Source of the DNA: Tistrella mobilis
GTDB lineage: Bacteria > Pseudomonadota > Alphaproteobacteria > Tistrellales > Tistrellaceae
Assembly (NCBI RefSeq): GCF_039634785.1
Contig: NZ_JBBIAB010000010.1
Coordinates: forward strand, 124,001-188,000
DNA: 64,000 bases
Direction: 5' to 3'
The position numbers and the translations under genes are program-made. The notes under the pieces are model-generated. The model ran no database searches. It saw only the letters and a program-made list of their open reading frames with translations, and had not been told where the DNA came from. Shown here one piece after another: positions 1 to 64,000 of the stretch (its first letter is position 1; each line of letters starts with the position of its first letter).

Positions 1-571
1 GGGTGCACATGGCACGGGCAATCTCCAGCCGGCGCTGATGGCCATAGGGCAGCTCGCTCGCCAGCCGGTCGGCATGGTCCATCAACTCCACCCGGCGCAG
101 CCAGTCGACCGCCAGCTCAAGCGCTTCGGTCTCGACCTTGCGATAGGATGGCAGGCCGAACAGGCCGGCGATGGAGAAGGCGGAGGCGCGCATCAGCAGG
201 TTGTGCTGGGCGACCAGCAGATTCTCGAGCACCGACAGGCTCGGGAACAGCCGGATGTTCTGGAAGGTGCGCGCCACACCGGCGCGGGCGATGCGGAAGC
301 CGTCCATCCGCTCCAGCTTGCGGGCACCTTCCGCGGTGTGCAGCGTCAGCGCCCCCGCCGTCGGCCGGTAGAAACCGGTCAGGCAGTTGAACACCGTGGT
401 CTTGCCGGCGCCGTTCGGGCCGATGATCGCGGTGATCTCGCCCTTGGCGGCGGTGAAGCTCAGATCGTTCACGGCGGTCAGCCCGCCGAAACGCATGGTC
501 AGGTGCTCGACCTCGAGCAGCGGCGCCGGGGCGGTGGTCGCGCGGGGCGCCGCGGTTGCGGTCGTCGTCAT
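1..571 (-). CDS. livG: LivG-like branched-chain amino-acid ABC transporter ATPase (partial, C-terminus outside window)
   Basis: About 190 N-terminal residues are visible; the gene continues past the left edge. This is the ATPase that powers the high-affinity importer for leucine, isoleucine and valine (or related amides) at the inner face of the cytoplasmic membrane. The Walker A motif reads GPNGAGKTT, followed by the family-typical NCLTGFYRPTAG and TFQNIRLF (Q loop). The signature is in its LivG form, LPYGHQRRLEIARA, just before the edge. The ATG at 571 begins MTTTATAAP, 19 bases after the livM stop, so it is the third gene of a livH-livM-livG operon. Substrate is assigned by family only. 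Confidence 0.93.
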   Translation of the reverse strand, partial: MTTTATAAPRATTAPAPLLEVEHLTMRFGGLTAVNDLSFTAAKGEITAIIGPNGAGKTTVFNCLTGFYRPTAGALTLHTAEGARKLERMDGFRIARAGVARTFQNIRLFPSLSVLENLLVAQHNLLMRASAFSIAGLFGLPSYRKVETEALELAVDWLRRVELMDHADRLASELPYGHQRRLEIARAMCT

Positions 572-590
572 CCGATGGATCCTCCCCGCC

Positions 591-1915
591 TCATCCGTCG
601 CGCCCATTGAGGCCCAGCCTGGACCTCAATCGCGAGAGCTGCATGGTCGGCTCGCGGAAGGCGAGCAGGCCGCGCGGCCGCCAGATCATGATCAGCACCA
701 TGGCGAGGCCGAAGAACAGCATGCGGAACTGCTGCAGATCACGGGCGAGTTCCGGCAGCAGGATCAGCAGGATGGCGGCCAGAACCACGCCGACCTGGCT
801 GCCCATGCCGCCCAGCACCACGATCGCCAGGATCACGGCACTTTCGGTGAAGACGAAGCTCTCGGGGCTGATGAAGCCCTGGCGGGTGGCGAAGAAGGCG
901 CCGGCGAAGCCGCCGAAGGTGGCCCCCAGCGCGAAGGCCGAGAGCTTCACATTGGTGGGATTGATGCCCAGCGACCGGCAGGCGATCTCGTCCTCGCGCA
1001 GGGCCTCCCAGGCGCGGCCGATCGGCAGCTTGCGCATGCGCAGCACCACCAGATTGGTGATCAGCGCCAGTGCCAGGATCAGGTAGTAGAGGAACACCAC
1101 CCGGTGTTCCGAGGAATAGGAGAGCCCGAACAGCTCGTGGAAGGCGGTCTCGCCCTCGCCGGCATTGCGGGTGAACTCGAACCCGAAAAAGCTCGGCCGC
1201 GGAATGCTGGCGATGCCGTTGGGGCCGCCGGTGAACCAGCTCCAGTTCAGCAGCACCACGCGGATGATCTCGCCGAACCCCAGCGTCACGATCGCCAGAT
1301 AGTCGCCGCGCAGACGCAGCACCGGATAGCCGAGCGCGATGCCGAACGAGGCGGCGAACAGCCCGGCCAGCGGCAGGCAGGCCCAGAAGGACCAGCCGAA
1401 ATAGGCGTTGAGCAGCGCATAGGAATAGGCGCCGACCGCATAGAAGGCGACATAGCCGAGGTCGAGCAGACCCGCCAGGCCGACCACGATGTTGAGCCCC
1501 CAGCCCAGCATCACATAGATCAGCACCAGGGTGGCGAGGTCGACCGAGGTGCGGTCCATGAACGGCATCAGCGGCAGGATGATCGCCACGACGATACCGC
1601 CCCAGCCGATGCCCTTCAGATATTTCGCCACACCCTGGCCGGCATGGGTGCCGGTGCGGGCGCCGCCATGGGCCGGACCGCGGACCCGGGCCCAGGTGGT
1701 GATGGCCAGCCGGCCGAAGAACACCGCGACGACCGCGATGATCAGCCAGTCCCAGCGCGGTTCCACCACCACGACCGGGCCTTCGGCGACGGTCTTGAGG
1801 CCCAGCATCGGCAGGGCCAGGATGAAGGCGACGAAGGCGGCGAGACCCGCATCCTTGATCGCCGCGCCGACGGGGTTGGGCCGGCCGGCGGCAGGGGTTC
1901 CGGTGGTGGTCGCCA

Positions 1916-1916
<1 letters not shown>
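591..1916 (-). CDS. livM: LivM-like branched-chain amino-acid ABC transporter permease
   Basis: A 441-residue multi-pass inner-membrane permease. The N-terminal part (to about residue 120) holds extra membrane segments, as in the longer LivM proteins. The core carries the family stretches MLGWGLNIVVGLAGLLDLGYVAFYAVGAY (read in parts) and RGDYLAIVTLGFGEIIRV, and then LREDEIACRSLGIN, the loop that contacts the ATPase. The C-terminus ends in a short basic tail. Its ATG shares one base with the livH stop (TGATG), which implies translational coupling. It should form the transmembrane channel with LivH. Confidence 0.94.
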
Positions 1917-2830
<914 letters not shown>

Positions 2831-3345
2831 GACCCCCCGATACGGTCTTGGTCACGGCCGTCATGACGCGCAGCCCCTGACATCGTCATCCCGTCTGCCC
2901 GGCTGGTCGCCTCCGTCGGACACACACGCCCTGCAACCGGCATCCCCTCTCCCCTGAGAGAATGGCCCTGTGCTTCCGGCAGGTCTCTGACCTGACCCGC
3001 CGTCCCGGTCGTGAACGTGGTCCGAACGGATGACGCCTTCCCCCTGGTCATCCGTGATCGCCCGTCATGTCCTGCAATCGTCTTGCAGCCCCCGGTGTCG
3101 AGGCTTCTCTGCGACCCCCCGGTCGCGGCCTCGATCCCCTGTCATCGATCTGTCGAAAAGAGTAGCCACTGGCCACAGGGTGCGGCAAGCCCCGAATGCC
3201 GCTTTCCCGAAGATTTGCGCGCGCGGCACTATCGCATCGCGTTCCTTCCGGGAAACTCGGGAGGCACATGCAACTTCGAACATATTCGCCGGTCTCGTCC
3301 ACCATCAGTGGACGGCGGATCCGGCCGATCGGCGACCGCGGACCG
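2831..3345. other. Intergenic region upstream of livH (515 bp)
   Basis: No convincing gene. Short open frames here lack ribosome binding sites and recognisable sequence. It should hold the liv promoter on the minus strand. A perfect 10-base palindrome CGTCATGACG lies at 2859-2868 and a TGAC-N3-GTCA element at 2878-2888, either of which could be a regulator site, but both are short enough to be chance. Confidence 0.4.
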
Positions 3346-3600
3346 TCACACGATGATCGAACGGCCGCCGGGGCGCGGAACCGTCGCGGGCGCCGCATCC
3401 TGTGCAGGTCGCGCCCCCGCATTCCGGCGGTTGCGGACATAGGCGAGCTTGTCGCGCGCCAGCCGCGCCAACGCCGCCTCGGGCGTGCCGTGGGGCGCCA
3501 TGAATACCACTTCCTCGCCCGTGGCTGCATCCACGGCCGCCACCCTCAGGAAGCCTGCGGTCGCGGTTATCTCCAGCAGGATATCGGCATCGGCGGCCAT
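3346..3600 (-). CDS. Small DUF6898-like conserved protein
   Basis: An 84-residue protein beginning MAADADILLEITATAGFLRV. It has an alternating beta pattern followed by VDAATGEEVVFMAPHGTPEAALARLARDKLAYV, resembling the small alphaproteobacterial DUF6898 family as I remember it; function unknown. The C-terminal 25 residues are Ala/Arg/Pro-rich and probably disordered. The ATG at 3600 follows AAGGA at good spacing. It lies downstream of hemA on the same strand but behind a strong terminator-like hairpin, so it probably has its own promoter. Confidence 0.65.
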   Translation of the reverse strand: MAADADILLEITATAGFLRVAAVDAATGEEVVFMAPHGTPEAALARLARDKLAYVRNRRNAGARPAQDAAPATVPRPGGRSIIV

Positions 3601-3675
3601 GGGCGGGTCCTTCGGCGGATGATCCGGATAATCTGGCCCTGCCCGGCCTGCGACACAAGTCGCACCGACACAAGA

Positions 3676-3705
3676 ACGGCGCCGGAGGAAGTCCTCCGGC
3701 GCCGT
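3676..3705 (-). terminator. hemA terminator hairpin
   Basis: A perfect 14-bp stem (ACGGCGCCGGAGGA and its complement) around a 2-base gap, located 28 bases past the hemA stop. On the minus strand it is followed by TCTTGTGTC, a modest T-rich tail. It separates hemA from the DUF6898-like gene. Confidence 0.75.
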
Positions 3706-3733
3706 CGGCTCGAATGCCTGCGGAAAAGGCGGA

Positions 3734-4960
3734 TCAGGCGACCGCAGCCCCCTGGCGGCGGTCGAGGCCGAGCTCGCTCCAGACGGAGAGCAGCGCTTCG
3801 ACCAGATGGTCCATCATCGCGTCGTCATGGAAGGGGCTGGGCGTGAAGCGCAGCCGTTCGGTACCGCGCGGCACGGTCGGGTAGTTGATCGGCTGGACAT
3901 AGATGCCGTGCTCGTCCAGCAGCAGGTCGCTGGCCTTCTTGCACGCCACCGGATCCCCCACCATCACCGGCACGATATGGCTGACCGACGGCATCACCGG
4001 CAGGCCCGCTTCGGCGAGCAGCCGCTTCAGCCGGGCCGCACGCTCCTGATGGCGGCTGCGCTCGACCGTGCTTTCCTTCAGATGCCGCACGCTCGCGAGC
4101 GCACCGCCCGCAATCGCCGGCGGCAGCGAGGTCGAGAAGATGAAGCCCGGCGCATTGCTGCGGATAAAATCGACCGTCGCGGCCGAGGCGGCGACATAGC
4201 CGCCGACCACACCGAAGGCCTTGGCGAGGGTGCCCTGGATCAGGTCGATCCGCCCCATCAGCTCCCGCGCTTCGGCGACACCGCCGCCACGCGGGCCGTA
4301 GAGGCCCACGGCGTGAACCTCGTCGATATAGGAAAAGGCGCCATGGCGCTCGCAGACATCCAGGATCTCCGCGATCGGCGCGATGTCGCCATCCATCGAA
4401 TAGACCGATTCGAAGGCCACGATCTTGGGCGCCGCCGGGTCGACCGAGGCGAGCTTCGCCTCAAGATCGGCCGGATCATTGTGCCGGAAGATGTGCCGCG
4501 CCGCCCCGGAATGCCGGATGCCGGCGATCATCGAGGCGTGGTTGAGCGCGTCGGAGAACAGATGGCATCCGGGCAGACCACGCGCGAGGGTCGAAAGCGC
4601 CGCCTCGTTGGCGTTGTAGCCCGAGGTGAACAGCAGGGCCGCTTCCTTGCCGTGCAGATCGGCGAGCTCGGCTTCCAGCAGCACATGCAGATGGTTGGTG
4701 CCCGAAATATTGCGCGTGCCGCCCGCACCGGCGCCCATGTTCCGCACCGCATCCTGCATGGCCGCGAGCACCTTGGGGTGCTGGCCCATGCCCAGATAAT
4801 CGTTGCTGCACCAGACGACGATGTCGCGGGTCCCCTGGGGACCGTGATGGGTGGCGCGCGGGAAAGCGCCGGCATGGCGTTCGAGATCGGCGAAGACGCG
4901 GTAGCGGCCTTCGCGCTTGAGATCAGAGAGCGCGGCCTCGAAAAACGCCTGATAGTCCAT
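3734..4960 (-). CDS. hemA: 5-aminolevulinate synthase
   Basis: A PLP enzyme of 408 residues that condenses glycine with succinyl-CoA to 5-aminolevulinate, the first step of the C4 haem pathway typical of alphaproteobacteria. It begins [20 protein letters not shown], the usual family N-terminus, so the ATG at 4960 (preceded by GAGG) is preferred over a longer open frame. Visible motifs are [13 protein letters not shown], the glycine loop [27 protein letters not shown], the PLP-contacting [11 protein letters not shown], and the Schiff-base lysine in [12 protein letters not shown] at about residue 247. It stands alone with its own terminator. Confidence 0.97.
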
Positions 4961-5252
4961 CACTAACCTCACAACACGTCGTGACGCGGTCCGCCCGGCG
5001 GTTCGTCCGTCGGGCTCGAGACCCACGTGCCGGGAAGGCTTCTCCCGCAGGACCGGTTCCGGTGGGGGACCGGTCGGAACGGGGCGCTTCCTCTTGGCTC
5101 GGACACGTCACGCACCCGAACCGGCGTATCGGCCAGAGACCGGCAGTGCGGCCTGAAACCGGCGTCGCCCGAGGCGTGACATGTTCATGCCACAAAGATA
5201 GGCCGACAGCCTACGCGACACAACGACGCGCCGCGGATGGACGCCCGGAAAT
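4961..5252. other. Intergenic region upstream of hemA (292 bp)
   Basis: No gene recognised. It should carry the hemA promoter on the minus strand. I see no FNR/CRP-type palindrome and no clear terminator for the cyclic-nucleotide-binding gene, only a 6-bp stem (GACGCC/GGCGTC) overlapping that gene's stop. Confidence 0.35.
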
Positions 5253-5738
5253 TCAGGCGTCGACCGGCTCTGCCGCACCCGATCCGCCCTCGTCACCCGC
5301 GACTGCGAGGCGGTAGCGCTCGGTGGTGCGATCAACCCGGCGGGCCAGCTCGCGCATGATCTCCACCGCCATCTGCGGCACCTGCGCGATCAACTGGAAG
5401 AACAGTTCCTTGGAAATCCGGAGCGCGATGACCGGGGTTGCCGCCACCACAGTCGCGGTCCGGGGCACATCGCACAGAATGGCGATTTCGCCGACCACGT
5501 CGTTGCGGCCCAGATCGGCCACTTTCAACGGGCCGCGCGGGGTTGCGACCTGCACCTCGGCCGAGCCCTCGACGATGATGAACACCGCATCACCGACATC
5601 GCCCTCGGCAAACACCCGGTCGCCCGGATCGAAGGTCAGCCGCTCGCTGGTGAAGGCGACGAGCTTGAGCTTGGCCGGCTCGATGTTGGCGAACATCGGC
5701 ACATTGCGCAGCACTTCGACATCGCGAATCAGGCTCAC
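5253..5738 (-). CDS. Cyclic-nucleotide-binding-domain protein
   Basis: A 161-residue protein consisting almost only of a cNMP-binding (CRP-type) beta-roll. It shows FAEGDVGDAVFIIVEGSAEVQV and the phosphate-binding cassette GEIAILCDVPRTATV with the expected Glu and Arg. There is no DNA-binding helix-turn-helix and no transmembrane segment. The GTG at 5738 follows AGGAGG at ideal spacing, so I reject a start 60 bases upstream. It is 91 bases downstream of the unusual ABC protein on the same strand, and probably co-transcribed, so it may act as a cyclic-nucleotide-sensing partner. That link is inference. Confidence 0.9.
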   Translation of the reverse strand: MSLIRDVEVLRNVPMFANIEPAKLKLVAFTSERLTFDPGDRVFAEGDVGDAVFIIVEGSAEVQVATPRGPLKVADLGRNDVVGEIAILCDVPRTATVVAATPVIALRISKELFFQLIAQVPQMAVEIMRELARRVDRTTERYRLAVAGDEGGSGAAEPVDA

Positions 5739-5829
5739 CGTCGCCTCCTGCCCCTTGGCAGCCGGATCATCGCCGGCGCCCATTCCCCTTGCATGCATCC
5801 CACGGGACGCATTCCCCGATCGCGCACCA

Positions 5830-8475
5830 TCAGCCCTCGGACGTCAGGCGGCGGAAGGCGCTGCCTTCCTGATCGATCTCGTCCGGCGTGCCGGTTTGTG
5901 CAACCCGCCCGCCCTGCATCACGACCACACGGTCGAAACTCCGCGCCAGCGCCGGGCGCTGCAGCGACCACACGATGCAATGCCCGGCCATCGCCTCGCG
6001 CAGGCGCTCCACCAGGTCCACCTGCTCCAGCGTGTCGACGGCGGAGGTCGCCTCCGACAGGACCAGCAGATCCGGCCGCTTGAGCAGCGCCCGCGCGATC
6101 GCCGCCTTCTGGCGCTGTGCGTTCGACAGCCTGGAACCGCCGGAGCCCACCTGGAAGGCCAGCCCCGCCGCCATCACCACGTCGCGCAGCTCCGCCTCGT
6201 CGATCACCTGGGCGAGCTTCTGCCCCACCTTGCCGCGCGCCTGGGCCTGGCCGTGGACGATGCGCCCGAACAGGATGTTGTCCTGGATGGAACTGCGGGC
6301 ATGATAGCGCGTCCGGTCGAAGAACTCGATCCGTGCCTTGAGGTCGCCGGGTCCGTGTTCCATCAGGCGCTTGCGCGCAACCAGGATCCGCTCCCGCACC
6401 CGATCGTCGAGCACGTCCAGCCGGTGACGGGCGGGGATCAGCTGCAGGGCCAGCCCCACCAGGCGACGACGTTCCTGGGCGTCGAGTGCGCCCACGCCCT
6501 CGCGCTCGATGCGGTTCAGCAGCGTCTGATACCCCGGCAGATCTTCCGACGAGATGAAGCTGTACTGCTCGAAGAACTCATGGTCGGGCGGCAGGTCGGC
6601 GAAGAGTTCGATCATCGTGGCAGCGATACGCCGGCCGGCCTCGACCAGATCTGCATCCAGCGAACCATCGGTCAGCACCTCTTCGACGAAGGGATGCTCG
6701 ACCAGCGCCTCCAGCTCTTCACCATCGCCGCGCGGGGCGCCGAACAGCAGGTTTTCGGCGACACTGGCGTTGTCGTTCCAGCGCTCCACCTCGAAGGGTT
6801 CGACCAGCTTGCCCAACCCTTCCGCGCCGAGGGCGCTGTGGAATTTCTCGCGGCCTTCCAGCACCCGGGCCGCCCGCTCTGGCTCCGCCTTCGGATCGAT
6901 CCGGCCGCGCAGGCCCAGTGCGAAGACGTCGTCGTCCAGCCGCACGATCTTCAGGGCCTCGATCATCCGGCGTTCAACCGCCTCGATCCCCTCGCCGCCG
7001 ACCGCTTCGTAATCGATCCAGTCGGCATTGATGTCCCATTCGCAATTGCCCGAGCGCCGTGCCTCGTTCAGGTCCCGCTCCCACAGCCGCTTCGCCTCTC
7101 CGTCCAGCTCGCGCGCGATGACCGGGCGATGCTTCAGACCGTAGAGCAGGTTGTCGGCCAGGGCGCCGTTGAAGAACACGGTCGAGGCGCCGACGAAGGC
7201 GATCCGCCGCCCGACCACCGCATCGGGCAGGCCGGCCAGATCCTGGCCGCCGATCGTCACCCGTCCCGATTGCGGGTCGGCCAGACGCGCCAGGATCAGC
7301 GCCAGTTCGTGCTTACCGCTGCCAGCGCCGCCGACCACGGCGGTATGGGCATCGAGCGGCAGATGCAGGCTCACCCCTTCCAGCAGCTGGATTTCGCCCT
7401 CGTCGGCCAGGCTGACGCCCGAGAGGACGATCTCCCCCGTGAAGGGCTCGATCTTGGGCGGATCCGACAGAAGACGGTCGGGATCGATCATGCCGGCGGG
7501 CTCGAACTGGGCCACGACCTGCTCATACTTGATCCGCGCGTCTTCCTTCATCTGATAATAGGCGAGCAGTTCCTTCCACGGCGAATACAGCTCCTTATAG
7601 GCGCTGATCACCGCCACCAGCGCACCGATCGACAGCTGCCCCTTGATCACCAGATAGCCGCCGATGGTGAAGAAAAAGAACGGACCAAGCTGCGAAATGA
7701 AATTGTTCAGGAACTTGATAAAGAACTTGCGGATATAGATTTCGTAACGAACCCAGAACACGCCGTTCATGCGGTTCGCGAAATCCGCCAGCTCATAGGC
7801 CGCCGTATCGTTCGATCGAATTTCCTGAATACCGGTAATCGTCTCGCCGATCCGGTCAGAGACCTTGCGCATCAGCCGCACCCGGGTCTTGCCCAGGTTG
7901 TTGACCTTGCGCTGCAGCTTCGGGATCAGATAGATCTGGATCGGATAGAGCGAGATCGCCGCCAGCCCCATCAACGGGTCCTGCACGAACAGGAAGGCCA
8001 GAATGGTCAGCAGCGTGCCGCCCTGATAGGCGGGGGTTGCGATCGCCTCGGCGATGTAGCCGCCAAGCGGCTCCACCTCGCTGGTGATCATCGGAATGGT
8101 CTCACCGGCGCTGGTCCGGCGGAAATGCGGCAGCGGGAAGCGCAGCACCCGCATGAACAGGTCATAGCGCAGCCGCCGGAGCATGCGCTCGCCCAAGAGG
8201 CCCTTGTAGACGTTGATGACGTATTTGAAGGCCTGGTTGACGATGACCAACAGCAGGAAGATGGCGCAGAGTGCGAACAGATATTCCAGCTGATCGAATT
8301 CAAACCCGAAATAGGTCTTCGGGAAATCGCTGCCCTGGATCGCCTTGTTCAGGATGACCTTGGGCAGGTCCAGAAAGATATAGAGGAAGGGGAAGGATGC
8401 GACGGTGAGGATCAGAAGGATGATCTGATGTCGCAGACTATGGCGAACGATATAGCGGAACAGCGAATGTTCCAT
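5830..8475 (-). CDS. Exporter-like ABC protein with degenerate nucleotide-binding domain and long insertion
   Basis: An 881-residue inner-membrane protein. Residues 1-320 form an ABC-exporter transmembrane domain (MEHSLFRYIVRHSLRHQ onward). The nucleotide-binding domain follows from about 345. Walker A is GGAGSGKHE (382-390) with His where Ser/Thr is normal. The Q-loop position reads FVGAST and has no Gln. The signature is LSNAQ (783-787). Walker B is LLVLSEATSAVD, with Ser replacing Asp but Glu808 kept. The H-loop His is replaced (WSLQRP). About 300 residues, mostly charged and helical, separate Q loop from signature. The element that normally follows the Q loop occurs three times: NLLYG (442), NLLFG (575), NILFG (733). 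The ATG at 8475 follows AAGGGG; upstream frame is rejected as noncoding. Substrate unknown. Confidence 0.88.
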   Translation of the reverse strand: MEHSLFRYIVRHSLRHQIILLILTVASFPFLYIFLDLPKVILNKAIQGSDFPKTYFGFEFDQLEYLFALCAIFLLLVIVNQAFKYVINVYKGLLGERMLRRLRYDLFMRVLRFPLPHFRRTSAGETIPMITSEVEPLGGYIAEAIATPAYQGGTLLTILAFLFVQDPLMGLAAISLYPIQIYLIPKLQRKVNNLGKTRVRLMRKVSDRIGETITGIQEIRSNDTAAYELADFANRMNGVFWVRYEIYIRKFFIKFLNNFISQLGPFFFFTIGGYLVIKGQLSIGALVAVISAYKELYSPWKELLAYYQMKEDARIKYEQVVAQFEPAGMIDPDRLLSDPPKIEPFTGEIVLSGVSLADEGEIQLLEGVSLHLPLDAHTAVVGGAGSGKHELALILARLADPQSGRVTIGGQDLAGLPDAVVGRRIAFVGASTVFFNGALADNLLYGLKHRPVIARELDGEAKRLWERDLNEARRSGNCEWDINADWIDYEAVGGEGIEAVERRMIEALKIVRLDDDVFALGLRGRIDPKAEPERAARVLEGREKFHSALGAEGLGKLVEPFEVERWNDNASVAENLLFGAPRGDGEELEALVEHPFVEEVLTDGSLDADLVEAGRRIAATMIELFADLPPDHEFFEQYSFISSEDLPGYQTLLNRIEREGVGALDAQERRRLVGLALQLIPARHRLDVLDDRVRERILVARKRLMEHGPGDLKARIEFFDRTRYHARSSIQDNILFGRIVHGQAQARGKVGQKLAQVIDEAELRDVVMAAGLAFQVGSGGSRLSNAQRQKAAIARALLKRPDLLVLSEATSAVDTLEQVDLVERLREAMAGHCIVWSLQRPALARSFDRVVVMQGGRVAQTGTPDEIDQEGSAFRRLTSEG

Positions 8476-8836
8476 CGATACGCACCCCTTCTTGTTCTTC
8501 TTGTCCGCCCCCACGAAGGCCGGAATCGCCCCATCCCGGCAGCCGCCCCTCCGGCCGCCGATCAGCCTAAGCGCAGCGCAGGCCGGCCGCAAGTCCGACG
8601 GTCGGAAGGCGGCCGGGGGCAGTGCCCGGATATGTCGTCCGTTCAGCCCCCTCCCCCTAATTCCGGTCCCCCTGTTCAAGGCCCCCTGTTCGGGCGCCCC
8701 CCGTTCCGATGGTTGTGGGGGCCGAGACCGCAATGCCATCGTCGCGTCAAGGACGGGTTAACCATAGTCCGTAAACACGGCCCGGCATCGCCGGGGCCGG
8801 TGCATCACGACGCGATACGATCAGGGGCTAGAGGCC

Positions 8837-10975
8837 ATGCAGATTTCTCTCCGGTTCCGGGGCACGGCCTCGGTCGCCGCGCTCGCGGTTGCGCTTTCAT
8901 CCACCGTGGCATCCACCGGGGCCGTCGCCCAGGCGATCATCGACAACGGCACGGTGCAGCTCGGCATAAATCCCGAAGGCAATCTCGTCGTCCCGGGCTC
9001 TGCATCCACGCCGATCGGCCTGACCTATCTTCCCGAGAAGAACACCAGCGGCAGCTTCGGTGAAGCGCTGGGGCCCGGCTGCGCCTGCGAAGGCTGGGGC
9101 ATCGCCGATATCGGCACCACCCTGTTCGGCAAGGCCGGCGAAAGCTTCGGCACCGCCAATATCGACGCTGCCAGTGTCGACCTGACCGTCAGCGGCACCG
9201 GCACCCATGCGACATCAACAGGCAGCGCCGCCCGATCGGTGGTGAATGTGGTCGAGCCGGGCGCCGATGGCCGGGTGCTGCAGGTGATCCATGATTTCAA
9301 GCCGATCGACGGCGTGAAGAACCTGTATCAGGTCGACGTCACGGTGAAGAACATCTCGGCCTCGGCGGCAGGCGAGGTTGCGAAGCTGATCTATCGCCGT
9401 GCCATGGACTGGGATATTCCGCCCACCCAGTTCTCCGAGGTCGTCACCATTCAGGGCTGGCCGGCGACCAAGCTGATCGCCGTCAGCAATAACGGCTTCG
9501 CCGACGGCAATCCCAACACGCCGCAGGGCGCGATCCCGGCGACGGGCACGGTCGCCAACGGCAACTTCACCAATGGCGGCCCGTCCGACCATGGGGCGGT
9601 GTTCGACTTCGATTTCGGCAAGCTGCCGGTCGGCGAAGAGGTCACGTTCACCATCTATTACGGGGCGGCCGGCAACGAGGCCCAGGCGCTGGCGGCGCTC
9701 AAGGCGGTCGGTGCCGAGATCTATTCGCTCGGCAAACCCTCGGACGGCCCTGAAAGCGACGCCGATGCCGGCACACCCAACACCTTCATCTTCGCCTTCG
9801 CGGGCGTCGGCGGCACGCCGATCGGTGGCGGCGGTGGCGGCAGCGGCGGGTTGACCATTCCCTATGCCAACGCCTTCCGGCAGATGGCCTTCGCCATGGC
9901 GCGCGAACATATGCGCCTGGTCTCGCAGCGTCTGACCGGCCTCTCGCATGGCGGTGAAGGCACCGACGTGTTCTGGGGCGGGCGTTCGGGCATGATCACC
10001 GCCCTCACCGCCCCGCTCGCCCAGCTGGTCTCGGCTGAAGAGGATGGCGGCATCCAGCTGGCCCAGCTGGCCCAGAATGCGGCCGCAGCGCCCGCCGGCA
10101 ACACGGCCCAGGCACGCGACATGGGCGGTGTCGAAGGTCTGCGCGCCTATGTCACCGCCTCATACTCCGTGGGCGAGATCGACGGCACCCGGGCCAGCGG
10201 TGTCACGGTCGATTACGACGCCATCAACCTGGTCGGCGGGGTCGATTACGAGGTGCTGCGCGACGAGGGCGGTTTCGACAGCCTGCTGTTCGGTGCCGGT
10301 TTCGGCTATGGCGATTATGACGGCGAGATCGACAGCACCCGCACCCGCATCGACACCCGCGGCTATACCGCCATGCTCTACGGCTCGGCGACCTTCGCGA
10401 AATCGGCCTATGCCGATCTGACCCTCGCCCATAGCTGGCTGGATTACGACTATCGCCGCGACACCGGCACCGGCGACGTCACCGCTACGCCGGATGGCCG
10501 GGAATGGGGCGGCACGCTGCGGGTCGGCTATGACTTCCGGCCCCGCATCAGCCGCTTTTCCCCCACCCGCTGGGTGTTCGGGCCTTTCGTCCAGGGCCAG
10601 TATCTGAAGGCCGATATCGACGGCTTCACCGAACGGGGCACCGGCGGCGTCACCTTCGAAGATCAGAACGCAAAGTCGGTCACCTCGCAGCTTGGCATGC
10701 ATGCCTCGGTGATGCGGTCGATGGATTGGGGCGCCCTGATCTTCTCGGGCCGCATGGCCTGGGAACATGAATACGAGGACGGCGCCGACGCCGTCACCCT
10801 GTCGAGCGGCACGGCGCCCATCGACAAGGTCGATCCCGACTACGCCCGGCTGGAATTCGGCGTCACCGCGCTGATCGGCAACGACGTCGCGCTGACCGCC
10901 GACTATGCGACGCTCGCCGGCGACAAGTACCGGACCGAACATACCGGTCGGCTGCGCCTGCGCATCGGCTTCTGA
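8837..10975 (+). CDS. Autotransporter-like outer-membrane beta-barrel protein
   Basis: A 712-residue secreted protein. A Sec signal peptide ends near AVAQA (about residue 32). A beta-rich passenger follows, containing NLYQVDVTVKNISASAAGEV and RRAMDWDIPPTQFSE, similar to extracellular domains of PEP-CTERM-type surface proteins. A glycine hinge lies at about 329-338, then an amphipathic helix (AFRQMAFAMAREHM) typical of the barrel linker. From about 430 there are alternating aromatic strands ending in RLRLRIGF, with a terminal Phe as expected for outer-membrane barrels. No Ser protease or adhesin motif is evident. It stands alone, divergent from the ABC gene. Passenger role unknown. Confidence 0.85.
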   Translation: MQISLRFRGTASVAALAVALSSTVASTGAVAQAIIDNGTVQLGINPEGNLVVPGSASTPIGLTYLPEKNTSGSFGEALGPGCACEGWGIADIGTTLFGKAGESFGTANIDAASVDLTVSGTGTHATSTGSAARSVVNVVEPGADGRVLQVIHDFKPIDGVKNLYQVDVTVKNISASAAGEVAKLIYRRAMDWDIPPTQFSEVVTIQGWPATKLIAVSNNGFADGNPNTPQGAIPATGTVANGNFTNGGPSDHGAVFDFDFGKLPVGEEVTFTIYYGAAGNEAQALAALKAVGAEIYSLGKPSDGPESDADAGTPNTFIFAFAGVGGTPIGGGGGGSGGLTIPYANAFRQMAFAMAREHMRLVSQRLTGLSHGGEGTDVFWGGRSGMITALTAPLAQLVSAEEDGGIQLAQLAQNAAAAPAGNTAQARDMGGVEGLRAYVTASYSVGEIDGTRASGVTVDYDAINLVGGVDYEVLRDEGGFDSLLFGAGFGYGDYDGEIDSTRTRIDTRGYTAMLYGSATFAKSAYADLTLAHSWLDYDYRRDTGTGDVTATPDGREWGGTLRVGYDFRPRISRFSPTRWVFGPFVQGQYLKADIDGFTERGTGGVTFEDQNAKSVTSQLGMHASVMRSMDWGALIFSGRMAWEHEYEDGADAVTLSSGTAPIDKVDPDYARLEFGVTALIGNDVALTADYATLAGDKYRTEHTGRLRLRIGF

Positions 10976-11017
10976 GATCGTGGCATTGCGGGCGTGGGGG
11001 CGTCGCGACGGCGGGCC

Positions 11018-12064
11018 TCAGCGGCGGCCGGGCAGGCGCAGCCCGGCCCCGCCGCGCTCGCGCATCACATCCTCGCGGAAGGCATGCAGTTCGGCCGGGC
11101 GGCCGCCGGTCTCGTTGGTCATCCGGCCGGTCGGCTCCACCAGCCCCGCCTGCAACACCAGCCGCCGGAAGTTCTGCTTGTGCAGCCCGCGCCCGGCCAG
11201 GGCTTCCACCGCCGTCTGCAACCCGGTCAGGGTGAAGGCGGGGGGCATCAGCTCGAAGACCAGCGGGCGGTAGGCGAGCTTGCCGCGGATGCGACCGATG
11301 GCGGTCGCCAGGATGCGGCGATGGTCGAAGGCCATCGCCCGCCCCATGCTCCACCCCTTGGCCGGCACGCCGCCGTCACTGCCCCCGCCGGGGGCTGCGG
11401 CGACGCCGAAGCTGCGGTCCCGCACCGCTTCGGCCACCAGGCCCGCCTCGTAGAGCAGCTCATAGCGCTCCAGCACCATTTCGTCATGCCAGTCGGCCGC
11501 CTCGCCGGCGCCGGCACCGAAGGCCAGATCGACCCTTGCCCGCCGCCGCACCCGCTCGGCCGAGGCCGCCGCGGCGACCCAGGCTTCCAGCTTCGGCCGG
11601 ATGACATCCCGCACCACGGGCGGTATGCCGGCCCGGCGATCCTCCCACGGCAACAGGTCGTACCAGGATCGCCAGCCCGCCTCGGTATCGGCCGGCGGCA
11701 CTGCCTCGCGGACCAGGGCCAGATAGCCGATCGACACGATCCGCGGCCCCCCCTGCCATTCCCGCGGGTCACGGCCGCGATCGGCGAAGGTGTAAAGCTG
11801 TTCCACATAGCCGAGCGGCAGCCGGGTCTGCGCCGTCACCCAGGCGCGCAGACCGCTTTCCAGCGTCCGGTGCGCCTCGGGCCGGAACGGGCCGGCCGGC
11901 AGGGCGTCGCCTTCGTCGCCATGCACCACCAGAATGCGCGGGTCATCATCGGTGACCGCCACGATGGCGGCGGCAAGCCCGACCACCACACCGCCCTCGC
12001 CCGGGCCACGCACGGTGGACTGGACGTGATGTTCGACCGGCGGCGGAAGGTCGGAACCCGTCAT
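11018..12064 (-). CDS. NrtR-like regulator: degenerate Nudix domain plus winged helix
   Basis: A 348-residue cytoplasmic protein. Residues 25-190 are a Nudix fold in which the catalytic box is lost: LESGLRAWVTAQTRLPLGYVEQLYTFADRGRD lacks the paired Glu residues of active hydrolases. Residues 225-335 (RRILATAIGRIRGKLAY, LTGLQTAVEALAGRGLHKQNFRR) form the winged-helix part of the COG4111/NrtR family. Relatives control NAD synthesis genes by binding ADP-ribose-like ligands; no NAD gene is nearby, so the target is unknown. It starts 20 bases after the glucosaminidase gene and is likely co-transcribed with it. Confidence 0.82.
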   Translation of the reverse strand: MTGSDLPPPVEHHVQSTVRGPGEGGVVVGLAAAIVAVTDDDPRILVVHGDEGDALPAGPFRPEAHRTLESGLRAWVTAQTRLPLGYVEQLYTFADRGRDPREWQGGPRIVSIGYLALVREAVPPADTEAGWRSWYDLLPWEDRRAGIPPVVRDVIRPKLEAWVAAAASAERVRRRARVDLAFGAGAGEAADWHDEMVLERYELLYEAGLVAEAVRDRSFGVAAAPGGGSDGGVPAKGWSMGRAMAFDHRRILATAIGRIRGKLAYRPLVFELMPPAFTLTGLQTAVEALAGRGLHKQNFRRLVLQAGLVEPTGRMTNETGGRPAELHAFREDVMRERGGAGLRLPGRR

Positions 12065-12084
12065 GGGGGGATGCCTCGCGCCGG

Positions 12085-13002
12085 TCAGCCGTGCGGAACC
12101 CAGGGGGCCAGCAGATCCATGCGATCATAATCGGCAAAGCCGTTCTGCCGGATGACCACGGTGACCCGTTCGATATAGTCCCCGCCCAGTTCGGAGTACC
12201 GGGTCAGGTGACGCAGCAGCAGGCCGCCATCCAGCTGTTCGCCCATGCGACGCATCATCTGACGCTCGGCCCGGAACTCGGCATAGGCGGGATGGCTGTT
12301 CAGGGTGCGGACATAGTCGATGACCGATTCGACGATCGTCTCGTAGGGCTTCACCACGAACAGCGCATCGTCCCAGGTCATCACGCCGAACAGCGCATTG
12401 CCTTCCCGCGCCGACCGGGACGTGCCCCAGCCGGATTCAAGGGCCGCCTGCCCCAGCGCCAGCGAGGTGGGAATGGCGTCGACGCGGGCCAGCAGGTCGT
12501 CCAGATCGGTGGCCTTGCCGCGATAGAAGCGGGCGATCTGGGCGATCCAGGCCTGGTCGCGCGGGCTGGGGGTGATGCCCGCCCGCACATCGCGCAGAAT
12601 GGCCTGAAGCCGGGCCCGTTCGCCCAGCACGGCATTGTTGACCGCAACGATTGCCGGCAGCACCGTGCCCAGGAACCGGGATTTGCGCTCATCGCCCATG
12701 GCGGCGTCGATGTCGCCCGGCAGCCGGATCGGCGGAAGCGTGCTCGTCCGCGACCGGGCGGTCGGAAGCGGCGTCACGACCGGCCGGGGCGTGCTCAGCA
12801 CCGCGACATCCAGCCCGCCCTCTTCCACCGCCCAGGGCATGGTCACCAGGGGTGTGCGTGGGGGCAGATGGCGGATCAGATCAGACGCAGCCGCAGCCTG
12901 GCCGTCGGTCAGCCCCGCCGACACGGCCATGCCGAGCGCGCAGGCCAGCAGGCGAGCACGGCATCCGGTCGCGATCGGAGGGCTGTGGCGATATCCCGTC
13001 AT
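12085..13002 (-). CDS. Bax-like glucosaminidase, exported
   Basis: A 305-residue peptidoglycan hydrolase of the Bax/glucosaminidase family. A signal peptide (hydrophobic LLACALGMAVSAGL) ends at about AAAA. The catalytic domain shows SLALGQAALESGWGTSRSAREGNALFG, with the catalytic Glu in ALESGWG, and ends in LTRYSELGGDYIERV. It should cleave glycan strands in the periplasm. I chose the ATG at 13002 over a TTG nine codons upstream because it gives a normal signal peptide, although no clear ribosome binding site precedes it. It is first in a two-gene unit with the Nudix regulator. Confidence 0.85.
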   Translation of the reverse strand: MTGYRHSPPIATGCRARLLACALGMAVSAGLTDGQAAAASDLIRHLPPRTPLVTMPWAVEEGGLDVAVLSTPRPVVTPLPTARSRTSTLPPIRLPGDIDAAMGDERKSRFLGTVLPAIVAVNNAVLGERARLQAILRDVRAGITPSPRDQAWIAQIARFYRGKATDLDDLLARVDAIPTSLALGQAALESGWGTSRSAREGNALFGVMTWDDALFVVKPYETIVESVIDYVRTLNSHPAYAEFRAERQMMRRMGEQLDGGLLLRHLTRYSELGGDYIERVTVVIRQNGFADYDRMDLLAPWVPHG

Positions 13003-13101
13003 GTCCAGATGGATAGCCGAGCCGACCAACCGGGTCCAGAGGAAAGCGCCGTCATCCGGCAGCCTCCCCCCGGGGCCGGGGGGCAGGCTGTGCTGTGCGG
13101 T

Positions 13102-13521
13102 TCAGCTCACCGGCCCCCAGGGGCCGGTCCCGACCCGGCAGGCGGTGACATAGTCGGTGTCGGTCTTCGTCCCCTCCAGCACGGTGGCGCGCAGGTCGCG
13201 GCAGAAGCGCACCCCCCTTGTGCCGCGCTCCCGGCCCGGCGTCACCAGCATCAGCGTGCCGTCGGCCAGGGTCCATCTTGCCGTCTGTGCCGGCGCCGCC
13301 TCGTTCAGAACCACCGTCAGGCAGCGCCGATCCTGTTCGGAGAGATGACTGTCCAGGTTGTCACCGAAGATGCCCGTCGCGGCGGGTTCGACCGCGGCCG
13401 AGGCTGCGCACATGCCGGTGTGGGCGTCGTCGGCCCGGGCCGGGTGGGCATCCAGCGCCATCGGCAGCATGACAGAGATGACGAGAGAAAAGGTAATCGA
13501 CCATCGGGGGGAACGGTACAT
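13102..13521 (-). CDS. Small secreted cysteine-containing protein
   Basis: A 139-residue protein with a Sec signal peptide (FSLVISVMLPMALDAHPARA). The mature part has four cysteines. Its end, GVRFCRDLRATVLEG...TDTDYVTACRVGTGPWGPV, resembles the C-terminal domain of rickettsial 17-kDa-antigen-like surface proteins (CREYQ...AYGTACRQPDGSW pattern), without their glycine-zipper part. The overall role is unknown; periplasmic or surface location is likely. A GTG immediately precedes the ATG; either may be used. Confidence 0.65.
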   Translation of the reverse strand: MYRSPRWSITFSLVISVMLPMALDAHPARADDAHTGMCAASAAVEPAATGIFGDNLDSHLSEQDRRCLTVVLNEAAPAQTARWTLADGTLMLVTPGRERGTRGVRFCRDLRATVLEGTKTDTDYVTACRVGTGPWGPVS

Positions 13522-13642
13522 CACTTATACCAGTCTCAGTTGTCGCGCCCCCCCCGAACAAGGGGGAGTGTCATCAAGCTGCAGCATGACGGCTCGAAGG
13601 TCGAGCGAAAACGTCCCCAACCGATCACCTGAAGAAGGCGGA

Positions 13643-15145
13643 TCACCGGGCCAATGGCAGCTCCACCGCCATGCGGAGACCGCCTTCCTTGCGATTCTCC
13701 GCCCGGATCAATCCGCCGGCCGCCTCGATATTGCGACGGACGATCCACAACCCGATGCCGAAATTGCCGGCACCCGGCATGCGCTGGCTGTCGTCGCGGA
13801 TCGAGACATAGCGTTCGAAGATCCGCTCCAGATCGCCCGGCGGCACGCCCGGGCCCTGATCATCGACCAGCACCCGCACGCGGCCCTCGGTGACGGTCGC
13901 CGTCACGACGACTTCGGTGCCGGGTTTCGTGAAGCTGAGCGCGTTGTCGAGCAGGTTCTGCATGACCGTCTCGATCATGTCGGCCCCCACCCTGACCGGG
14001 ATGTTGCGATCGATCCGGCCGACCACCCGGCGGTCGCCGGTGGTGCGGGCATTCTCCTGATACTCGTCGACGATGTCTTCCAGCAGGGCGGAGAGGTTCA
14101 GCGGCGTGCGCGGCGGGTTGAGCAGGTCGGCCACGGTCTCCTCGATCCGGCGCGCGGCATTGACCAGCACGTCGAGCCGCTGCACCGACCGCTCGATCAG
14201 GTCGAGCGAGCGGCGGCCGCGCAGATCATCGGCGGGAACCGAGCGCTTCAGCGGCTCGATGCTCTGGGAGATGACGGCGATCGGGGTCTTGAAGGCGTGG
14301 GCGTTCTCTTCGGCCGTGCGGCGCATGGTCTCGGCGGTGCCACGCAGATCGCGCACCATGTCGTCGAAAGACCGGGCCACGTCGTTCAGCTCCGGCACCC
14401 GGTTCATTTCCGAGAAGGAGCGCTGGGTGCCCGGGTCCTTGCGGATCCGGCGGGCGACGCCGGCAAAGCCGCGGATATTGCGCCAGACACTGGTGAACAG
14501 CCACAGCACGACCAGCGCCAGGGTCAGATAGACCGCACCGGCGAAGCGGACTTCCGGCATCTGCCAATAGGGCCGGGCCAGGCTCTGCCCCACGATCCCG
14601 TCCGTTGCATGGGCGGTGATCACCACCCAGCAGCCCATGGCGGCATCGATCGGGGTCAGAGAGGTCAGAACCTCCACCTGCCCCTTGGGATTGGTGTATT
14701 CCACCGCCAGCGGCCGGCCGCCGCCGCAGGTATCCGCCAGCCGGTCCAGAACCCCGGTCTCGATCAGCTCGGCGCGTTCTTCCTGCAGATAATCCACCGG
14801 CACGGCGGGGACCGAGGCGATGTAGAAAAACGAATTGCGGTTCGCCTCGTTCGACGGGCGCAGCATCAGCTTGATCGAGACATCGGGCTGCGCCATGCGC
14901 TCGATGGTCTGGCGCACGCGCGGCACGGCGGCCGCATCGAATTCCGACAGCAGGGGGACCAGCGCCTGGGCAACAAGATTGCCCTGGCGCTGGACACTGT
15001 CGAGAAGCAGGGTCCGCTGCTGACGATCCGCCTCTTCGAACTGGTCGTAGAGGATCATCGGGACGCTGAAGAACACGACCAGAAGAATGCCGAGCTTGAC
15101 GGCGAAACTGTCGACCGTTCGTCTCAGCGCACGCAGCAGCGTCAT
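13643..15145 (-). CDS. Membrane sensor histidine kinase (ChvG/ExoS-like)
   Basis: A 500-residue sensor kinase with two membrane segments (about 17-33 and 201-218) around a periplasmic domain of some 165 residues that contains two cysteines (140, 172). A HAMP-like linker is followed by the phosphoacceptor in ENAHAFKTPIAVI (His283). The ATPase part has the N box QNLLDNALSF, G1 DDQGPGVP and G2 GNFGIGLWIV. It is the last gene of a lipoprotein/response-regulator/kinase operon and should phosphorylate the regulator encoded just upstream. The regulator resembles ChvI, so an envelope or pH stress role is plausible, but the periplasmic domain is not obviously that of ChvG. Confidence 0.92.
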   Translation of the reverse strand: MTLLRALRRTVDSFAVKLGILLVVFFSVPMILYDQFEEADRQQRTLLLDSVQRQGNLVAQALVPLLSEFDAAAVPRVRQTIERMAQPDVSIKLMLRPSNEANRNSFFYIASVPAVPVDYLQEERAELIETGVLDRLADTCGGGRPLAVEYTNPKGQVEVLTSLTPIDAAMGCWVVITAHATDGIVGQSLARPYWQMPEVRFAGAVYLTLALVVLWLFTSVWRNIRGFAGVARRIRKDPGTQRSFSEMNRVPELNDVARSFDDMVRDLRGTAETMRRTAEENAHAFKTPIAVISQSIEPLKRSVPADDLRGRRSLDLIERSVQRLDVLVNAARRIEETVADLLNPPRTPLNLSALLEDIVDEYQENARTTGDRRVVGRIDRNIPVRVGADMIETVMQNLLDNALSFTKPGTEVVVTATVTEGRVRVLVDDQGPGVPPGDLERIFERYVSIRDDSQRMPGAGNFGIGLWIVRRNIEAAGGLIRAENRKEGGLRMAVELPLAR

Positions 15146-15159
15146 CCCGCCGCCGCCCC

Positions 15160-16008
15160 TCAGTCTTCCGTCGCAGCGGCGTCGGTCGACCGCGGCTGCT
15201 CTGCATCCAGCCAGCGATAGCCGAAGCCCGGATAGTTCTCGATCTGGCCGAAATCAGGGTCCAGATCGCGGAACTTCTGCCGGATGCGCTTGATGAAGGT
15301 CCGGACGTTGGAGCGATAGCCCTCCGACCCGTCACCGGCCATGAAACCGGCGCCGTGGACAAGGTCGTAGAGGTCGCGATAGCGCACGTCCAGCCCGGCG
15401 CGTTCCACCATATGCAGCACCATGCGGAACTCCGTCACGGTGAGCGGCACTTCCTGGCCACGCCAATAGGCCCGGTGGGTTTCGACCTTAAGCTCGATCT
15501 CGCCATTGCGCAGCACATCCGACGCGGCGGCCGCATCGGCGGGGGCGCCGGCGGCTTCGCCGGCCTGGCCCTGGGCTGCGGCTTCGGACCGCCGCTTCTG
15601 TCCGCCCAGGATCAGTTCGATGCGCCGGCGCAGAATCGAGAAGCTGCGCGACTTTTCGACGAAATCCACCGCACCGCTGGTCAGTGCTGCCTCTTCGTAG
15701 ATCTGATCCGACAGTACGGTCAGAAAGATCACCGGAATTTCGCACCCGTCCGAGCGCAGGCGGCGCAGCACCTCGATGCCGTTCATCTCGGGCATCTTCC
15801 AGTCGAGCAGGATCAGTCCCGGCGCCTCGCCCTCGGCAAGATACGACAGGAAGCCGGGGCCGCTTGGGAAATCGGCCACGGCGAAGCCCGCATCGACCAG
15901 ATTCTGGGCGATGGATTCCCGGAACAGGTCGTCATCGTCGACGATCGCGACGTGCAGATCATCCACGCCGGTCGTCCCGGCCATGCCGTGTTCAGCTTCG
16001 TCCGCCAT
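15160..16008 (-). CDS. ChvI-like response regulator, OmpR family
   Basis: A 282-residue transcription factor. The receiver domain shows VAIVDDDDLFRE, phosphoacceptor Asp69 in LILLDWKMPEMNG, and FVEKSRSF with the conserved Lys. A low-complexity Ala/Gly/Gln linker (about 140-165) joins an OmpR winged helix: LTVTEFRMVLHMVERAG, RTFIKRIRQKFRDLDP, ENYPGFGYRW. That ending is very close to ChvI, which controls envelope and acid-stress genes in rhizobia. The ATG at 16008 follows AAGGA; a GTG further upstream is rejected. It overlaps the lipoprotein gene by 17 bases and precedes the kinase by 14. Confidence 0.93.
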   Translation of the reverse strand: MADEAEHGMAGTTGVDDLHVAIVDDDDLFRESIAQNLVDAGFAVADFPSGPGFLSYLAEGEAPGLILLDWKMPEMNGIEVLRRLRSDGCEIPVIFLTVLSDQIYEEAALTSGAVDFVEKSRSFSILRRRIELILGGQKRRSEAAAQGQAGEAAGAPADAAAASDVLRNGEIELKVETHRAYWRGQEVPLTVTEFRMVLHMVERAGLDVRYRDLYDLVHGAGFMAGDGSEGYRSNVRTFIKRIRQKFRDLDPDFGQIENYPGFGYRWLDAEQPRSTDAAATED

Positions 16009-16594
16009 TCCGGTTCCTTGCTCTGATGTCGGCGAGACAGGCCTTGCGCGCCTTCTCGGTATCCTCTGCGCCACGAATCGCGAGCGTCACCACCCGCAAC
16101 TCCTGTGACGTGATATCCAGATAGAAAAACAGATCCGCTGCACAAGATCCGGTGCGGTACTGCCATACGGTCGCGGGGGGTTCCTCCGTCACCGAAACCG
16201 GCCCGCCCAGCAGGGCGCGCACGCGTTCCGGCGACAGGCCCCGGAGATCGTCGGGCCCGACATCGGGGACGACCGGGATCAGCAGGGCCTGCTGGCTTTC
16301 GCCGGCGTCGTCCCGGCTGCCGGAGACCTGCTGTGCCTGGGCCGACGGCGTGCTGTCCGGCTTCGGGGGCGGCGGGGCCGGCTTTTCCTGCGGGGTCAGC
16401 AGGGCGCCGTTATGTGTGCCCGCGGCCGCCGCCAGCCGCGGATCGTGCACGGGACCCGGCTGCGCCGTCATGGCCGTTGACGCGACCGGCGCGGGTCTTG
16501 GCGCCGCACATGCGGACAACGTAAGAGCAGCCGCAAACACTGCCGCGACTGCTGCGCGGCGCCGTGTCCGGCGCTCGACGGAGGATGCCGTCAC
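15992..16594 (-). CDS. Conserved lipoprotein upstream of the two-component genes
   Basis: A 200-residue lipoprotein with lipobox LSAC (Cys29). A Pro/Ala-rich spacer is followed by a C-terminal domain, LRGLSPERVRALLGGPVSVTEEPPATVWQYRTGSCAADLFFYLD. That pattern (small gatekeeper domain resembling SmpA/OmlA lipoproteins) recurs in alphaproteobacterial envelope lipoproteins. The GTG at 16594 follows GAGAGG. As the first gene of the operon it may deliver envelope state to the sensor kinase, but that is inference. Confidence 0.8.
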   Translation of the reverse strand: MTASSVERRTRRRAAVAAVFAAALTLSACAAPRPAPVASTAMTAQPGPVHDPRLAAAAGTHNGALLTPQEKPAPPPPKPDSTPSAQAQQVSGSRDDAGESQQALLIPVVPDVGPDDLRGLSPERVRALLGGPVSVTEEPPATVWQYRTGSCAADLFFYLDITSQELRVVTLAIRGAEDTEKARKACLADIRARNRNGGRS

Positions 16595-17040
16595 CTCAGC
16601 CTCTCGATCCAGGAACCTGGTCTCGCCCGACCGGCTCCAATTTTCTGGTTCTCTTTTTTATCGTCCTGGTCGTCGGTCGCGCGCGACGCTGCAACTTGCA
16701 GCGCCGACGTGGCCTGTATTCTAGCCGAAGTGCCCGACGATGGAACAGTCAAGGTTGCGGGCTCCGGCGCATTTGCTTTGCAGCGCATGCAATGCAATCG
16801 GGGCATCCGTCCCAAAATGCGCCATGCGCATATATTGAAGCCCGTCGTCCGAATACTCGGCACCACGATACAACATGTCACGGCAGCGGTCCGTGACGTA
16901 AAACAGCGCCTGTTTGCCACAAGTTTGCCGCGTGCGGCGCCACACGAGATTTCACATAGTGTCGGTCAAGCCGCGACCGCACCCAAGGTCGTCGCGGTCG
17001 GAACCGGATCCGCATCCGGGTTCCGCTCAGGAGACTTCAC
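16595..17040. other. Divergent intergenic region (446 bp)
   Basis: It lies between the minus-strand lipoprotein operon and the plus-strand small exported protein, so it should contain both promoters. It is visibly less GC-rich than its surroundings (for example a TTCTCTTTTTTATC tract at about 16650). Apart from the palindrome listed separately I see no gene or RNA. Confidence 0.4.
16687..16703. promoter_or_regulatory. 17-bp perfect palindrome, candidate operator
   Basis: CGCTGCAACTTGCAGCG is a perfect 8+1+8 inverted repeat about 93 bases upstream of the lipoprotein GTG, in the shared promoter region. Its size fits a dimeric regulator site. The regulator is unknown; the response regulator itself usually prefers direct repeats. 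Confidence 0.4.
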
Positions 17041-17583
17041 ATGGCGACTCTTCGCTACACAGTGTTGCCGGCCGTATCCGCTGCCGCTCTTCTCGCCTTC
17101 GTTGCATCGCCGTCCTGGCAGAACGCCACATCGGGCACGCCGTCGACTTTGATCAGTCCCGCAGCCGCGGCGGCGCTGGAGCCGCCGCGCAAGGCGGATA
17201 TCGTGACCGATGACTCCATGGCGCAGCACGATCCAGCCCTGATGCGCCTGGTGGGGGAGTTGCGCGCGCGCCACGACCTGGACCATCCGGATCCGGCCGC
17301 GCCCTCAGCCGCCGACGGCATGCCGGCCGGTTCCGCCGCCGCGGCTGCCGGAACGCCCGTCCATGAAGCTGCGCCCGCCCGGCACGAAGCTGCGCCCGCC
17401 CGGACCGCACCCGTCCAGACGGCAACCTCTGCGGCGACGGATGTGCCGGCGTCGGCAACGCCGCGGCCGGCAGCCACCGAACCGGCTGCCGCGGCCGAGC
17501 CGGGGTTGGGGGAACGACTTCTCTCCGCCATTGGCGACCTCTTCGACGGTGAGGGTGAGGACCAGCCCCGAACCGCCAACTGA
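17041..17583 (+). CDS. Small exported Ala/Pro-rich protein of unknown function
   Basis: A 180-residue protein with a hydrophobic N-terminus (YTVLPAVSAAALLAFVA) that could be a signal peptide or anchor. The rest is mostly Ala, Pro, Glu and Thr. It includes a duplicated heptapeptide HEAAPAR from a 21-base tandem duplication (17362-17403), and ends in an acidic amphipathic segment GERLLSAIGDLFDGEGEDQ. The ribosome binding site AGGAG is at proper spacing. I do not recognise the family. Confidence 0.6.
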   Translation: MATLRYTVLPAVSAAALLAFVASPSWQNATSGTPSTLISPAAAAALEPPRKADIVTDDSMAQHDPALMRLVGELRARHDLDHPDPAAPSAADGMPAGSAAAAAGTPVHEAAPARHEAAPARTAPVQTATSAATDVPASATPRPAATEPAAAAEPGLGERLLSAIGDLFDGEGEDQPRTAN

Positions 17584-17591
17584 CCAGATTG

Positions 17592-17631
17592 GTTCCCAGG
17601 GGGCCGCAAATTTTCCCGTGCCCCCGGGAAC
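17592..17631 (+). terminator. Terminator-like hairpin after the Ala/Pro-rich gene
   Basis: GTTCCC-A-GGGGGC pairs with GCCCCCGGGAAC (12 bp with one bulged A) across a 15-base loop, 8 bases past the stop at 17583. There is no T-run after it, so termination may be weak or Rho-assisted. Confidence 0.5.
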
Positions 17632-17750
17632 GACGAAGACATCCGTCCGGGGTGAAGCCCGTTCCGGTGGCGGGGGCCATGCCGGAAGCGCGGACGGATG
17701 CGGCCCCCGCACTCCACGGACCAAGCCAGTGCTGACCGATCCAAAACTTT

Positions 17751-17795
17751 CGGGTGGAAACCGCATCACCTTCCCGGTGCCGCGGTTTCCACCCG
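17751..17795. terminator. Strong bidirectional terminator-like hairpin
   Basis: CGGGTGGAAACCGC and its exact complement form a 14-bp stem, with a second small stem (CACC/GGTG) inside the 17-base loop. On the plus strand GGCTTTTCG follows; on the minus strand AAAGTTTTGG follows, so it could stop transcripts from both sides. Confidence 0.65.
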
Positions 17796-17849
17796 GGCTT
17801 TTCGTCGTCGGCTGAGAGCCACACCTGCGTGACAGGGAATTTCTGCCCC

Positions 17850-18116
17850 ATGGCCCTGCCGCCCGCCACGATCCGCCAGGTGCTGCCCGGCCGCAGGGCC
17901 GCCCGACTGCGTCTGGTGCCGGCGCCCGTAGAGGGTGGCGGCCCGTCGCGGGCACTGGTCTCGATCAGCTGGAGCACGGCACGCGGGCGCTGGACGCTCT
18001 CGGCCGGGATCGCCCTGCGCAACGGCCCGGGGGCTGCCGCCCATCGTGCCCGCGCCTTCCCCGCCCCGCTGATCTGGGCCTTTCTGCGCGTCAGGCTTCG
18101 CCCGCGTCGCTGGTGA
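17850..18116 (+). CDS. Putative small basic protein, unrecognised
   Basis: An 88-residue frame MALPPATIRQVLPGRRAARL...FLRVRLRPRRW. Third codon positions are about 86% G or C, like the genuine genes here, and the product is Arg-rich with a Trp-containing centre. Only a weak AGGGA precedes the ATG. It starts shortly after the strong hairpin and overlaps the end of pdeM (opposite strand) by 26 bases. No family recognised; could be noncoding. Confidence 0.35.
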   Translation: MALPPATIRQVLPGRRAARLRLVPAPVEGGGPSRALVSISWSTARGRWTLSAGIALRNGPGAAAHRARAFPAPLIWAFLRVRLRPRRW

Positions 18117-18924
18117 TCCCCTGCCGGGCAGCACCCTGCACCGCCCGGCCTGATGACGGCCGGTGGCCGCCGACATGCGGCTGATCCGGATCCAGCCGCG
18201 ATGACGGCAGGCGATGCACCGCCCGGTCCCCCGTCGCCCAGACGTCGAACCCGCCGGCAAACAGCCGCGCCACGGCCGGGTCCAGCGCATTCAGCCCGCC
18301 CGCATAGGACCCGAAGGCCGGCAGGACCAGACGGTCACGGCCACAGGGGGCGCGTCCGCCGGCAAAGCAGCGCCGCGACAACCGCCGGCCACGGACGCGC
18401 AGGATCGCCTTCGGGTGAAAATGGCCGCTGATCTCCAGCCGCTCATCCGCTGCGGCCGCAGCCGCCGCTTCATGACGCAGCGCCACCCCGGACTCCAGCA
18501 GCTCGTCCATCACCGTTCCGCCCAGGCTCGCCGCCGCCCCATGGTCGTGATTGCCGGTGATCCAGATCCAGTCATGGACCGCCACCAGCCGCGCCAGGCG
18601 CTGCCGATCCAGGAGATCCAGACGGGCCGGCCCGTCCCGGTCATGGAAGCTGTCGCCCAGGCAGAGGATCCGCCGGGGCCCGTAGGTCGCCACCAGATCT
18701 TCCAGCCGGATCAGGGTCTCAAGGCTGTCATAGGGCGGCAGCAGCTGCCCCTTGCGGGCGAAGGCCGATCCCTTCTCGAAATGCAGATCCGCCACCAGCA
18801 TCGTGTCCCGCCGCGGCCAGATCAGCGCGCCCGACGGATCGGCCAGAAAGGACTCGCCGCCAAGCGCGATCGGCAGGGCGGCGGGGCGGGGGGCAGAGAT
18901 CGGGGTCGCGGGGGGCAGGGTCAC
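18091..18924 (-). CDS. pdeM: Ligase-associated DNA damage response endonuclease PdeM
   Basis: A 277-residue metallophosphoesterase. Metal-binding motifs are in the expected order: DLHFEKG (about 46-52), GDSFHDR, GNHDH and GHFHPK. The family accompanies the ATP-dependent ligase cluster and is predicted to act as a nuclease or phosphodiesterase on damaged DNA ends. The GTG at 18924 lies 6 bases after the helicase stop, so the two genes form one unit on the minus strand. The last 40 residues (after HRLPSS) are Gly/Pro/Asp-rich and not part of the fold. Confidence 0.92.
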   Translation of the reverse strand: MTLPPATPISAPRPAALPIALGGESFLADPSGALIWPRRDTMLVADLHFEKGSAFARKGQLLPPYDSLETLIRLEDLVATYGPRRILCLGDSFHDRDGPARLDLLDRQRLARLVAVHDWIWITGNHDHGAAASLGGTVMDELLESGVALRHEAAAAAAADERLEISGHFHPKAILRVRGRRLSRRCFAGGRAPCGRDRLVLPAFGSYAGGLNALDPAVARLFAGGFDVWATGDRAVHRLPSSRLDPDQPHVGGHRPSSGRAVQGAARQGITSDAGEA

Positions 18925-18930
18925 GGGCGG

Positions 18931-21405
18931 TCATCCACGGGTGGCGTCTTCGATCAGGGCGGCGGCTTCGCCCAGCAGGTCGTCATCGGCCTGGCCGGGC
19001 ACGCTTTCGCGCCCCACCTCCAGCAGCAGCGGCACCGCCAGCGGCGAGACCCTGGCCAGGGGCCGGTGCAGGATGCGGCCCTGCACCGCGACCAGCATGT
19101 CGTTCAGCCGGCCGAGATCGGTCAACCCGCCGGCGGCATCGGCCCAGGTCGCCTTCAGCAGCACATGATCGGGCTGATGGCGGCGCAGCACGTCATAGAT
19201 CAGATCGGAGCTGAACGTCACCTGCCGGCCGGTCTTCTCGCGCCCCGGATGGCGCTGCTCGATCAGCCCCGCGATCACCGCGACATTGCGGAAGGTCCGC
19301 CGCAACATGCTCGATTCCGCCATCCAGGCTTCCAGATCCTCGCCCATCATGTCCTGGCCGAACAGGGCATCGATCCGTTCCGGCGCATCCAGGCTCCAGA
19401 TCGCGATGGCATAGTCGTTGGCGACGAAGCCCATCGGCCGGAAGCCCATCCGCTCCATCCGGCGGGTCAGCAGCATGCCCAGCGTCTGATGGGCATTGCG
19501 GCCGGCAAAGCCATAGGCGATCAGGAACCAGCGGCCGCCGCGGGGGAAGGTCTCGACCAGCAGCCCGTCGGCGCCCGGCAGCTCCGACCGCAGCTCCTGC
19601 ATCGCCAGCCATTCGGCGACCGCCGGCGGCAGCAGGTCGCGATGGGCCGGATCGGCCAGCATCCCCCGCACCCGGCGGGCAAGCGAGGCCGAGATCGGGA
19701 AGCGGCCACCGCCATAGGACGGGATCCTGGGGTCGCCGCCGCGGCCGCGGCTGACCAGCACATCGGTTTCGCGCAGCGCCTCGTAGACCAGCAATTCGCC
19801 GGCGAAGACGAAGCTGTCGCCCGGCACCAGCCCCTGGACGAACCATTCCTCGATCCGCCCCAGCATCCGGCCGCCCATGCCGCGACCGCCGGGCCTGGTC
19901 AGCCGCACGTTCAGCATCGGCATCTCGACGATGGTGCCGACATTCATCCGGTACTGCCGGGCCGCCACCGGCCCCGCCACCCGCCAGCGCCCGGCCTCGT
20001 CCTGCTCGATCCGCCGGAAGCGGTCATAGGCCCTGAGCGCATAGCCGCCGGTTGCGACGAAATCGACCACCGCATCGAAACTCGGGCGATCGAGTGCGGC
20101 ATAGGGCGCGCTGCCGGTCACCTCGGCATAAAGCGCATCGGCATCGAAAGGCGCCATGCAGGCGGTGCCCAGAACATGCTGGGCCAGAACGTCGAGCGCC
20201 CCCGGCCGCGGCGGCTCGCCATCCAGCTCTCCCTCGGCGACCGCTTCCAGCGCCGCCCGGCATTCCAGCACCTCGAACCGGTTGGCCGGCACCAGAATGG
20301 CCTTCGATGCCAGGTCCAGCCGGTGATTGGCCCGGCCGATGCGCTGCACCAGCCGCGACACGCCCTTGGGCGCGCCGATCTGCATCACCAGATCCACCGC
20401 CGCCCAGTCGATGCCCAGATCCAGCGAGGAGGTCGCCACCACCGCCCGCAGCCGGCCTTCGGCCATGGCCGCCTCGACCTTGCGCCGCTGCTCCGCCGCC
20501 AGGCTGCCATGGTGCAGCGCGATCGCCAGCCCGTCCTCGTTCAGATGCCAGAGTTCCTGAAAGACCAGTTCGGCCTGGGCGCGGGTGTTCACGAAAACCA
20601 GCGTGGTGCCGTGGTCGCGGATCGCCTGATAGACCCCGGCCATGGCATGGCGGGCCAGATGCCCCGCCCAGGGCACCCGCTCGCCTTCGGGGATCAGCAG
20701 CGACACCTCCGCCTGCGCCGCCTCGCGCCCACGCACGATCACCGCCCGCGGATCGACCCAGCGCCGCACCGCCTCTTCATCCGCCACCGTCGCCGACAGC
20801 CCCACCACGCGCAGCCCCGGCGACAGCGACTTCAACCGGGCGAGCCCCAGCGCCAGCAGATCGCCGCGCTTGGTGCCGGCAATGGCATGGACCTCATCCA
20901 CGATCACCGTCGCCAGCCGCCCGAAGATCCTGGGCGCATCGGCATAGGACAGCATCAGCGCCAGCGATTCCGGTGTGGTCAGCAGCAGTTCGGGCGGGCT
21001 GCGGCGCTGGCGTTCGCGGGTGCGCTGATCGGTGTCGCCGGTGCGCACCCCCACCTGCAGCCCCAGGCCCATTTCGGCGATCGGCCGTTCCAGATTGCGG
21101 GCGATATCGGCCGCCAGCGCCTTCAGCGGCGAGATGTAGATGGTGTCCAGCCGTCCGGCCACCTCCCCCGCCGCCGCCCGGGCAAGGCCGGGCAGGAAGC
21201 CGCCCAGCGTCTTGCCTGCCCCCGTGGGCGCGATCAGCAGCACCGGCAGCCCGGCATCCGCGGCGGCCAGCATGCGCAGCTGATGGGGGTGCGGGGTCCA
21301 GCCGCGCGCGGCGAACCAGCCCGCCACCGCCGCAGGCAGCGGCGCGGGCGGGGGCAGGTCGGCATCCGGCACCAGCACCGGCAGACGGGGTTCATGCACG
21401 CTCAT
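18931..21405 (-). CDS. Ligase-associated DNA damage response DEXH-box helicase (Lhr family)
   Basis: An 824-residue SF2 helicase. Motif I is APTGAGKT (Lys65), motif II VIVDEVHAI, motif III LSATVAD, motif IV VFVNTRAQAELVF, and motif VI QRIGRANHR. A long C-terminal domain follows, as in Lhr proteins; the length matches the ligase-associated subfamily. It should translocate along DNA with ATP and process ends for PdeM, the exonuclease and ligase. The ATG at 21405 (MSVHEPRLPVLVP) is preferred; a longer frame would run through the divergent promoter. Confidence 0.94.
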   Translation of the reverse strand: MSVHEPRLPVLVPDADLPPPAPLPAAVAGWFAARGWTPHPHQLRMLAAADAGLPVLLIAPTGAGKTLGGFLPGLARAAAGEVAGRLDTIYISPLKALAADIARNLERPIAEMGLGLQVGVRTGDTDQRTRERQRRSPPELLLTTPESLALMLSYADAPRIFGRLATVIVDEVHAIAGTKRGDLLALGLARLKSLSPGLRVVGLSATVADEEAVRRWVDPRAVIVRGREAAQAEVSLLIPEGERVPWAGHLARHAMAGVYQAIRDHGTTLVFVNTRAQAELVFQELWHLNEDGLAIALHHGSLAAEQRRKVEAAMAEGRLRAVVATSSLDLGIDWAAVDLVMQIGAPKGVSRLVQRIGRANHRLDLASKAILVPANRFEVLECRAALEAVAEGELDGEPPRPGALDVLAQHVLGTACMAPFDADALYAEVTGSAPYAALDRPSFDAVVDFVATGGYALRAYDRFRRIEQDEAGRWRVAGPVAARQYRMNVGTIVEMPMLNVRLTRPGGRGMGGRMLGRIEEWFVQGLVPGDSFVFAGELLVYEALRETDVLVSRGRGGDPRIPSYGGGRFPISASLARRVRGMLADPAHRDLLPPAVAEWLAMQELRSELPGADGLLVETFPRGGRWFLIAYGFAGRNAHQTLGMLLTRRMERMGFRPMGFVANDYAIAIWSLDAPERIDALFGQDMMGEDLEAWMAESSMLRRTFRNVAVIAGLIEQRHPGREKTGRQVTFSSDLIYDVLRRHQPDHVLLKATWADAAGGLTDLGRLNDMLVAVQGRILHRPLARVSPLAVPLLLEVGRESVPGQADDDLLGEAAALIEDATRG

Positions 21406-21490
21406 GGCCGGATAGTATGGTGCAGCCCGCCCCGAAAGCGAGCCCGGCATGATGCCGCGGGGGTGGACTTGGGCCCCCGGCCACCCAATC

Positions 21491-21517
21491 TTGACAGGAG
21501 TACAAACCGGGTACACC
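21491..21517 (+). promoter_or_regulatory. Putative promoter with GTAC-N7-GTAC repeat between the repair operons
   Basis: TTGACA at 21491-21496 is a consensus -35 element. Immediately after it GTACAAACCGGGTAC (21500-21514) forms a GTAC-N7-GTAC repeat. The 4-7-4 spacing equals that of the alphaproteobacterial LexA box (GTTC-N7-GTTC), though the half sites differ by one base. The -10 is not clear (TACACC at short spacing). Confidence 0.4.
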
Positions 21518-21544
21518 CTTCCTCTCCCCCAGCCGGGATCGCCC

Positions 21545-22633
21545 ATGCCCGACGATATCCGCCTGCCGCCTGCCGATCCCGCCCCTCCCGCCCCGCGGGG
21601 TGCCGGCATCGACTGGCTGGTCCCCTGCCCGGAAGGTCTCTACTGCCCGCCCGGCGATTTCTGGATCGACCCGACCCGTGCGAAGCCGCGCGCGATCGTC
21701 ACCCACGGCCATGCCGATCATGCCCGCCCCGGCCATGGGGCGGTGCTGGCCACGCCCGAAACGCTGGCGATCATGGCGGCACGCTTCGGCCCGGATCAGG
21801 TGCGCGGTCAGCCGCTCGGCTATGGCGAACGGCTGACCGTGGGGGATGTCTCGGTGATGCTGGCGCCTGCCGGCCATGTCCTGGGGTCGGCCCAGATCGT
21901 GATCACCCATCGGGGCCGGACCGCGGTGGTCTCGGGCGATTACAAGCGCCGCGCCGATCCCACCTGCCCGGCTTTCGAGCCCGTACCCTGCGATCTGTTC
22001 ATCACCGAGGCGACCTTCGCCCTGCCGGTCTTCCGCCATCCGTCGGCCGCGGGCGAGATCGCGAAACTGCTGCACGGGCTGGACGTCTTCCCCGACCGGG
22101 CGCATCTGGTCGGCGTCTACGCCCTGGGCAAATGCCAGCGGGTGATCCGGATGATCCGCGATGCCGGCTATGACCGGCCGATCTACATCCATGGCGCGCT
22201 GGCGCCGCTGTCGACCCTTTATGAAAACCTGGGCGTGCCGCTCGGCCCGCTGCTGCCGGTGGCGGGGCGCGCGCGCGCCGATCTGGCCGGGGAACTGGTT
22301 CTGGCACCGCCCGGCGCCGTGGCCGATCGCTGGGCCCGGCGGCTCCCCGATCCGCTGGTCGCGGTCGCCTCGGGCTGGATGGGGGTGCGCCAGCGGGCGA
22401 AGCAGCGCGGTGCGGAACTGCCGCTGGTCATCTCCGACCATGCCGACTGGGACGAATTGCTGCAGACGCTGAGCGATCTTCGTCCCGAAGAGACCTGGAT
22501 CACCCATGGCCGGGAAGACGCCCTCGCCCATGCCGCGGCCGGAATGGGGCTGCACGCCCGGCCGCTGCGCCTTGCGGGATATGGCGACGAGGACGACGAC
22601 GCCCCGGCCGGCGCCGGCGAAACGGAAGGCTGA
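21545..22633 (+). CDS. Ligase-associated DNA damage response exonuclease (MBL fold)
   Basis: A 362-residue metallo-beta-lactamase-fold nuclease of the CPSF/SNM1-like group. The metal motif is THGHADHARPGHG (His54, His56, Asp58, His59), followed by APAGHVLGSAQI, VSGDYKRRADPT, a late SDHADWDEL and ITHGREDALA. Family members are predicted to trim DNA ends before ligation. It begins the plus-strand half of the repair cluster and ends 5 bases before the ligase ATG, so the two are translated together. Confidence 0.93.
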   Translation: MPDDIRLPPADPAPPAPRGAGIDWLVPCPEGLYCPPGDFWIDPTRAKPRAIVTHGHADHARPGHGAVLATPETLAIMAARFGPDQVRGQPLGYGERLTVGDVSVMLAPAGHVLGSAQIVITHRGRTAVVSGDYKRRADPTCPAFEPVPCDLFITEATFALPVFRHPSAAGEIAKLLHGLDVFPDRAHLVGVYALGKCQRVIRMIRDAGYDRPIYIHGALAPLSTLYENLGVPLGPLLPVAGRARADLAGELVLAPPGAVADRWARRLPDPLVAVASGWMGVRQRAKQRGAELPLVISDHADWDELLQTLSDLRPEETWITHGREDALAHAAAGMGLHARPLRLAGYGDEDDDAPAGAGETEG

Positions 22634-22638
22634 TCCGC

Positions 22639-24255
22639 ATGCGCCGCTTCGCCGATCTGCTCGACCGCCTGATCCTCACGCCCTCGCGCACCACCAAGCT
22701 GCGCCTGATCGGCGACTATTTTGCCCACACCCCCGATCCCGATCGCGGCTGGGCCCTGGCGGCGCTCGCCGGCACGCTCGACCTGCGCGCCGCCCGCCCC
22801 TCGGCGATCCGCGAGTTGATCGGCAGCCGCACCGATCCGGTGCTGTTCGCCCTGTCATATGACTATGTCGGCGATCTGGCCGAAACCGCGGCGCTGATGT
22901 GGCCCGAACCCGCGGCCACGGGCGCCGGCCGCAACGACCCGGGTGTGCGGCTGTCGGAGGTCGCCGAAACCCTCGCCGCCGCCCCCTCGGCCGCCGCGGC
23001 CATGCGGTCGCTTGCCGGCTGGCTCGACGGGCTCGACACCACCGGGCGCTGGGCGCTGCTCAAACTCGCCACCGGCGGGCTGCGGGTGGGGGTTTCCGCC
23101 GGTCTCGCCAAAGCGGCCTTCGCCGCCTGGGCGAAGCTCGCCCCCGAAGCGGTGGAAGAGGTCTGGCACGGGCTGGAGCCACCTTACGAGGCGCTCTTCG
23201 CCTGGGCGACCGGCACGGGGCCCCGGCCCGACCCGCGCGGCCTGCCGCATTTCCGGTCCTTCATGCTGGCCACGCCTGCCGAGCTGGCCGATCTGGCGCC
23301 GCTCGACCCATCCGATTTCCGCGCCGAATGGAAGTGGGACGGCATCCGTGCCCAGATGGTGGCGGCCGGTGGCGAGATCCGGCTCTATGCCCGATCGGGC
23401 GACGAGATCGGCCGCGGCTTCCCCGATCTGCTCGACGCCTGGCCTTTCGGCGAGGCGGCGGTCGATGGCGAGCTGGTGGTGATGGGGCCTGACGGCCAGC
23501 CCGCACCCTTTGCCGAGCTTCAGAAACGCATCAACCGCCGCACGGTCGGCGCCGGCCTGCTGAAATCCCTCCCCGCCCATCTCAGGCTCTACGACCTGCT
23601 CGCCAGGGGCGGTGTCGACCTGCGCCCGCACCCCTTCGCCGAACGGCGCGCCGCCCTCGAAGCCCTTGTCGCCGCCCATCCCTCGCCACGTTTCGACCTG
23701 TCGCCCCTGGTCGCCTTCTCAAGCTGGGCGGAGCTGGACCGGCTGCGCGCCGATCCGCCCGCCGCAACGATCGAAGGGGTGATGCTGAAGCGCCGCGACA
23801 CCCCCTATCTCGCCGGCCGCCCCAAGGGGCCATGGTTCAAGTGGAAGCGTGCGCCCCTGACCCTGGATGTCGTGCTGATGTATGCGCAGCGCGGCCATGG
23901 CCGCCGCTCGTCCTATTTCAGCGACTACACCTTCGGCGTCTGGCGCGACGACGACACGCTGGTGCCGGTCGGCAAGGCCTATTCCGGCTTCACCGATCAG
24001 GAACTGGTCGAGCTGGACCGCTGGATCCGCCGCAACACCACCGAGCGCTTCGGCCCGGTCCGCGCCGTCGCCCCCGGCCTGGTGCTGGAGGTCGCCTTCG
24101 ATTCCGTCCAGCCCAGCCCCCGGCACAAATCCGGCCTCGCCCTGCGCTTTCCCCGCATCGCCCGCATCCGCTGGGACAAGCCCGCAGCCGAAGCCGACCG
24201 GCTGGAAACCGCGGCGGGCCTGGTGGCCGGATCCCCTGCGGCCTCCGTCACCTGA
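22639..24255 (+). CDS. ATP-dependent DNA ligase (bacterial, stand-alone)
   Basis: A 538-residue ligase that seals nicks using ATP. Layout: N-terminal DNA-binding domain (1-210), adenylation domain with catalytic Lys232 in EWKWDGIRAQ, motif III YDLLARGG, motif IV IEGVMLKRRDTPY, motif V KGPWFKWKRAPLTLD, then an OB-fold ending in LRFPRIARIRWDKP. Length and N-terminal domain match the group found with Lhr helicase, exonuclease and PdeM rather than the LigD end-joining type. No Ku gene is in the window. Confidence 0.95.
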   Translation: MRRFADLLDRLILTPSRTTKLRLIGDYFAHTPDPDRGWALAALAGTLDLRAARPSAIRELIGSRTDPVLFALSYDYVGDLAETAALMWPEPAATGAGRNDPGVRLSEVAETLAAAPSAAAAMRSLAGWLDGLDTTGRWALLKLATGGLRVGVSAGLAKAAFAAWAKLAPEAVEEVWHGLEPPYEALFAWATGTGPRPDPRGLPHFRSFMLATPAELADLAPLDPSDFRAEWKWDGIRAQMVAAGGEIRLYARSGDEIGRGFPDLLDAWPFGEAAVDGELVVMGPDGQPAPFAELQKRINRRTVGAGLLKSLPAHLRLYDLLARGGVDLRPHPFAERRAALEALVAAHPSPRFDLSPLVAFSSWAELDRLRADPPAATIEGVMLKRRDTPYLAGRPKGPWFKWKRAPLTLDVVLMYAQRGHGRRSSYFSDYTFGVWRDDDTLVPVGKAYSGFTDQELVELDRWIRRNTTERFGPVRAVAPGLVLEVAFDSVQPSPRHKSGLALRFPRIARIRWDKPAAEADRLETAAGLVAGSPAASVT

Positions 24256-24334
24256 CGCGTGCAGACGTTGTTGCCTGTTCCCTTTTTATTACCTAACATG
24301 ATCATCTGAAGCCTGCATCCTGGGGAGTCCGGCC

Positions 24335-26596
24335 ATGACCGATACCGTCCCCTGCCGGGAACTCCGGCTCGGCATCGTGCTTTATGGCGGGGTGTCGCTC
24401 GCGATCTACATGGCCGGCATCACCGAAGAGCTGCACGCCCTGCTCCGCGCCTCGCGGGATCGGGCGAGCAGCACCCCACCACCGGCAAAAGCCCCGGACC
24501 CGGCCCCGACCAGCGCCATCTATCGCGACCTGCTGGACGAGCTGGCGGAGAAGACGGTCGACCTCCGCGTCGTCGTCGATACCATCGCGGGCTCCTCCGC
24601 CGGCGGCCTCAACGGCGCGGTGCTGGGACGGGCGATCGCGACCGGCGGCGGCGTGCGCCATATGAACGGGTTCTGGATCGACAAGGCGGATATCGCCAAT
24701 CTGAAGGACGATCCCGAGGAAGGCGCCGGCTGGCTGTATCGCACTCTCGGCCGGCCGATCCTGAACCGTTTCATGGGCAACCTGCCGCCTCAGATCTCTC
24801 ATGGCTGGCTGATCGATCACCTCGCCGCCTTTCTGAGGGGCGGCGACGGCACCAGAACGCCGCTCGACGGCCGCAAATTCATCCGGCTGATCGGCGAGGC
24901 CCTGAACGGGATCGGCCGCAGCACCGCCCATCTCCTGCCCGACGGCCAGCGGCTGGATCTTTTTCTCACCCGCAGCGACCTGCATGGCTGGCCGCGCTTC
25001 CTGCCGATCGACGCCGGGCTGCATGACGGCCGCCAGCAGGAACGGCGCTTCCCGCATGTGATGCGGTTCGAGACCCGCGGCGGCCTCACCGGTGATTTCG
25101 ACGACATCTTCGCTTTGACCTATGCCTGCCGGTCGACCGCCAGCTTTCCGATCGCCTTCGCGCCCCTGCGCAGCAGCGACGTCGCCGAAGAACTGTCGGC
25201 CCATGACGGGCTCGCAGACTTCCACAACCGCCATCTGGGCGAACACATTCTGGCCGGCGACGATCGTATGACGGGCGATGACTGGGGCAGCCGCGCCCAG
25301 ATGGCCGATGGCGGGCTGCATGACAACAAGCCCTTCGGCCCGGTCATCGACGCGATCGGCGACAAGCCCGCCCGCCGTCAGGTGATCCGCCTGATCGCCT
25401 ATGTCGAACCGACGCCCGAGCAGGAGGTGCCGATCCCCGACGAGGCCCGCTTCGCCGGCGGCGCCCTGATCGGCCGGCTCTATGATCATTTCCGCTATGA
25501 ACCGATCCTCGACGATCTGGAGGCGGTGGCGGAGCGCAACCGGGTCGCGCAGGAACTCAAGCTGCTGGAGGCCGAGACCCTTCAGGCGGCGCAGGCCTTC
25601 CGCGCGGCCTCTCCCGACGCTCCCGCCCACAGCTTCGCGCCGGCCTGCGTCCTGCCCTATGACAGGGCCTGCAGCCAGTCCGCCGCCGCCCTGCTGGCGG
25701 GTCTGATCAACGGCGCCCTGGACCTGCCCTACCCCTCGCGTCAGGCCCATCTGATCCGCCGGCTCGCCCGGCTCTACATGGCAGAGAACCCGCGCGCCCC
25801 GGCTGCCACGGCCTTCCCCCGCCAGGATCGCCGCCGGCGCTTTCTGGTCAGACAGGCCAACCGGCTCTATGCGTCGGCGTCGGACCGGGGAACGGTCGAC
25901 GCCTTCAAATCGGTGCTCACCGACCTTGCGGAGATCCGCCCCACCATCGACATGACGGGCACCGACATCGCCTTCGATCCCACCGCTCTCGACGCCATGA
26001 TGACCGATCGTACCACGGGGCCCGGCCGCGCCTCCTTCGCGGTTCTGAACGCGGCGGGCCAGACGGCGCTGGATCGGGCTCTCGCAGCCGCAACCTCTGC
26101 CGCAGATCGTCTGGCCGGTGCGCTTGACGTCGCCGTCGCCGACATCCCGCCGGGCCCGGTTGCCACGGCCCTTCAGGCGGCCGACAGCCTGTTCGATCTG
26201 GTCGACCTCGTCACCGCGCCCGAAATGATCCGCCACCGGATCGAGGAACCGCAGGAGGCGAGAATCGTCCGGATTTCCCCCATCGACTGCCGCTCGACCC
26301 GCGACGTGGTCGGCCAGGCCCTGGGCGACGAATTCGGGGCCTTCGCCGGCTTTCTCTCCCGCGATGCCCGGGTTCACGACATCCTGCTCGGCCGGCTGAA
26401 TGGCGCCGAGCGGCTGCTCGACATGATCCTTGATGCCGCGGGACTGGAAGGCGATGCCGCCCACACGGTGAAAGCGGCCTACCGCACCCGATTGTTCAAC
26501 GCCATCGCAGACGATCTGATCACGATCGTGGACAAGACCGGCGGCCTCGGCGACCCCGCGACACGGCTGCTTCGAAGACTTGGTCTCCTCGCCTGA
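24335..26596 (+). CDS. Patatin-like (patatin-related) phospholipase
   Basis: A 753-residue protein with a patatin catalytic core and long helical C-terminal part. The oxyanion hole is YGGVSLAIYMAG (17-28); the nucleophile is Ser88 in GSSAGG; the partner Asp325 is in MADGGLHDNKPFG. This split, large-insert form resembles the patatin-related TIGR03607-type proteins. It should hydrolyse acyl esters of lipids; whether it acts on own membrane or is exported is unclear, since there is no signal peptide. The ATG follows GGGGAG. It lies after the DNA ligase on the same strand but 79 bases away and is functionally unrelated. Confidence 0.87.
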   Translation: MTDTVPCRELRLGIVLYGGVSLAIYMAGITEELHALLRASRDRASSTPPPAKAPDPAPTSAIYRDLLDELAEKTVDLRVVVDTIAGSSAGGLNGAVLGRAIATGGGVRHMNGFWIDKADIANLKDDPEEGAGWLYRTLGRPILNRFMGNLPPQISHGWLIDHLAAFLRGGDGTRTPLDGRKFIRLIGEALNGIGRSTAHLLPDGQRLDLFLTRSDLHGWPRFLPIDAGLHDGRQQERRFPHVMRFETRGGLTGDFDDIFALTYACRSTASFPIAFAPLRSSDVAEELSAHDGLADFHNRHLGEHILAGDDRMTGDDWGSRAQMADGGLHDNKPFGPVIDAIGDKPARRQVIRLIAYVEPTPEQEVPIPDEARFAGGALIGRLYDHFRYEPILDDLEAVAERNRVAQELKLLEAETLQAAQAFRAASPDAPAHSFAPACVLPYDRACSQSAAALLAGLINGALDLPYPSRQAHLIRRLARLYMAENPRAPAATAFPRQDRRRRFLVRQANRLYASASDRGTVDAFKSVLTDLAEIRPTIDMTGTDIAFDPTALDAMMTDRTTGPGRASFAVLNAAGQTALDRALAAATSAADRLAGALDVAVADIPPGPVATALQAADSLFDLVDLVTAPEMIRHRIEEPQEARIVRISPIDCRSTRDVVGQALGDEFGAFAGFLSRDARVHDILLGRLNGAERLLDMILDAAGLEGDAAHTVKAAYRTRLFNAIADDLITIVDKTGGLGDPATRLLRRLGLLA

Positions 26597-26665
26597 TCAC
26601 GGCCGACCGATCCGAAATGCCCTGATCCCCGTATCACCCGTGAAATGGTCAGGGAGACGGGTTTC

Positions 26666-27214
26666 ATGGGCAGCGGCAATGTCATGGGCGGCGCGCGGGA
26701 GGCACGGACCGGCGGCACGCAGCACGGGTCCACGCCACTCGGGTCCACGCCACTCGGGCCCACGCCAAACGGGCCGGCGCGTCTGGCGACGGCTTTGGGC
26801 ATTGCCGGGCTGATCCCGTTTGCCGCCGGTGCCGCCCTCGCCCTGCTCTCGGATGACCCGGCCGCCGCGCGCGCGGCCCTGCTCGCCTATGGCGCGGTCA
26901 TTCTCTCCTTCCTGGGGGCCGTGCATTGGGGGCTGGCGCTGGCCTCCGGCCGGGCCGACACCAGGCGGGCGATGCAGCGCTTCGCAATCTCGGTTCTGCC
27001 CTCCCTGCTCGGCTGGGCGGCGCTGCTGCTGCCGCAGGCTTCGGGCTTTGCCCTTGCAACCGCCGCCTTCGCCCTGCTGCTTGCCGCCGAAACCCTGGGG
27101 CCCCTGCGGGCAGGCCTGCCCGGCTGGTATCTGCGGCTACGCATCGGCCTCACGCTGGGTGCCCTCGTCGCGCTTGCGATCGGCGCGCCGATCGGCGGCG
27201 GAGGGGCGGCGTGA
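26666..27214 (+). CDS. DUF3429 family small membrane protein
   Basis: A 182-residue protein with about five membrane segments after residue 45. The motif ILSFLGAVHWGLALA is characteristic of DUF3429. The soluble N-terminus contains GSTPLGSTPLGPTPN, encoded by a 15-base tandem repeat. I chose ATG 26666 because GGGAG precedes it; an ATG 21 bases upstream is possible. Function is unknown. The stop overlaps the next gene's GTG (GTGA), so the two are coupled. Confidence 0.82.
   Translation: MGSGNVMGGAREARTGGTQHGSTPLGSTPLGPTPNGPARLATALGIAGLIPFAAGAALALLSDDPAAARAALLAYGAVILSFLGAVHWGLALASGRADTRRAMQRFAISVLPSLLGWAALLLPQASGFALATAAFALLLAAETLGPLRAGLPGWYLRLRIGLTLGALVALAIGAPIGGGGAA
26725..26769 (+). repeat. 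15-bp tandem repeat (3 copies) in the DUF3429 gene
   Basis: CGGGTCCACGCCACT occurs twice perfectly and a third time with three changes. It keeps the reading frame (five residues per unit), expanding the soluble N-terminal tail. Confidence 0.85.
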
Positions 27215-28662
27215 CCGCGGCCGCCGGCACCGCTACCCTGCCCGGCTGGCGCCTCGCGCTGTTCGGTCTGCCGGGCCTGCCGCTCGCGGCACTCACCCTG
27301 CCGCTCTACATCTATCTGCCGACCTATTATGCCGACACGCTCGGCCTGGGGCTGGGTGTGGTGGGGGGCGTGCTGCTCGCCGCGCGGATCTGGGACATGG
27401 TGACCGACCCCGTGGTCGGCGTGCTCGCCGATGCCGTCCGCCTGCCCGGCGGCCGGCGCCGCGGCTGGATGGTCGCCGGCCTGCCCTTCACCATCGCCGG
27501 CATCTGGATGCTGATGTCCCCGCCCGACGGCGCGGGGGCGGCGCATCTGCTGGTCTGGTCGATCGTGCTGCATCTGGGCGGCACCATGATGGTGCTCTCC
27601 CAGCAGGCCTGGGCGGCAGAGCTGTCCGACGGCTATGACGAGCGCAGCCGGATCGTCACGGTGCGCGAGGTTTTCGTGATCCTGGGCACGCTGGCGGCGA
27701 TCGCCCTGCCGGTGGTGGCGGACGGCGGCGGCACGGCGGTCACCGCCGCGGGCCTCGCCTCGCTCGGCGCCGCCATCGCCCTGCTGCTGCCGGTCACCAC
27801 CGCCGTCGCCGTGATCGCCGTGCCGGAACCCGATCGCCCGGTCGCCCGGGCACGCGGACAGCTGGCGCGGCTGGGCGCCCTTGTGGCCAACCGCCCCTTC
27901 CGGCGGCTGATCGGCGCCTATATCGCCAACGGCTTCGCGAACGGCCTGCCGGCGACGCTGTTCCTGCTCTACGTCTCGCACGTCATCGGCCGGCCCGATC
28001 TGGCCGGGCCGCTGCTCTTCGTCTATTTCGCCGCCGGCATCCTGGCGGCGCCGCTCTGGCTCCGGCTTGCCGCCCGCACCAGCAAGCACCGGGCCTGGAC
28101 GATCGCGATGGCCATCGCCACGGCCGCCTTCCTGCCGGCGGCCTTCCTCGGCACCGGCGACGTCGTGCCGTTCCTGATCATCTGCATCGCCACCGGTGCG
28201 ACGCTCGGCGCCGATCTGGCCCTGCCCAACGCCATGCAGGCCGATGTGATCGACATCGACCGCCTGGAAACCGGGCAGGAACGGGCGGGCCTGTTCTTCG
28301 CCCTCTGGGGCTTCGCCACCAAGGCGGCGCTGGCTCTGGGCATCGGCACCGCCTTTCCGCTGATCGACGCCGCCGGCTTCGATCCTGCCGCCGCCGATGG
28401 TGGCGGGGCGGCGGCACTCACCGTGCTGGCCCTGGTCTACGGCGCCCTGCCGGTGCCCTTCAAAATCTGGGCGATCCTGCTGGTCCGCCGCTTCCCCCTG
28501 ACCCGGGAGATCCAGTCCGGTCTGGCGGAAGAAATCGCCCGGCGCCGCAGCCCGGCGGTCGCCACCCCGCCGGGCTGCGGCCCACCCTCTTCGCGGAAAC
28601 CCTCATGTTCTCTCTCCGTCGCCGCACAGCGGGCGTTGTGCTCGCGCTCCTCAGCCTCCTGA
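27211..28662 (+). CDS. MFS transporter of the GPH (sugar:cation symporter) type
   Basis: A 483-residue inner-membrane carrier with about 12 segments. PTYYADTLGLGLGVVGGVLLAARIWDMVTDPVVG is the signature region of glycoside-pentoside-hexuronide symporters, and NAMQADVIDIDRLETGQERAGLFFALWGF is the matching region in the second half. The GTG start overlaps the DUF3429 stop by 4 bases. The end reads into the next gene, overlapping it by 58 bases with a Ser/Pro/Cys-rich tail. Substrate is not evident; neighbours (DUF3429, DUF3833) suggest lipids or an envelope component rather than sugar. Confidence 0.88.
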   Translation: MTAAAGTATLPGWRLALFGLPGLPLAALTLPLYIYLPTYYADTLGLGLGVVGGVLLAARIWDMVTDPVVGVLADAVRLPGGRRRGWMVAGLPFTIAGIWMLMSPPDGAGAAHLLVWSIVLHLGGTMMVLSQQAWAAELSDGYDERSRIVTVREVFVILGTLAAIALPVVADGGGTAVTAAGLASLGAAIALLLPVTTAVAVIAVPEPDRPVARARGQLARLGALVANRPFRRLIGAYIANGFANGLPATLFLLYVSHVIGRPDLAGPLLFVYFAAGILAAPLWLRLAARTSKHRAWTIAMAIATAAFLPAAFLGTGDVVPFLIICIATGATLGADLALPNAMQADVIDIDRLETGQERAGLFFALWGFATKAALALGIGTAFPLIDAAGFDPAAADGGGAAALTVLALVYGALPVPFKIWAILLVRRFPLTREIQSGLAEEIARRRSPAVATPPGCGPPSSRKPSCSLSVAAQRALCSRSSAS

Positions 28663-29225
28663 CGATCACCGGATGCAGCACCATGAAAGTCGAAGATTTC
28701 GCCGGCGCCGGACCGGCCTTTCGCCTCGAAGACTACTTCACCGGCAAAACCCGGGCCTGGGGCATGTTCGAGGACCGCTTCGGCAATCTCCGCCGTCAGT
28801 TCGTGGTCGACATCGACGGCGACTGGGACGGCGAGACCCTTACCCTCGACGAACATTTCCGCTATGCCGATGGCGAGCTGGATCGGCGGGTCTGGACCAT
28901 TCGGCCCGACGGCCCCAACGGCTATGTCGGTCAGGCCGATGATGTGCTGGGCGAGGCCCGCGGCGCCGCTTTCGGCAATGCGCTGAACTGGACCTATCGC
29001 ATGAACCTGAAGGTCGGCGGCCGCGAGATCGAGGTCCGTTTCGACGACTGGATGTTCCTGCAGGAAGACGGCGTGGTGCTGAACCGCGCCACGGTCACCA
29101 AGTTCGGCATCGAACTCGGCACCGCCACCATCTTCTTCCAGAAGGAACGGCCGCGCATGGCCCCCGCCCTCGGCCTGCAGACCGATCGGCGGCCGGCGAT
29201 GGCGATGCAGGCACCGCGCGAATGA
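28605..29225 (+). CDS. DUF3833 family lipoprotein
   Basis: A 206-residue lipoprotein with lipobox ITGC (Cys24). The mature domain, VEDFAGAGPAFRLEDYFTGKTRAWGMFEDRFGNLRRQF through LDEHFRYADGELDRRVWTI, is a clear DUF3833 protein, a lipocalin-like beta fold of unknown function. It is third in the DUF3429-MFS-DUF3833 unit. It could bind a hydrophobic ligand handled by the transporter; that is inference. Confidence 0.88.
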   Translation: MFSLRRRTAGVVLALLSLLTITGCSTMKVEDFAGAGPAFRLEDYFTGKTRAWGMFEDRFGNLRRQFVVDIDGDWDGETLTLDEHFRYADGELDRRVWTIRPDGPNGYVGQADDVLGEARGAAFGNALNWTYRMNLKVGGREIEVRFDDWMFLQEDGVVLNRATVTKFGIELGTATIFFQKERPRMAPALGLQTDRRPAMAMQAPRE

Positions 29226-29289
29226 TGCGGGGGAACCGTGCCACCGACACGGAGTTTTCATTTGCCTGAAACGATCGGCACGCCTAAAC

Positions 29290-29327
29290 CGGGCGCAGCC
29301 GGCGGCACCAGGCCCCGGCTGCGCCCG
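29290..29327 (+). terminator. 13-bp perfect hairpin between DUF3833 gene and corA
   Basis: CGGGCGCAGCCGG pairs perfectly with its complement over a 12-base loop, 64 bases after the DUF3833 stop and 20 bases before the corA ATG. No T-run follows on the plus strand. It may end the upstream operon or act as a leader structure of corA. Confidence 0.5.
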
Positions 29328-29347
29328 AGCACGGCGAGGCCCTGCGC

Positions 29348-30373
29348 ATGATCAATCTCTATGTCACCGAACCGGGTGTGCTCCGCCGCGCCCCCGCCGG
29401 CAGCCCGATCGACGAGACGGTGGTCTGGGTCGACATGGTCGACCCGTCGATGGAGGAACTCCAGCGCGTCGACCACGCCCTCGGCGTCGACATCCCCACC
29501 AAGGAGGAGATGCGCGAGATCGAGGCGTCGAGCCGGCTCTACGAGGAAGACGGCGCGCTCTATATGACCGCCACCGTGCTGAGTTCGGTCGAAACCGGCA
29601 GCCCGGTCGCCAGCGCCATCACCTTCGTGCTGACCCACGGCCGGCTGATCACCGTCCGCCACACCGACCCGCTGCCCTTCCGCGCCTTCACAACCCATGT
29701 CGACCGGCATCCCAATGCCGTGACCGGTGCCGAAGGCGTGCTTTTCGGCCTGCTGGAGGCGATCGTCGACCGGCTGGCCGACGTGCTGGAGCTGGTCGGC
29801 GCCGAGATCGACCAGGTCTCGCAGACGGTGTTCGAAGCCGGCCAGCGCACCCGTGGCATCACGCCCGGCAATGGCGGCAAGGCCGGCAAGACGGGCAAGA
29901 GCAACCAGCGACCGCCGGCCCCCGATTACGAGGCGCTGATCGCCGCGATCGGCCGGATGGGCGACCTCACCTCCAAGATCCGCGAAAGCCTGGTCTCCAT
30001 CGGCCGTCTGGCGGGTTTTGCCGGCCGCAATCTGCGCGGCCGGGCCAGCAAGACCGGGCTGGCCGCGATGAAGACCATCACCCGTGACGTGGTCTCGCTG
30101 TCCGATCACGCAAGCTACCTCGCCAACAAGCTTTCCTTCATGCTGGATGCGACGCTCGGCCTGATCCAGATCGAGCAGAACGGCATCATCAAGATCTTCT
30201 CGGTCGTGGCCGTGGTCTTCCTGCCGCCGACGCTGATCGCCAGCATCTACGGCATGAATTTCGAGGTGATGCCCGAACTCTCCTGGCATCTGGGCTATCC
30301 GCTCGCCCTGCTGATGATGGTCGGCTCCGCCGTGCTGCCCTACTGGCTGTTCAAGCGCCGCGGCTGGCTCTGA
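29348..30373 (+). CDS. CorA-family magnesium/divalent cation transporter
   Basis: A 341-residue channel protein. A soluble N-terminal domain and a long helical stalk (about 150-270, including a Gly/Lys-rich insert GNGGKAGKTGKSN) precede two membrane segments. The pore motif YGMNFEVMPEL is intact and the C-terminus is short and basic, as in CorA. It conducts Mg2+ (or Co2+/Ni2+) across the inner membrane. GAGG lies 10 bases before the ATG. A stable hairpin lies just upstream. Confidence 0.93.
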   Translation: MINLYVTEPGVLRRAPAGSPIDETVVWVDMVDPSMEELQRVDHALGVDIPTKEEMREIEASSRLYEEDGALYMTATVLSSVETGSPVASAITFVLTHGRLITVRHTDPLPFRAFTTHVDRHPNAVTGAEGVLFGLLEAIVDRLADVLELVGAEIDQVSQTVFEAGQRTRGITPGNGGKAGKTGKSNQRPPAPDYEALIAAIGRMGDLTSKIRESLVSIGRLAGFAGRNLRGRASKTGLAAMKTITRDVVSLSDHASYLANKLSFMLDATLGLIQIEQNGIIKIFSVVAVVFLPPTLIASIYGMNFEVMPELSWHLGYPLALLMMVGSAVLPYWLFKRRGWL

Positions 30374-30458
30374 CCCCCGCGGGCCGCCCTGCGACCGATG
30401 ACCGCGTTGCGCCCTCTCGGAAATCAGACGATGATATGTCGTTGAACCAGCGGGACGC

Positions 30459-30911
30459 ATGATGGCCAAAGGCCGGCATGACATGACGGGCGGCAGCAGA
30501 GGCCGTGCGGCGACGCGCGGCCTGTCGGCCGTTCGCGGCCATCGCCTGCCTGCCGCCCTGGCCATGCTGGTGGTGCTGTTCGCCCAGATCCTGGGCGGCG
30601 CGGCGCTCAACGTCTCCGCCGCAAAGGCTGCGGAAACCGGCCAGCTGGTCATCTGCACGCCGACCGGTCTGGTACAGATCGCCGTCGATGATGACGGCCG
30701 CCCGGTCGATGGCGACGGCCATCTCCGCATCAATCACGGCCTGCCCTGCGGCGGGCTGTGTCTTGCGCCCGCGCTGGTCGCGACCGCCCCCGCCCTGCCC
30801 GAACCGGCGGCGGAGGTCCTGGCCCGGCTGCAGCCGGTCGCCCGCGGCCTGCCTCTGCCGCGGGACCGCCTCGCCCCCCGTCCGCCGGCCCGCGCCCCAC
30901 CCCTGGTCTGA
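30459..30911 (+). CDS. DUF2946-like small exported protein
   Basis: A 150-residue protein with a long basic N-terminus, a hydrophobic segment (PAALAMLVVLFAQILGGAAL) and the motif LVICTPTGLVQIAVDDDGRPVDG followed by LPCGGLCL. This CTPxG...C-x2-x-C layout resembles DUF2946 proteins, often found next to copper- or metal-related TonB receptors; His is largely missing here. Several ATGs lie close together, so the start is uncertain. It sits 48 bases upstream of the receptor and probably shares its operon. Confidence 0.62.
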   Translation: MMAKGRHDMTGGSRGRAATRGLSAVRGHRLPAALAMLVVLFAQILGGAALNVSAAKAAETGQLVICTPTGLVQIAVDDDGRPVDGDGHLRINHGLPCGGLCLAPALVATAPALPEPAAEVLARLQPVARGLPLPRDRLAPRPPARAPPLV

Positions 30912-30959
30912 CACCGCCTCCGTTCCGTCCGAACCGGTATCAGATCCAGGACATCCGAC

Positions 30960-32900
30960 ATGATCCTCCGCCAGACCGCGGCCGGCACCCGCCGGCTGCT
31001 GCCCGCGACGGCCCGTGCTGCCGTCGCCGCCCTCGCCCTCACCGGCACCGCCATGCCCCTGCCCGCCTGCGCCGACGAAGCCACCGGTGTCGGCAGCACC
31101 GAACTGCCCGCGCTCAGCGTCACCGCCCGCCGCGGCAGTCCGCAGGCGCTTGAAGACGTGCCGGCCGCGATCGAGATCATCGACCGGGCCCGGCTCGACG
31201 CCGTGCCGGCGACCACCGTCGCCCGGGCCCTTGAACAGGCGACCGGCGTGATCATCGCCGATGGCGGCTCCACCACCCGTTTCTCCATCCGCGGCTTCGA
31301 AGACGGTCAGGCGCTGATCCTGGTCGACGGCCACCGCCGCCGCGGCCGTTTCGGCAATGTCGACCTCTCGGCCTTCGATCTGGGTTCCGTCGACCGGATC
31401 GAGATCATCCGCGGACCGATGTCGGCGCTCTACGGCGCCGATGCCGTCTCGGGCGTCGTCAACATCATCAGCCGGGATGCCGCCACCGAACCAGGCGCCA
31501 GCCTTCAGACCCTGGCCGGCGTGTCGGAAAACGGCGAAAGGCTGACCAGGATCGGCCGGGCAGCGGTAGAGACCGGCCGGATCGGCCAGACCCGCAACCG
31601 GCTCGACCTCTCGATCCGCTCCCGCGATCCGTGGAGCGAGGCGGGTTCCGCCTTTGACGACCTGAAGGGCGAGTCCTCGCGCCATGCCGCCTGGCGCACG
31701 GCCTGGGATGTCGCCCCCGGCCACGAGATCACCCTCGATCTCGGCTATGAAGAGCTGCGGGCGAAAGGGCTCGGCTCCAATGGCGGCCGGGTGCCGATGC
31801 CGGTCGACTCGCGTGAGCACGAGACCAGCCGCACCGGGGCGCTCACCTGGGCGGGCGAGGTCGGCCCCGGCCGGATCACGCTCTCGGGCAGCGCCTATCA
31901 CACCGAAGGCGACGTGCTGCGCACCGGCTCGCTCGACACCGCCCGCATCGACGGCCGCGAACTGACCGGCTTCTATACCGTGCCGCTCGGCGCCGATCAC
32001 GTCGCGACCGTCGGCTTCGAATATCTGGAAGAGGATATCGACCTGTCGGTTCTGGCCAAAGGTTCCGCCGACCGGCGCAGCCGGGCAGCCGTCGCCCAGG
32101 ATGAATGGACGCTCGCCGAAGACTGGACCCTGCTCGCCGGCATCCGCTATGACGACTTCAGCGATGTCGGCACCACCACCAATCCGCGCGCGACCCTTTC
32201 CTGGACGCCCGGCCCCTGGACCTTCCGCATCGGTGCCGGCACGGCCTTCAAGGCACCGACCTATCTGCAGCTCTATTCGATCATCCATCGCGGGCGATCG
32301 GTCATCTACGGCAATGCCGACCTGGAACCCGAGACCTCGTGGACGGCCGAAGCCGCCGCGGCCTATCGCTTCGCCACGGGTGCCGAACTGGGCGTCACCG
32401 TCCACAATTCCGAGGTCGAGGACCTGATCACCACCCGGCTGACGGCGCCCGGGCGCTATGACTACACCAATATCGGCACCGCCCGGATCCGCGGCGTCGA
32501 GATCACCGGTCGCGCGCCGATCGGCGACGATCTGATGCTGACGGGCTCGCTGGAATGGATCGATGCCCGCGACACCACCGCCGACGAGCGGCTGGGCCGC
32601 CGGCCGCGCCAGCAGGGCAAGATCGGCCTCGACTGGGCGGCCGATGACGACACCCTGGTCCATCTGGCCGGCACCGGCATGCTGTCCTATTACGCACCGG
32701 TCGGTTTCGGCGCCAGCAACCTCGGCAATGTCTCTACCGATTACGGCCGGATCGACGTCAAGGTCAGCCACCAGCTGACGCCGCTGGTCGAGATCACCGG
32801 CGGCGTCGACGGGCTGATCGGGACCCGCGTGCCCGACAACCTCCAGCCCTTCGAGCCGGCGGAGCGCTTCTTCTATCTCGGCGTCAATCTGCGCTATTGA
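30960..32900 (+). CDS. TonB-dependent outer-membrane receptor
   Basis: A 646-residue receptor with a signal peptide (AALALTGTAMPLPACA), TonB-box-like ALSVTARR (about 53-60), plug domain (EIIDRARLDAVPATTVARALEQATGV, FSIRGF, VDRIEIIRGPMSALYGADAVSGVVNI) and a 22-strand barrel ending FFYLGVNLRY. It imports a ligand scarce in the medium using TonB energy. Neighbours (DUF2946-like, polyferredoxin) suggest a metal ion or complex, but no ligand can be read from the sequence. AGGA precedes the ATG. Confidence 0.93.
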   Translation: MILRQTAAGTRRLLPATARAAVAALALTGTAMPLPACADEATGVGSTELPALSVTARRGSPQALEDVPAAIEIIDRARLDAVPATTVARALEQATGVIIADGGSTTRFSIRGFEDGQALILVDGHRRRGRFGNVDLSAFDLGSVDRIEIIRGPMSALYGADAVSGVVNIISRDAATEPGASLQTLAGVSENGERLTRIGRAAVETGRIGQTRNRLDLSIRSRDPWSEAGSAFDDLKGESSRHAAWRTAWDVAPGHEITLDLGYEELRAKGLGSNGGRVPMPVDSREHETSRTGALTWAGEVGPGRITLSGSAYHTEGDVLRTGSLDTARIDGRELTGFYTVPLGADHVATVGFEYLEEDIDLSVLAKGSADRRSRAAVAQDEWTLAEDWTLLAGIRYDDFSDVGTTTNPRATLSWTPGPWTFRIGAGTAFKAPTYLQLYSIIHRGRSVIYGNADLEPETSWTAEAAAAYRFATGAELGVTVHNSEVEDLITTRLTAPGRYDYTNIGTARIRGVEITGRAPIGDDLMLTGSLEWIDARDTTADERLGRRPRQQGKIGLDWAADDDTLVHLAGTGMLSYYAPVGFGASNLGNVSTDYGRIDVKVSHQLTPLVEITGGVDGLIGTRVPDNLQPFEPAERFFYLGVNLRY

Positions 32901-32920
32901 GCCCGGAAGGAGACGTCACC

Positions 32921-34351
32921 ATGGCCGTCGTCATCCGACCGCGCCCGCCTGCACCCGCACGCGCCATCGAGCTTACCGCGCTTCCCGGCATCGCCGGCGT
33001 GCTGCGGCGGCCGCATGTGCTGAACGCGCTGCGCGTCCTCACCCTCTTCCTGCTCGTCTCGGCGATCTGGTTCGGCCTGACCGACCCCGCCGGCAGCGGT
33101 GCCTTCACCCTTGCGCTGATGTGGGGCATCTTCTGGCCCTTCTTCACCAGCCTGGTCACCCCGACACTGGGGAACGCCTTCTGCTCCGTCTGCCCGCATG
33201 GCTTCATGGGCAAGTATCTGAGCCGGATCGGCCTGAAGCGGCATGCGTCGCGCTGGCTGATCCGGGCCAATATCGGCCTGGTGCTGGTGATGGTGACCTA
33301 TTGGGCGGTCTCGTTCGCCGCCCCCACCGCCTTCGCCCGCTCGGCCGACATCACCGCGGGCTTCTTCCTGGCCTATACCCTGCTTGCCGCCGCCAGTTTC
33401 CTCGTCTGGCGCGACATGGCCTATTGCCGCCATATCTGCCCGCTGGGCGGGGTGCTCACCGCCTATGCCCGGGCGGGATCGACCTGGATCACCACCGATG
33501 CCGCCAGCTGCACCACCTGCCGCAGCTTCGATTGCGCCCGCGCCTGCCCCCACCATCTGAGTCCGTTCCGCTTCGAGGAACGCAACGACATGGCCGACTG
33601 CACGCTGTGCATGGACTGCGCCACCGCCTGCCGTGCGGTGAAGGTGGAACTGCGCCGGCCGGGCCATCAGCTGGCGCGGCCGGTCGCCCGCGATGACGGG
33701 CGCACGGCGCGGATCCTGCTCTGGCTGACGGCGGTCGCGGCCGTGGGCGTGCAGTTCCAGCACGGGCTGAACCACACCCCGCTCGCCGACATGATGCCCT
33801 GGAACCTGGCCGGCGGGCTGCTGGCCGAGCGGATCGCGATGCCGGCCTGGTTCCAGTGGTCGGGTCTGGTCGCGCTGCTGCTCGCCATCGCCCTCACCCT
33901 GGGGGCGGCGCGGGCGGGCTGGGGCCTGGTCGCCCGTCTTGCCGGCCGCGATCGGGCAGAGGTTGCCGCGGTGCTGGGCCATGGTCTGGCGCCGCTCGCC
34001 TGTATCGCCATGCTCGCCCACGGCATCGTGTTCTTCCTGGCGGTCTATGCGCCCAGGCTTTGGAACAGCGCCGTTGCCGCCTATGGCCTGCCGGCCGCGG
34101 AGATCGGGCCGCTGGTCGCGCGCGGCACGCCCTGGCTCGGCATCTTCGACCTGCTGCCCTGGGTCGCGATTCTCTGGTCCCTGCGGGTGATGCATCGCCG
34201 CACGGGGCTGGTCCTGCCTGCCGGCACGGCTGGTGAGCGCCGTCTGGTCGCCACTGCCGCCGCGGCCGCACCCGTGCTGCTCTATGCGCTGGTGCTGGTG
34301 GTCAAGCTCTGGGCCGCTGCCCAGGGGGCGCCGGCCGTCCACATCCACTAG
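32921..34351 (+). CDS. Polyferredoxin membrane protein (NosR/CcoG-like 4Fe-4S)
   Basis: A 476-residue inner-membrane protein. Two membrane-loop cysteine pairs, CSVCPHG (88, 91) and CRHICPLGG (169, 173), as in NosR/NapH-type proteins, are followed by two 4Fe-4S clusters in a cytoplasmic domain: C197-x2-C-x4-C-x3-C209 and C227-x2-C-x2-C-x3-C237. The second half (250-470) has further membrane helices with His residues (QFQHGLNH, AMLAHGIVFF). It should move electrons across or along the membrane, possibly to reduce a metal taken up by the receptor just upstream. The ATG at 32921 follows AAGGAG. Confidence 0.85.
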   Translation: MAVVIRPRPPAPARAIELTALPGIAGVLRRPHVLNALRVLTLFLLVSAIWFGLTDPAGSGAFTLALMWGIFWPFFTSLVTPTLGNAFCSVCPHGFMGKYLSRIGLKRHASRWLIRANIGLVLVMVTYWAVSFAAPTAFARSADITAGFFLAYTLLAAASFLVWRDMAYCRHICPLGGVLTAYARAGSTWITTDAASCTTCRSFDCARACPHHLSPFRFEERNDMADCTLCMDCATACRAVKVELRRPGHQLARPVARDDGRTARILLWLTAVAAVGVQFQHGLNHTPLADMMPWNLAGGLLAERIAMPAWFQWSGLVALLLAIALTLGAARAGWGLVARLAGRDRAEVAAVLGHGLAPLACIAMLAHGIVFFLAVYAPRLWNSAVAAYGLPAAEIGPLVARGTPWLGIFDLLPWVAILWSLRVMHRRTGLVLPAGTAGERRLVATAAAAAPVLLYALVLVVKLWAAAQGAPAVHIH

Positions 34352-34403
34352 ACCTGTTCCACCAGGCTCATTCCACCGGGCCCATTCCACTTAAGGCCTC
34401 TCA

Positions 34404-35276
34404 TCAGGCGCCCGGCGCCTGCCAGTCGCCGCGGGCCAGCTGCAGCGGCGGCGGTGCCGTGTCCCGCGCCAGGCGATAGCGCACCTCGCGCCCGCGCCCG
34501 TCGAAGGCCACCCCCAGCCAGCGCGGCTCGGCCGCGCGGTACCAGAGCGTCATCGTCAGGTCGCCGGTCACGTCATAGGCGCGGGCGGCGATGCTGCCGC
34601 CATCGGGTGCCGGACGCTCCACGCCGCCCCGATCGGTCACCGCCACATCCAGCAGGCGGCCGCGCTGCGTATCCAGCCAGCGCGGCCGCGCCGGCGTTTC
34701 GGGATGCCAATAGCTGGTCGGGATCACATCGGCCGGGGCCTCCACCCGGCCGTCGGCCCCCTCCACCATGAAACGGTCCCCTTCTGCCCGCCCGTCGACC
34801 GCATAGGCCGTGCCGTCATCGTCGGTGCGGGTCCGGATCGCGACCAGCCGACCGCCGGCCCAGCTTTCGGTGTTGCGATGGGTGTAGCGATAGACCGTGA
34901 TCGGCCCGAACGAGACCGCAAGATCGATCTCCACCGACACGGTCAGCCGGCCATCGGCCTCGGGCGTGAAGCGCAGCACATGGCGGCCCATCGGGGCATC
35001 GCCCCGGAAGACGTCGAAGGCCAGCTCACCCGTCCCCGGGGCGGCAACCGCCAGGGCGCGGCCGGCAAAAGCCGGCGCCGCCAGCAGCAGCCCGCCCCCC
35101 AGCAGGCCAGCCACCACGGTCCGCCGATCGACCCCGCCACGCTTCTGCCTGCAGGCGTCAGAGCAATAGCGCACCGCCTCCCAGTCGCGGGCCCATTTGC
35201 GCCGCCAGGCGAAGGGCCGCCCGCATGCCGCACATAGCTTGACCGGCAGATCGGCCTTGCGTCGCATCTTCGGCAT
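34404..35276 (-). CDS. DUF2256 zinc-ribbon fused to a Tat-like signal and DUF6134 domain
   Basis: A 290-residue protein with three parts. Residues 1-46 are a DUF2256 zinc ribbon (Cys15, Cys18, Cys38, Cys42; [21 protein letters not shown]). Residues 49-71 look like a Tat-type signal or anchor, [20 protein letters not shown] followed by AFA. Residues 80-290 match DUF6134 ([54 protein letters not shown]). No in-frame start codon precedes the RR, so the fusion appears real. DUF2256 would stay in the cytoplasm and DUF6134 in the periplasm. It converges on the polyferredoxin gene and diverges from the flavoprotein. GGGAG precedes the ATG. Confidence 0.78.
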
Positions 35277-35386
35277 CGCATGTCTCCCGGGTGGTCAGGT
35301 CTCACAATTCGCAGTCCCCGCCCCATATACCGACGGCGGAAGCCAACGGATCACCCGTTCGGCATCTGTCGAGGGAGTAATCGTCC

Positions 35387-36442
35387 GTGACCTCAGCGCC
35401 GCCCCCTGCCTTCGAAGACCCGATCGGGCTTGCGATCATCGGTGCGGGCCTTGCCGGCATATCCGCCGGCCGGCTGGCCAGACGTCTGGGCGTCACGCCC
35501 CTGATCTTCGACAAGGGGCGCGGCATCGGCGGCCGGCTCGCCACCCGCCGCGCCACGCTCGACGACGGCACGGTTCTCCGCTTCGACCATGGCGCCCAGT
35601 TCATGACCGCCCGCAGCCCCGCCCTGGTCGCCGCCATGGCCGGGGCCGAGGCCGCCAATCTGGCCCGCCGCCTGCCTGCTCCGCCGCTGCATGGCCCCTC
35701 CCGGCATGGCCAGCCGGCGGAAGCCGAACGCGACCAGCCCCGCTGGGTGGGCCAGCCCCACTGGGTGGGCATAGGCGGCATGACGGCGATCGCGAAACAT
35801 CTGGCCCAGGGTCTCGACATCCGCACCGGCACCCGCATCGGCGGGGCCGTCCGCACCGACCACGGCCTCTGGCGGCTGGAGGACGAAGACGGTCTGCCAC
35901 TGGTCCAGGCGCGCCGGCTGATCGTCACCGCCCCGCCCGAACAGACGCTGGACCTGCTGATCGATGTGCTGCTGCCCGAAGGCTGGCGCCGCCGCATCGC
36001 CTCGACCATCGTCGCCCCCTGCTGGGCGCTGATGGTGGCGGTGGACGAGACGCTGCCCCTGCCCGGCCCGCGCTGGCGGCCCAGGGACGAGGCGATCGCC
36101 TGGATCGGCGATCAGCGTGACCTGCCGGGCCGGCCACCTGCGCCACAGAGCCTGGTCGTCCACGCCACCCCGCATTGGAGCCGGGTTCATCTGGAAGAGA
36201 CGCCCGAAGCGGCCGCCGCGGCCCTGCTTCGCAACCTGGAACGCCTGATCGGCCGGACGATCACCCCGCGCCTGATCCAGGCCCATCGCTGGCGCTATGC
36301 TCTCGCAGAGGTGCCGCTTGGCTCACCTTGCCTGGCCGATCCCGGGACCGGGCTCGCCATCGCCGGCGACTGGTGCATCGGCGGGCGTGCCGAGGCCGCG
36401 GTGGACAGCGGTCGCGCCGCAGCCCTGGCACTGATCGGCTGA
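35387..36442 (+). CDS. Renalase-like FAD-dependent oxidoreductase
   Basis: A 351-residue flavoprotein. The dinucleotide-binding GAGLAGISAGRLA (about 20-32), FDKGRGIGGRLATRRA and the C-terminal VAGDWCIGGRAEAAVDSGRAAA-type FAD contact (read in parts) mark a NAD(P)/FAD oxidoreductase of the bacterial renalase-like group. The substrate is unknown. A duplicated PRWVGQPHWVG segment comes from a short repeat. The GTG at 35387 follows GGGAG. It is divergent from the DUF2256 fusion; DUF2256 genes are often neighbours of such oxidoreductases or photolyase-like genes. Confidence 0.85.
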   Translation: MTSAPPPAFEDPIGLAIIGAGLAGISAGRLARRLGVTPLIFDKGRGIGGRLATRRATLDDGTVLRFDHGAQFMTARSPALVAAMAGAEAANLARRLPAPPLHGPSRHGQPAEAERDQPRWVGQPHWVGIGGMTAIAKHLAQGLDIRTGTRIGGAVRTDHGLWRLEDEDGLPLVQARRLIVTAPPEQTLDLLIDVLLPEGWRRRIASTIVAPCWALMVAVDETLPLPGPRWRPRDEAIAWIGDQRDLPGRPPAPQSLVVHATPHWSRVHLEETPEAAAAALLRNLERLIGRTITPRLIQAHRWRYALAEVPLGSPCLADPGTGLAIAGDWCIGGRAEAAVDSGRAAALALIG

Positions 36443-36588
36443 GCAAGACCGGTCAGGCACCAAGGGTTTGTCACCAACACTTCATTTCTGATCCGAGGGT
36501 TGCGCGGCTAAGAATAGGGTTCACCCCCTCTGGTTGCGGTCGCAGATCCCGGCGACCGCCCCCGCTTTGTGCCGGTGGCCCCCGCCCC

Positions 36589-37161
36589 ATGTCCGTGCTC
36601 TACCAGTCCTCTTCCGACCTGCCCGACCTCGTCGCAGGCCTCTATGAGCGCCGGGCGCATGATCTGTATCTGGGCGAGCCGGTGACGGTCTACGAACATG
36701 CGGTGCAATCGGCAATGATCGCCGAGGCAGACGGCGCCGCACCGACGATGATCGCGGCCGCCCTGCTCCATGATGTGGGCCAGCTGATCCGCGGCGCCGC
36801 CGAGGAGGCCCATCGCCTGGCGGATGACGAAGAGCATGCCCGGGTCGGCGGCGACTTCCTCGCCAGCTATTTCCTGCCCGAGGTGGCGGAGGCGGTGCGC
36901 CTGCATGTCCAGGCCAAGCGCTATCTGGCGGCATCGGATGCCGGCTATGCCGCGACGCTGACCCCGGCCGCCCGGGTCGCCCTTTCGGCCGGCGGCGGTG
37001 CGATGTCCCAGGAAGAGGCGACGGTGTTCCGCATCCGCCGCCATGCCGATACCGCCCTCAGACTGCGGCGCTATTGCGACCGGGCGAAGCAGCGCAATCT
37101 CGTGCTGCCCCGCTTCCGCAGCTTCGCCCGCCATGTGCTGGCGGCCTCGCGGCGCGACTGA
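36589..37161 (+). CDS. PhnZ-like HD-domain diiron oxygenase
   Basis: A 190-residue HD-fold protein of the phosphonate-degradation HD oxygenase family. The metal ligands of PhnZ are present in order: His37, His61-Asp62 (LLHDVGQ), His83, His106 and a C-terminal Asp (about 164). The Tyr27-x2-Glu30 pair that gates the open iron site in PhnZ is also kept. PhnZ splits 2-amino-1-hydroxyethylphosphonate with O2, releasing phosphate. No phnY hydroxylase is adjacent. Its stop lies 11 bases from the converging tamB stop. It could serve another organophosphonate. Confidence 0.84.
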   Translation: MSVLYQSSSDLPDLVAGLYERRAHDLYLGEPVTVYEHAVQSAMIAEADGAAPTMIAAALLHDVGQLIRGAAEEAHRLADDEEHARVGGDFLASYFLPEVAEAVRLHVQAKRYLAASDAGYAATLTPAARVALSAGGGAMSQEEATVFRIRRHADTALRLRRYCDRAKQRNLVLPRFRSFARHVLAASRRD

Positions 37162-37172
37162 AGCCCCTTCCG

Positions 37173-40100
37173 TCAGTAGTCATAGCTCCAGGTCGCGCCC
37201 ACGGAACTGCCACCCTCGGCACCGACTTCGGTGTCGACCTTGATGTTGGGCAGCACCTCCAGCTCTACCGTTACGGCACTGCTGCCGGCCCCCTGCTCGA
37301 CGCCGACGAACAGATCGTCGCTCAGATATTTGCCGGCCCTGACCGAGGCGCCGGAGCCGGTATCGTCGGTGCCGACATCCAGCACGTCGAGCCCGAACAG
37401 GTCGCGGGCAAAGCCGGTGGGGTCGAAACCGCCGCCCCCGCCGCCGGTCAGCGTCGCCAGCCCCTGCCCGACCCTGATCGCGTCCACGGCCGAGAGTTTC
37501 GCCCCCGGCTTGCCGAAGAAGGCCCGGGCCAGGATCTCGTCCTGCGCCAGCGCCGGTTCGGAACTCAGCGTCAGCTGCGGTGCCGATGCCCGGCCGGTGA
37601 CCTGCACGATGGCGGTGACATCGGCATTGGTCAGCGTCGCTTCGATATCGAGCCGCGGATCGATATCGGCCAGACCGTCGAAGGTGATGACACCCTTCGA
37701 GAAGGTCAGGGTCCGCCCGACCACATCGGCCTCGCCGCGCACTACGCTGAGTTCGCCGTTGATCACCGGCGCGCCGGTGGTGCCGCGCACCTTCAGATTG
37801 CCCTGCCATTCGGTGTCCAGCCCGCGGCCGCGCACGAAGATCCGCCCCGGCGCCCGGACATCGATGTTGAGCGCCAGCCCGCCCGATGCCTGCTGCTGCT
37901 GTTCGGGCGAGCCCGGATCCGCCACCACCCGGCCGTTCCTGACCTCGACCACGTCGATCGTGCGGATCGAGGGGCCGCCGCTGTCGATCAACCGGACCTC
38001 TGCCTGACGCACCGTCACGGTCCCGCCCAGCTGTCCATCGCCCAGCCCGCCGGTCATCGCCAGATTGCCGTCGAGCACCGCATCGACATCGTCGCGGCGC
38101 ACCAGGCGGGCCTGGTCGATCTTCACCTTGATATCCATGCGCGGGTCGGCAAGGTCGTCCAGATTGACCGTGCCGTTCACGGCAACCGTGCCGCTGCCGC
38201 CGTCGCGCGCGTCCAGCTTCACCGCCAGGCAGCAGCGTCCCGAGACACCGATCTCGCCGGTAATGCCGGTCAGCAGCGTGCCCACATCCTGGTTCTCATA
38301 AGCCGCATCGGTCAGCCTGATGCCGCCTGCGACATCCGGATTGGCGACGGTGCCGTTCACGGTCATGTCGGCATCGATCCGCCCGGCGAAGCGCTGGCCG
38401 TCGATGCCGGCGGCCAGCGCCAGCCGGCCCAGATCGCCCTGCCATCGCAGCCGGCCCTCGACCGGCCCGGCGTCATCCAGCGCAATCTCCGTCGGCGCCC
38501 CGCGCCGGAAGGGCTGGAGCGGCGCCCTGGCGGTGACCGTCAGCGGCTGTTCGCCCAGACCTGCGATCGCGAGGTCCAGATCCGCGGTCCGGTCGCCGAG
38601 CGTCGCCTTCACATCGCCCGAGATGATCGGCGTTTCCATGCCTTCGACCTCGGCATCGACCGGCAGGTCGCGGATGGTGAGCGTCACAGCACCCTCCCGC
38701 CCGCGGGGGCCCATGGCCAGATCGATCGTGCCGTCCAGCCGGCCGCCATTGCCGATCGGCGCCTGGAACCGGCGCAGCGGGTCGAGCGGCACCGCCGTCA
38801 GCCGGCCTTCGGCGGTCAGCCGATCCGGCGCCATCACGGCATCAAGCACGATGCGGCCGGCCTTGCCGATCCGCAATTCGGGCAGGTCGACGCGGGTCGC
38901 ATCGGCAAGACGCACCGTCGCCGGCGCACCCAGCCCCAGTTCTTCACCCAGGGCCTGGCCCTTCAGCCGGTCGAGCGTCAGCACCATCGCCCCCTGCCGG
39001 TCGGTCGCCAGATTGCCGCCGGCATCCAGCGTCAGCCGGCCCTTGAAATTGCCGGTCGCCGCCAGATCGAACCCCGTCGCCGCCCCCTGGGGCGTGGCCG
39101 TGGCTTTCAGCGTGGCCAGCTGCACGGGGCCGGCGGTTACCCGCTCGGCCGCGATGGTCGCCCGACCGCCCGGCCGGCCCTGGTCCAGAACCATGTCGGC
39201 ATCCAGCGTCAGCCGGTCGGCCGCGACACTGCCGGCCACCGAAAGCGCCGCCGCCTCGCCATCGGCCTTCACCGTCTGGCGGCCGCGCCGGTCGGCACCA
39301 AGATCGACATCCAGCGACAGCCGCCCGCCCATGTCGAGCCCGGCCAGCCGGCCGATCGGCGCCAGATCCGGCGCGTCGATGTCGAGCCGGCCGCGCACCA
39401 GCGCATCGGCGAGCGTCACCGCCGCCTGGCCGCGCGCCGTGGTGCCGGCGAAATCGAGGGCAAGCGCGCTCACGTCCAGGCGTTTGCCGCCATCGGCCGA
39501 AGCGGCCTCGGCCGTCAGCCTGAGCGGGCCTTCCGCGGTCTCGCCCTCCAGGGCCACGCGACCGGTCGGGGCCGTGAGCAGATTGCGACCGTCGAGATCG
39601 AGCGTCAGGCGCTGGACATCGATCGAGCCCAGCCGGCCATCCGCCAGCCGGGCCGTCACCCGCGCCGCCGGATCGGAAAGATTGCCGGCGAGCGCGATAT
39701 CTGCCTCCAGCCGGCCCGCGGCCGGCGCGCCGACCGCATCCGCCAGCCGCCCCAGATCGCGCACCGCAAGGGTGAGCTTCGTGCCGTCGAGCCCGCCCGC
39801 AGCCCCCAGCGCCGCCCGTCCGGCGAGGCGGGTGGTGCCGGTTGCAAGCGACAGGTTCTCGGCCGTGACCCCGCCCTCGCCCGTGACGGTCACCCGGGTG
39901 GCCAGATCGATCCGCCCGGCCAGCGCCGCATCGGCCTCTGGAATGCCGAGCTGCAGCGACCGGCCTTCGGCGGAGACATCCGCCACCAGACGGCTCGCCG
40001 GATTGCCGGTAACCGTGACATCGACCCCCAGCGTGCCGGCAAGCTGCGGCAGGCCGGCAAGGGTGGCGAGCCGGCTCAATTTTTCGGCCGACAGCCCCGC

Positions 40101-41819
40101 CTGGGCGTCGATGGTGCCATCATCCAGGGCGTAGCTGCCGGTGGCCGAAAGGTTGGCGGTGCCGATGTCGAGCAGTGCCGCATCGATCACCACCTTGTCC
40201 GCGGCACCGTCGAAGCTGCCCCGGGTCTTGAGCGACAGAACCCCGTCGGCCGCCTCTGGCGGCAGGCCCAGCGCCGCCGGGCGCGGCCCGTCGAGATCCA
40301 GATCCAGCGCCAGATCCAGATCGGCCGGCAGATCCTGCGCCGGGGCGCGGCCGGTCACCGCCGCGGTCAGCCGGGCGGCATTGGCGAAGGGCCCGCCATC
40401 GCCGATGCCCTGCAGCCGCGGCGCCGCCAGCGTCGCCGCCAGCCGGGCATCGACGGCGGGCCAGGTGCCGTCGACATCCAGCGTCAGGGTCGCCGCCGAC
40501 ATCGCCGCCGGCTGCGCCAGCGCCAGAAGCGGCGCCGTGCCCGAGACATTGCCGGTCAGCCGCGCCTGCACCGCACCGGTGCCGGTATCCATCCCGGCCG
40601 TGCCCGAAAGGGTGACGCCGCCGGTCGAGAGCGCCAGCCGGTCGACGGTCAGCGTCTGGCCATCCGGCTGCCGCGCCGACAGATCGAAGGAGAGCGGGGT
40701 TTCCGAGGCCAGCACCAGCGGCGGCACCGGTTGATCCGCAGATGCGTCCTGCGCGAGGGATGCGTCGCCCTCGACGGGTGCGTCACCCGCTGCGGGTGCG
40801 GCGACATCGGCCCCGGCCAGCGCCCGGCCCATGCCGGCCCAGTCGAGTTCGCCCTGAAGCTGCAGCGAGGGATCGGGACGCAATGCCAATGCGATGCCGG
40901 TCTCAAGATCGGCCAAGCCCTGCACATCCGCCGTCAGCCGACCGGTCCAGCCCTCCAGCGGGCCCGAGCCTTCAAGCCTGGCGGTGATCGGCGGCCGGCC
41001 GGGAAGATCCGCCATGGTCGCGACCAGCCCGCCTGCCGCCTCTTCGGCGACCAGATCGACATCCAGCGTGCCGGCCTTGAGATCGGTTTCCAGGGCAGCA
41101 GACACCCGTCCCGCCGGGCCGTCCAGGCGATGGATGTCGAGCCTGGCCCACGAGGTATCGCCACGCCCGACCCGCGCGGCGCCATCGACCCCCAGCATGG
41201 CCGGCGCATCCAGGCCGGTCAGCCGCGGATCGAGTTCGAGCAACGAAACGCTCAGCTGCCGGAGATCCAGCGTCAGCGGCGGCAGCATGCCCTCGTCGGG
41301 CAGGCGCACGGTCCGCGGATCGAAGGGCTCCGACGGTGGCGGCGGCGTGCCGTCATCGGGCGGCGGCGCAACCTTGATCCGCTCCGCCGCGATGGTCGCA
41401 ATCTCGATGCGCCCGGCGAGCAGGGCCGAGGGCCGCCACGAGAAGGTGACGTCGTCGGCCACCAGCCAGGGATCGGCCGGATCGCCGATGCGGAGCCGCG
41501 GCAGATGCAGGCGTCCAAACAGGCTGCCCTCGATCGCCGGCAGATCAACCGGCCCCAGACCGGCCGCCTCGATCCCGTCACGGGCGAGCCCGGCGATGGT
41601 CCGGCGCCCCTGATCGCTGTCGGCCCAGATCGCCGCGCCGCCGATACCGCCGGCCACAACCACCACCAGGCCCACCACCCCATAGCCCAGGATCTTCCGG
41701 ATCCGGCCACGGCGCCGTCCCGCCCTGCCTTTGGCAGGTCCGGGCTTGGGTGGCTCGGCTCCGCCGCTGGAGGACGGGGTCGAGGGATCGGGTGCCCGTT
41801 CGGGCGTATCACTGCTCAC
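37173..41819 (-). CDS. tamB: TamB, translocation and assembly module inner-membrane subunit
   Basis: A 1548-residue AsmA/TamB-type protein. A short Pro/Lys-rich cytoplasmic N-terminus precedes one membrane anchor (ILGYGVVGLVVVVAGGIGGAA). A very long repetitive beta-taco region (LDLSGTA-like repeats throughout) follows, and the DUF490 C-terminus (GVITFDGLADIDPRLDIEATLTNADVTAIVQVTG, ARAFFGKPGAKLSAVDAI; ends SVGATWSYDY). It spans the periplasm, meets TamA, and helps insert outer-membrane proteins or carry lipids. GTG start, 49 bases after the tamA stop. Confidence 0.95.
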   Translation of the reverse strand: MSSDTPERAPDPSTPSSSGGAEPPKPGPAKGRAGRRRGRIRKILGYGVVGLVVVVAGGIGGAAIWADSDQGRRTIAGLARDGIEAAGLGPVDLPAIEGSLFGRLHLPRLRIGDPADPWLVADDVTFSWRPSALLAGRIEIATIAAERIKVAPPPDDGTPPPPSEPFDPRTVRLPDEGMLPPLTLDLRQLSVSLLELDPRLTGLDAPAMLGVDGAARVGRGDTSWARLDIHRLDGPAGRVSAALETDLKAGTLDVDLVAEEAAGGLVATMADLPGRPPITARLEGSGPLEGWTGRLTADVQGLADLETGIALALRPDPSLQLQGELDWAGMGRALAGADVAAPAAGDAPVEGDASLAQDASADQPVPPLVLASETPLSFDLSARQPDGQTLTVDRLALSTGGVTLSGTAGMDTGTGAVQARLTGNVSGTAPLLALAQPAAMSAATLTLDVDGTWPAVDARLAATLAAPRLQGIGDGGPFANAARLTAAVTGRAPAQDLPADLDLALDLDLDGPRPAALGLPPEAADGVLSLKTRGSFDGAADKVVIDAALLDIGTANLSATGSYALDDGTIDAQAGLSAEKLSRLATLAGLPQLAGTLGVDVTVTGNPASRLVADVSAEGRSLQLGIPEADAALAGRIDLATRVTVTGEGGVTAENLSLATGTTRLAGRAALGAAGGLDGTKLTLAVRDLGRLADAVGAPAAGRLEADIALAGNLSDPAARVTARLADGRLGSIDVQRLTLDLDGRNLLTAPTGRVALEGETAEGPLRLTAEAASADGGKRLDVSALALDFAGTTARGQAAVTLADALVRGRLDIDAPDLAPIGRLAGLDMGGRLSLDVDLGADRRGRQTVKADGEAAALSVAGSVAADRLTLDADMVLDQGRPGGRATIAAERVTAGPVQLATLKATATPQGAATGFDLAATGNFKGRLTLDAGGNLATDRQGAMVLTLDRLKGQALGEELGLGAPATVRLADATRVDLPELRIGKAGRIVLDAVMAPDRLTAEGRLTAVPLDPLRRFQAPIGNGGRLDGTIDLAMGPRGREGAVTLTIRDLPVDAEVEGMETPIISGDVKATLGDRTADLDLAIAGLGEQPLTVTARAPLQPFRRGAPTEIALDDAGPVEGRLRWQGDLGRLALAAGIDGQRFAGRIDADMTVNGTVANPDVAGGIRLTDAAYENQDVGTLLTGITGEIGVSGRCCLAVKLDARDGGSGTVAVNGTVNLDDLADPRMDIKVKIDQARLVRRDDVDAVLDGNLAMTGGLGDGQLGGTVTVRQAEVRLIDSGGPSIRTIDVVEVRNGRVVADPGSPEQQQQASGGLALNIDVRAPGRIFVRGRGLDTEWQGNLKVRGTTGAPVINGELSVVRGEADVVGRTLTFSKGVITFDGLADIDPRLDIEATLTNADVTAIVQVTGRASAPQLTLSSEPALAQDEILARAFFGKPGAKLSAVDAIRVGQGLATLTGGGGGGFDPTGFARDLFGLDVLDVGTDDTGSGASVRAGKYLSDDLFVGVEQGAGSSAVTVELEVLPNIKVDTEVGAEGGSSVGATWSYDY

Positions 41820-41868
41820 GTTTCGGTCTCACTCCGCCTCGGAAGGCCGCATCCGGGTCACCGGTCGG

Positions 41869-43881
41869 TCAGAATGCCTGTCCAAGGCTGATATAGATCT
41901 GATAGGGGTCGTCGGCATCCCGGCGGTCGAGCGGCAGGGCCACATCGAAGCGGAACGGACCGAGCGGCGTGTAATAGCGCAGACCCAGCCCGGCGCCGGT
42001 CCGCAGATTGGTGGACAGATCCGGCCAGGGCTCTTCCGAGATCTGGCCGGCTTCGATGAAGGGCACGACGGAAATGTCCTGGGTCACCGGCATGCGCAGT
42101 TCAACCCCGGCTTCGGCCACCGACCGGCCGCCCAGCGGGTCGCCATTACCGTCCAGCGGTCCCAGCATGCGATAGCCATAGCCGCGCACCGACCCGCCTC
42201 CACCGGCATAGAAGCGCTTGTCCGCCGGCAGGGTTGCCGTTGCGGCACCGGCGACGGAGCCGATCCGCCCGCGGCCGGCCAGCACCCAGCGCCCCAGCTC
42301 GTCCAGCGGCACATAGATCGAGCCGTTGAGTTCGGCCCTGAGGAAGCTGATCGCCGCCCCCTCGATCGCGCCGGTATAGGGGATCACCTCGCCCGAGATG
42401 CGATAGCCGCGCCGCGGGTCCAGCAGGCTGTCCGAGGCATCGCGCGACAGGGTCACCGGCACGCCCAGCAGATAGCTGGTCCGCTCGCCCTTCTCGTCGT
42501 CGAGGATCTTGTATTCCGGGGCGAGCGCCAGAGAGCCGCGCCAGCCGTCGCCCAGCGCCCGTTCCTGGCCGAAACGGGTCTCGATACCGGTCTGCTGGAA
42601 GGCGTCGGTGTCTTCGTTGATCAGCTTGACCGTGCCGAAATTGAACCGGTCCTCGCGCGGGTGCGGCCGCTTGTAGTTCACGTCCAGTTCCTGAAGCACC
42701 GGCGAAATGTCGAGTTCGGTGCGCAGCTTGTCGCCACGGCCGGTCAGGTTGCGATGCTCCCAGAAGGCACGCAGTTCCGGCCCGACGGTCGTCGAATAGC
42801 GCACGCCGGCACCGATGCTCCGCGGGGGGCCTTCGACCACCGTCAGTTTCACCGGCATGCTGCCGTCGGCCGGCGGGGTCTCGGGCGTCTCGATCACGGC
42901 CGAGGAGAACAGCCCCGTGGCCAGCAGGTCGGCGCGGAAGCTTTCGATCTTGCCGGCATCATAGGTGTCGCCGGGCTGCCAGGGGCGCTTGCCCTCCACC
43001 ACCGTCGCCAGCACGTCTTCCAGCCCTTCGACGCTGGTATCGCCGAAGCGGGTGAAGGGGCCGCTGTCGATGTCGACCGTCACCGCCATGCTGCGGGTGT
43101 CATGGTCCACGACCGCGCGGCGGCCGGTCTGGCGGGCGAAGGGATAGCCGTTGGCGCCCAGCGTCGTCAGCAGGCGGCGCTCGCCGGCCACGACTTCCGC
43201 AGCCTCGGCGGCCGCCCCCATCGGCAGGCCCAGCGCCTTGGGCGTCAGCTTTTCGGCATCGACCAGCGGCGGCTGACCGGCCGCCCAGTCGACCGTCCAG
43301 CCGGCCAGCTTGTAGCGTGGCCCCGGGCGCACCGTGATCTGTGCGGCCGGCGGCTCGGCATCGCGATCGATGCGCAGGCGCACCTCGCCATCGAAATAGC
43401 CGCGCGAGCGCAGGGCCTTCTGGAACAGCTCCACATCGCCCTGCCCGCGGCGGCGCAACGCCGCCAGGCTCGGCGGCGGTCGATCCTCCAGCCGGCGCAG
43501 CTCCGACAGGCTGTCGAACAGCTCGTCCAACGGCGCATCGGCAAGCTCGTCCACCTGTGGCTGGCTGCCGGTAACGCTGCCGGCGGCGCCCTCCTTCTCC
43601 TCCCGGGCACGTTTCTCGGCCCGGGCCTCGGCCAGACGCTGCTGTTCCGCCGCCTCTTCCGGATCCAGCCCCTCGACGGTGATCTGCGTCGTATAGGTCA
43701 CCCCGCCCACGGTCGCGAAAAGCGGCTCGCCGCTTTCGGCCACCGGTTCCTCATCCACCAGACCAAGGCTCCGGCCGACATCATTGACGGTCCCGCATCC
43801 ACCGAGCAGGGCTGCGGCAAACAGCGCCGGGACCAGCAGAAGACGGGAAGTGTGGGACGGGCCGATCTTGCGACATGGCAC
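41869..43881 (-). CDS. tamA: TamA, Omp85-family outer-membrane assembly factor with lipoprotein-type signal
   Basis: A 670-residue protein. POTRA-like domains occupy about 60-370 and contain QVDELADAPLDELFDSLSELRRL and ALRSRGYFDGEVRLRI. The barrel (375-670) has the Omp85 loop motif GGGGSVRGYGYRMLGPLDG and ends IYISLGQAF. Unusually the signal ends in a lipobox (LLGGC, Cys29), implying a lipidated N-terminus. A charged linker, about 80-105, precedes the first well-matched POTRA. The GTG start follows GGAGG. Partner is TamB, encoded next. Confidence 0.93.
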   Translation of the reverse strand: MPCRKIGPSHTSRLLLVPALFAAALLGGCGTVNDVGRSLGLVDEEPVAESGEPLFATVGGVTYTTQITVEGLDPEEAAEQQRLAEARAEKRAREEKEGAAGSVTGSQPQVDELADAPLDELFDSLSELRRLEDRPPPSLAALRRRGQGDVELFQKALRSRGYFDGEVRLRIDRDAEPPAAQITVRPGPRYKLAGWTVDWAAGQPPLVDAEKLTPKALGLPMGAAAEAAEVVAGERRLLTTLGANGYPFARQTGRRAVVDHDTRSMAVTVDIDSGPFTRFGDTSVEGLEDVLATVVEGKRPWQPGDTYDAGKIESFRADLLATGLFSSAVIETPETPPADGSMPVKLTVVEGPPRSIGAGVRYSTTVGPELRAFWEHRNLTGRGDKLRTELDISPVLQELDVNYKRPHPREDRFNFGTVKLINEDTDAFQQTGIETRFGQERALGDGWRGSLALAPEYKILDDEKGERTSYLLGVPVTLSRDASDSLLDPRRGYRISGEVIPYTGAIEGAAISFLRAELNGSIYVPLDELGRWVLAGRGRIGSVAGAATATLPADKRFYAGGGGSVRGYGYRMLGPLDGNGDPLGGRSVAEAGVELRMPVTQDISVVPFIEAGQISEEPWPDLSTNLRTGAGLGLRYYTPLGPFRFDVALPLDRRDADDPYQIYISLGQAF

Positions 43882-44124
43882 CTGTGAGAGGCCTCCGGAT
43901 CAAGCTGCATCATGCGCGACGGGCGCCGCTTCACCTTAACGACCCCCGCCCCCGGACGGCAAGCCGGGCTCCCCCTTCGTGCCGTGACGAATTTTGGAAC
44001 CGGCCCGATCAGGGGCGGGCCCGGCGCGCAAGTGGCATTGACGCGAGCACATATCGCGCGCAACGATCATCTCATGCGCTCACCGCAGAAATGAGCCGTT
44101 CACCTGTCCGGAGGATCATCCACG

Positions 44125-45060
44125 ATGCTTGGCATCAAGCTCAGCGAGATCGAAACGTTCCTCGCGGTCGCCGAGGCGGGGTCGATCAACGGCGCCGCCC
44201 GTCGCATGCATCTGACACAGCCGGCCGTCACCCGGCAGATCCAGCGGCTGGAAGCGGAGCTGGGGTTGATTCTGCTCGACCGGCGCAGCAAACCGCCGAC
44301 GCTGACCGCCGCCGGTCGCGATGCGATGGAGCATTGCCGCCGTGTGCTGAGTGCGGTGGAAGATCTGAAGGCGATGGGCATGGCCGAGGGGGCCACCGCC
44401 GGACGGCTCCGCCTCGGCTTTGCCCATGGCGTGGTCGATCTGGCCGTCACCCGGCCGATCGACGAGCTGCGCGCCGCCTTCCCGCTGGTCGCCCTGCAGA
44501 TCGGCAGCGGCTGGACCGGGGAGTTGATCGATCAGGTCCGCGACGGCCGCCTGGATGCCGCCGTCGTGCTGATCGACCCCAACGAACACCCCCCGCAGGA
44601 TATCGAAGGGGTGCGGGTCGGCTCCGAACCAGTCTGGATCGTGGGCTCCGCACGTGACGAAACCTCCTCTGGTCCGATCGCGCCCGAAGAGCTGGCCCGG
44701 GCAAGCTGGGTGCTCAACCCCGAAGGCTGCGGCTATCACATGGTGGTGCAGCGTCTGCTCGACCGTATGGGCGCGCGGCTGGAAGTTGCGGCCGAGGTTC
44801 TGGGGCCCGACATCCAGCTCTCGCTGATCGCCCGTGGCGTCGGGTTCGGGCTGGTGCCGGCCCGCCGGGTGATGCAGAGCGCCCAGGCCGGCGAGCTGCG
44901 GCGGATCGAGGTGCGGGGACTGGACCTGTCCCTTGCGGTCTGGGTGCTGCGGTCCTCTCTCGCCGGCCGGCTGACGCCGGCCATCGATCATCTGGCAGGT
45001 TCGCTCGCCACCCTCTGGGCACCCGCCTCCACCCCGGCCGCGGCGGTCGCGGCCGTCTGA
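44125..45060 (+). CDS. LysR-family transcriptional regulator
   Basis: A 311-residue regulator: helix-turn-helix at 5-65 (IETFLAVAEAGSINGAARRMHLTQPAVTRQIQRLEAELG in parts), then a periplasmic-binding-protein-like effector domain from about 92. The ATG follows GGAGG. LysR genes usually control a divergent neighbour; tamA lies divergently 243 bases away but is not a typical target. Its 3' end overlaps the SGNH hydrolase gene on the other strand by 73 bases. Confidence 0.93.
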   Translation: MLGIKLSEIETFLAVAEAGSINGAARRMHLTQPAVTRQIQRLEAELGLILLDRRSKPPTLTAAGRDAMEHCRRVLSAVEDLKAMGMAEGATAGRLRLGFAHGVVDLAVTRPIDELRAAFPLVALQIGSGWTGELIDQVRDGRLDAAVVLIDPNEHPPQDIEGVRVGSEPVWIVGSARDETSSGPIAPEELARASWVLNPEGCGYHMVVQRLLDRMGARLEVAAEVLGPDIQLSLIARGVGFGLVPARRVMQSAQAGELRRIEVRGLDLSLAVWVLRSSLAGRLTPAIDHLAGSLATLWAPASTPAAAVAAV

Positions 45061-45932
45061 ACCCGCTTGGGCGCCGCCGGCGCCGCCTCGTCTTCCTCCA
45101 CCGTATGGGCGATTGCCGCGGCAAGGGCGCGGGAGATGCAGGCATAGCCCAAGGCGTTCAGATGGAAGCGGTCGGTGAACAGCAGATCCGGGGTCGGATG
45201 CGCGCGGTCCTCTTCCCAGGCGGTCATCAGCGCATAGCGGCTGTAGATGGGGGTATGGGTCTCATCCGCCACCTGATGCATCAGGGTGACGAAGGCCGCA
45301 TAGGTTCCGGGATCCTTGGCCCCGGGATAGAGCTGCAGATCCATCAGCAGCGCATCGGCGCCACTCTCGCGGATCATCTCCAGCCCCTCGCGCAGCTGAT
45401 CGGTGAAGCGGGCGCGGTCGACCGCGCGCAGCGCATCATTGGTACCGGCCTGCCAGATCACCAGATCGGGATCGTTTTCGGCCAGCAGCTCGTCCAGCCG
45501 CGCCAGCTGGTCGGCCGCGATCTCGCCGCCGACACCGGCATTGATCACCCGGACGCGGCTCTCAGGGTAGCGGCGGGCCAGATCGCGCTCCAGCCGGAAG
45601 GGATAGCTCGCCTCGGGCCGCGGCGCGCCATAGCCCTGGGTGGACGAGGACCCGATGGCCAGCACCACCAGCGGCCGCCCCTCTTCCAGCTTCTCGTCCG
45701 TCACCGGCAGATCGCCCGCCAGATCCGGGCCGTCTTCCGGCACGCGGCAGACGCCGTCGATGCTGGTATCCAGGGCAAGGCCGAAGCTGCCGGCATCCTG
45801 TTCCGGTGCCGGCTTCGGCGTCGCCGCTGCCTCGGCAGCCAGTGCCTCAGGCGGCACCGCCGCCAGCCCCGGCAGGAGCATGGCGGCGGTAACGGTCAGC
45901 GGGCGAAGGACGTGGTGCAGCAGGCGGGTCAT
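44988..45932 (-). CDS. Exported SGNH/GDSL hydrolase
   Basis: A 314-residue protein with a signal peptide (LTVTAAMLLPGLAAVPPEALAAEAA in parts). SGNH blocks: I VLAIGSSSTQGYGA (nucleophile Ser), II NAGVGGE, III WQAGTNDALR, V TDRFHLNALGY (Asp/His). It should remove or transfer acyl groups in the periplasm. Its ATG is 2 bases after the OpgC-like gene stop, so the two are a unit; SGNH plus OpgC-type acyltransferase often modify periplasmic glucans or other polysaccharides. A large upstream extension in frame is antisense-type noise and is rejected. Confidence 0.9.
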   Translation of the reverse strand: MTRLLHHVLRPLTVTAAMLLPGLAAVPPEALAAEAAATPKPAPEQDAGSFGLALDTSIDGVCRVPEDGPDLAGDLPVTDEKLEEGRPLVVLAIGSSSTQGYGAPRPEASYPFRLERDLARRYPESRVRVINAGVGGEIAADQLARLDELLAENDPDLVIWQAGTNDALRAVDRARFTDQLREGLEMIRESGADALLMDLQLYPGAKDPGTYAAFVTLMHQVADETHTPIYSRYALMTAWEEDRAHPTPDLLFTDRFHLNALGYACISRALAAAIAHTVEEDEAAPAAPKRVQTAATAAAGVEAGAQRVASEPAR

Positions 45933-45934
45933 GA

Positions 45935-47146
45935 TCAGGCGCGGACGGGACCGAAGGCCTTGGCCGGCGGGACGGCTGCCGACGGCGCCGCAGGCGCGGT
46001 GCGGGCAGGAGCCACGGTCGTACGAGCGGGCGTGGCGGTGCGGGCAGACGTCTGGGCAGTGCTGCGCTTCAACCATTCGAGGCCCCCGGCAAGCAGGACG
46101 AGAATGACGAGACCGGCAGACACGAGTACCACATCGAGAACCACGCCACCACCCAGCGGAACCCGGACCAGCTGCGCCGCCACCGCCAGCAGAGAGCCGG
46201 TGGCGAAGACCGCCAGACCCTGGCGCCCCATCACCGCGAAGGGGTTGTTGGCGCCCAGATCCCGCAGCCAGCGGCCGGCCGGCGAATAGGCAACGACATA
46301 GACCAGGGCCAGCAGATGCAGGATGCGCGGCAGGGTGACGAAGGTCTTGTCCTGACCATAAAGGAAGAAGGGGATCGGCAGCATGTCGCGCGCGGGATAG
46401 AAGGCCGCCAGCTTCATCGCCAGCGCCAGCACCAGATAGGCCGCCGCCAGCCACCAGGCCCAGGCCCGGTAGGGCACCACCTGCGCCCGGCCCAGAATGC
46501 CGGCACCGACCACGAAACCGATCGCGAAGACGAACTGCCAGGCCAGCGGGTTGAAGAACCAGCCGCCGCCATTCGGCCATTGCGGGGCGTTCATGCCGGT
46601 CATGTTGGCGACCACCCAGACCGTGGCCGAGGCCACGAGCATGGCGCCGACGCTGGCCCGTGCGATCAGCATCATCACCGGCAGGGCCAGCATGAAGCAG
46701 ATATACATCGGCAGGATGTTGAAGTAGCCGGGCTGGTGGCCCAGCGTCACCACCCCCATCAGGCCGGCGGCGGGGTCATTGAAGATCGGGCCCAGATTGA
46801 TCCAGGAATACAGCTCCGGATCGGCGGTGGCGCCGGCCATCCAGGCCACCAGCGCCGCCACCACGGCGATGCAGAAGACATGGACCAGATAGAGGTCGAA
46901 ACCGCGCTTCGCCGCCTTGGCGCTGGCCAGCCAGGGCCGATCGGCGGTGAACTTGCGGAAATAGGCGAGCGCCGCCGCCAACCCTGCCAGGAAGACGAAG
47001 ATTTCGGTCGCATCCGCGAATCCGAAGTTCCGGATCGTGATGTTTTCCAAAGGATTGCCCGGCACGTGATCGATGAAGATCATGGCCAGGGCAAGGCCCC
47101 GTACCGTATCGATCTCGTTCAGCCGGCCGCGGCGTATCGCGTCCAT
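45935..47146 (-). CDS. OpgC-like membrane acyltransferase
   Basis: A 403-residue protein with about ten membrane segments. N-terminal EIDTVRGLALAMIFIDHVPGNPLENITIRNFGFADATEIFVFLAGL, read in parts, has the Arg and His-Asp pattern typical of OpgC_C/acyltransferase-3 relatives. OpgC proteins transfer succinyl groups to osmoregulated periplasmic glucans. The C-terminus is an Ala/Pro/Thr-rich tail with TARTTVAPART-like repeats. It heads an operon with the SGNH hydrolase. The opgG/opgH synthesis genes are not in the window. Confidence 0.88.
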   Translation of the reverse strand: MDAIRRGRLNEIDTVRGLALAMIFIDHVPGNPLENITIRNFGFADATEIFVFLAGLAAALAYFRKFTADRPWLASAKAAKRGFDLYLVHVFCIAVVAALVAWMAGATADPELYSWINLGPIFNDPAAGLMGVVTLGHQPGYFNILPMYICFMLALPVMMLIARASVGAMLVASATVWVVANMTGMNAPQWPNGGGWFFNPLAWQFVFAIGFVVGAGILGRAQVVPYRAWAWWLAAAYLVLALAMKLAAFYPARDMLPIPFFLYGQDKTFVTLPRILHLLALVYVVAYSPAGRWLRDLGANNPFAVMGRQGLAVFATGSLLAVAAQLVRVPLGGGVVLDVVLVSAGLVILVLLAGGLEWLKRSTAQTSARTATPARTTVAPARTAPAAPSAAVPPAKAFGPVRA

Positions 47147-47227
47147 CGGTTTTGTCCTTGGTGAAAGTGGCCCGCTGCTTTACCAGCAACACCATTGCAA
47201 CGCACCAGGCTTCAACCGGTACAGGGG

Positions 47228-47387
47228 CATAATGTGGATCCCCCGCGTCAAAAGCGGGGCAGGCCCGTGGCGGCCGTGACCATCCTTCCCCGCCCCCTGG
47301 GTCACCACCACAGGTCGAGCTGCTGCGATCCGGTAATGATCATTATGCCCATTATGCATTGGCGTCATGATCAGATCCGACATTATG
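47228..47387. promoter_or_regulatory. Cluster of CATTATG/CATAATG heptamers and a 12-bp palindrome
   Basis: The heptamer CATTATG occurs at 47341-47347, 47350-47356 and 47381-47387, and in reverse (CATAATG) at 47228-47234. TAATGATCATTA at 47334-47345 is a perfect palindrome overlapping one copy. This AT-rich patch in otherwise high-GC DNA lies between the divergent OpgC and MFS genes and probably holds promoters and a regulator site. Confidence 0.5.
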
Positions 47388-47419
47388 ATCTACCTGTGTT
47401 CCCGGTATGGTTGACTTTA

Positions 47420-47461
47420 CCCGCCACACCGCCCTTCCCGGGGCGTTGTGGCGGGATTTTT
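47420..47461 (+). terminator. Rho-independent terminator in the leader of the MFS gene
   Basis: CCCGCCACA-C-CGCCC pairs with GGGCG-T-TGTGGCGGG (14 pairs with one mismatch, 6-base loop). It is followed by A then TTTTT, CTTCC: the classic plus-strand pattern. No plus-strand gene ends nearby; the MFS ATG is 61 bases downstream. So it either terminates a small leader transcript or an unannotated small RNA. Confidence 0.7.
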
Positions 47462-47493
47462 CTTCCAGCCGAAACGCAACCCTTACGATGGTT

Positions 47494-47499
47494 TATAAG
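47494..47499 (+). promoter_or_regulatory. Possible -10 element (TATAAG) for the MFS gene
   Basis: TATAAG lies 22 bases upstream of the MFS ATG and downstream of the leader terminator. No good -35 sits at 17 bases (GAAACG). If used, transcription would bypass the terminator. Confidence 0.3.
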
Positions 47500-47521
47500 C
47501 ATATTTACGCGTGAGGTGCCC

Positions 47522-48832
47522 ATGAGCCAGGATCCGACTGCCGCCCCGTCCGCCATCGGCCAGCCGCCCCAGTCACCTCAGATACGCGACACACGTCCCG
47601 GGCTCGACCGGACAGCCCGCCTCGTGCTCATTGCAGCCGCCGTGGTGGTGACCATTTCGATGGGCGTGCGCCAGGCATTCGGCGTCTTCCTTACCCCCGT
47701 CGTCGCCGAACTCGGCATCGGTCGCGAGGTCTTCGGCTTTGCGATCGCCGTGCAGAACCTGCTCTTCGGGCTGATGCAGCCCTTCATCGGCATGATCGCC
47801 GACCGGTTCGGCCCCTCGCGCGTGGTGCTGGCGGGCACCGCCGCCTATGTGGCGGGGCTGGTGCTCGCCGCCTCGACCGGTTCCCCCACCGGGCTGATGG
47901 TCACGCTGGGCGTTGCTGTGGGCTTCGGCCTGGCCGGCACCAGTTTCGTGGTGGTTCTGGGTGCGGTCGGCCGGGCCGTGCCGGAAGCGCGACGGCCGCA
48001 ATGCTTCGCCCTGGTCACGGCCGGCGGCTCTTTCGGCATGTTCGCGGTGGTCCCCGGCGCCTATGCCATGCTCGATGCCTTCGGCTGGCGGGATGCAATC
48101 CTGCTGCTCGCCATTGCCGCCAGCGCCATGGCCGCCTTCGGCTTCGCGCTCGACGGGGCGCGCCGGCGCAGGCCGCAGGGCGCCGCCGGGGCCGCGCCGG
48201 CCCCTGCCGCCCCGTCCGGTGCCGACACGCTGGGCAAGGCGCTTCACGAAGCCGCCCATAGCGGCAGCTTCTGGCTGCTGGCGCTCGGCTTCGGGGTCTG
48301 CGGCTTTCAGATCACCTTTATCGGCGTGCATCTGCCGGCCTGGGTCGGCGATGTCGGCATCCCCGGCTGGGTGGCGGCCTGGGCGCTGGGGCTGATCGGC
48401 GCCTGCAACATCGTCGGCGCCTATGTGCTGGGCAGCCTGGGCGCCCACTTCCGTGGCCGCAACATGCTGGTCGCCATCTATACCCTGCGCATGATCTTCG
48501 TGACGGCGGTGGTCGTTCTGCCGCCCTCGGCACCGCTGATCCTGGCCTTTGCAGTTCTGTTCGGCTTCACCTGGCTCGGCACCATCCCGCTCACCAGCGG
48601 CATGGTGGCACGGATCTTCGGACCGCGTTACCTTTCAACCCTTTACGGTGTTGTCTTCCTGTCGCATCAGGTCGGCGCCTTCCTCGGCGCCTGGGGCGGC
48701 GGCTATGCCTACGACCTGCTCGGTTCCTACGACGCGGTCTGGGCGGCCATGGCCGTCGTCTCGGCGATTGCGGCCCTGATGCACCTGCCGATTTCCGACC
48801 GGCCGGTGGTCCGGCAGCCGAAAGCCGCGTGA
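47522..48832 (+). CDS. MFS transporter, monocarboxylate/oxalate-formate-like
   Basis: A 436-residue, 12-segment carrier. VTISMGVRQAFGVFLTPVVAELG and IGMIADRFGPSRVVLAG (the loop 2-3 motif) identify a major facilitator of the group that includes oxalate:formate antiporters and monocarboxylate carriers. A central loop (about 215-240) is Arg- then Ala/Pro-rich. The substrate cannot be read. AGGTG precedes the ATG, and a terminator with AT-rich repeats lies upstream, so expression may be conditional. Confidence 0.88.
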   Translation: MSQDPTAAPSAIGQPPQSPQIRDTRPGLDRTARLVLIAAAVVVTISMGVRQAFGVFLTPVVAELGIGREVFGFAIAVQNLLFGLMQPFIGMIADRFGPSRVVLAGTAAYVAGLVLAASTGSPTGLMVTLGVAVGFGLAGTSFVVVLGAVGRAVPEARRPQCFALVTAGGSFGMFAVVPGAYAMLDAFGWRDAILLLAIAASAMAAFGFALDGARRRRPQGAAGAAPAPAAPSGADTLGKALHEAAHSGSFWLLALGFGVCGFQITFIGVHLPAWVGDVGIPGWVAAWALGLIGACNIVGAYVLGSLGAHFRGRNMLVAIYTLRMIFVTAVVVLPPSAPLILAFAVLFGFTWLGTIPLTSGMVARIFGPRYLSTLYGVVFLSHQVGAFLGAWGGGYAYDLLGSYDAVWAAMAVVSAIAALMHLPISDRPVVRQPKAA

Positions 48833-48888
48833 GCGGGACGTCGATCCGGGCTATACTTTCCGGATATCCCGTTACGGAGGCGAACGTG

Positions 48889-49095
48889 ATGAGCGAAATG
48901 CTGCCCGTCGACCGGATGCATATGAGGCACGAAGCGGCGGAGGACGGAGCAACCGACGGCGACCGGCCTTTGCCGGCCTGGACCATTCATGCCGCCGCGA
49001 TCGGCATCGGCCTCGTGCTCGGGGCCGCCCTCTACGGCTGGGGCCGCTATTCCGGCGTCATCTCCATGGACTGGGTGGGCCTGCTCTGCGGCTGA
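48889..49095 (+). CDS. Small single-pass membrane protein
   Basis: A 68-residue protein, MSEMLPVDRMHMRHEAAEDG..., with one membrane helix (IHAAAIGIGLVLGAALYGW) and the C-terminal tail GRYSGVISMDWVGLLCG. GGAGG sits 9 bases before the ATG, which supports this start over one 60 bases upstream overlapping the MFS gene. Unrecognised; same strand as, and 56 bases after, the MFS gene. Confidence 0.6.
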   Translation: MSEMLPVDRMHMRHEAAEDGATDGDRPLPAWTIHAAAIGIGLVLGAALYGWGRYSGVISMDWVGLLCG

Positions 49096-49118
49096 GCCGC
49101 AAGGCCAGGCCCGGCCCC

Positions 49119-49146
49119 CATCCCTTGGGTCACATCCCTTGGGTCA
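49119..49146. repeat. Perfect 14-bp tandem duplication at the thiolase 3' end
   Basis: CATCCCTTGGGTCA occurs twice in tandem; the second copy supplies the thiolase stop codon (TCA, read as TGA on the minus strand). A recent duplication that left the coding sequence intact. Confidence 0.8.
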
Positions 49147-50355
49147 GACCCTCTCGACAATCAGCGCGATGCCCTGGCCGATGCCGATGCACATCGACAC
49201 CAGGGCATAGCGCCCGCCGCGACGCTCCAGTTCGCGCAGCGCCGTCAGCGTGATCCGCGCGCCCGAAGCCCCCAGCGGATGGCCGACGGCGATCGCGCCG
49301 CCATTGGGGTTCACGCGGGCATCGTCATAGGCCAGATCCAGCTGCTTCAGGCAGCCCAGCACCTGGGTCGCGAAGGCCTCGTTGATTTCGATCACATCCA
49401 TATCGGCAAGAGAGAGCCCGGCGCGGGCCAGTGCCTTGCGTGCCGCCGGCACCGGCCCCAACCCCATCACCCGGGGCTCCACCCCGGCCACCGCCGCCGC
49501 CACGATCCGCGCCCGGGGCTTCAGCCCGAAGCGCGCACCGGCCGCTTCGGTGCCCAGCAGCAGCGCCGCCGCACCGTCATTGATGCCCGAGGCATTGCCC
49601 GCCGTGACCACGCCATCGGCCGCCAGCGGCCGAAGCTTCGTCAGCGCCGCCATAGTGCTGTCAGGGCGCGGGTGTTCGTCGGCCGTCACCTCCAGCGCCG
49701 GCGCCTTGCGGCCCTGGTCGACGGTGACCGCCGTGATCTCGCCCTCGAAAAAGCCGGCCGCGCGTGCCGCTTCATAGGTCGCCTGCGACCGCGCCGCGAA
49801 GGCGTCGCTCTCCTCGCGACCGATGGCCAGGTCGCGGGCGATATTGTCGGCGGTCTCGGGCATGGTGTCGCCGCCATAGGCCGCGATCACCTTCGGGTTC
49901 GGGAAGCGGGCGCCGATGGCGCTGTCATAGACCTTGAAGTCGCGGCCGAAAGCCTGTTCCGATTTGGCGACCACGAAGGGCGCGCGGGTCATGCTTTCCA
50001 CCCCGCCCGCGATCATCAGTTCGCCATCGCCCAGGCGGATGGCACGCGACGCATCGATCACCGCCGCCATGCCGCTGCCGCAAAGCCGGTTGACGGTCTG
50101 TGCCGCCACCTCCACCGGCAGGCCGCCCATCAGCGCGCCGTGGCGGGCGACGTTGCGGGCATCCTCGCCGGCCTGGCAGGCGCAGCCGGCGATCACATCC
50201 TCGATCGCGGTCGGGTCGACGCCGGTCTTTGCCATCAGCGCCCGGATCACCTGGCCCAGCAGGTCGTCGGGGCGGATGCGCGACAGCACGCCGCCCTGGC
50301 GGCCGAAGGCACTGCGCAGGCCGTCGAAGATGAAGGCGTCGGTGGTGGCGGACAT
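49144..50355 (-). CDS. Acyl-CoA thiolase (3-oxoadipyl-CoA thiolase / acetyl-CoA acyltransferase type)
   Basis: A 403-residue thiolase that splits 3-ketoacyl-CoA with CoA. Catalytic Cys92 is in [11 protein letters not shown]; the later motifs are [24 protein letters not shown] (His) and [12 protein letters not shown] (Cys). [15 protein letters not shown] is typical of degradative thiolases such as PcaF/PaaJ. It lies 36 bases after a PaaH-like dehydrogenase and faces an IclR regulator, supporting aromatic-acid or dicarboxylic acid breakdown rather than PHB synthesis. Exact substrate is inferred. Confidence 0.92.
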
Positions 50356-50391
50356 GGGAACGGTTCCTCCGGGCTTTTCTCTGGTCTTGTC

Positions 50392-51957
50392 TCAGGCTTC
50401 GTCGCGGGTCAGCGGCAGGCCCAGGCGGGCGCGGCGCGACAGCCAGGGGCTGGGCCGGTAGCGCGGATCGCCGGTGGCCGCCAGCAGCCCGTCCAGCACC
50501 GTCAGCACATGGGCAGCCCCCAGACTGTCCCCCAGGCGGAGCGGCCCCTTGGGATAGCCGAGGCCCAGCTCCACCGCCGGGTCGATATCGGCCGGGGCGG
50601 CGATGCGCATCTGGGCGATTTCGCAGCCGACATTCACGATCTGGGCGGCGATGCGCTGGGCGACGAAACCGGCACTGTCGCGGATCCGCGTCACCGGCAC
50701 GCCGCCCTGTTCCAGCCGCACCGCCATGCCCTCTGCCAGCGCTGCATCCGTGGCGGGCGAGGTCATCAGGGTCAGCCGCCGCTCGAAGCCGAACAGCGGG
50801 TCGATCGCCAGCGCCCGGGCCGGATCGACCCCCGCCTCCAGCGCCGCCGTGGTGCAGTCGGTTCCAAGCGGCAGCAGCAGGGCGATCGCGCCCTTGCCCG
50901 GCCGGTCGCCCGCATCCACCTCCATGCCGGCCCGCGCCACCAGCTCCTGCGCCGCCGCCCGCCAGGCCGGATCGGCGGCGGGCCCCACCCAGACCGGCCC
51001 GTCGACCGCGCGGCCGGCCAGCGGGTCGGGCTCGGGGTCCGGCTCGATCCGCGCGCGCCCGTTCTCATACGTATAGAAGCCCGCGCCGGATTTCCGCCCC
51101 AGCAACCCGGATTCCATCCGGTTGCGGCCGATCGGCGACGGGCGGAAGCGCGGCTCCTGGAAGAACTGATTGTAGATCGATTCCATCACCGGCTGCGAGA
51201 CGTCGAGCCCGACCAGATCGAACAGCTCGAACGGCCCCATGCGGAACCCGGCCGCGTCGCGCATGATCCGGTCGATATCCACCGGCCGCGCCACCCCGTC
51301 CTGCAGGATGCGCAGCGCCTCCACCCCGAAACCGCGGCCGGCATGATTGACCAGAAAGCCGGGGCTGTCGGTGACATTGGCCGGCAGATGGCCGGTACGG
51401 CCCGCCAGATCGGTCAGGGCCGCGGTCACCCAGGGGGCGGTGCGGGCGCCCGCCACCACCTCGACGATCTTCATCAGCGGCACGGGATTGAAGAAATGGA
51501 AGCCCGCCACACGCTCGGGCAGCGCGCAGGCCGCCGCGATCGCAGTCACCGACAGCGACGAGGTGTTGGAAGCCAGGATGCAGTCCGGCCCCACCGCCGG
51601 TTCCAGATCACGGAACAGCGTGCGCTTGACCTCCAGCGCCTCGACGATCGCCTCGACCACCAGATCGGCGCCTGCGAACGAGGCCGGAACGGCCTCCACA
51701 ACCTTCAGCCGACCCAGGGTTGCATCGATGTGATCCTGGTCACACTGGCCCTTTGAAGCCTTGCGTGCCAGCATGTCGGCGATGAAGCCGCGTGCCGCAT
51801 CGGCTGCGCCCGGCTTCGCATCGGCCAGGCGGACCTCGACCCCGGCTTCGGCCAGAACCTGGGCGATGCCGCGGCCCATGGATCCGGTGCCGATCACCCC
51901 GGCGATATCGATCCGGCGGGGGGCGGAAGTCTCGGTTCGGGCAGCGAAATCGGTCAC
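50392..51957 (-). CDS. 3-hydroxyacyl-CoA dehydrogenase, PaaH/PaaC type
   Basis: A 521-residue NAD-dependent dehydrogenase. The Rossmann motif GVIGTGSMGRGIAQVLAEAG is near residue 20; NTSSLSVTAIA, GFHFFNPVPLMKIVEVV and TDSPGFLVNHAGRGF follow. A second 3HCDH domain ends in LGLGYPKGPLRLGDSLG and GDPRYRPSPWL, which is distinctive of the PaaH family (3-hydroxyadipyl-CoA in phenylacetate catabolism). The GTG at 51957 follows GGAGG; a longer frame would invade the IclR promoter. Operon with the thiolase. Confidence 0.91.
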   Translation of the reverse strand: MTDFAARTETSAPRRIDIAGVIGTGSMGRGIAQVLAEAGVEVRLADAKPGAADAARGFIADMLARKASKGQCDQDHIDATLGRLKVVEAVPASFAGADLVVEAIVEALEVKRTLFRDLEPAVGPDCILASNTSSLSVTAIAAACALPERVAGFHFFNPVPLMKIVEVVAGARTAPWVTAALTDLAGRTGHLPANVTDSPGFLVNHAGRGFGVEALRILQDGVARPVDIDRIMRDAAGFRMGPFELFDLVGLDVSQPVMESIYNQFFQEPRFRPSPIGRNRMESGLLGRKSGAGFYTYENGRARIEPDPEPDPLAGRAVDGPVWVGPAADPAWRAAAQELVARAGMEVDAGDRPGKGAIALLLPLGTDCTTAALEAGVDPARALAIDPLFGFERRLTLMTSPATDAALAEGMAVRLEQGGVPVTRIRDSAGFVAQRIAAQIVNVGCEIAQMRIAAPADIDPAVELGLGYPKGPLRLGDSLGAAHVLTVLDGLLAATGDPRYRPSPWLSRRARLGLPLTRDEA

Positions 51958-52207
51958 GGGCGGGGTCCTCCGGCAGGCGCCGCCATGCGATTTCCGCAGG
52001 GCGGACTCATATTCCATCGCGTTGACGGGGAGGTTAGGCAGTGTCAGATTGGCCTGCAACCGCAATCCATCAGCATGCGCATCCGCGGAATTTGCCCGAG
52101 ACCAAGCTTCGTCCGGACAATTTTCACGGGTAAACGACGGAGCGGCGGGGTATGAATTCCGGCAGACGATCGGAAGCGCCCCAGGGGAGGAAGTTGGGAG
52201 TACAGGC

Positions 52208-53023
52208 ATGCGCAAACGTGCCGAGATCGAGCCCATTGCAGAGCTCGACCCGGAAGAAGCCGCCCGCGATCGGAATTTCGTGACGGCATTGGCCCGCGGG
52301 CTCGAGGTGCTGCGCGCCTTCCGCGTCGGCAACCAGCCCATGGGCAATCAGGAACTGGCCGAGATCACCGGCCTGCCCAAGCCCACGGTCTCGCGGCTCA
52401 CCTATACGCTGACCAGGCTGGGCTATCTGTCCTATAACGAGCGGATCGGCAAGTACCGCCTGGGTTCGGCCGTGCTGACGCTGGGCTACAGCATGCTGGC
52501 CGGGCTGACGGTGCGCGACATCGCACGTCCCCTGCTGCAGGAGATCGCCGACTATTCCGGCGTGTCGGCAGCCTTGGGCGACCGCGACCGGCTGAACGTG
52601 CTCTATGTCGAATGCTGCCGGGCCGATACCGCGGTCACGCTGCGCCTCGACGTGGGCTCGCGGATCCCGATTGCGACCAGCGCCATCGGCCGCGCCTTCC
52701 TCGCCGGCCTGCCCGAGCAGGAGCGCGGCTTCCTGATGGAGCACATCCAGCGCCGTTCCGGCGCCGAATGGCCCAAGATCAAGGAAGGTATCGTGCAGGC
52801 GCTGGACGAGGTGAATGCCCGCGGCTTCTGCACCTCGATCGGTGAATGGACCACCGGCGTCAATGCCGTGGGCGTGCCGCTGCGCCGGCCCTCGGGCGGA
52901 CTGATGGCGATCAATTGCGGCGGCCCCAGTTTCATCGTCCATCGCGAGCGGATCGAGAAGGATATCGGCCCCCGTCTGGTGCGCATCGCCCAGCAGATCG
53001 AAGCCTCGCTGGTCCGCCGCTGA
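52208..53023 (+). CDS. IclR-family regulator (PcaR/PobR-like)
   Basis: A 271-residue regulator. Helix-turn-helix is at about 25-80 (ALARGLEVLRAF, MGNQELAEITGLPKPTVSRLTYTL in parts), then a GAF-like effector domain with IATSAIGRAFLAGL and GVNAVGVPLRRPSGG. It starts 250 bases from the divergent dehydrogenase gene, so it likely controls that operon and perhaps the thioesterase behind it. Effector is probably an aromatic-pathway intermediate by family analogy. GGGAG precedes the ATG. Confidence 0.92.
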   Translation: MRKRAEIEPIAELDPEEAARDRNFVTALARGLEVLRAFRVGNQPMGNQELAEITGLPKPTVSRLTYTLTRLGYLSYNERIGKYRLGSAVLTLGYSMLAGLTVRDIARPLLQEIADYSGVSAALGDRDRLNVLYVECCRADTAVTLRLDVGSRIPIATSAIGRAFLAGLPEQERGFLMEHIQRRSGAEWPKIKEGIVQALDEVNARGFCTSIGEWTTGVNAVGVPLRRPSGGLMAINCGGPSFIVHRERIEKDIGPRLVRIAQQIEASLVRR

Positions 53024-53069
53024 CCGCCACCCCCCCAGGACCGACGCCCCCAGGAGTTGCAGACCCGAC

Positions 53070-53558
53070 ATGACCGGACGCCCCACCATCGTCTCGCCCG
53101 CCTCCCCGCCCGATGCGGTGGAACTGGCCGCAATCCTGGCCGAGGGTGAGCCGCCGGGGGCCTATAACGGTCTGATCGGCACCAGGCTCGTCCGCTGGCA
53201 GCCCGATTACGCCGAGGTCTCGATCGCGCTCGGCCCCCAGCACCTGAACCGTGCCGGCGTGCCCCATGGCGGGGTGATCGCCTCGATGCTCGACAGCGCC
53301 TGCGGCTATGCCGGCAATTACTGCCCCGACCCCGCGCGGGCGCGCTATTGCGTCACCCTGTCGCTCACCATCGGCTTCATCTCCCAGACCCGCGGCAGGC
53401 TCCTCACCGCCCGCGGCCGGGTGATGGGCGGCGGCCGCAAGATCTTCATGGTCACGGGCGAAGTCACCGACGAGACCGGCGCGCTCATCGCCTCGGCCCA
53501 GGGCACCTTCCGCTATCGCGGCGGCAGCGAATCGCTCGAAGGCGTGCCGCGGGGCTGA
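53070..53558 (+). CDS. PaaI-like hotdog thioesterase
   Basis: A 162-residue hotdog-fold acyl-CoA thioesterase. The family HGG motif is in NRAGVPHGGVIASMLDSACGYA, and YCVTLSLTIGFISQTRGRLLTARGRVMGGGRKIFMVTGEVTD (read in parts) is the core sheet. PaaI-type enzymes release CoA from dead-end aromatic acyl-CoAs. It follows the IclR gene by 46 bases on the same strand, consistent with the adjacent thiolase/dehydrogenase pathway. Confidence 0.87.
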   Translation: MTGRPTIVSPASPPDAVELAAILAEGEPPGAYNGLIGTRLVRWQPDYAEVSIALGPQHLNRAGVPHGGVIASMLDSACGYAGNYCPDPARARYCVTLSLTIGFISQTRGRLLTARGRVMGGGRKIFMVTGEVTDETGALIASAQGTFRYRGGSESLEGVPRG

Positions 53559-53565
53559 CCGCCGA

Positions 53566-54531
53566 TCAGATCCCCTGAACGATCCGCCTGACCGGCGCCC
53601 CATCCAGCCAGGCGGCCACCGCCTCGGCGGTCTGGCGATAGAAGATGCGGAAGTTCTCGGCCGTCACATAGCCCAGATGCGGGGAGACCACCACCGTCGG
53701 CAGCTGCCGGAACGGGTGGTCGGCGGGCAGCGGTTCCCGGTCGTAGACATCGAGGCCCGCGCCGGCCAGGCGGCCGGTCGAGAGGGCGTCGATCAGTGCC
53801 GCCTCGTCGACGATCGGCCCGCGCGAGGTGTTGATCAGCACCGCCCCCGGTTTCATCATCCCGAGCGCCGCCGCATCGACCAGCCCGCGCGACCGGTCGC
53901 CCAGTTTCAGATGGATGGTGACGATATCCGCCGTCGCCAGCAGATCCTCTTTCGAGGTCAGCGCTGCGCCCACCTCCCGGCACCGCGCCTCGGTCAGATT
54001 GGGGCTCCAGGCCACGACCTTCATGCCGAAGGCCTGCGCCACCTCTGCCACCCGTCCGCCCAGCCGGCCAAGGCCCAGCACGCCCAGGGTCTTGCCCTCC
54101 AGCCCCCGTCCCATCACCGTCTGCCAGGGCTGCCCCGCCTTCATGCGGGCGCTTTCGGCGCCGGCCCCGCGCATCACCTCCAGGATCAGCGCGAAGGTCA
54201 GCTCCACCGTGGGTGCCGCCAGGCCTTCGGTGCCGCAGACCGTGATGCCCTGTGCCCCGGCCGCCTCGGTGTCGATCGCGGCATTGTGCATGCCGGTGGT
54301 GACTATCAGGCGCAGATCCGGCAGCCGTTCCAGCACCCGTGCCGGCAGGGGCGTGCGCTCGCGCATCACGCAGACGATGTGGAACCCGGCGAGCGCCGCC
54401 ACCACCGCCTCCTCGTCGGCAAAGCCGGTATGGAAGACCGTCAGCGCCGCCCGGTCTTCCACCGCCGACCAGTCGGCGAAGCCGGTTGCGACATCGTGGT
54501 AATCGTCCAGGATCGCGCAGCGATACCGCAT
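53566..54531 (-). CDS. D-2-hydroxyacid dehydrogenase family protein
   Basis: A 321-residue NAD-dependent dehydrogenase. The cofactor motif is GVLGLGRLGGRVAEVA. Active-site Arg lies in NTSRGPIVDEAALI, Glu in YDREPLPADHPF, and His in SPHLGYVT. LRLIVTTGMHNAAID is the substrate-loop region. It reduces a 2-keto acid or oxidises a D-hydroxy acid. The ATG at 54531 follows GGAG. Its stop is 7 bases from the converging thioesterase stop. Substrate unknown. Confidence 0.92.
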   Translation of the reverse strand: MRYRCAILDDYHDVATGFADWSAVEDRAALTVFHTGFADEEAVVAALAGFHIVCVMRERTPLPARVLERLPDLRLIVTTGMHNAAIDTEAAGAQGITVCGTEGLAAPTVELTFALILEVMRGAGAESARMKAGQPWQTVMGRGLEGKTLGVLGLGRLGGRVAEVAQAFGMKVVAWSPNLTEARCREVGAALTSKEDLLATADIVTIHLKLGDRSRGLVDAAALGMMKPGAVLINTSRGPIVDEAALIDALSTGRLAGAGLDVYDREPLPADHPFRQLPTVVVSPHLGYVTAENFRIFYRQTAEAVAAWLDGAPVRRIVQGI

Positions 54532-54558
54532 CGGTCTTCTCCTGCCTGCAAACGCCAC

Positions 54559-54589
54559 GAACCGCCGCGGCACCGGCCGGCGGCGGTTC
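54559..54589 (-). terminator. Hairpin after phnE
   Basis: GAACCGCCGC and its exact complement (10 bp, 11-base loop) lie 39 bases past the phnE stop; on the minus strand GTGGCGTTTGC follows. Likely end of the phnC-phnD-phnE transcript. Confidence 0.55.
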
Positions 54590-54628
54590 GACAGGGATGA
54601 TACAGGAGATCGGGGCGGAAGGTTCCGG

Positions 54629-55435
54629 TCAGATGAACAGCTTGCGCAGCTGGCTTGAAATCACGTCCAGCAGGCTGACCATGACGATGATCATGATCAT
54701 CACCGCGCAGGTCTCGGCGAAATAGAAGCCGCGGATCGCTTCCCACAGCACCACGCCGATGCCGCCGGCACCGACCATGCCGACCACCGTGGCCGAGCGG
54801 ACATTGCTTTCGAAACGGTAGAGCGAATACGACACCCAGAGCGGCAGAACCTGCGGGATCACGCCATAGATCACTTCGGCCAGCGGCCCGGCACCGGTGG
54901 CGCGGATGCCCTCCACCGGCCGCGGGTCGATCGCTTCCACGGCTTCCGAGAACAGCTTGGCCAGCACGCCGGTGGTATGGACGAACAGTGCCAGCACGCC
55001 GGCGAAGGGGCCGAGGCCCACCGCCACCACGAACAGCATGGCGAAGACCATTTCGTTGATGGCGCGCAGCGCATCCATCATCCGCCGCACCGGCTGCACC
55101 ACCCAGACCGGCGCCACGTTCGACGACGACAGGATGCCGAAGGGAATGGCAAAAACAACCGCCAGCACCGTGCCCCAGAGCGCCAGCTGAATGGTGACCA
55201 GCAGCTCGTCCAGATAGAAGCGCCACTGGTGGAAATTCGGCGGGAAGAACTCGGCCCCGAACACGCCCATATTGCCGGCATCGCGGAACAGGTCCAGCGG
55301 CCGCATCTCGGCGCCGTCCCAGGACCAGACCAGCACGGCGGCGAGCAGGCCATAGGTAACGTAGCGCAGCAGCGATCCCTTGAGGTCGCGCGGCGGCGTG
55401 ATGCCGGGCGTGCGGGGCTGGGCAAGATCGGTCAT
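54629..55435 (-). CDS. phnE: Phosphonate ABC transporter permease PhnE
   Basis: A 268-residue inner-membrane permease with about six segments. [35 protein letters not shown] and the ATPase-contact region [37 protein letters not shown] (read in parts) match PhnE. It carries phosphonates bound by PhnD inward. I prefer ATG 55435; an ATG at 55489 starts right after a stable hairpin and leaves no room for a ribosome binding site. Last gene of the transporter operon. Confidence 0.92.
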
Positions 55436-55495
55436 GGCGGCCGGAACTTTCAGAGAAAACGACGTCGATGGTCGAGACTGGTCTGACATGAAGAA

Positions 55496-55524
55496 CGACC
55501 GGCGGCGCGGGGAGCCGCCGGTCG
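55496..55524 (-). terminator. Intercistronic hairpin between phnD and phnE
   Basis: CGACCGGCGGC and its exact complement (11 bp, 7-base loop), 15 bases after the phnD stop, followed on the minus strand by TTCTTC. Such structures after binding-protein genes often protect the upstream mRNA and reduce expression of the downstream permease. Confidence 0.6.
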
Positions 55525-55539
55525 CTTGAGGCCGATGGA

Positions 55540-56574
55540 TCACGAAGCCTTGGCGGCCTTCTCGATCTCGGCGGCGCGCTTGTTCAGCGCGTCGAGCTGG
55601 GCGTCGATCTCGGCGATCTTCTTCGCCTTCTCGTCGGCGGCCATGGCCGTATCGGCCTCGAGCTTCGCCTTCGAGCGGAACAGCTCCAGCTGACGGATCG
55701 GGATCAGCTGGTCGTTGCTGCTCTTGCGGAACGGCGCCCAGGTCAGACCCTGCAGAACCGCCTTTTCCTTCTCGGCGTCCGGGCCCTCGACACCATAGGT
55801 CAGGAAGAAGCTCGCGATCTTCTCCTTGGCCTCGGCCGGCAGGCTGGTGCGCCACACGATCGGGTCGGCCGGGATCAGCGGCGACTTCCAGATCACCTTG
55901 ATCTGCTTGGCCTTCTCGGGGAAGGTCTTCTCAAGGCGGGCCATGTTCTCGGTGTTGTTGGTCGCAACGTCGACCTGGCCGTTGGCAACCGCCAGCGCAT
56001 TGGTCTCGTGGTTCGCCGCCAGCGTCCGCTTGAAGGCGGTGCGGGCATCCACATTGTTCTGGGCGAAGACGTAGTAGCTCGGCACCAGGAAGCCCGAGGT
56101 CGAGTTGGGATCGCCGTTGCTGAAGGTCAGATCCTTGGCCTTGGCCAGCATGTCCTCGACCGAGTTCAGGTCGGTGCGGTCGGCCTGGGTGATCAGCAGC
56201 GACCAGTAGCCGGGCGACCCGTCGGCCGCAACCGTCTGGGCGAAGATCTCGCCGCCGGCGCGGTCCACCGCTTCCATGGCCGACTTGTTGCCGTACCAGG
56301 CGACGTCGACCTTGTCGAAGCGCATGCCCTGGATGATGCCGGCATAGTCAGGCGCAAAGAAGGCCTTCACCTCGACGCCCAGCTTGCGCGACATGTCGGC
56401 CAGGAACGGGTCCCACATGGTCTTCAGGTTCTGGGTCGACTCGGTCGAGATGATGCCGAAGTTGATCTCCTTCATCGAGGTGATCTTCATGTCTTCGGCA
56501 GCGGCGGCCGGCAGGGCCGAACCGACGGCGATGGCGGCCGCCACGGCCACCTGGGTCAGACGCTTCAGGAACAT
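55540..56574 (-). CDS. phnD: Phosphonate ABC transporter substrate-binding protein PhnD
   Basis: A 344-residue periplasmic binding protein. Signal peptide [25 protein letters not shown] (read in parts) is cleaved near AAAAED. The ligand region shows [43 protein letters not shown] and [17 protein letters not shown], all characteristic of PhnD. The C-terminus is a charged coiled coil ([28 protein letters not shown]). Three in-frame ATGs occur at the start; 56574 best fits the AAGG site and signal length. Confidence 0.95.
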
Positions 56575-56640
56575 GGGGTGCATGCCTTCCATGGGGCGTG
56601 GGATGCGTGAGGCGGAAGCGTTGGGTGGCAGGGCGCGGCG

Positions 56641-57495
56641 TCAGACCGCCAGCGCCTGCCCCGCAGAAGCAGAGGCAGCGGCCGGTGCGGCGCGATCGCG
56701 CGCAGGCAGGCCGATATCCTCGATCTCGGTCCCGTAAAGACGGGCGAGCATGTCGTTGGTCAGCGCGGCAGACGGGCCGTCATAGACCAGCCTGCCCTTC
56801 GAAAGCGCGATCACCCGCGAGCAGTAGCGGAGCGCGTAATCCACCTGGTGCAGCGAGACCACGACGGTGGTGCCGTCCTCGACATTGATCCGGGCGAGCG
56901 TGTCCATCACCCGCCGGGCGCTTTCCGGGTCCAGAGACGCGATCGGCTCGTCGGCCATGATCACCTCGGCCTGCTGGACCAGCGCCCGGGCGATCGCCGC
57001 CCGCTGCTGCTGGCCGCCCGACAGGGTGGAGGCGCGGCGATGAGCCCATTCGGCGATGCCGACCCGCTCCAGCGACGCCAGCGCCCGCATGCGGTCGTCG
57101 CGCCGGAAGCGCCCCGTGATCACCCGCCAGAGCGGCAGGTTGCCGAGCGTGCCGGTCAGCACATTGGTGATCACCGTCAGCCGGCCGACCAGGTTGAACT
57201 GCTGGAAGACCACGCCGATCCGGGCGCGGCGCCGGCGGATGTCGCGGGCGATGCGGCCGTTCTTCTGCACCGAACCGCCCAGCATGCGGATCTCGCCGCC
57301 TTCCGTGCGGTCCGAGGCGATCAGGCCGGAAAGATGGCGCATCAGCGTCGACTTGCCCGAGCCCGAGGCACCGATCAGGGCGACCATTTCGCCCCGGGCG
57401 ACCTGGAAGCTCACGCCGTCCAGCGCACGATGGCCACGGAACGTCTTGGTCAGGCGCGCCACCTCGATGGCGGGTGCGCTGGCGCTGTCGGTCAT
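56641..57495 (-). CDS. phnC: Phosphonate ABC transporter ATPase PhnC
   Basis: A 284-residue ATPase. Walker [12 protein letters not shown] loop [20 protein letters not shown] (a PhnC hallmark), signature [14 protein letters not shown], Walker [14 protein letters not shown] and switch His [14 protein letters not shown]. An Ala-rich tail of about 20 residues follows DIGLPARD. It powers PhnE. The ATG at 57495 is preceded by GGAAGGA at somewhat long spacing. First gene of phnC-phnD-phnE; a Pho-box-like repeat lies about 175 bases upstream. Confidence 0.95.
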
Positions 57496-57835
57496 CGCCG
57501 GTCGGTCCTTCCGAATGTCCTGCATCGGGGGGCAATGTCGTCCCGCGCAGGGGTTCCCCCCGTCGGATACGTCCCGGTCGGGCCGGCCAGGCGGGTTCAG
57601 ATCACCTGCGGCCGTACCCCGGGCGGCCACATTGCGCGGCCCCGTCGGCTATCTGATTAGCCGGCTTCGATGACGTTTCGGTGACGACGCGGTAAAGCAT
57701 TGATGAAGGGCCGCCCCCATGGCATCACGGAGCTGCCGGAGGGCCCCGCCCCCTAGACAAATCCTTGATACACATCCGCAATTCCGGATCTATCCGGAAG
57801 GATGTCGCCCCTTGGTCTTCAGGAGATCCGCGCCG
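57496..57835. other. Divergent intergenic region between phnC and the DUF1045 gene
   Basis: 340 bases without a convincing gene. It should hold both divergent promoters. The notable element is the Pho-box-like direct repeat at 57670-57686. Confidence 0.5.
57670..57686 (-). promoter_or_regulatory. Pho-box-like direct repeat upstream of phnC
   Basis: On the minus strand CGTCACCGAAACGTCATCG contains CGTCAC and CGTCAT in direct orientation with an 11-base period, the geometry of PhoB boxes (CTGTCAT repeats). The half sites deviate from consensus by one or two bases. Position between divergent phosphonate genes supports phosphate control. Confidence 0.5.
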
Positions 57836-58549
57836 ATGCCGGTACCGTACCGTGCCGCCCTTTACGTCATGCCCGGCACCTCGGATCCGCTGGGGGCCTT
57901 CGGGGCTGCCTGGCTCGGCCGCGCGGCAGATGGCGGGCCCCTGGCGCCGCGCCCGGCGGTACCGGAGAACTGGTCCGTCGACGCCCTCGATGCCGTGACG
58001 GCAGAGCCGCGGCGCTATGGCTTCCATGCCACCCTGCGCGCGCCCTTCCGCCCGGCCGAAGGCGTCGATCTGGACGCCATCGAGGCCCGGGCGGCGGAGC
58101 TTGCCGCCGCCCTGCCCCGGGTGGTGATCCCGCAAGGGCTGCAGCTCCGCCGGATCGCGCATTTCCTGGCGCTGGTGCCGGCCGCGCGCTCGGACGCGCT
58201 GCAGGATTTCGCCGCCCGGATCGTGGAGGGCACCAATGATCTGCGCCGGCCGCTCGATGCCGGGGACCGGGCGAAACGGCTGGCCAAAAGCCGCCTCACC
58301 CCGCGGCAGATCGAACTGATGGACCGCTGGGGCTACCCCCATGTGCTGGAGGATTTCCGCTTCCACATGACCCTGACCGGCCGGTTGCCCGAAGACGAGC
58401 CGGCGGTTGCCCGGCTGTTCGATGCCCTGGCCGGCGCCACCGCGGCTTTTGCCACCCGGCCCTTCGTCATCGATGCCATTGCAGTCGCCGTGGAAGCCGC
58501 GCCGGGCGCGCCCTTCATTTGCCACCGCCGCTTCGCGCTCCGCGGTTGA
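57836..58549 (+). CDS. DUF1045 phosphonate-associated 2H phosphoesterase-like protein
   Basis: A 237-residue protein of the DUF1045 / phosphonate metabolism family. Two His-x-Thr motifs, GFHATLRAPF (about residue 64) and FHMTLTGRLP (about 180), are those of 2H phosphodiesterases, which open cyclic phosphodiesters. In phn loci it is thought to process a cyclic ribose phosphate made by C-P lyase, although a PhnP-type hydrolase is the classical enzyme. AGGAGA precedes the ATG. It is divergent from phnC. Confidence 0.9.
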   Translation: MPVPYRAALYVMPGTSDPLGAFGAAWLGRAADGGPLAPRPAVPENWSVDALDAVTAEPRRYGFHATLRAPFRPAEGVDLDAIEARAAELAAALPRVVIPQGLQLRRIAHFLALVPAARSDALQDFAARIVEGTNDLRRPLDAGDRAKRLAKSRLTPRQIELMDRWGYPHVLEDFRFHMTLTGRLPEDEPAVARLFDALAGATAAFATRPFVIDAIAVAVEAAPGAPFICHRRFALRG

Positions 58550-58639
58550 TGCGGCAGACGCAGGATGGGATGCTGACACGTCAACGACAACGACGCAAAA
58601 GCGCGACATCCCCCTACCGCATCCGAAGGCAGAATTTCC

Positions 58640-59215
58640 ATGAAGGGCAAGGTCATCGGCTTCGACAGCCGGACGGGCACGGGCGCCATCGAAGGCGAAG
58701 ACGGCCTGCGCTATGAATTTTCGGGCACCGAATGGCGAAGCGTCATCCGCCCCGAAAGCGGTGTTCCGGTCGATTTCCACCCCGAGGGCCAGATGGCCCA
58801 GGCGATCTTTCCGGTGCAGGCGCCGGCCGCCGCCCGGGGCGGGGACGGCTTCTCGTGGTGGGCGTTCTATTTCTCGTTCCGCGGCCGCACCACCCGCAAG
58901 CCCTATTGGCTGTATCTGATCCTGCCGGTCTTCGTGATCAGCATCCTGTTGACCCTGCTCGATGTGGGCCTCGGCACCTACAATGCCGAAACCGGGGGCG
59001 GGCTGTTCAGCGGGCTGTTCTCTCTGGCCGCAATCTGGCCCAGCCTCGCGATCGGCGCCCGCCGCTGCCATGATCGCGGCCGCAGCGGCTGGTTTCAGCT
59101 GATCATGCTGATCCCGCTGATCGGCTGGATCTGGCTGCTGGTCGAAATCGGCTTCCTGCGCGGCACCGAGGGTCCGAACCGGTTCGGTCCCGACCCTCTG
59201 CACACCGGCTACTGA
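58640..59215 (+). CDS. DUF805 membrane protein with cold-shock-like N-terminus
   Basis: A 191-residue protein. Residues 1-60 (MKGKVIGFDSRTGTGAIEG, LRYEFSGTEWRS) resemble a cold-shock/OB beta barrel. Residues 72-190 are a DUF805 domain, with FYFSFRGRTTRKPYWLYLILP, three membrane segments, and the signature IGARRCHDRGRSGWFQL. DUF805 function is unknown. It lies 90 bases after the DUF1045 gene; no obvious link with phosphonates. Confidence 0.87.
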   Translation: MKGKVIGFDSRTGTGAIEGEDGLRYEFSGTEWRSVIRPESGVPVDFHPEGQMAQAIFPVQAPAAARGGDGFSWWAFYFSFRGRTTRKPYWLYLILPVFVISILLTLLDVGLGTYNAETGGGLFSGLFSLAAIWPSLAIGARRCHDRGRSGWFQLIMLIPLIGWIWLLVEIGFLRGTEGPNRFGPDPLHTGY

Positions 59216-59256
59216 TACATTACCCGCGGCCGACGCATACAGACGACCGGCAGCCG

Positions 59257-59820
59257 TCAGCCGTCGATCGCGCGGATGAAGGCGGCAACGGCGTCGTCCA
59301 GCGCGCCGCCATTGTCGACCACAACCACATCGGGCCCGGCGGGCATCTCCGCCCGGGCCCGGGCCAGGCGGCGCCGGATATCCTCCGGCGTCTCCCGGCC
59401 GCGGGCGGCCAGCCGTTCGGCCAGCACCGCATCAGGGGCATCGACCACCACGATCCTGACCGGCGCCGCCCGCCGCCGGGCATCGTCCAGCACCGCACGC
59501 GACACATTGGCGACCACCGTCAGCCCGTCGCGCCGCGCCGCCGCAACCGTCGCCGGAATGCCGTAGCAAAGGCCGTGGGCCTGCCAGTGCAGCAGGAAGT
59601 CGCCGGCCGCCGCCCGGGCCTGGAAGCCGGCGACGGTTTCGGGCTCGTGATCCTCGCCCCCGGCATCAGCCGGGCGGGTGATCACCCGCCGGACGAAGAG
59701 ATGACGGCCGCGCGGGGCCAGTTCGGCCCGCGCGCGCTCCATCAGCGTATCCTTGCCCGCACCCGACGGCCCCACCACCAGGCAGAGCAGGCCCCCGGTC
59801 TCACCTTCGGCCGCATCCAT
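59257..59820 (-). CDS. phnN: Ribose 1,5-bisphosphate phosphokinase PhnN
   Basis: A 187-residue P-loop kinase. Walker A is VVGPSGAGKDTLMERA; RRVITRPADAGGEDHE and FLLHWQAHGLCYGIP are characteristic of PhnN. It converts ribose 1,5-bisphosphate to PRPP, the last step of the C-P lyase route, returning the sugar to nucleotide synthesis. It starts 2 bases after the phnM stop and is the last gene of the operon. Confidence 0.94.
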   Translation of the reverse strand: MDAAEGETGGLLCLVVGPSGAGKDTLMERARAELAPRGRHLFVRRVITRPADAGGEDHEPETVAGFQARAAAGDFLLHWQAHGLCYGIPATVAAARRDGLTVVANVSRAVLDDARRRAAPVRIVVVDAPDAVLAERLAARGRETPEDIRRRLARARAEMPAGPDVVVVDNGGALDDAVAAFIRAIDG

Positions 59821-59822
59821 GA

Positions 59823-60968
59823 TCAGAGCACCTGCCGGCCGCGCCGCCAGACGTTCCGGATCAGCGGCACATGGCCATCGACCACGGCGAAGCGCACCAG
59901 ATCGGCCTGTGCGCCGGCCGCGATCCGGCCGCGATCGTCCAGCCCGACCGCGCGTGCCGGAATGTCGGTGACGGTGCGAATGGCGGCTGCCAGCCCCACC
60001 CCCTCCACATCCGCCAGCATCATGGCCGCATGCAGCAGGCTCGCCGGCACGTAATCCGACGACAGCACGTCGAGCAGCCCGGCTTCGGCAAGCGCCCGGG
60101 CCGAGACATTGCCGGAATGAGAGCCGCCCCGCACCAGATTGGGCGCCCCCATCAGCACCGCCATGCCGGCGGCCTTCGATGCGCGCGCCGCCTCGATGGT
60201 GGTCGGGAACTCGGCCACCGAACAGCCATCGGCCTCGGCCTCGGCCACATGGTCGGCCGTGGCGTCGTCGTGAGAGGCGAGCGCATAGCCGCGGGTCCGC
60301 GCCTGCGCCACCACATAGGCGCGGTTGGCGGGCGCGTATTCCGCCTGCATGCGCTTCTGGTTGACGATCATCTCCTCGATCTCGTCGGGACCCACACCGT
60401 GCTTGCCCATGTAGTATTCGCGGTATTTCGCCTCGTCGACGAACTGCCGCTGGCCGGGGGTGTGGTCCATGATCGACAGCATGCCGGTCAGCGGATGACC
60501 GACCAGCGGCTCGACCAGCGCCTGCATCCGTTCATGGGCGATCTCGCAGCGCAGATGCAGAAGATGGTCGACGCGGAGCAGGTCGCGGGCCTTGGCATCG
60601 GCCACCGCCTCGATCATGTCGGCCAGATCGCGCGCCCGGTTGCCCTGTTTCAGATCGCCGATGGTCACGGCGTCGAAGACCGTTGTGATGCCGGCCGCAG
60701 CCAGTTCCGCATCATGTGCCCGCACGGCCGGCAGCGACGGCCAGCGCACCCCCGGCCGCGGCGCGAAATGCCGCTCCAGATTGTCGGTGTGCAGCTCCAC
60801 CAGCCCCGGGATCAGATGATCGCCCTCAAGGTCGATCGCGCCGGCAAGGCCCGAAACCCCTTCGGCCAGTTCGACGATACGACCCTCTGCCACCACCACG
60901 GTCGCCCGCGGCAGCACGGTTTCGGGCGTCACCACCCGGGCATTGGTCAGGATGGTCTGGGCGGTCAT
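59823..60968 (-). CDS. phnM: Alpha-D-ribose 1-methylphosphonate 5-triphosphate diphosphatase PhnM
   Basis: A 381-residue amidohydrolase-fold enzyme that removes pyrophosphate from the phosphonylated ribose triphosphate. Motifs: IPGLVELHTDNLERHFAPRPGVRWP (metal His), FDAVTIGD, HLRCEIAHE, SHDDATADHVAEA, FPTTIEAARASKAAGM and VLSSDYVPASLLHAA. All match PhnM. Its ATG overlaps the phnL stop by 4 bases and it runs directly into phnN. Confidence 0.96.
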   Translation of the reverse strand: MTAQTILTNARVVTPETVLPRATVVVAEGRIVELAEGVSGLAGAIDLEGDHLIPGLVELHTDNLERHFAPRPGVRWPSLPAVRAHDAELAAAGITTVFDAVTIGDLKQGNRARDLADMIEAVADAKARDLLRVDHLLHLRCEIAHERMQALVEPLVGHPLTGMLSIMDHTPGQRQFVDEAKYREYYMGKHGVGPDEIEEMIVNQKRMQAEYAPANRAYVVAQARTRGYALASHDDATADHVAEAEADGCSVAEFPTTIEAARASKAAGMAVLMGAPNLVRGGSHSGNVSARALAEAGLLDVLSSDYVPASLLHAAMMLADVEGVGLAAAIRTVTDIPARAVGLDDRGRIAAGAQADLVRFAVVDGHVPLIRNVWRRGRQVL

Positions 60969-61714
60969 GCGGCGGCTCCGGCGGGGGTGAGGGGCAGAAG
61001 GCGGGTCGCCAGGCGGTCGCGCACCGCCCGGTCGTGGAAGATGGCGACGATCGCGGCACCATTGCTGCGGGCGGCTTCGATCAGCCCGCAGGCCGCATCG
61101 ACATTGCCGGCATCCAGAGAGGCGGTCGGCTCGTCCAGCAGCAGCACCGGATGGCCGGCGGCCAGGCCGCGGGCGATGTTCACCCGCTGCTGCTCGCCGC
61201 CCGAGAACGTAGCGGGCGGCAGCGACCACAGCCGTTCGGGCAGGTTCAGCGCCGTCAGCAGTTCGGCCGCGCGCGCCTCGGCCTCGGCCGCCCCCGCCCC
61301 GCGCCGACGCAGCGGCTCGGCGACGATCCTGAGGGTTGCGACACGCGGGATCACCCGCAGGAACTGGCTGACATAGCCCATGGTCCGGCGGCGGACATCC
61401 AGCACCTCGCGCGGCTCCGCCCTGCACATGTCGACCACATCTGCGCCATGGCGGACCAGAACCCGGCCCTGATCGGCCAGATAATTGGCATAGAGGGTTT
61501 TGAGCAGGGTGCTCTTGCCGGTCCCGGAAGGGCCGTCCAGCACCACGCATTCGCCGGGCGCCACTTCCAGATCGACCCGATCGAGCACCGGCAGCCGCAC
61601 GCCGCCCTGGGTGTGGAGCACGAAGGTCTTGGAGATGCCTTCGGCCTTCAGCCGCCAGCCATCCGCGACCGGCATCGCCGTTCCGGCCAAATCTTGCGTC
61701 ATCGGGGTCACCAT
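60965..61714 (-). CDS. phnL: C-P lyase system ABC-type protein PhnL
   Basis: A 249-residue ABC-type ATPase that, together with PhnK, docks on the PhnGHIJ core; it is not a transporter. Walker A DGPSGTGKSTLL, FLRVIPRVATLRIVAEPL after the Q loop, signature TFSGGEQQRVNIARG, Walker B VLLLDEPTASLDAGN, switch FHDRAVRDRLATR. KTFVLHTQGGVRLPVLDRVDL near the N-terminus is typical of PhnL. An ATG four codons downstream is an alternative start. Confidence 0.94.
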   Translation of the reverse strand: MVTPMTQDLAGTAMPVADGWRLKAEGISKTFVLHTQGGVRLPVLDRVDLEVAPGECVVLDGPSGTGKSTLLKTLYANYLADQGRVLVRHGADVVDMCRAEPREVLDVRRRTMGYVSQFLRVIPRVATLRIVAEPLRRRGAGAAEAEARAAELLTALNLPERLWSLPPATFSGGEQQRVNIARGLAAGHPVLLLDEPTASLDAGNVDAACGLIEAARSNGAAIVAIFHDRAVRDRLATRLLPLTPAGAAA

Positions 61715-61718
61715 CGGA

Positions 61719-62528
61719 TCAGACCTGGAGCACGGAAGAGACGAGCAGCTGGGTATAGGGGTGCTGCGGGTCGTCGAGGATCTGGTCGGTCAGCCCCTGT
61801 TCCACCACCCGGCCGCGGCGCATCACCATCAGCCGGTCGGCGAGCAGACGGGCGACCGCCAGGTCGTGGGTGACGATCAGCACCGACAGGCCCAGATCCT
61901 CGTTCAGTTCGCGGATCAGGTCGAGCAGCCGCGCCTGCACCGAAACGTCGAGCCCGCCGGTCGGCTCGTCCATGAACACCAGCCTGGGACCGATCACCAG
62001 ATTGCGGGCGATCTGCAGGCGCTGCTGCATGCCGCCGGAAAAGGTGCGCGGCAGGTCGTCGATCCGCCCGCCGTCGATTTCCACCCGTCCCAGCCAGTCG
62101 AGCGCCCGGTCGCGGATCCGGCCGTAATGCCGCGCACCGGTCGCCATCAGCGGTTCGCCGACATTGGCACCGGCGGAAACATCCAGCCGCAGCCCGTCGC
62201 GCGGGTTCTGGTGGACGATGCCCCATTCCTCGCGCGCCAGCCGGCGACGCTCGGCCTCGCCCATGGTCACCACGTCATGGGTGGCGCCGGCGCGGTCGGT
62301 GTAAAGCGCCCGTCCGCCATCGGTCTCGATCCGCCCCGACAGCATGCCGAGCAGCGTGGTCTTGCCCGACCCGCTCTCGCCCACGATGCCCAGCACCTCT
62401 CCCGGCCACATCCGGAACGAGACGTCGGTGCAGGCGATGGCGGTGCCGTAGCGCTTCTCCAGCCCCTCCACCGCCAGCAGCGGCCGGGCGGGGGACAGGG
62501 TCTCGGCGGCCTTTGCGATCGCGTTCAT
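61719..62528 (-). CDS. phnK: C-P lyase system ABC-type protein PhnK
   Basis: A 269-residue ABC-type ATPase of the C-P lyase complex. Walker A GESGSGKTTLLGMLSG, IVHQNPRDGLRLDVSAGANVGEPLMATGARHY (distinctive of PhnK), signature TFSGGMQQRLQIARNL, Walker B LVFMDEPTGGLDVSVQ, switch THDLAVARLLADR. It binds PhnJ on the core assembly. Its ATG overlaps the phnJ stop by 4 bases. Confidence 0.95.
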   Translation of the reverse strand: MNAIAKAAETLSPARPLLAVEGLEKRYGTAIACTDVSFRMWPGEVLGIVGESGSGKTTLLGMLSGRIETDGGRALYTDRAGATHDVVTMGEAERRRLAREEWGIVHQNPRDGLRLDVSAGANVGEPLMATGARHYGRIRDRALDWLGRVEIDGGRIDDLPRTFSGGMQQRLQIARNLVIGPRLVFMDEPTGGLDVSVQARLLDLIRELNEDLGLSVLIVTHDLAVARLLADRLMVMRRGRVVEQGLTDQILDDPQHPYTQLLVSSVLQV

Positions 62529-63463
62529 CGCGCGCCCTCCTCGCCCGGATGGAACGGGGCATCCATGCCCGGCCCCTCATGGCCGGCCTCGCGCCGGCTG
62601 GTGCAGTGATCGGTGTCGGAACAGACGAAGATACGCCCGCCCCGGTCGTCGACGATCACCTCGTCCAGATAGCTGTCGGTGGCACCGCACAGCGCGCAGG
62701 GCCGGTCCCAGCCTTCCACGTCGAAGGGGTGGTCCTCGAAATCCAGGCTGCGCACGGTGGTATGGGGCGGGATCGCATAGATCCGCTTCTCGCGCCCGGC
62801 GCCGAACAGCTGCAGGAAGGGCGCATCGTCCAGCTTGGGGTTGTCGAATTTGGGAATGGGCGACGGCCGCGCCAGATGCCGCCCCGCCACCATCACCGGA
62901 TAGTCATAGGTGGTGGCGATGCGGCCATGGCGGGCGATGTCTTCGTAGAGCTTCACATGCATCGCGCCATATTCCGCCAGCGCATGCATGCGACGGGTCT
63001 CGGTCTCGCGCGGCTCCAGCCAGCGCAGCGGTTCCGGGATCGGCACCTGATAGACCAGGATCTGGTCTTCCGTCAGCCGGGCCTCGGGCACGCGGTGGCG
63101 GGTCTGGATGATGGTCGCCTCGCGCGTCCGCTCGGTGGTCGCCACCCCGGCGGTGCGGGCGAAGAAGCGGCGGATCGACACGGCGTTGGTGGTATCGTCC
63201 GCCCCCTGGTCGATGACCTTGAGCACGTCGTCCCGGCCAAGCACGGCGGCGGTCACCTGGATACCGCCGGTGCCCCAGCCATAGGGCAGCGGCATTTCGC
63301 GGCTGGCGAAGGGCACCTGATAGCCGGGGATGGCGACGCCTTTCAGGATCGCCCGGCGGATCATCCGCTTGGTCTGCTCGTCCAGATAGGCGAAGTTGTA
63401 GCCGTCGGCGCTGCTGCCATCGGCGTCAGCGGCAAGAACGGTGGTCGTCGCGGGGGAGGTCAT
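62525..63463 (-). CDS. phnJ: Alpha-D-ribose 1-methylphosphonate 5-phosphate C-P lyase PhnJ
   Basis: A 312-residue radical enzyme that breaks the carbon-phosphorus bond. The conserved core YNFAYLDEQTKRMIRRAILK and GYQVPFASREMPLPYGWGTG is intact. Gly47 corresponds to the glycyl-radical Gly32 of E. coli. The cluster cysteines are C256-x2-C259-x21-C281-x5-C287, spacing equal to E. coli C241/C244/C266/C272. Coupled by 4-base overlaps to both phnI and phnK. Confidence 0.97.
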   Translation of the reverse strand: MTSPATTTVLAADADGSSADGYNFAYLDEQTKRMIRRAILKGVAIPGYQVPFASREMPLPYGWGTGGIQVTAAVLGRDDVLKVIDQGADDTTNAVSIRRFFARTAGVATTERTREATIIQTRHRVPEARLTEDQILVYQVPIPEPLRWLEPRETETRRMHALAEYGAMHVKLYEDIARHGRIATTYDYPVMVAGRHLARPSPIPKFDNPKLDDAPFLQLFGAGREKRIYAIPPHTTVRSLDFEDHPFDVEGWDRPCALCGATDSYLDEVIVDDRGGRIFVCSDTDHCTSRREAGHEGPGMDAPFHPGEEGAR

Positions 63464-64000
63464 TCTGCCGCGTCCCTGTCCTGGTCGTCAGCGTCCTGGT
63501 CGTCAGCGTCCTGGTCGTCAGCGTCCTGTCGGCCACCATGCCGCTCGCCATGCGCGCGGCGCAGGCGGCGGACCATGTCGAGTTCCGACTGGAAATCGAC
63601 GTAATGCGGCAGCTTCAGATGCTGCACGAAGCCCGAGGCTTCGACATTGTCGGCGTGGTAGAGCACGAATTCCGGATCCTGGGCCGGGCCCATCACCGCC
63701 TCGCCCAGCTCGCCCGCGCGCATCGCCCGGTCGACCAGCGCCATGGCCATGGCCTTGCGTTCGACCTGGCCGAAGCCCAGCCCGTAGCCGCGGGTGAATT
63801 GCGGCGGCGCCGCCGCCGTGCCCCGGAACTGGTTGATCATCTGGCATTCGGTCAGCTCGATCTCGCCGATCTCGACCGCAAAACCCAGCTCTTCGGGGAC
63901 CATCTCGACGGCGACCCGGCCGATGCGGATCTCGCCCGCGAAGGGATGGCTGTTGGCATAGCCGCGCTGGGTCGAATAGCCGAGCGCCAGCAGAAAACCC
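63460..64000 (-). CDS. phnI: C-P lyase core subunit PhnI (partial, N-terminus outside window)
   Basis: About 180 C-terminal residues are visible; the gene continues past the right edge. GFLLALGYSTQRGYA, HPFAGEIRIGRVAVEM and FTRGYGLGFGQVERKAMAMALVDRA are PhnI features; the end LPHYVDFQSELDMVRRLR is the usual C-terminus. An extra acidic tail (DADDQ three times) follows, from a 15-base tandem repeat. PhnI with PhnL is needed to attach phosphonate to ribose in place of adenine. phnG and phnH presumably lie just outside. Confidence 0.94.
   Translation of the reverse strand, partial: GFLLALGYSTQRGYANSHPFAGEIRIGRVAVEMVPEELGFAVEIGEIELTECQMINQFRGTAAAPPQFTRGYGLGFGQVERKAMAMALVDRAMRAGELGEAVMGPAQDPEFVLYHADNVEASGFVQHLKLPHYVDFQSELDMVRRLRRAHGERHGGRQDADDQDADDQDADDQDRDAAE
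63481..63525 (-). repeat. 15-bp perfect tandem repeat (3 copies) in the phnI 3' end
   Basis: CTGGTCGTCAGCGTC three times without change, coding DADDQDADDQDADDQ in the disordered acidic tail of PhnI. Unit length keeps the frame, so copy number could vary without inactivating the gene. Confidence 0.9.

Follow-up and report, generated by a model that had tools for sequence, protein, structure and literature searches.

An ABC exporter-like protein family of Alphaproteobacteria with eroded ATPase motifs, a probably triplicated helical subdomain and a cyclic-nucleotide-binding partner

What can an ABC exporter do once the residues of ATP hydrolysis have disappeared from its nucleotide-binding domain (NBD)? 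The question is raised by a gene of Tistrella mobilis in a stretch of 64,000 nucleotides (hereafter the window; positions 124,001 to 188,000 of contig NZ_JBBIAB010000010.1), which a preliminary description, made from the sequence alone, had located at positions 5830-8475 and read as an exporter-like protein with disabled motifs. Translation confirms the location: the gene lies on the minus strand, from an ATG at 8475 to a stop codon at 5830-5832, and encodes 881 residues, and its relatives align over the full length with the same start methionine. The opposite strand carries a 1246-codon open frame (5323-9063, plus strand), most likely a high-GC shadow frame and not a gene. Upstream and divergent lies a gene with an autotransporter beta-domain (8837-10975, plus strand; PF03797, E 1.1e-39), which was not seen among the conserved neighbours in distant relatives.

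The transmembrane domain occupies residues 1-325 (7501..8475, minus strand; Pfam ABC_membrane PF00664, E 1.8e-22), is modelled by AF2 as long helices, and is the best-conserved part of the family, with a mean conservation of 0.63 vs 0.51-0.54 elsewhere in a 61-member alignment. In the Pfam scan the ABC ATPase domain is split, its first half falling at residues 343-448 (7132..7449, minus strand; ABC_tran PF00005, E 8e-16). The full-length AF2 model (pLDDT 87.1, pTM 0.82) nevertheless recovers a complete domain, in that residues 343-879 align with the NBD of ComA (3vx4) at Z 31.2 and rmsd 1.7 Å with 239/239 residues aligned, and the whole chain aligns with TM287/288, TmrAB and MsbA at Z of about 30. 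By its predicted fold, in which a six-helix ABC_membrane domain precedes an ABC NBD, the protein is thus a type IV (MsbA/ABCB-like) exporter, and the model retains the NBD fold despite the loss of its motifs. A closer assignment was not obtained, since the best NCBIfam match, MsbA (TIGR02203), scores 196.8 bits against a cut-off of 602 and the protein stays below the cut-offs of all NCBIfam equivalogs listed. The Pfam scan found no N-terminal C39 peptidase of the PCAT/HetC type.

The residues that mark an active ABC ATPase, namely the Walker A Ser/Thr, the Q-loop Gln, LSGGQ, the Walker B Asp and the H-loop His, are without exception missing or changed in the window protein. Walker A is reduced to GGAGSGKHE (residues 382-390; 7306..7332, minus strand, as are the motifs that follow), with His389 in place of Ser/Thr; A430, which precedes N442 by 12 residues, takes the place of the Q-loop Gln; the signature has degenerated to LSNAQRQ (residues 783-789; 6109..6129), L783-SNAQ standing where LSGGQ would be expected; the Walker B/D-loop region LLVLSEATSAVD (residues 803-814; 6034..6069) has Ser807 for the Asp, in LLVL-S807-E808; and the H-loop remnant IVWSLQRP (residues 834-841; 5953..5976) has Gln839 for the His. 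Lys388 and Glu808 are retained. The preliminary description had listed these two residues as kept and the Ser/Thr, Gln, Asp and His as lost, and all of this holds for the window protein.

It had also suggested asking whether the losses are conserved in homologues. Across 61 aligned relatives they prove to be a family trait, held more loosely than in the window protein: the Walker A Ser/Thr is kept in 3 relatives and absent from 58, the Q-loop Gln is kept in 11 and absent from 50, the Walker B Asp is kept in 12 and absent from 49, and the H-loop His is kept in 20. The first signature glycine survives in 7/61 and the second in 4/61, and the A-loop aromatic and the Mg ligands are, like these glycines, mostly lost, which puts even the binding of ATP in question. 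None of the 61 has the full ATPase motif set, and no relative combines Gln, His and Walker B Asp, the combination that would have spoken against the preliminary description. The two retained residues are likewise only partly general: position 388 is Lys or Arg in 56/61 (Arg in 20), and position 808 is Glu in only 31/61 and Glu or Asp in 42/61, while D814 is present in 52/61. The Walker A Ser/Thr position is occupied by Asp or Glu in 43/61 relatives, a substitution that looks more like a pattern than like decay. Comparison of the genes of the Tistrella group yields a dN/dS of 0.037 for the whole gene, and of about 0.04 for the degenerate domain as well as for the insertion, so the gene is not decaying; together with the presence of relatives in 131 genomes, this rules out a sequencing error or a pseudogene. 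Judged by these comparisons, the erosion of the motifs runs across the family and has proceeded under strong purifying selection. We infer that the family has probably lost ATP hydrolysis, although some relatives keep K388, E808, the His or the Gln, so that slow or unusual ATP use is possible in them.

Motif loss of this kind could also mean that the protein enters heterodimers as their degenerate half, with one functional ATP site contributed by a canonical half-transporter encoded elsewhere in the genome, in the manner of TM287/288 and TmrAB. Exporters with one degenerate site are indeed known, these two are among the structural matches, and the genome of the window has many canonical exporters. 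However, Walker A/B and the signature are both degraded here, which would spoil both composite sites, a condition that the known degenerate halves of heterodimeric exporters do not share, and no canonical exporter is found among the conserved neighbours of the family gene; we therefore consider a heterodimer unlikely. We think it quite improbable that ATP is still hydrolysed by an unusual route, the protein being an exporter of glycans or glycolipids whose motifs simply deviate from the standard: the basic residue at 388, the acidic residue at 808, MsbA as the best NCBIfam match and the glycosyltransferase linkage described below would suit such an exporter, but the widespread absence of the Ser/Thr, the Walker B Asp and the Gln, the loss of most signature glycines and an MsbA score far under its cut-off argue against it.

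The second peculiarity of the NBD is its length. From Q loop to signature the window protein counts about 353 residues vs about 55 in MsbA-type exporters, which agrees with the roughly 300 additional residues estimated beforehand, and the short element that normally follows the Q loop occurs at exactly the three positions that had been pointed out, as NLLYG at 442, NLLFG at 575 and NILFG at 733. Unit 1 consists of the Q-loop strand, including A430, and ADNLLYG (residues 424-446; 7138..7206, minus strand), unit 2 is LVEPFEVERWNDNASVAENLLFG (residues 557-579; 6739..6807, minus strand), and unit 3, RIEFFDRTRYHARSSIQDNILFG (residues 715-737; 6265..6333, minus strand), runs into the signature. Among the ten invariant columns of the 61-member alignment are N442, N575, N733 and G737. 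When segments of the family alignment were compared with hhalign, units 2 and 3 (residues 540-705 vs 690-800) matched with a probability of 98.4% (E 7.6e-15), and profile-profile alignment of unit 1 gave 90% (E 1.5e-6) with unit 2 and 88% (E 2.9e-6) with unit 3; at the level of sequence profiles, the units resemble each other far more than chance would predict. In comparisons with canonical exporters encoded in the same genome, the stretch from Q loop to ENIxxG is matched by unit 1 (96.7%) and the one from the Q-loop strand as far as Walker B by unit 3 (residues 706-812; 99.6%, E 3.6e-24); the match of unit 2 is weak (55%). The canonical Q-loop-to-ENIxxG piece is thus found on both sides of the extra residues, which is the pattern expected from a tandem duplication.

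Predicted alone by AF2, the extra region (residues 455-745; 6241..7113, minus strand) forms one confident domain (pLDDT 93.0, pTM 0.83), which answers the call for a structure prediction of the insertion in the preliminary description. Its top structural alignments are to the helical subdomains of IrtA, CtAtm1 and PaMsbA, and ABC helical subdomains rank first, second and fourth; these alignments are weak (Z 3.4-3.8), and the helical-subdomain reading therefore rests mainly on the profile alignments. Both lines of comparison support the internal duplication of a helical-subdomain piece that had been proposed. For the front of each unit, the profile comparisons give good support to the reading of the extra region as two added helical-subdomain copies; the rest of each unit probably belongs to the same copies, and for the back part of unit 2 (residues 640-722) no profile alignment to the canonical signature helix was obtained. 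A foreign known domain was considered as the source of the insert and rejected, since Foldseek found nothing convincing for the extra region alone (best E 1.2). A triplicated helical subdomain would be an unusual alteration of one of biology's most conserved motor domains.

The family is wide-spread. A search across the alphaproteobacterial class, with the extra region only as query, found relatives in 131 of 385 sampled genomes, nearly always one per genome, so that the earlier mention of similar proteins in Rhodospirillales proves too narrow. A phylum-wide profile search gave 32 positives in 398 genomes, all in the same class, the share of other classes among the 398 being not reported. Members are common on plasmids and chromids of Rhizobium, Sinorhizobium, Azospirillum and roseobacters, where they are annotated as ABC transporter only or not at all. 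Some genomes carry two or three fused paralogues (G154 with loci L079, L080 and L081; G330 with L082 and L083). The family gene of Sinorhizobium meliloti is intact in strain 2011 (L165; open frame of 912 aa), but a frameshift breaks it in the pSymB record of strain 1021 (L129:15724-18433; longest frame 805 aa) and also in R11 (L126), where the longest frame has 537 aa; phenotypes of 1021 may therefore not show its role. This gene is probably SMb20813, which one paper names in passing as an 'msbA homologue' (PMC10945364). The papers mentioning SMb20813, SMb20805 and SMb20811 give no function for the exporter-like family, and our literature searches found no functional description of it, in keeping with the preliminary description.

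Better guidance comes from the neighbouring genes. Directly downstream of the exporter-like gene, on the same strand and 31 bases past its stop codon, lies a gene for a 181-residue protein with a cyclic-nucleotide-binding domain (5253..5798, minus strand; PF00027, E 3.7e-20). Such a domain is encoded by the next gene in 40 of the 55 loci checked and is fused to the C-terminus of the exporter-like protein in 12, which makes it adjacent or fused in 52/55; in the other 3 it was not found. The phosphate-binding cassette of the window partner, VGEIAILCDVPRTATV, contains the cassette Arg and is that of a CRP-type domain, and most partners conserve the cassette as GE[IL]A.L...PR[TS]A. PF00027 was the only match in the Pfam scan of the partner, with no DNA-binding HTH, and the partner does not qualify as a CRP/FNR transcription factor. 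Domains that prefer cGMP, such as those of PKG and CNG channels, typically have a Thr directly after the cassette Arg. The ligand is presumably cAMP or cGMP, PRTAT resembling the cGMP-type cassette.

The fused clade L079-L084 has an altered cassette, and ligand binding may therefore be lost or changed there; the fused paralogues L079-L083, with for instance KRPLNL or PRQLNL in place of PRTATV, may sense something else. Repeated independent fusion of the partner domain was considered and set aside, one change on the tree being sufficient. Nucleotide cyclases lie beside several of the loci (L063, L071, L127, L129, L133, L134 and L137), three of them in Mesorhizobium WSM1497, and the Tistrella genome of the window encodes ten nucleotide cyclase domains, none of them on the contig of the window. 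At the WSM1497 locus, the partner is followed by the gene of an MBL-fold protein (L127:15204-16058), which has a sub-threshold match to the cyclic-nucleotide-degrading phosphodiesterase model NF041851 (E 1.7e-9) and also matches RNase Z models. In the window, the partner gene is followed on the same strand by a PLP-dependent gene (3734-5026, minus strand; family match Aminotran_1_2), which we take to be 5-aminolevulinate-synthase-like.

The other recurrent association is with glycosyltransferases. A conserved operon, divergent from the exporter-like gene in about half of the loci, encodes a GT28-like protein, two GT4 proteins, a histidine phosphatase, a second GT28-like protein and then a putative deacetylase, annotated as polysaccharide deacetylase in rhizobia. 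Among the 385 sampled genomes, 123 have both the first gene of this cluster and the exporter-like gene, 8 and 3 have a single one of the two, and 251 have neither (Fisher p 2e-86, a value that ignores kinship and is inflated by shared descent). Conserved physical linkage gives further support to this co-occurrence: the distance is at most 10 kb in 86 of the 123 genomes, and in the genome of the window the gene and the cluster share a contig at a distance of 39 kb.

A double import ATPase of the YejF/GsiA type follows the glycosyltransferase cluster in Tistrella (L132:16150-18099; G000:C10 at about 98-100 kb). In many relatives such an ATPase again lies close to either the cluster or the exporter-like gene, which suggests that an uptake system is linked to the pathway of these genes. 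One group of neighbours, cluster 11, had been a candidate for a canonical exporter; it consists mainly of import ATPases of this type, and is therefore not the partner of a heterodimer.

The cyclic-nucleotide-binding partner and the glycosyltransferase linkage, both absent from the preliminary description, are the best guides to function. We give an even chance to the reading that the protein is an ATPase-inactive ABC protein under cyclic-nucleotide control, which gates or licenses the export of a surface glycan and is not an ordinary pump. An exporter fold with a highly conserved membrane domain argues for a role at the translocation path. A normal pump cycle is made less likely by the eroded ATP sites, and the constant cyclic-nucleotide-binding partner offers an input alternative to ATP. 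The protein would dimerise in the inner membrane, where the dimer would act as a regulated gate, flippase or licensing factor for a lipid-linked or free glycan of the linked glycosyltransferases, which would open when the partner domain binds cAMP or cGMP and not through a cycle of ATP hydrolysis. For docking, the partner would use the two added helical subdomains, in each of which the Asn is invariant, and through them its movement would reach the membrane domain; their conservation would make them a natural site for the partner to act on. As substrate or process, the glycan that the linked enzymes make is the most likely candidate. The idea that the protein is a sensor or regulated gate, already voiced in the preliminary description, gains in strength from the partner. 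One could further speculate that gating is literal, and that the protein is a cyclic-nucleotide-gated ABC transporter through which the glycan is moved or released without ATP hydrolysis, the cAMP/cGMP domain acting via the two extra subdomains; this is a tentative proposal, and we rather doubt it. A regulatory scaffold, that is a membrane platform that recruits glycosyltransferases and switches them on cyclic nucleotides while moving no substrate, would suit the conserved helical subdomains as docking sites as well as the sensor and glycosyltransferase linkage, but is weakened by a transmembrane domain that is the most conserved part of the protein (0.63 vs about 0.52), which suggests a role at the translocation path, and we hold it to be very doubtful.

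The family is present in a third of the sampled alphaproteobacterial genomes and under strong selection in the Tistrella group. If the reading of a cyclic-nucleotide-controlled, ATPase-inactive protein is right, cyclic nucleotides would gain a direct, non-transcriptional output at the membrane of these bacteria, and the family would draw attention to an uncharacterised, widely conserved surface-glycan pathway and serve as a natural test of the abilities left to an ABC exporter that no longer hydrolyses ATP; were a cyclic-nucleotide-gated transporter to prove true, bacteria would have evolved, independently, a counterpart to the CFTR-type change from pump to ligand-gated path.

How does the family compare with known systems? 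The window protein agrees with the type IV exporters MsbA, TM287/288, TmrAB and PglK in the order of its domains and, along the entire chain, in fold, but it has lost the ATPase motif set and gained about 300 residues, apparently as two more helical subdomains. HetC of Nostoc is likewise an ABC exporter joined to a cyclic-nucleotide-binding-type domain, which is needed in vivo (PMC10986499). HetC, however, has a C39 peptidase, carries this domain at its N-terminus in a ppGpp-binding form and cannot do without its ATPase catalytic residue (PMC10986499), whereas in the window family the domain is C-terminal or encoded by a separate gene, no peptidase was found and the ATPase site is eroded. The partner itself resembles CRP- and CNG-type domains in its PF00027 fold and its cassette with Arg-Thr-Ala, but has neither the DNA-binding domain of the former nor the ion-channel pore of the latter, its output apparently being the ABC protein. 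As an analogy of how the protein might work, the closest parallels are SUR1/SUR2 and CFTR, in which an exporter fold with degenerate ATP sites serves as regulator or gate, and SUR chains are among the structural matches of the model. Unlike these, the window protein is bacterial and half-transporter-sized, with a triplicated helical subdomain and no indication of ABCC membership, and its signal would enter through the cyclic-nucleotide-binding partner.
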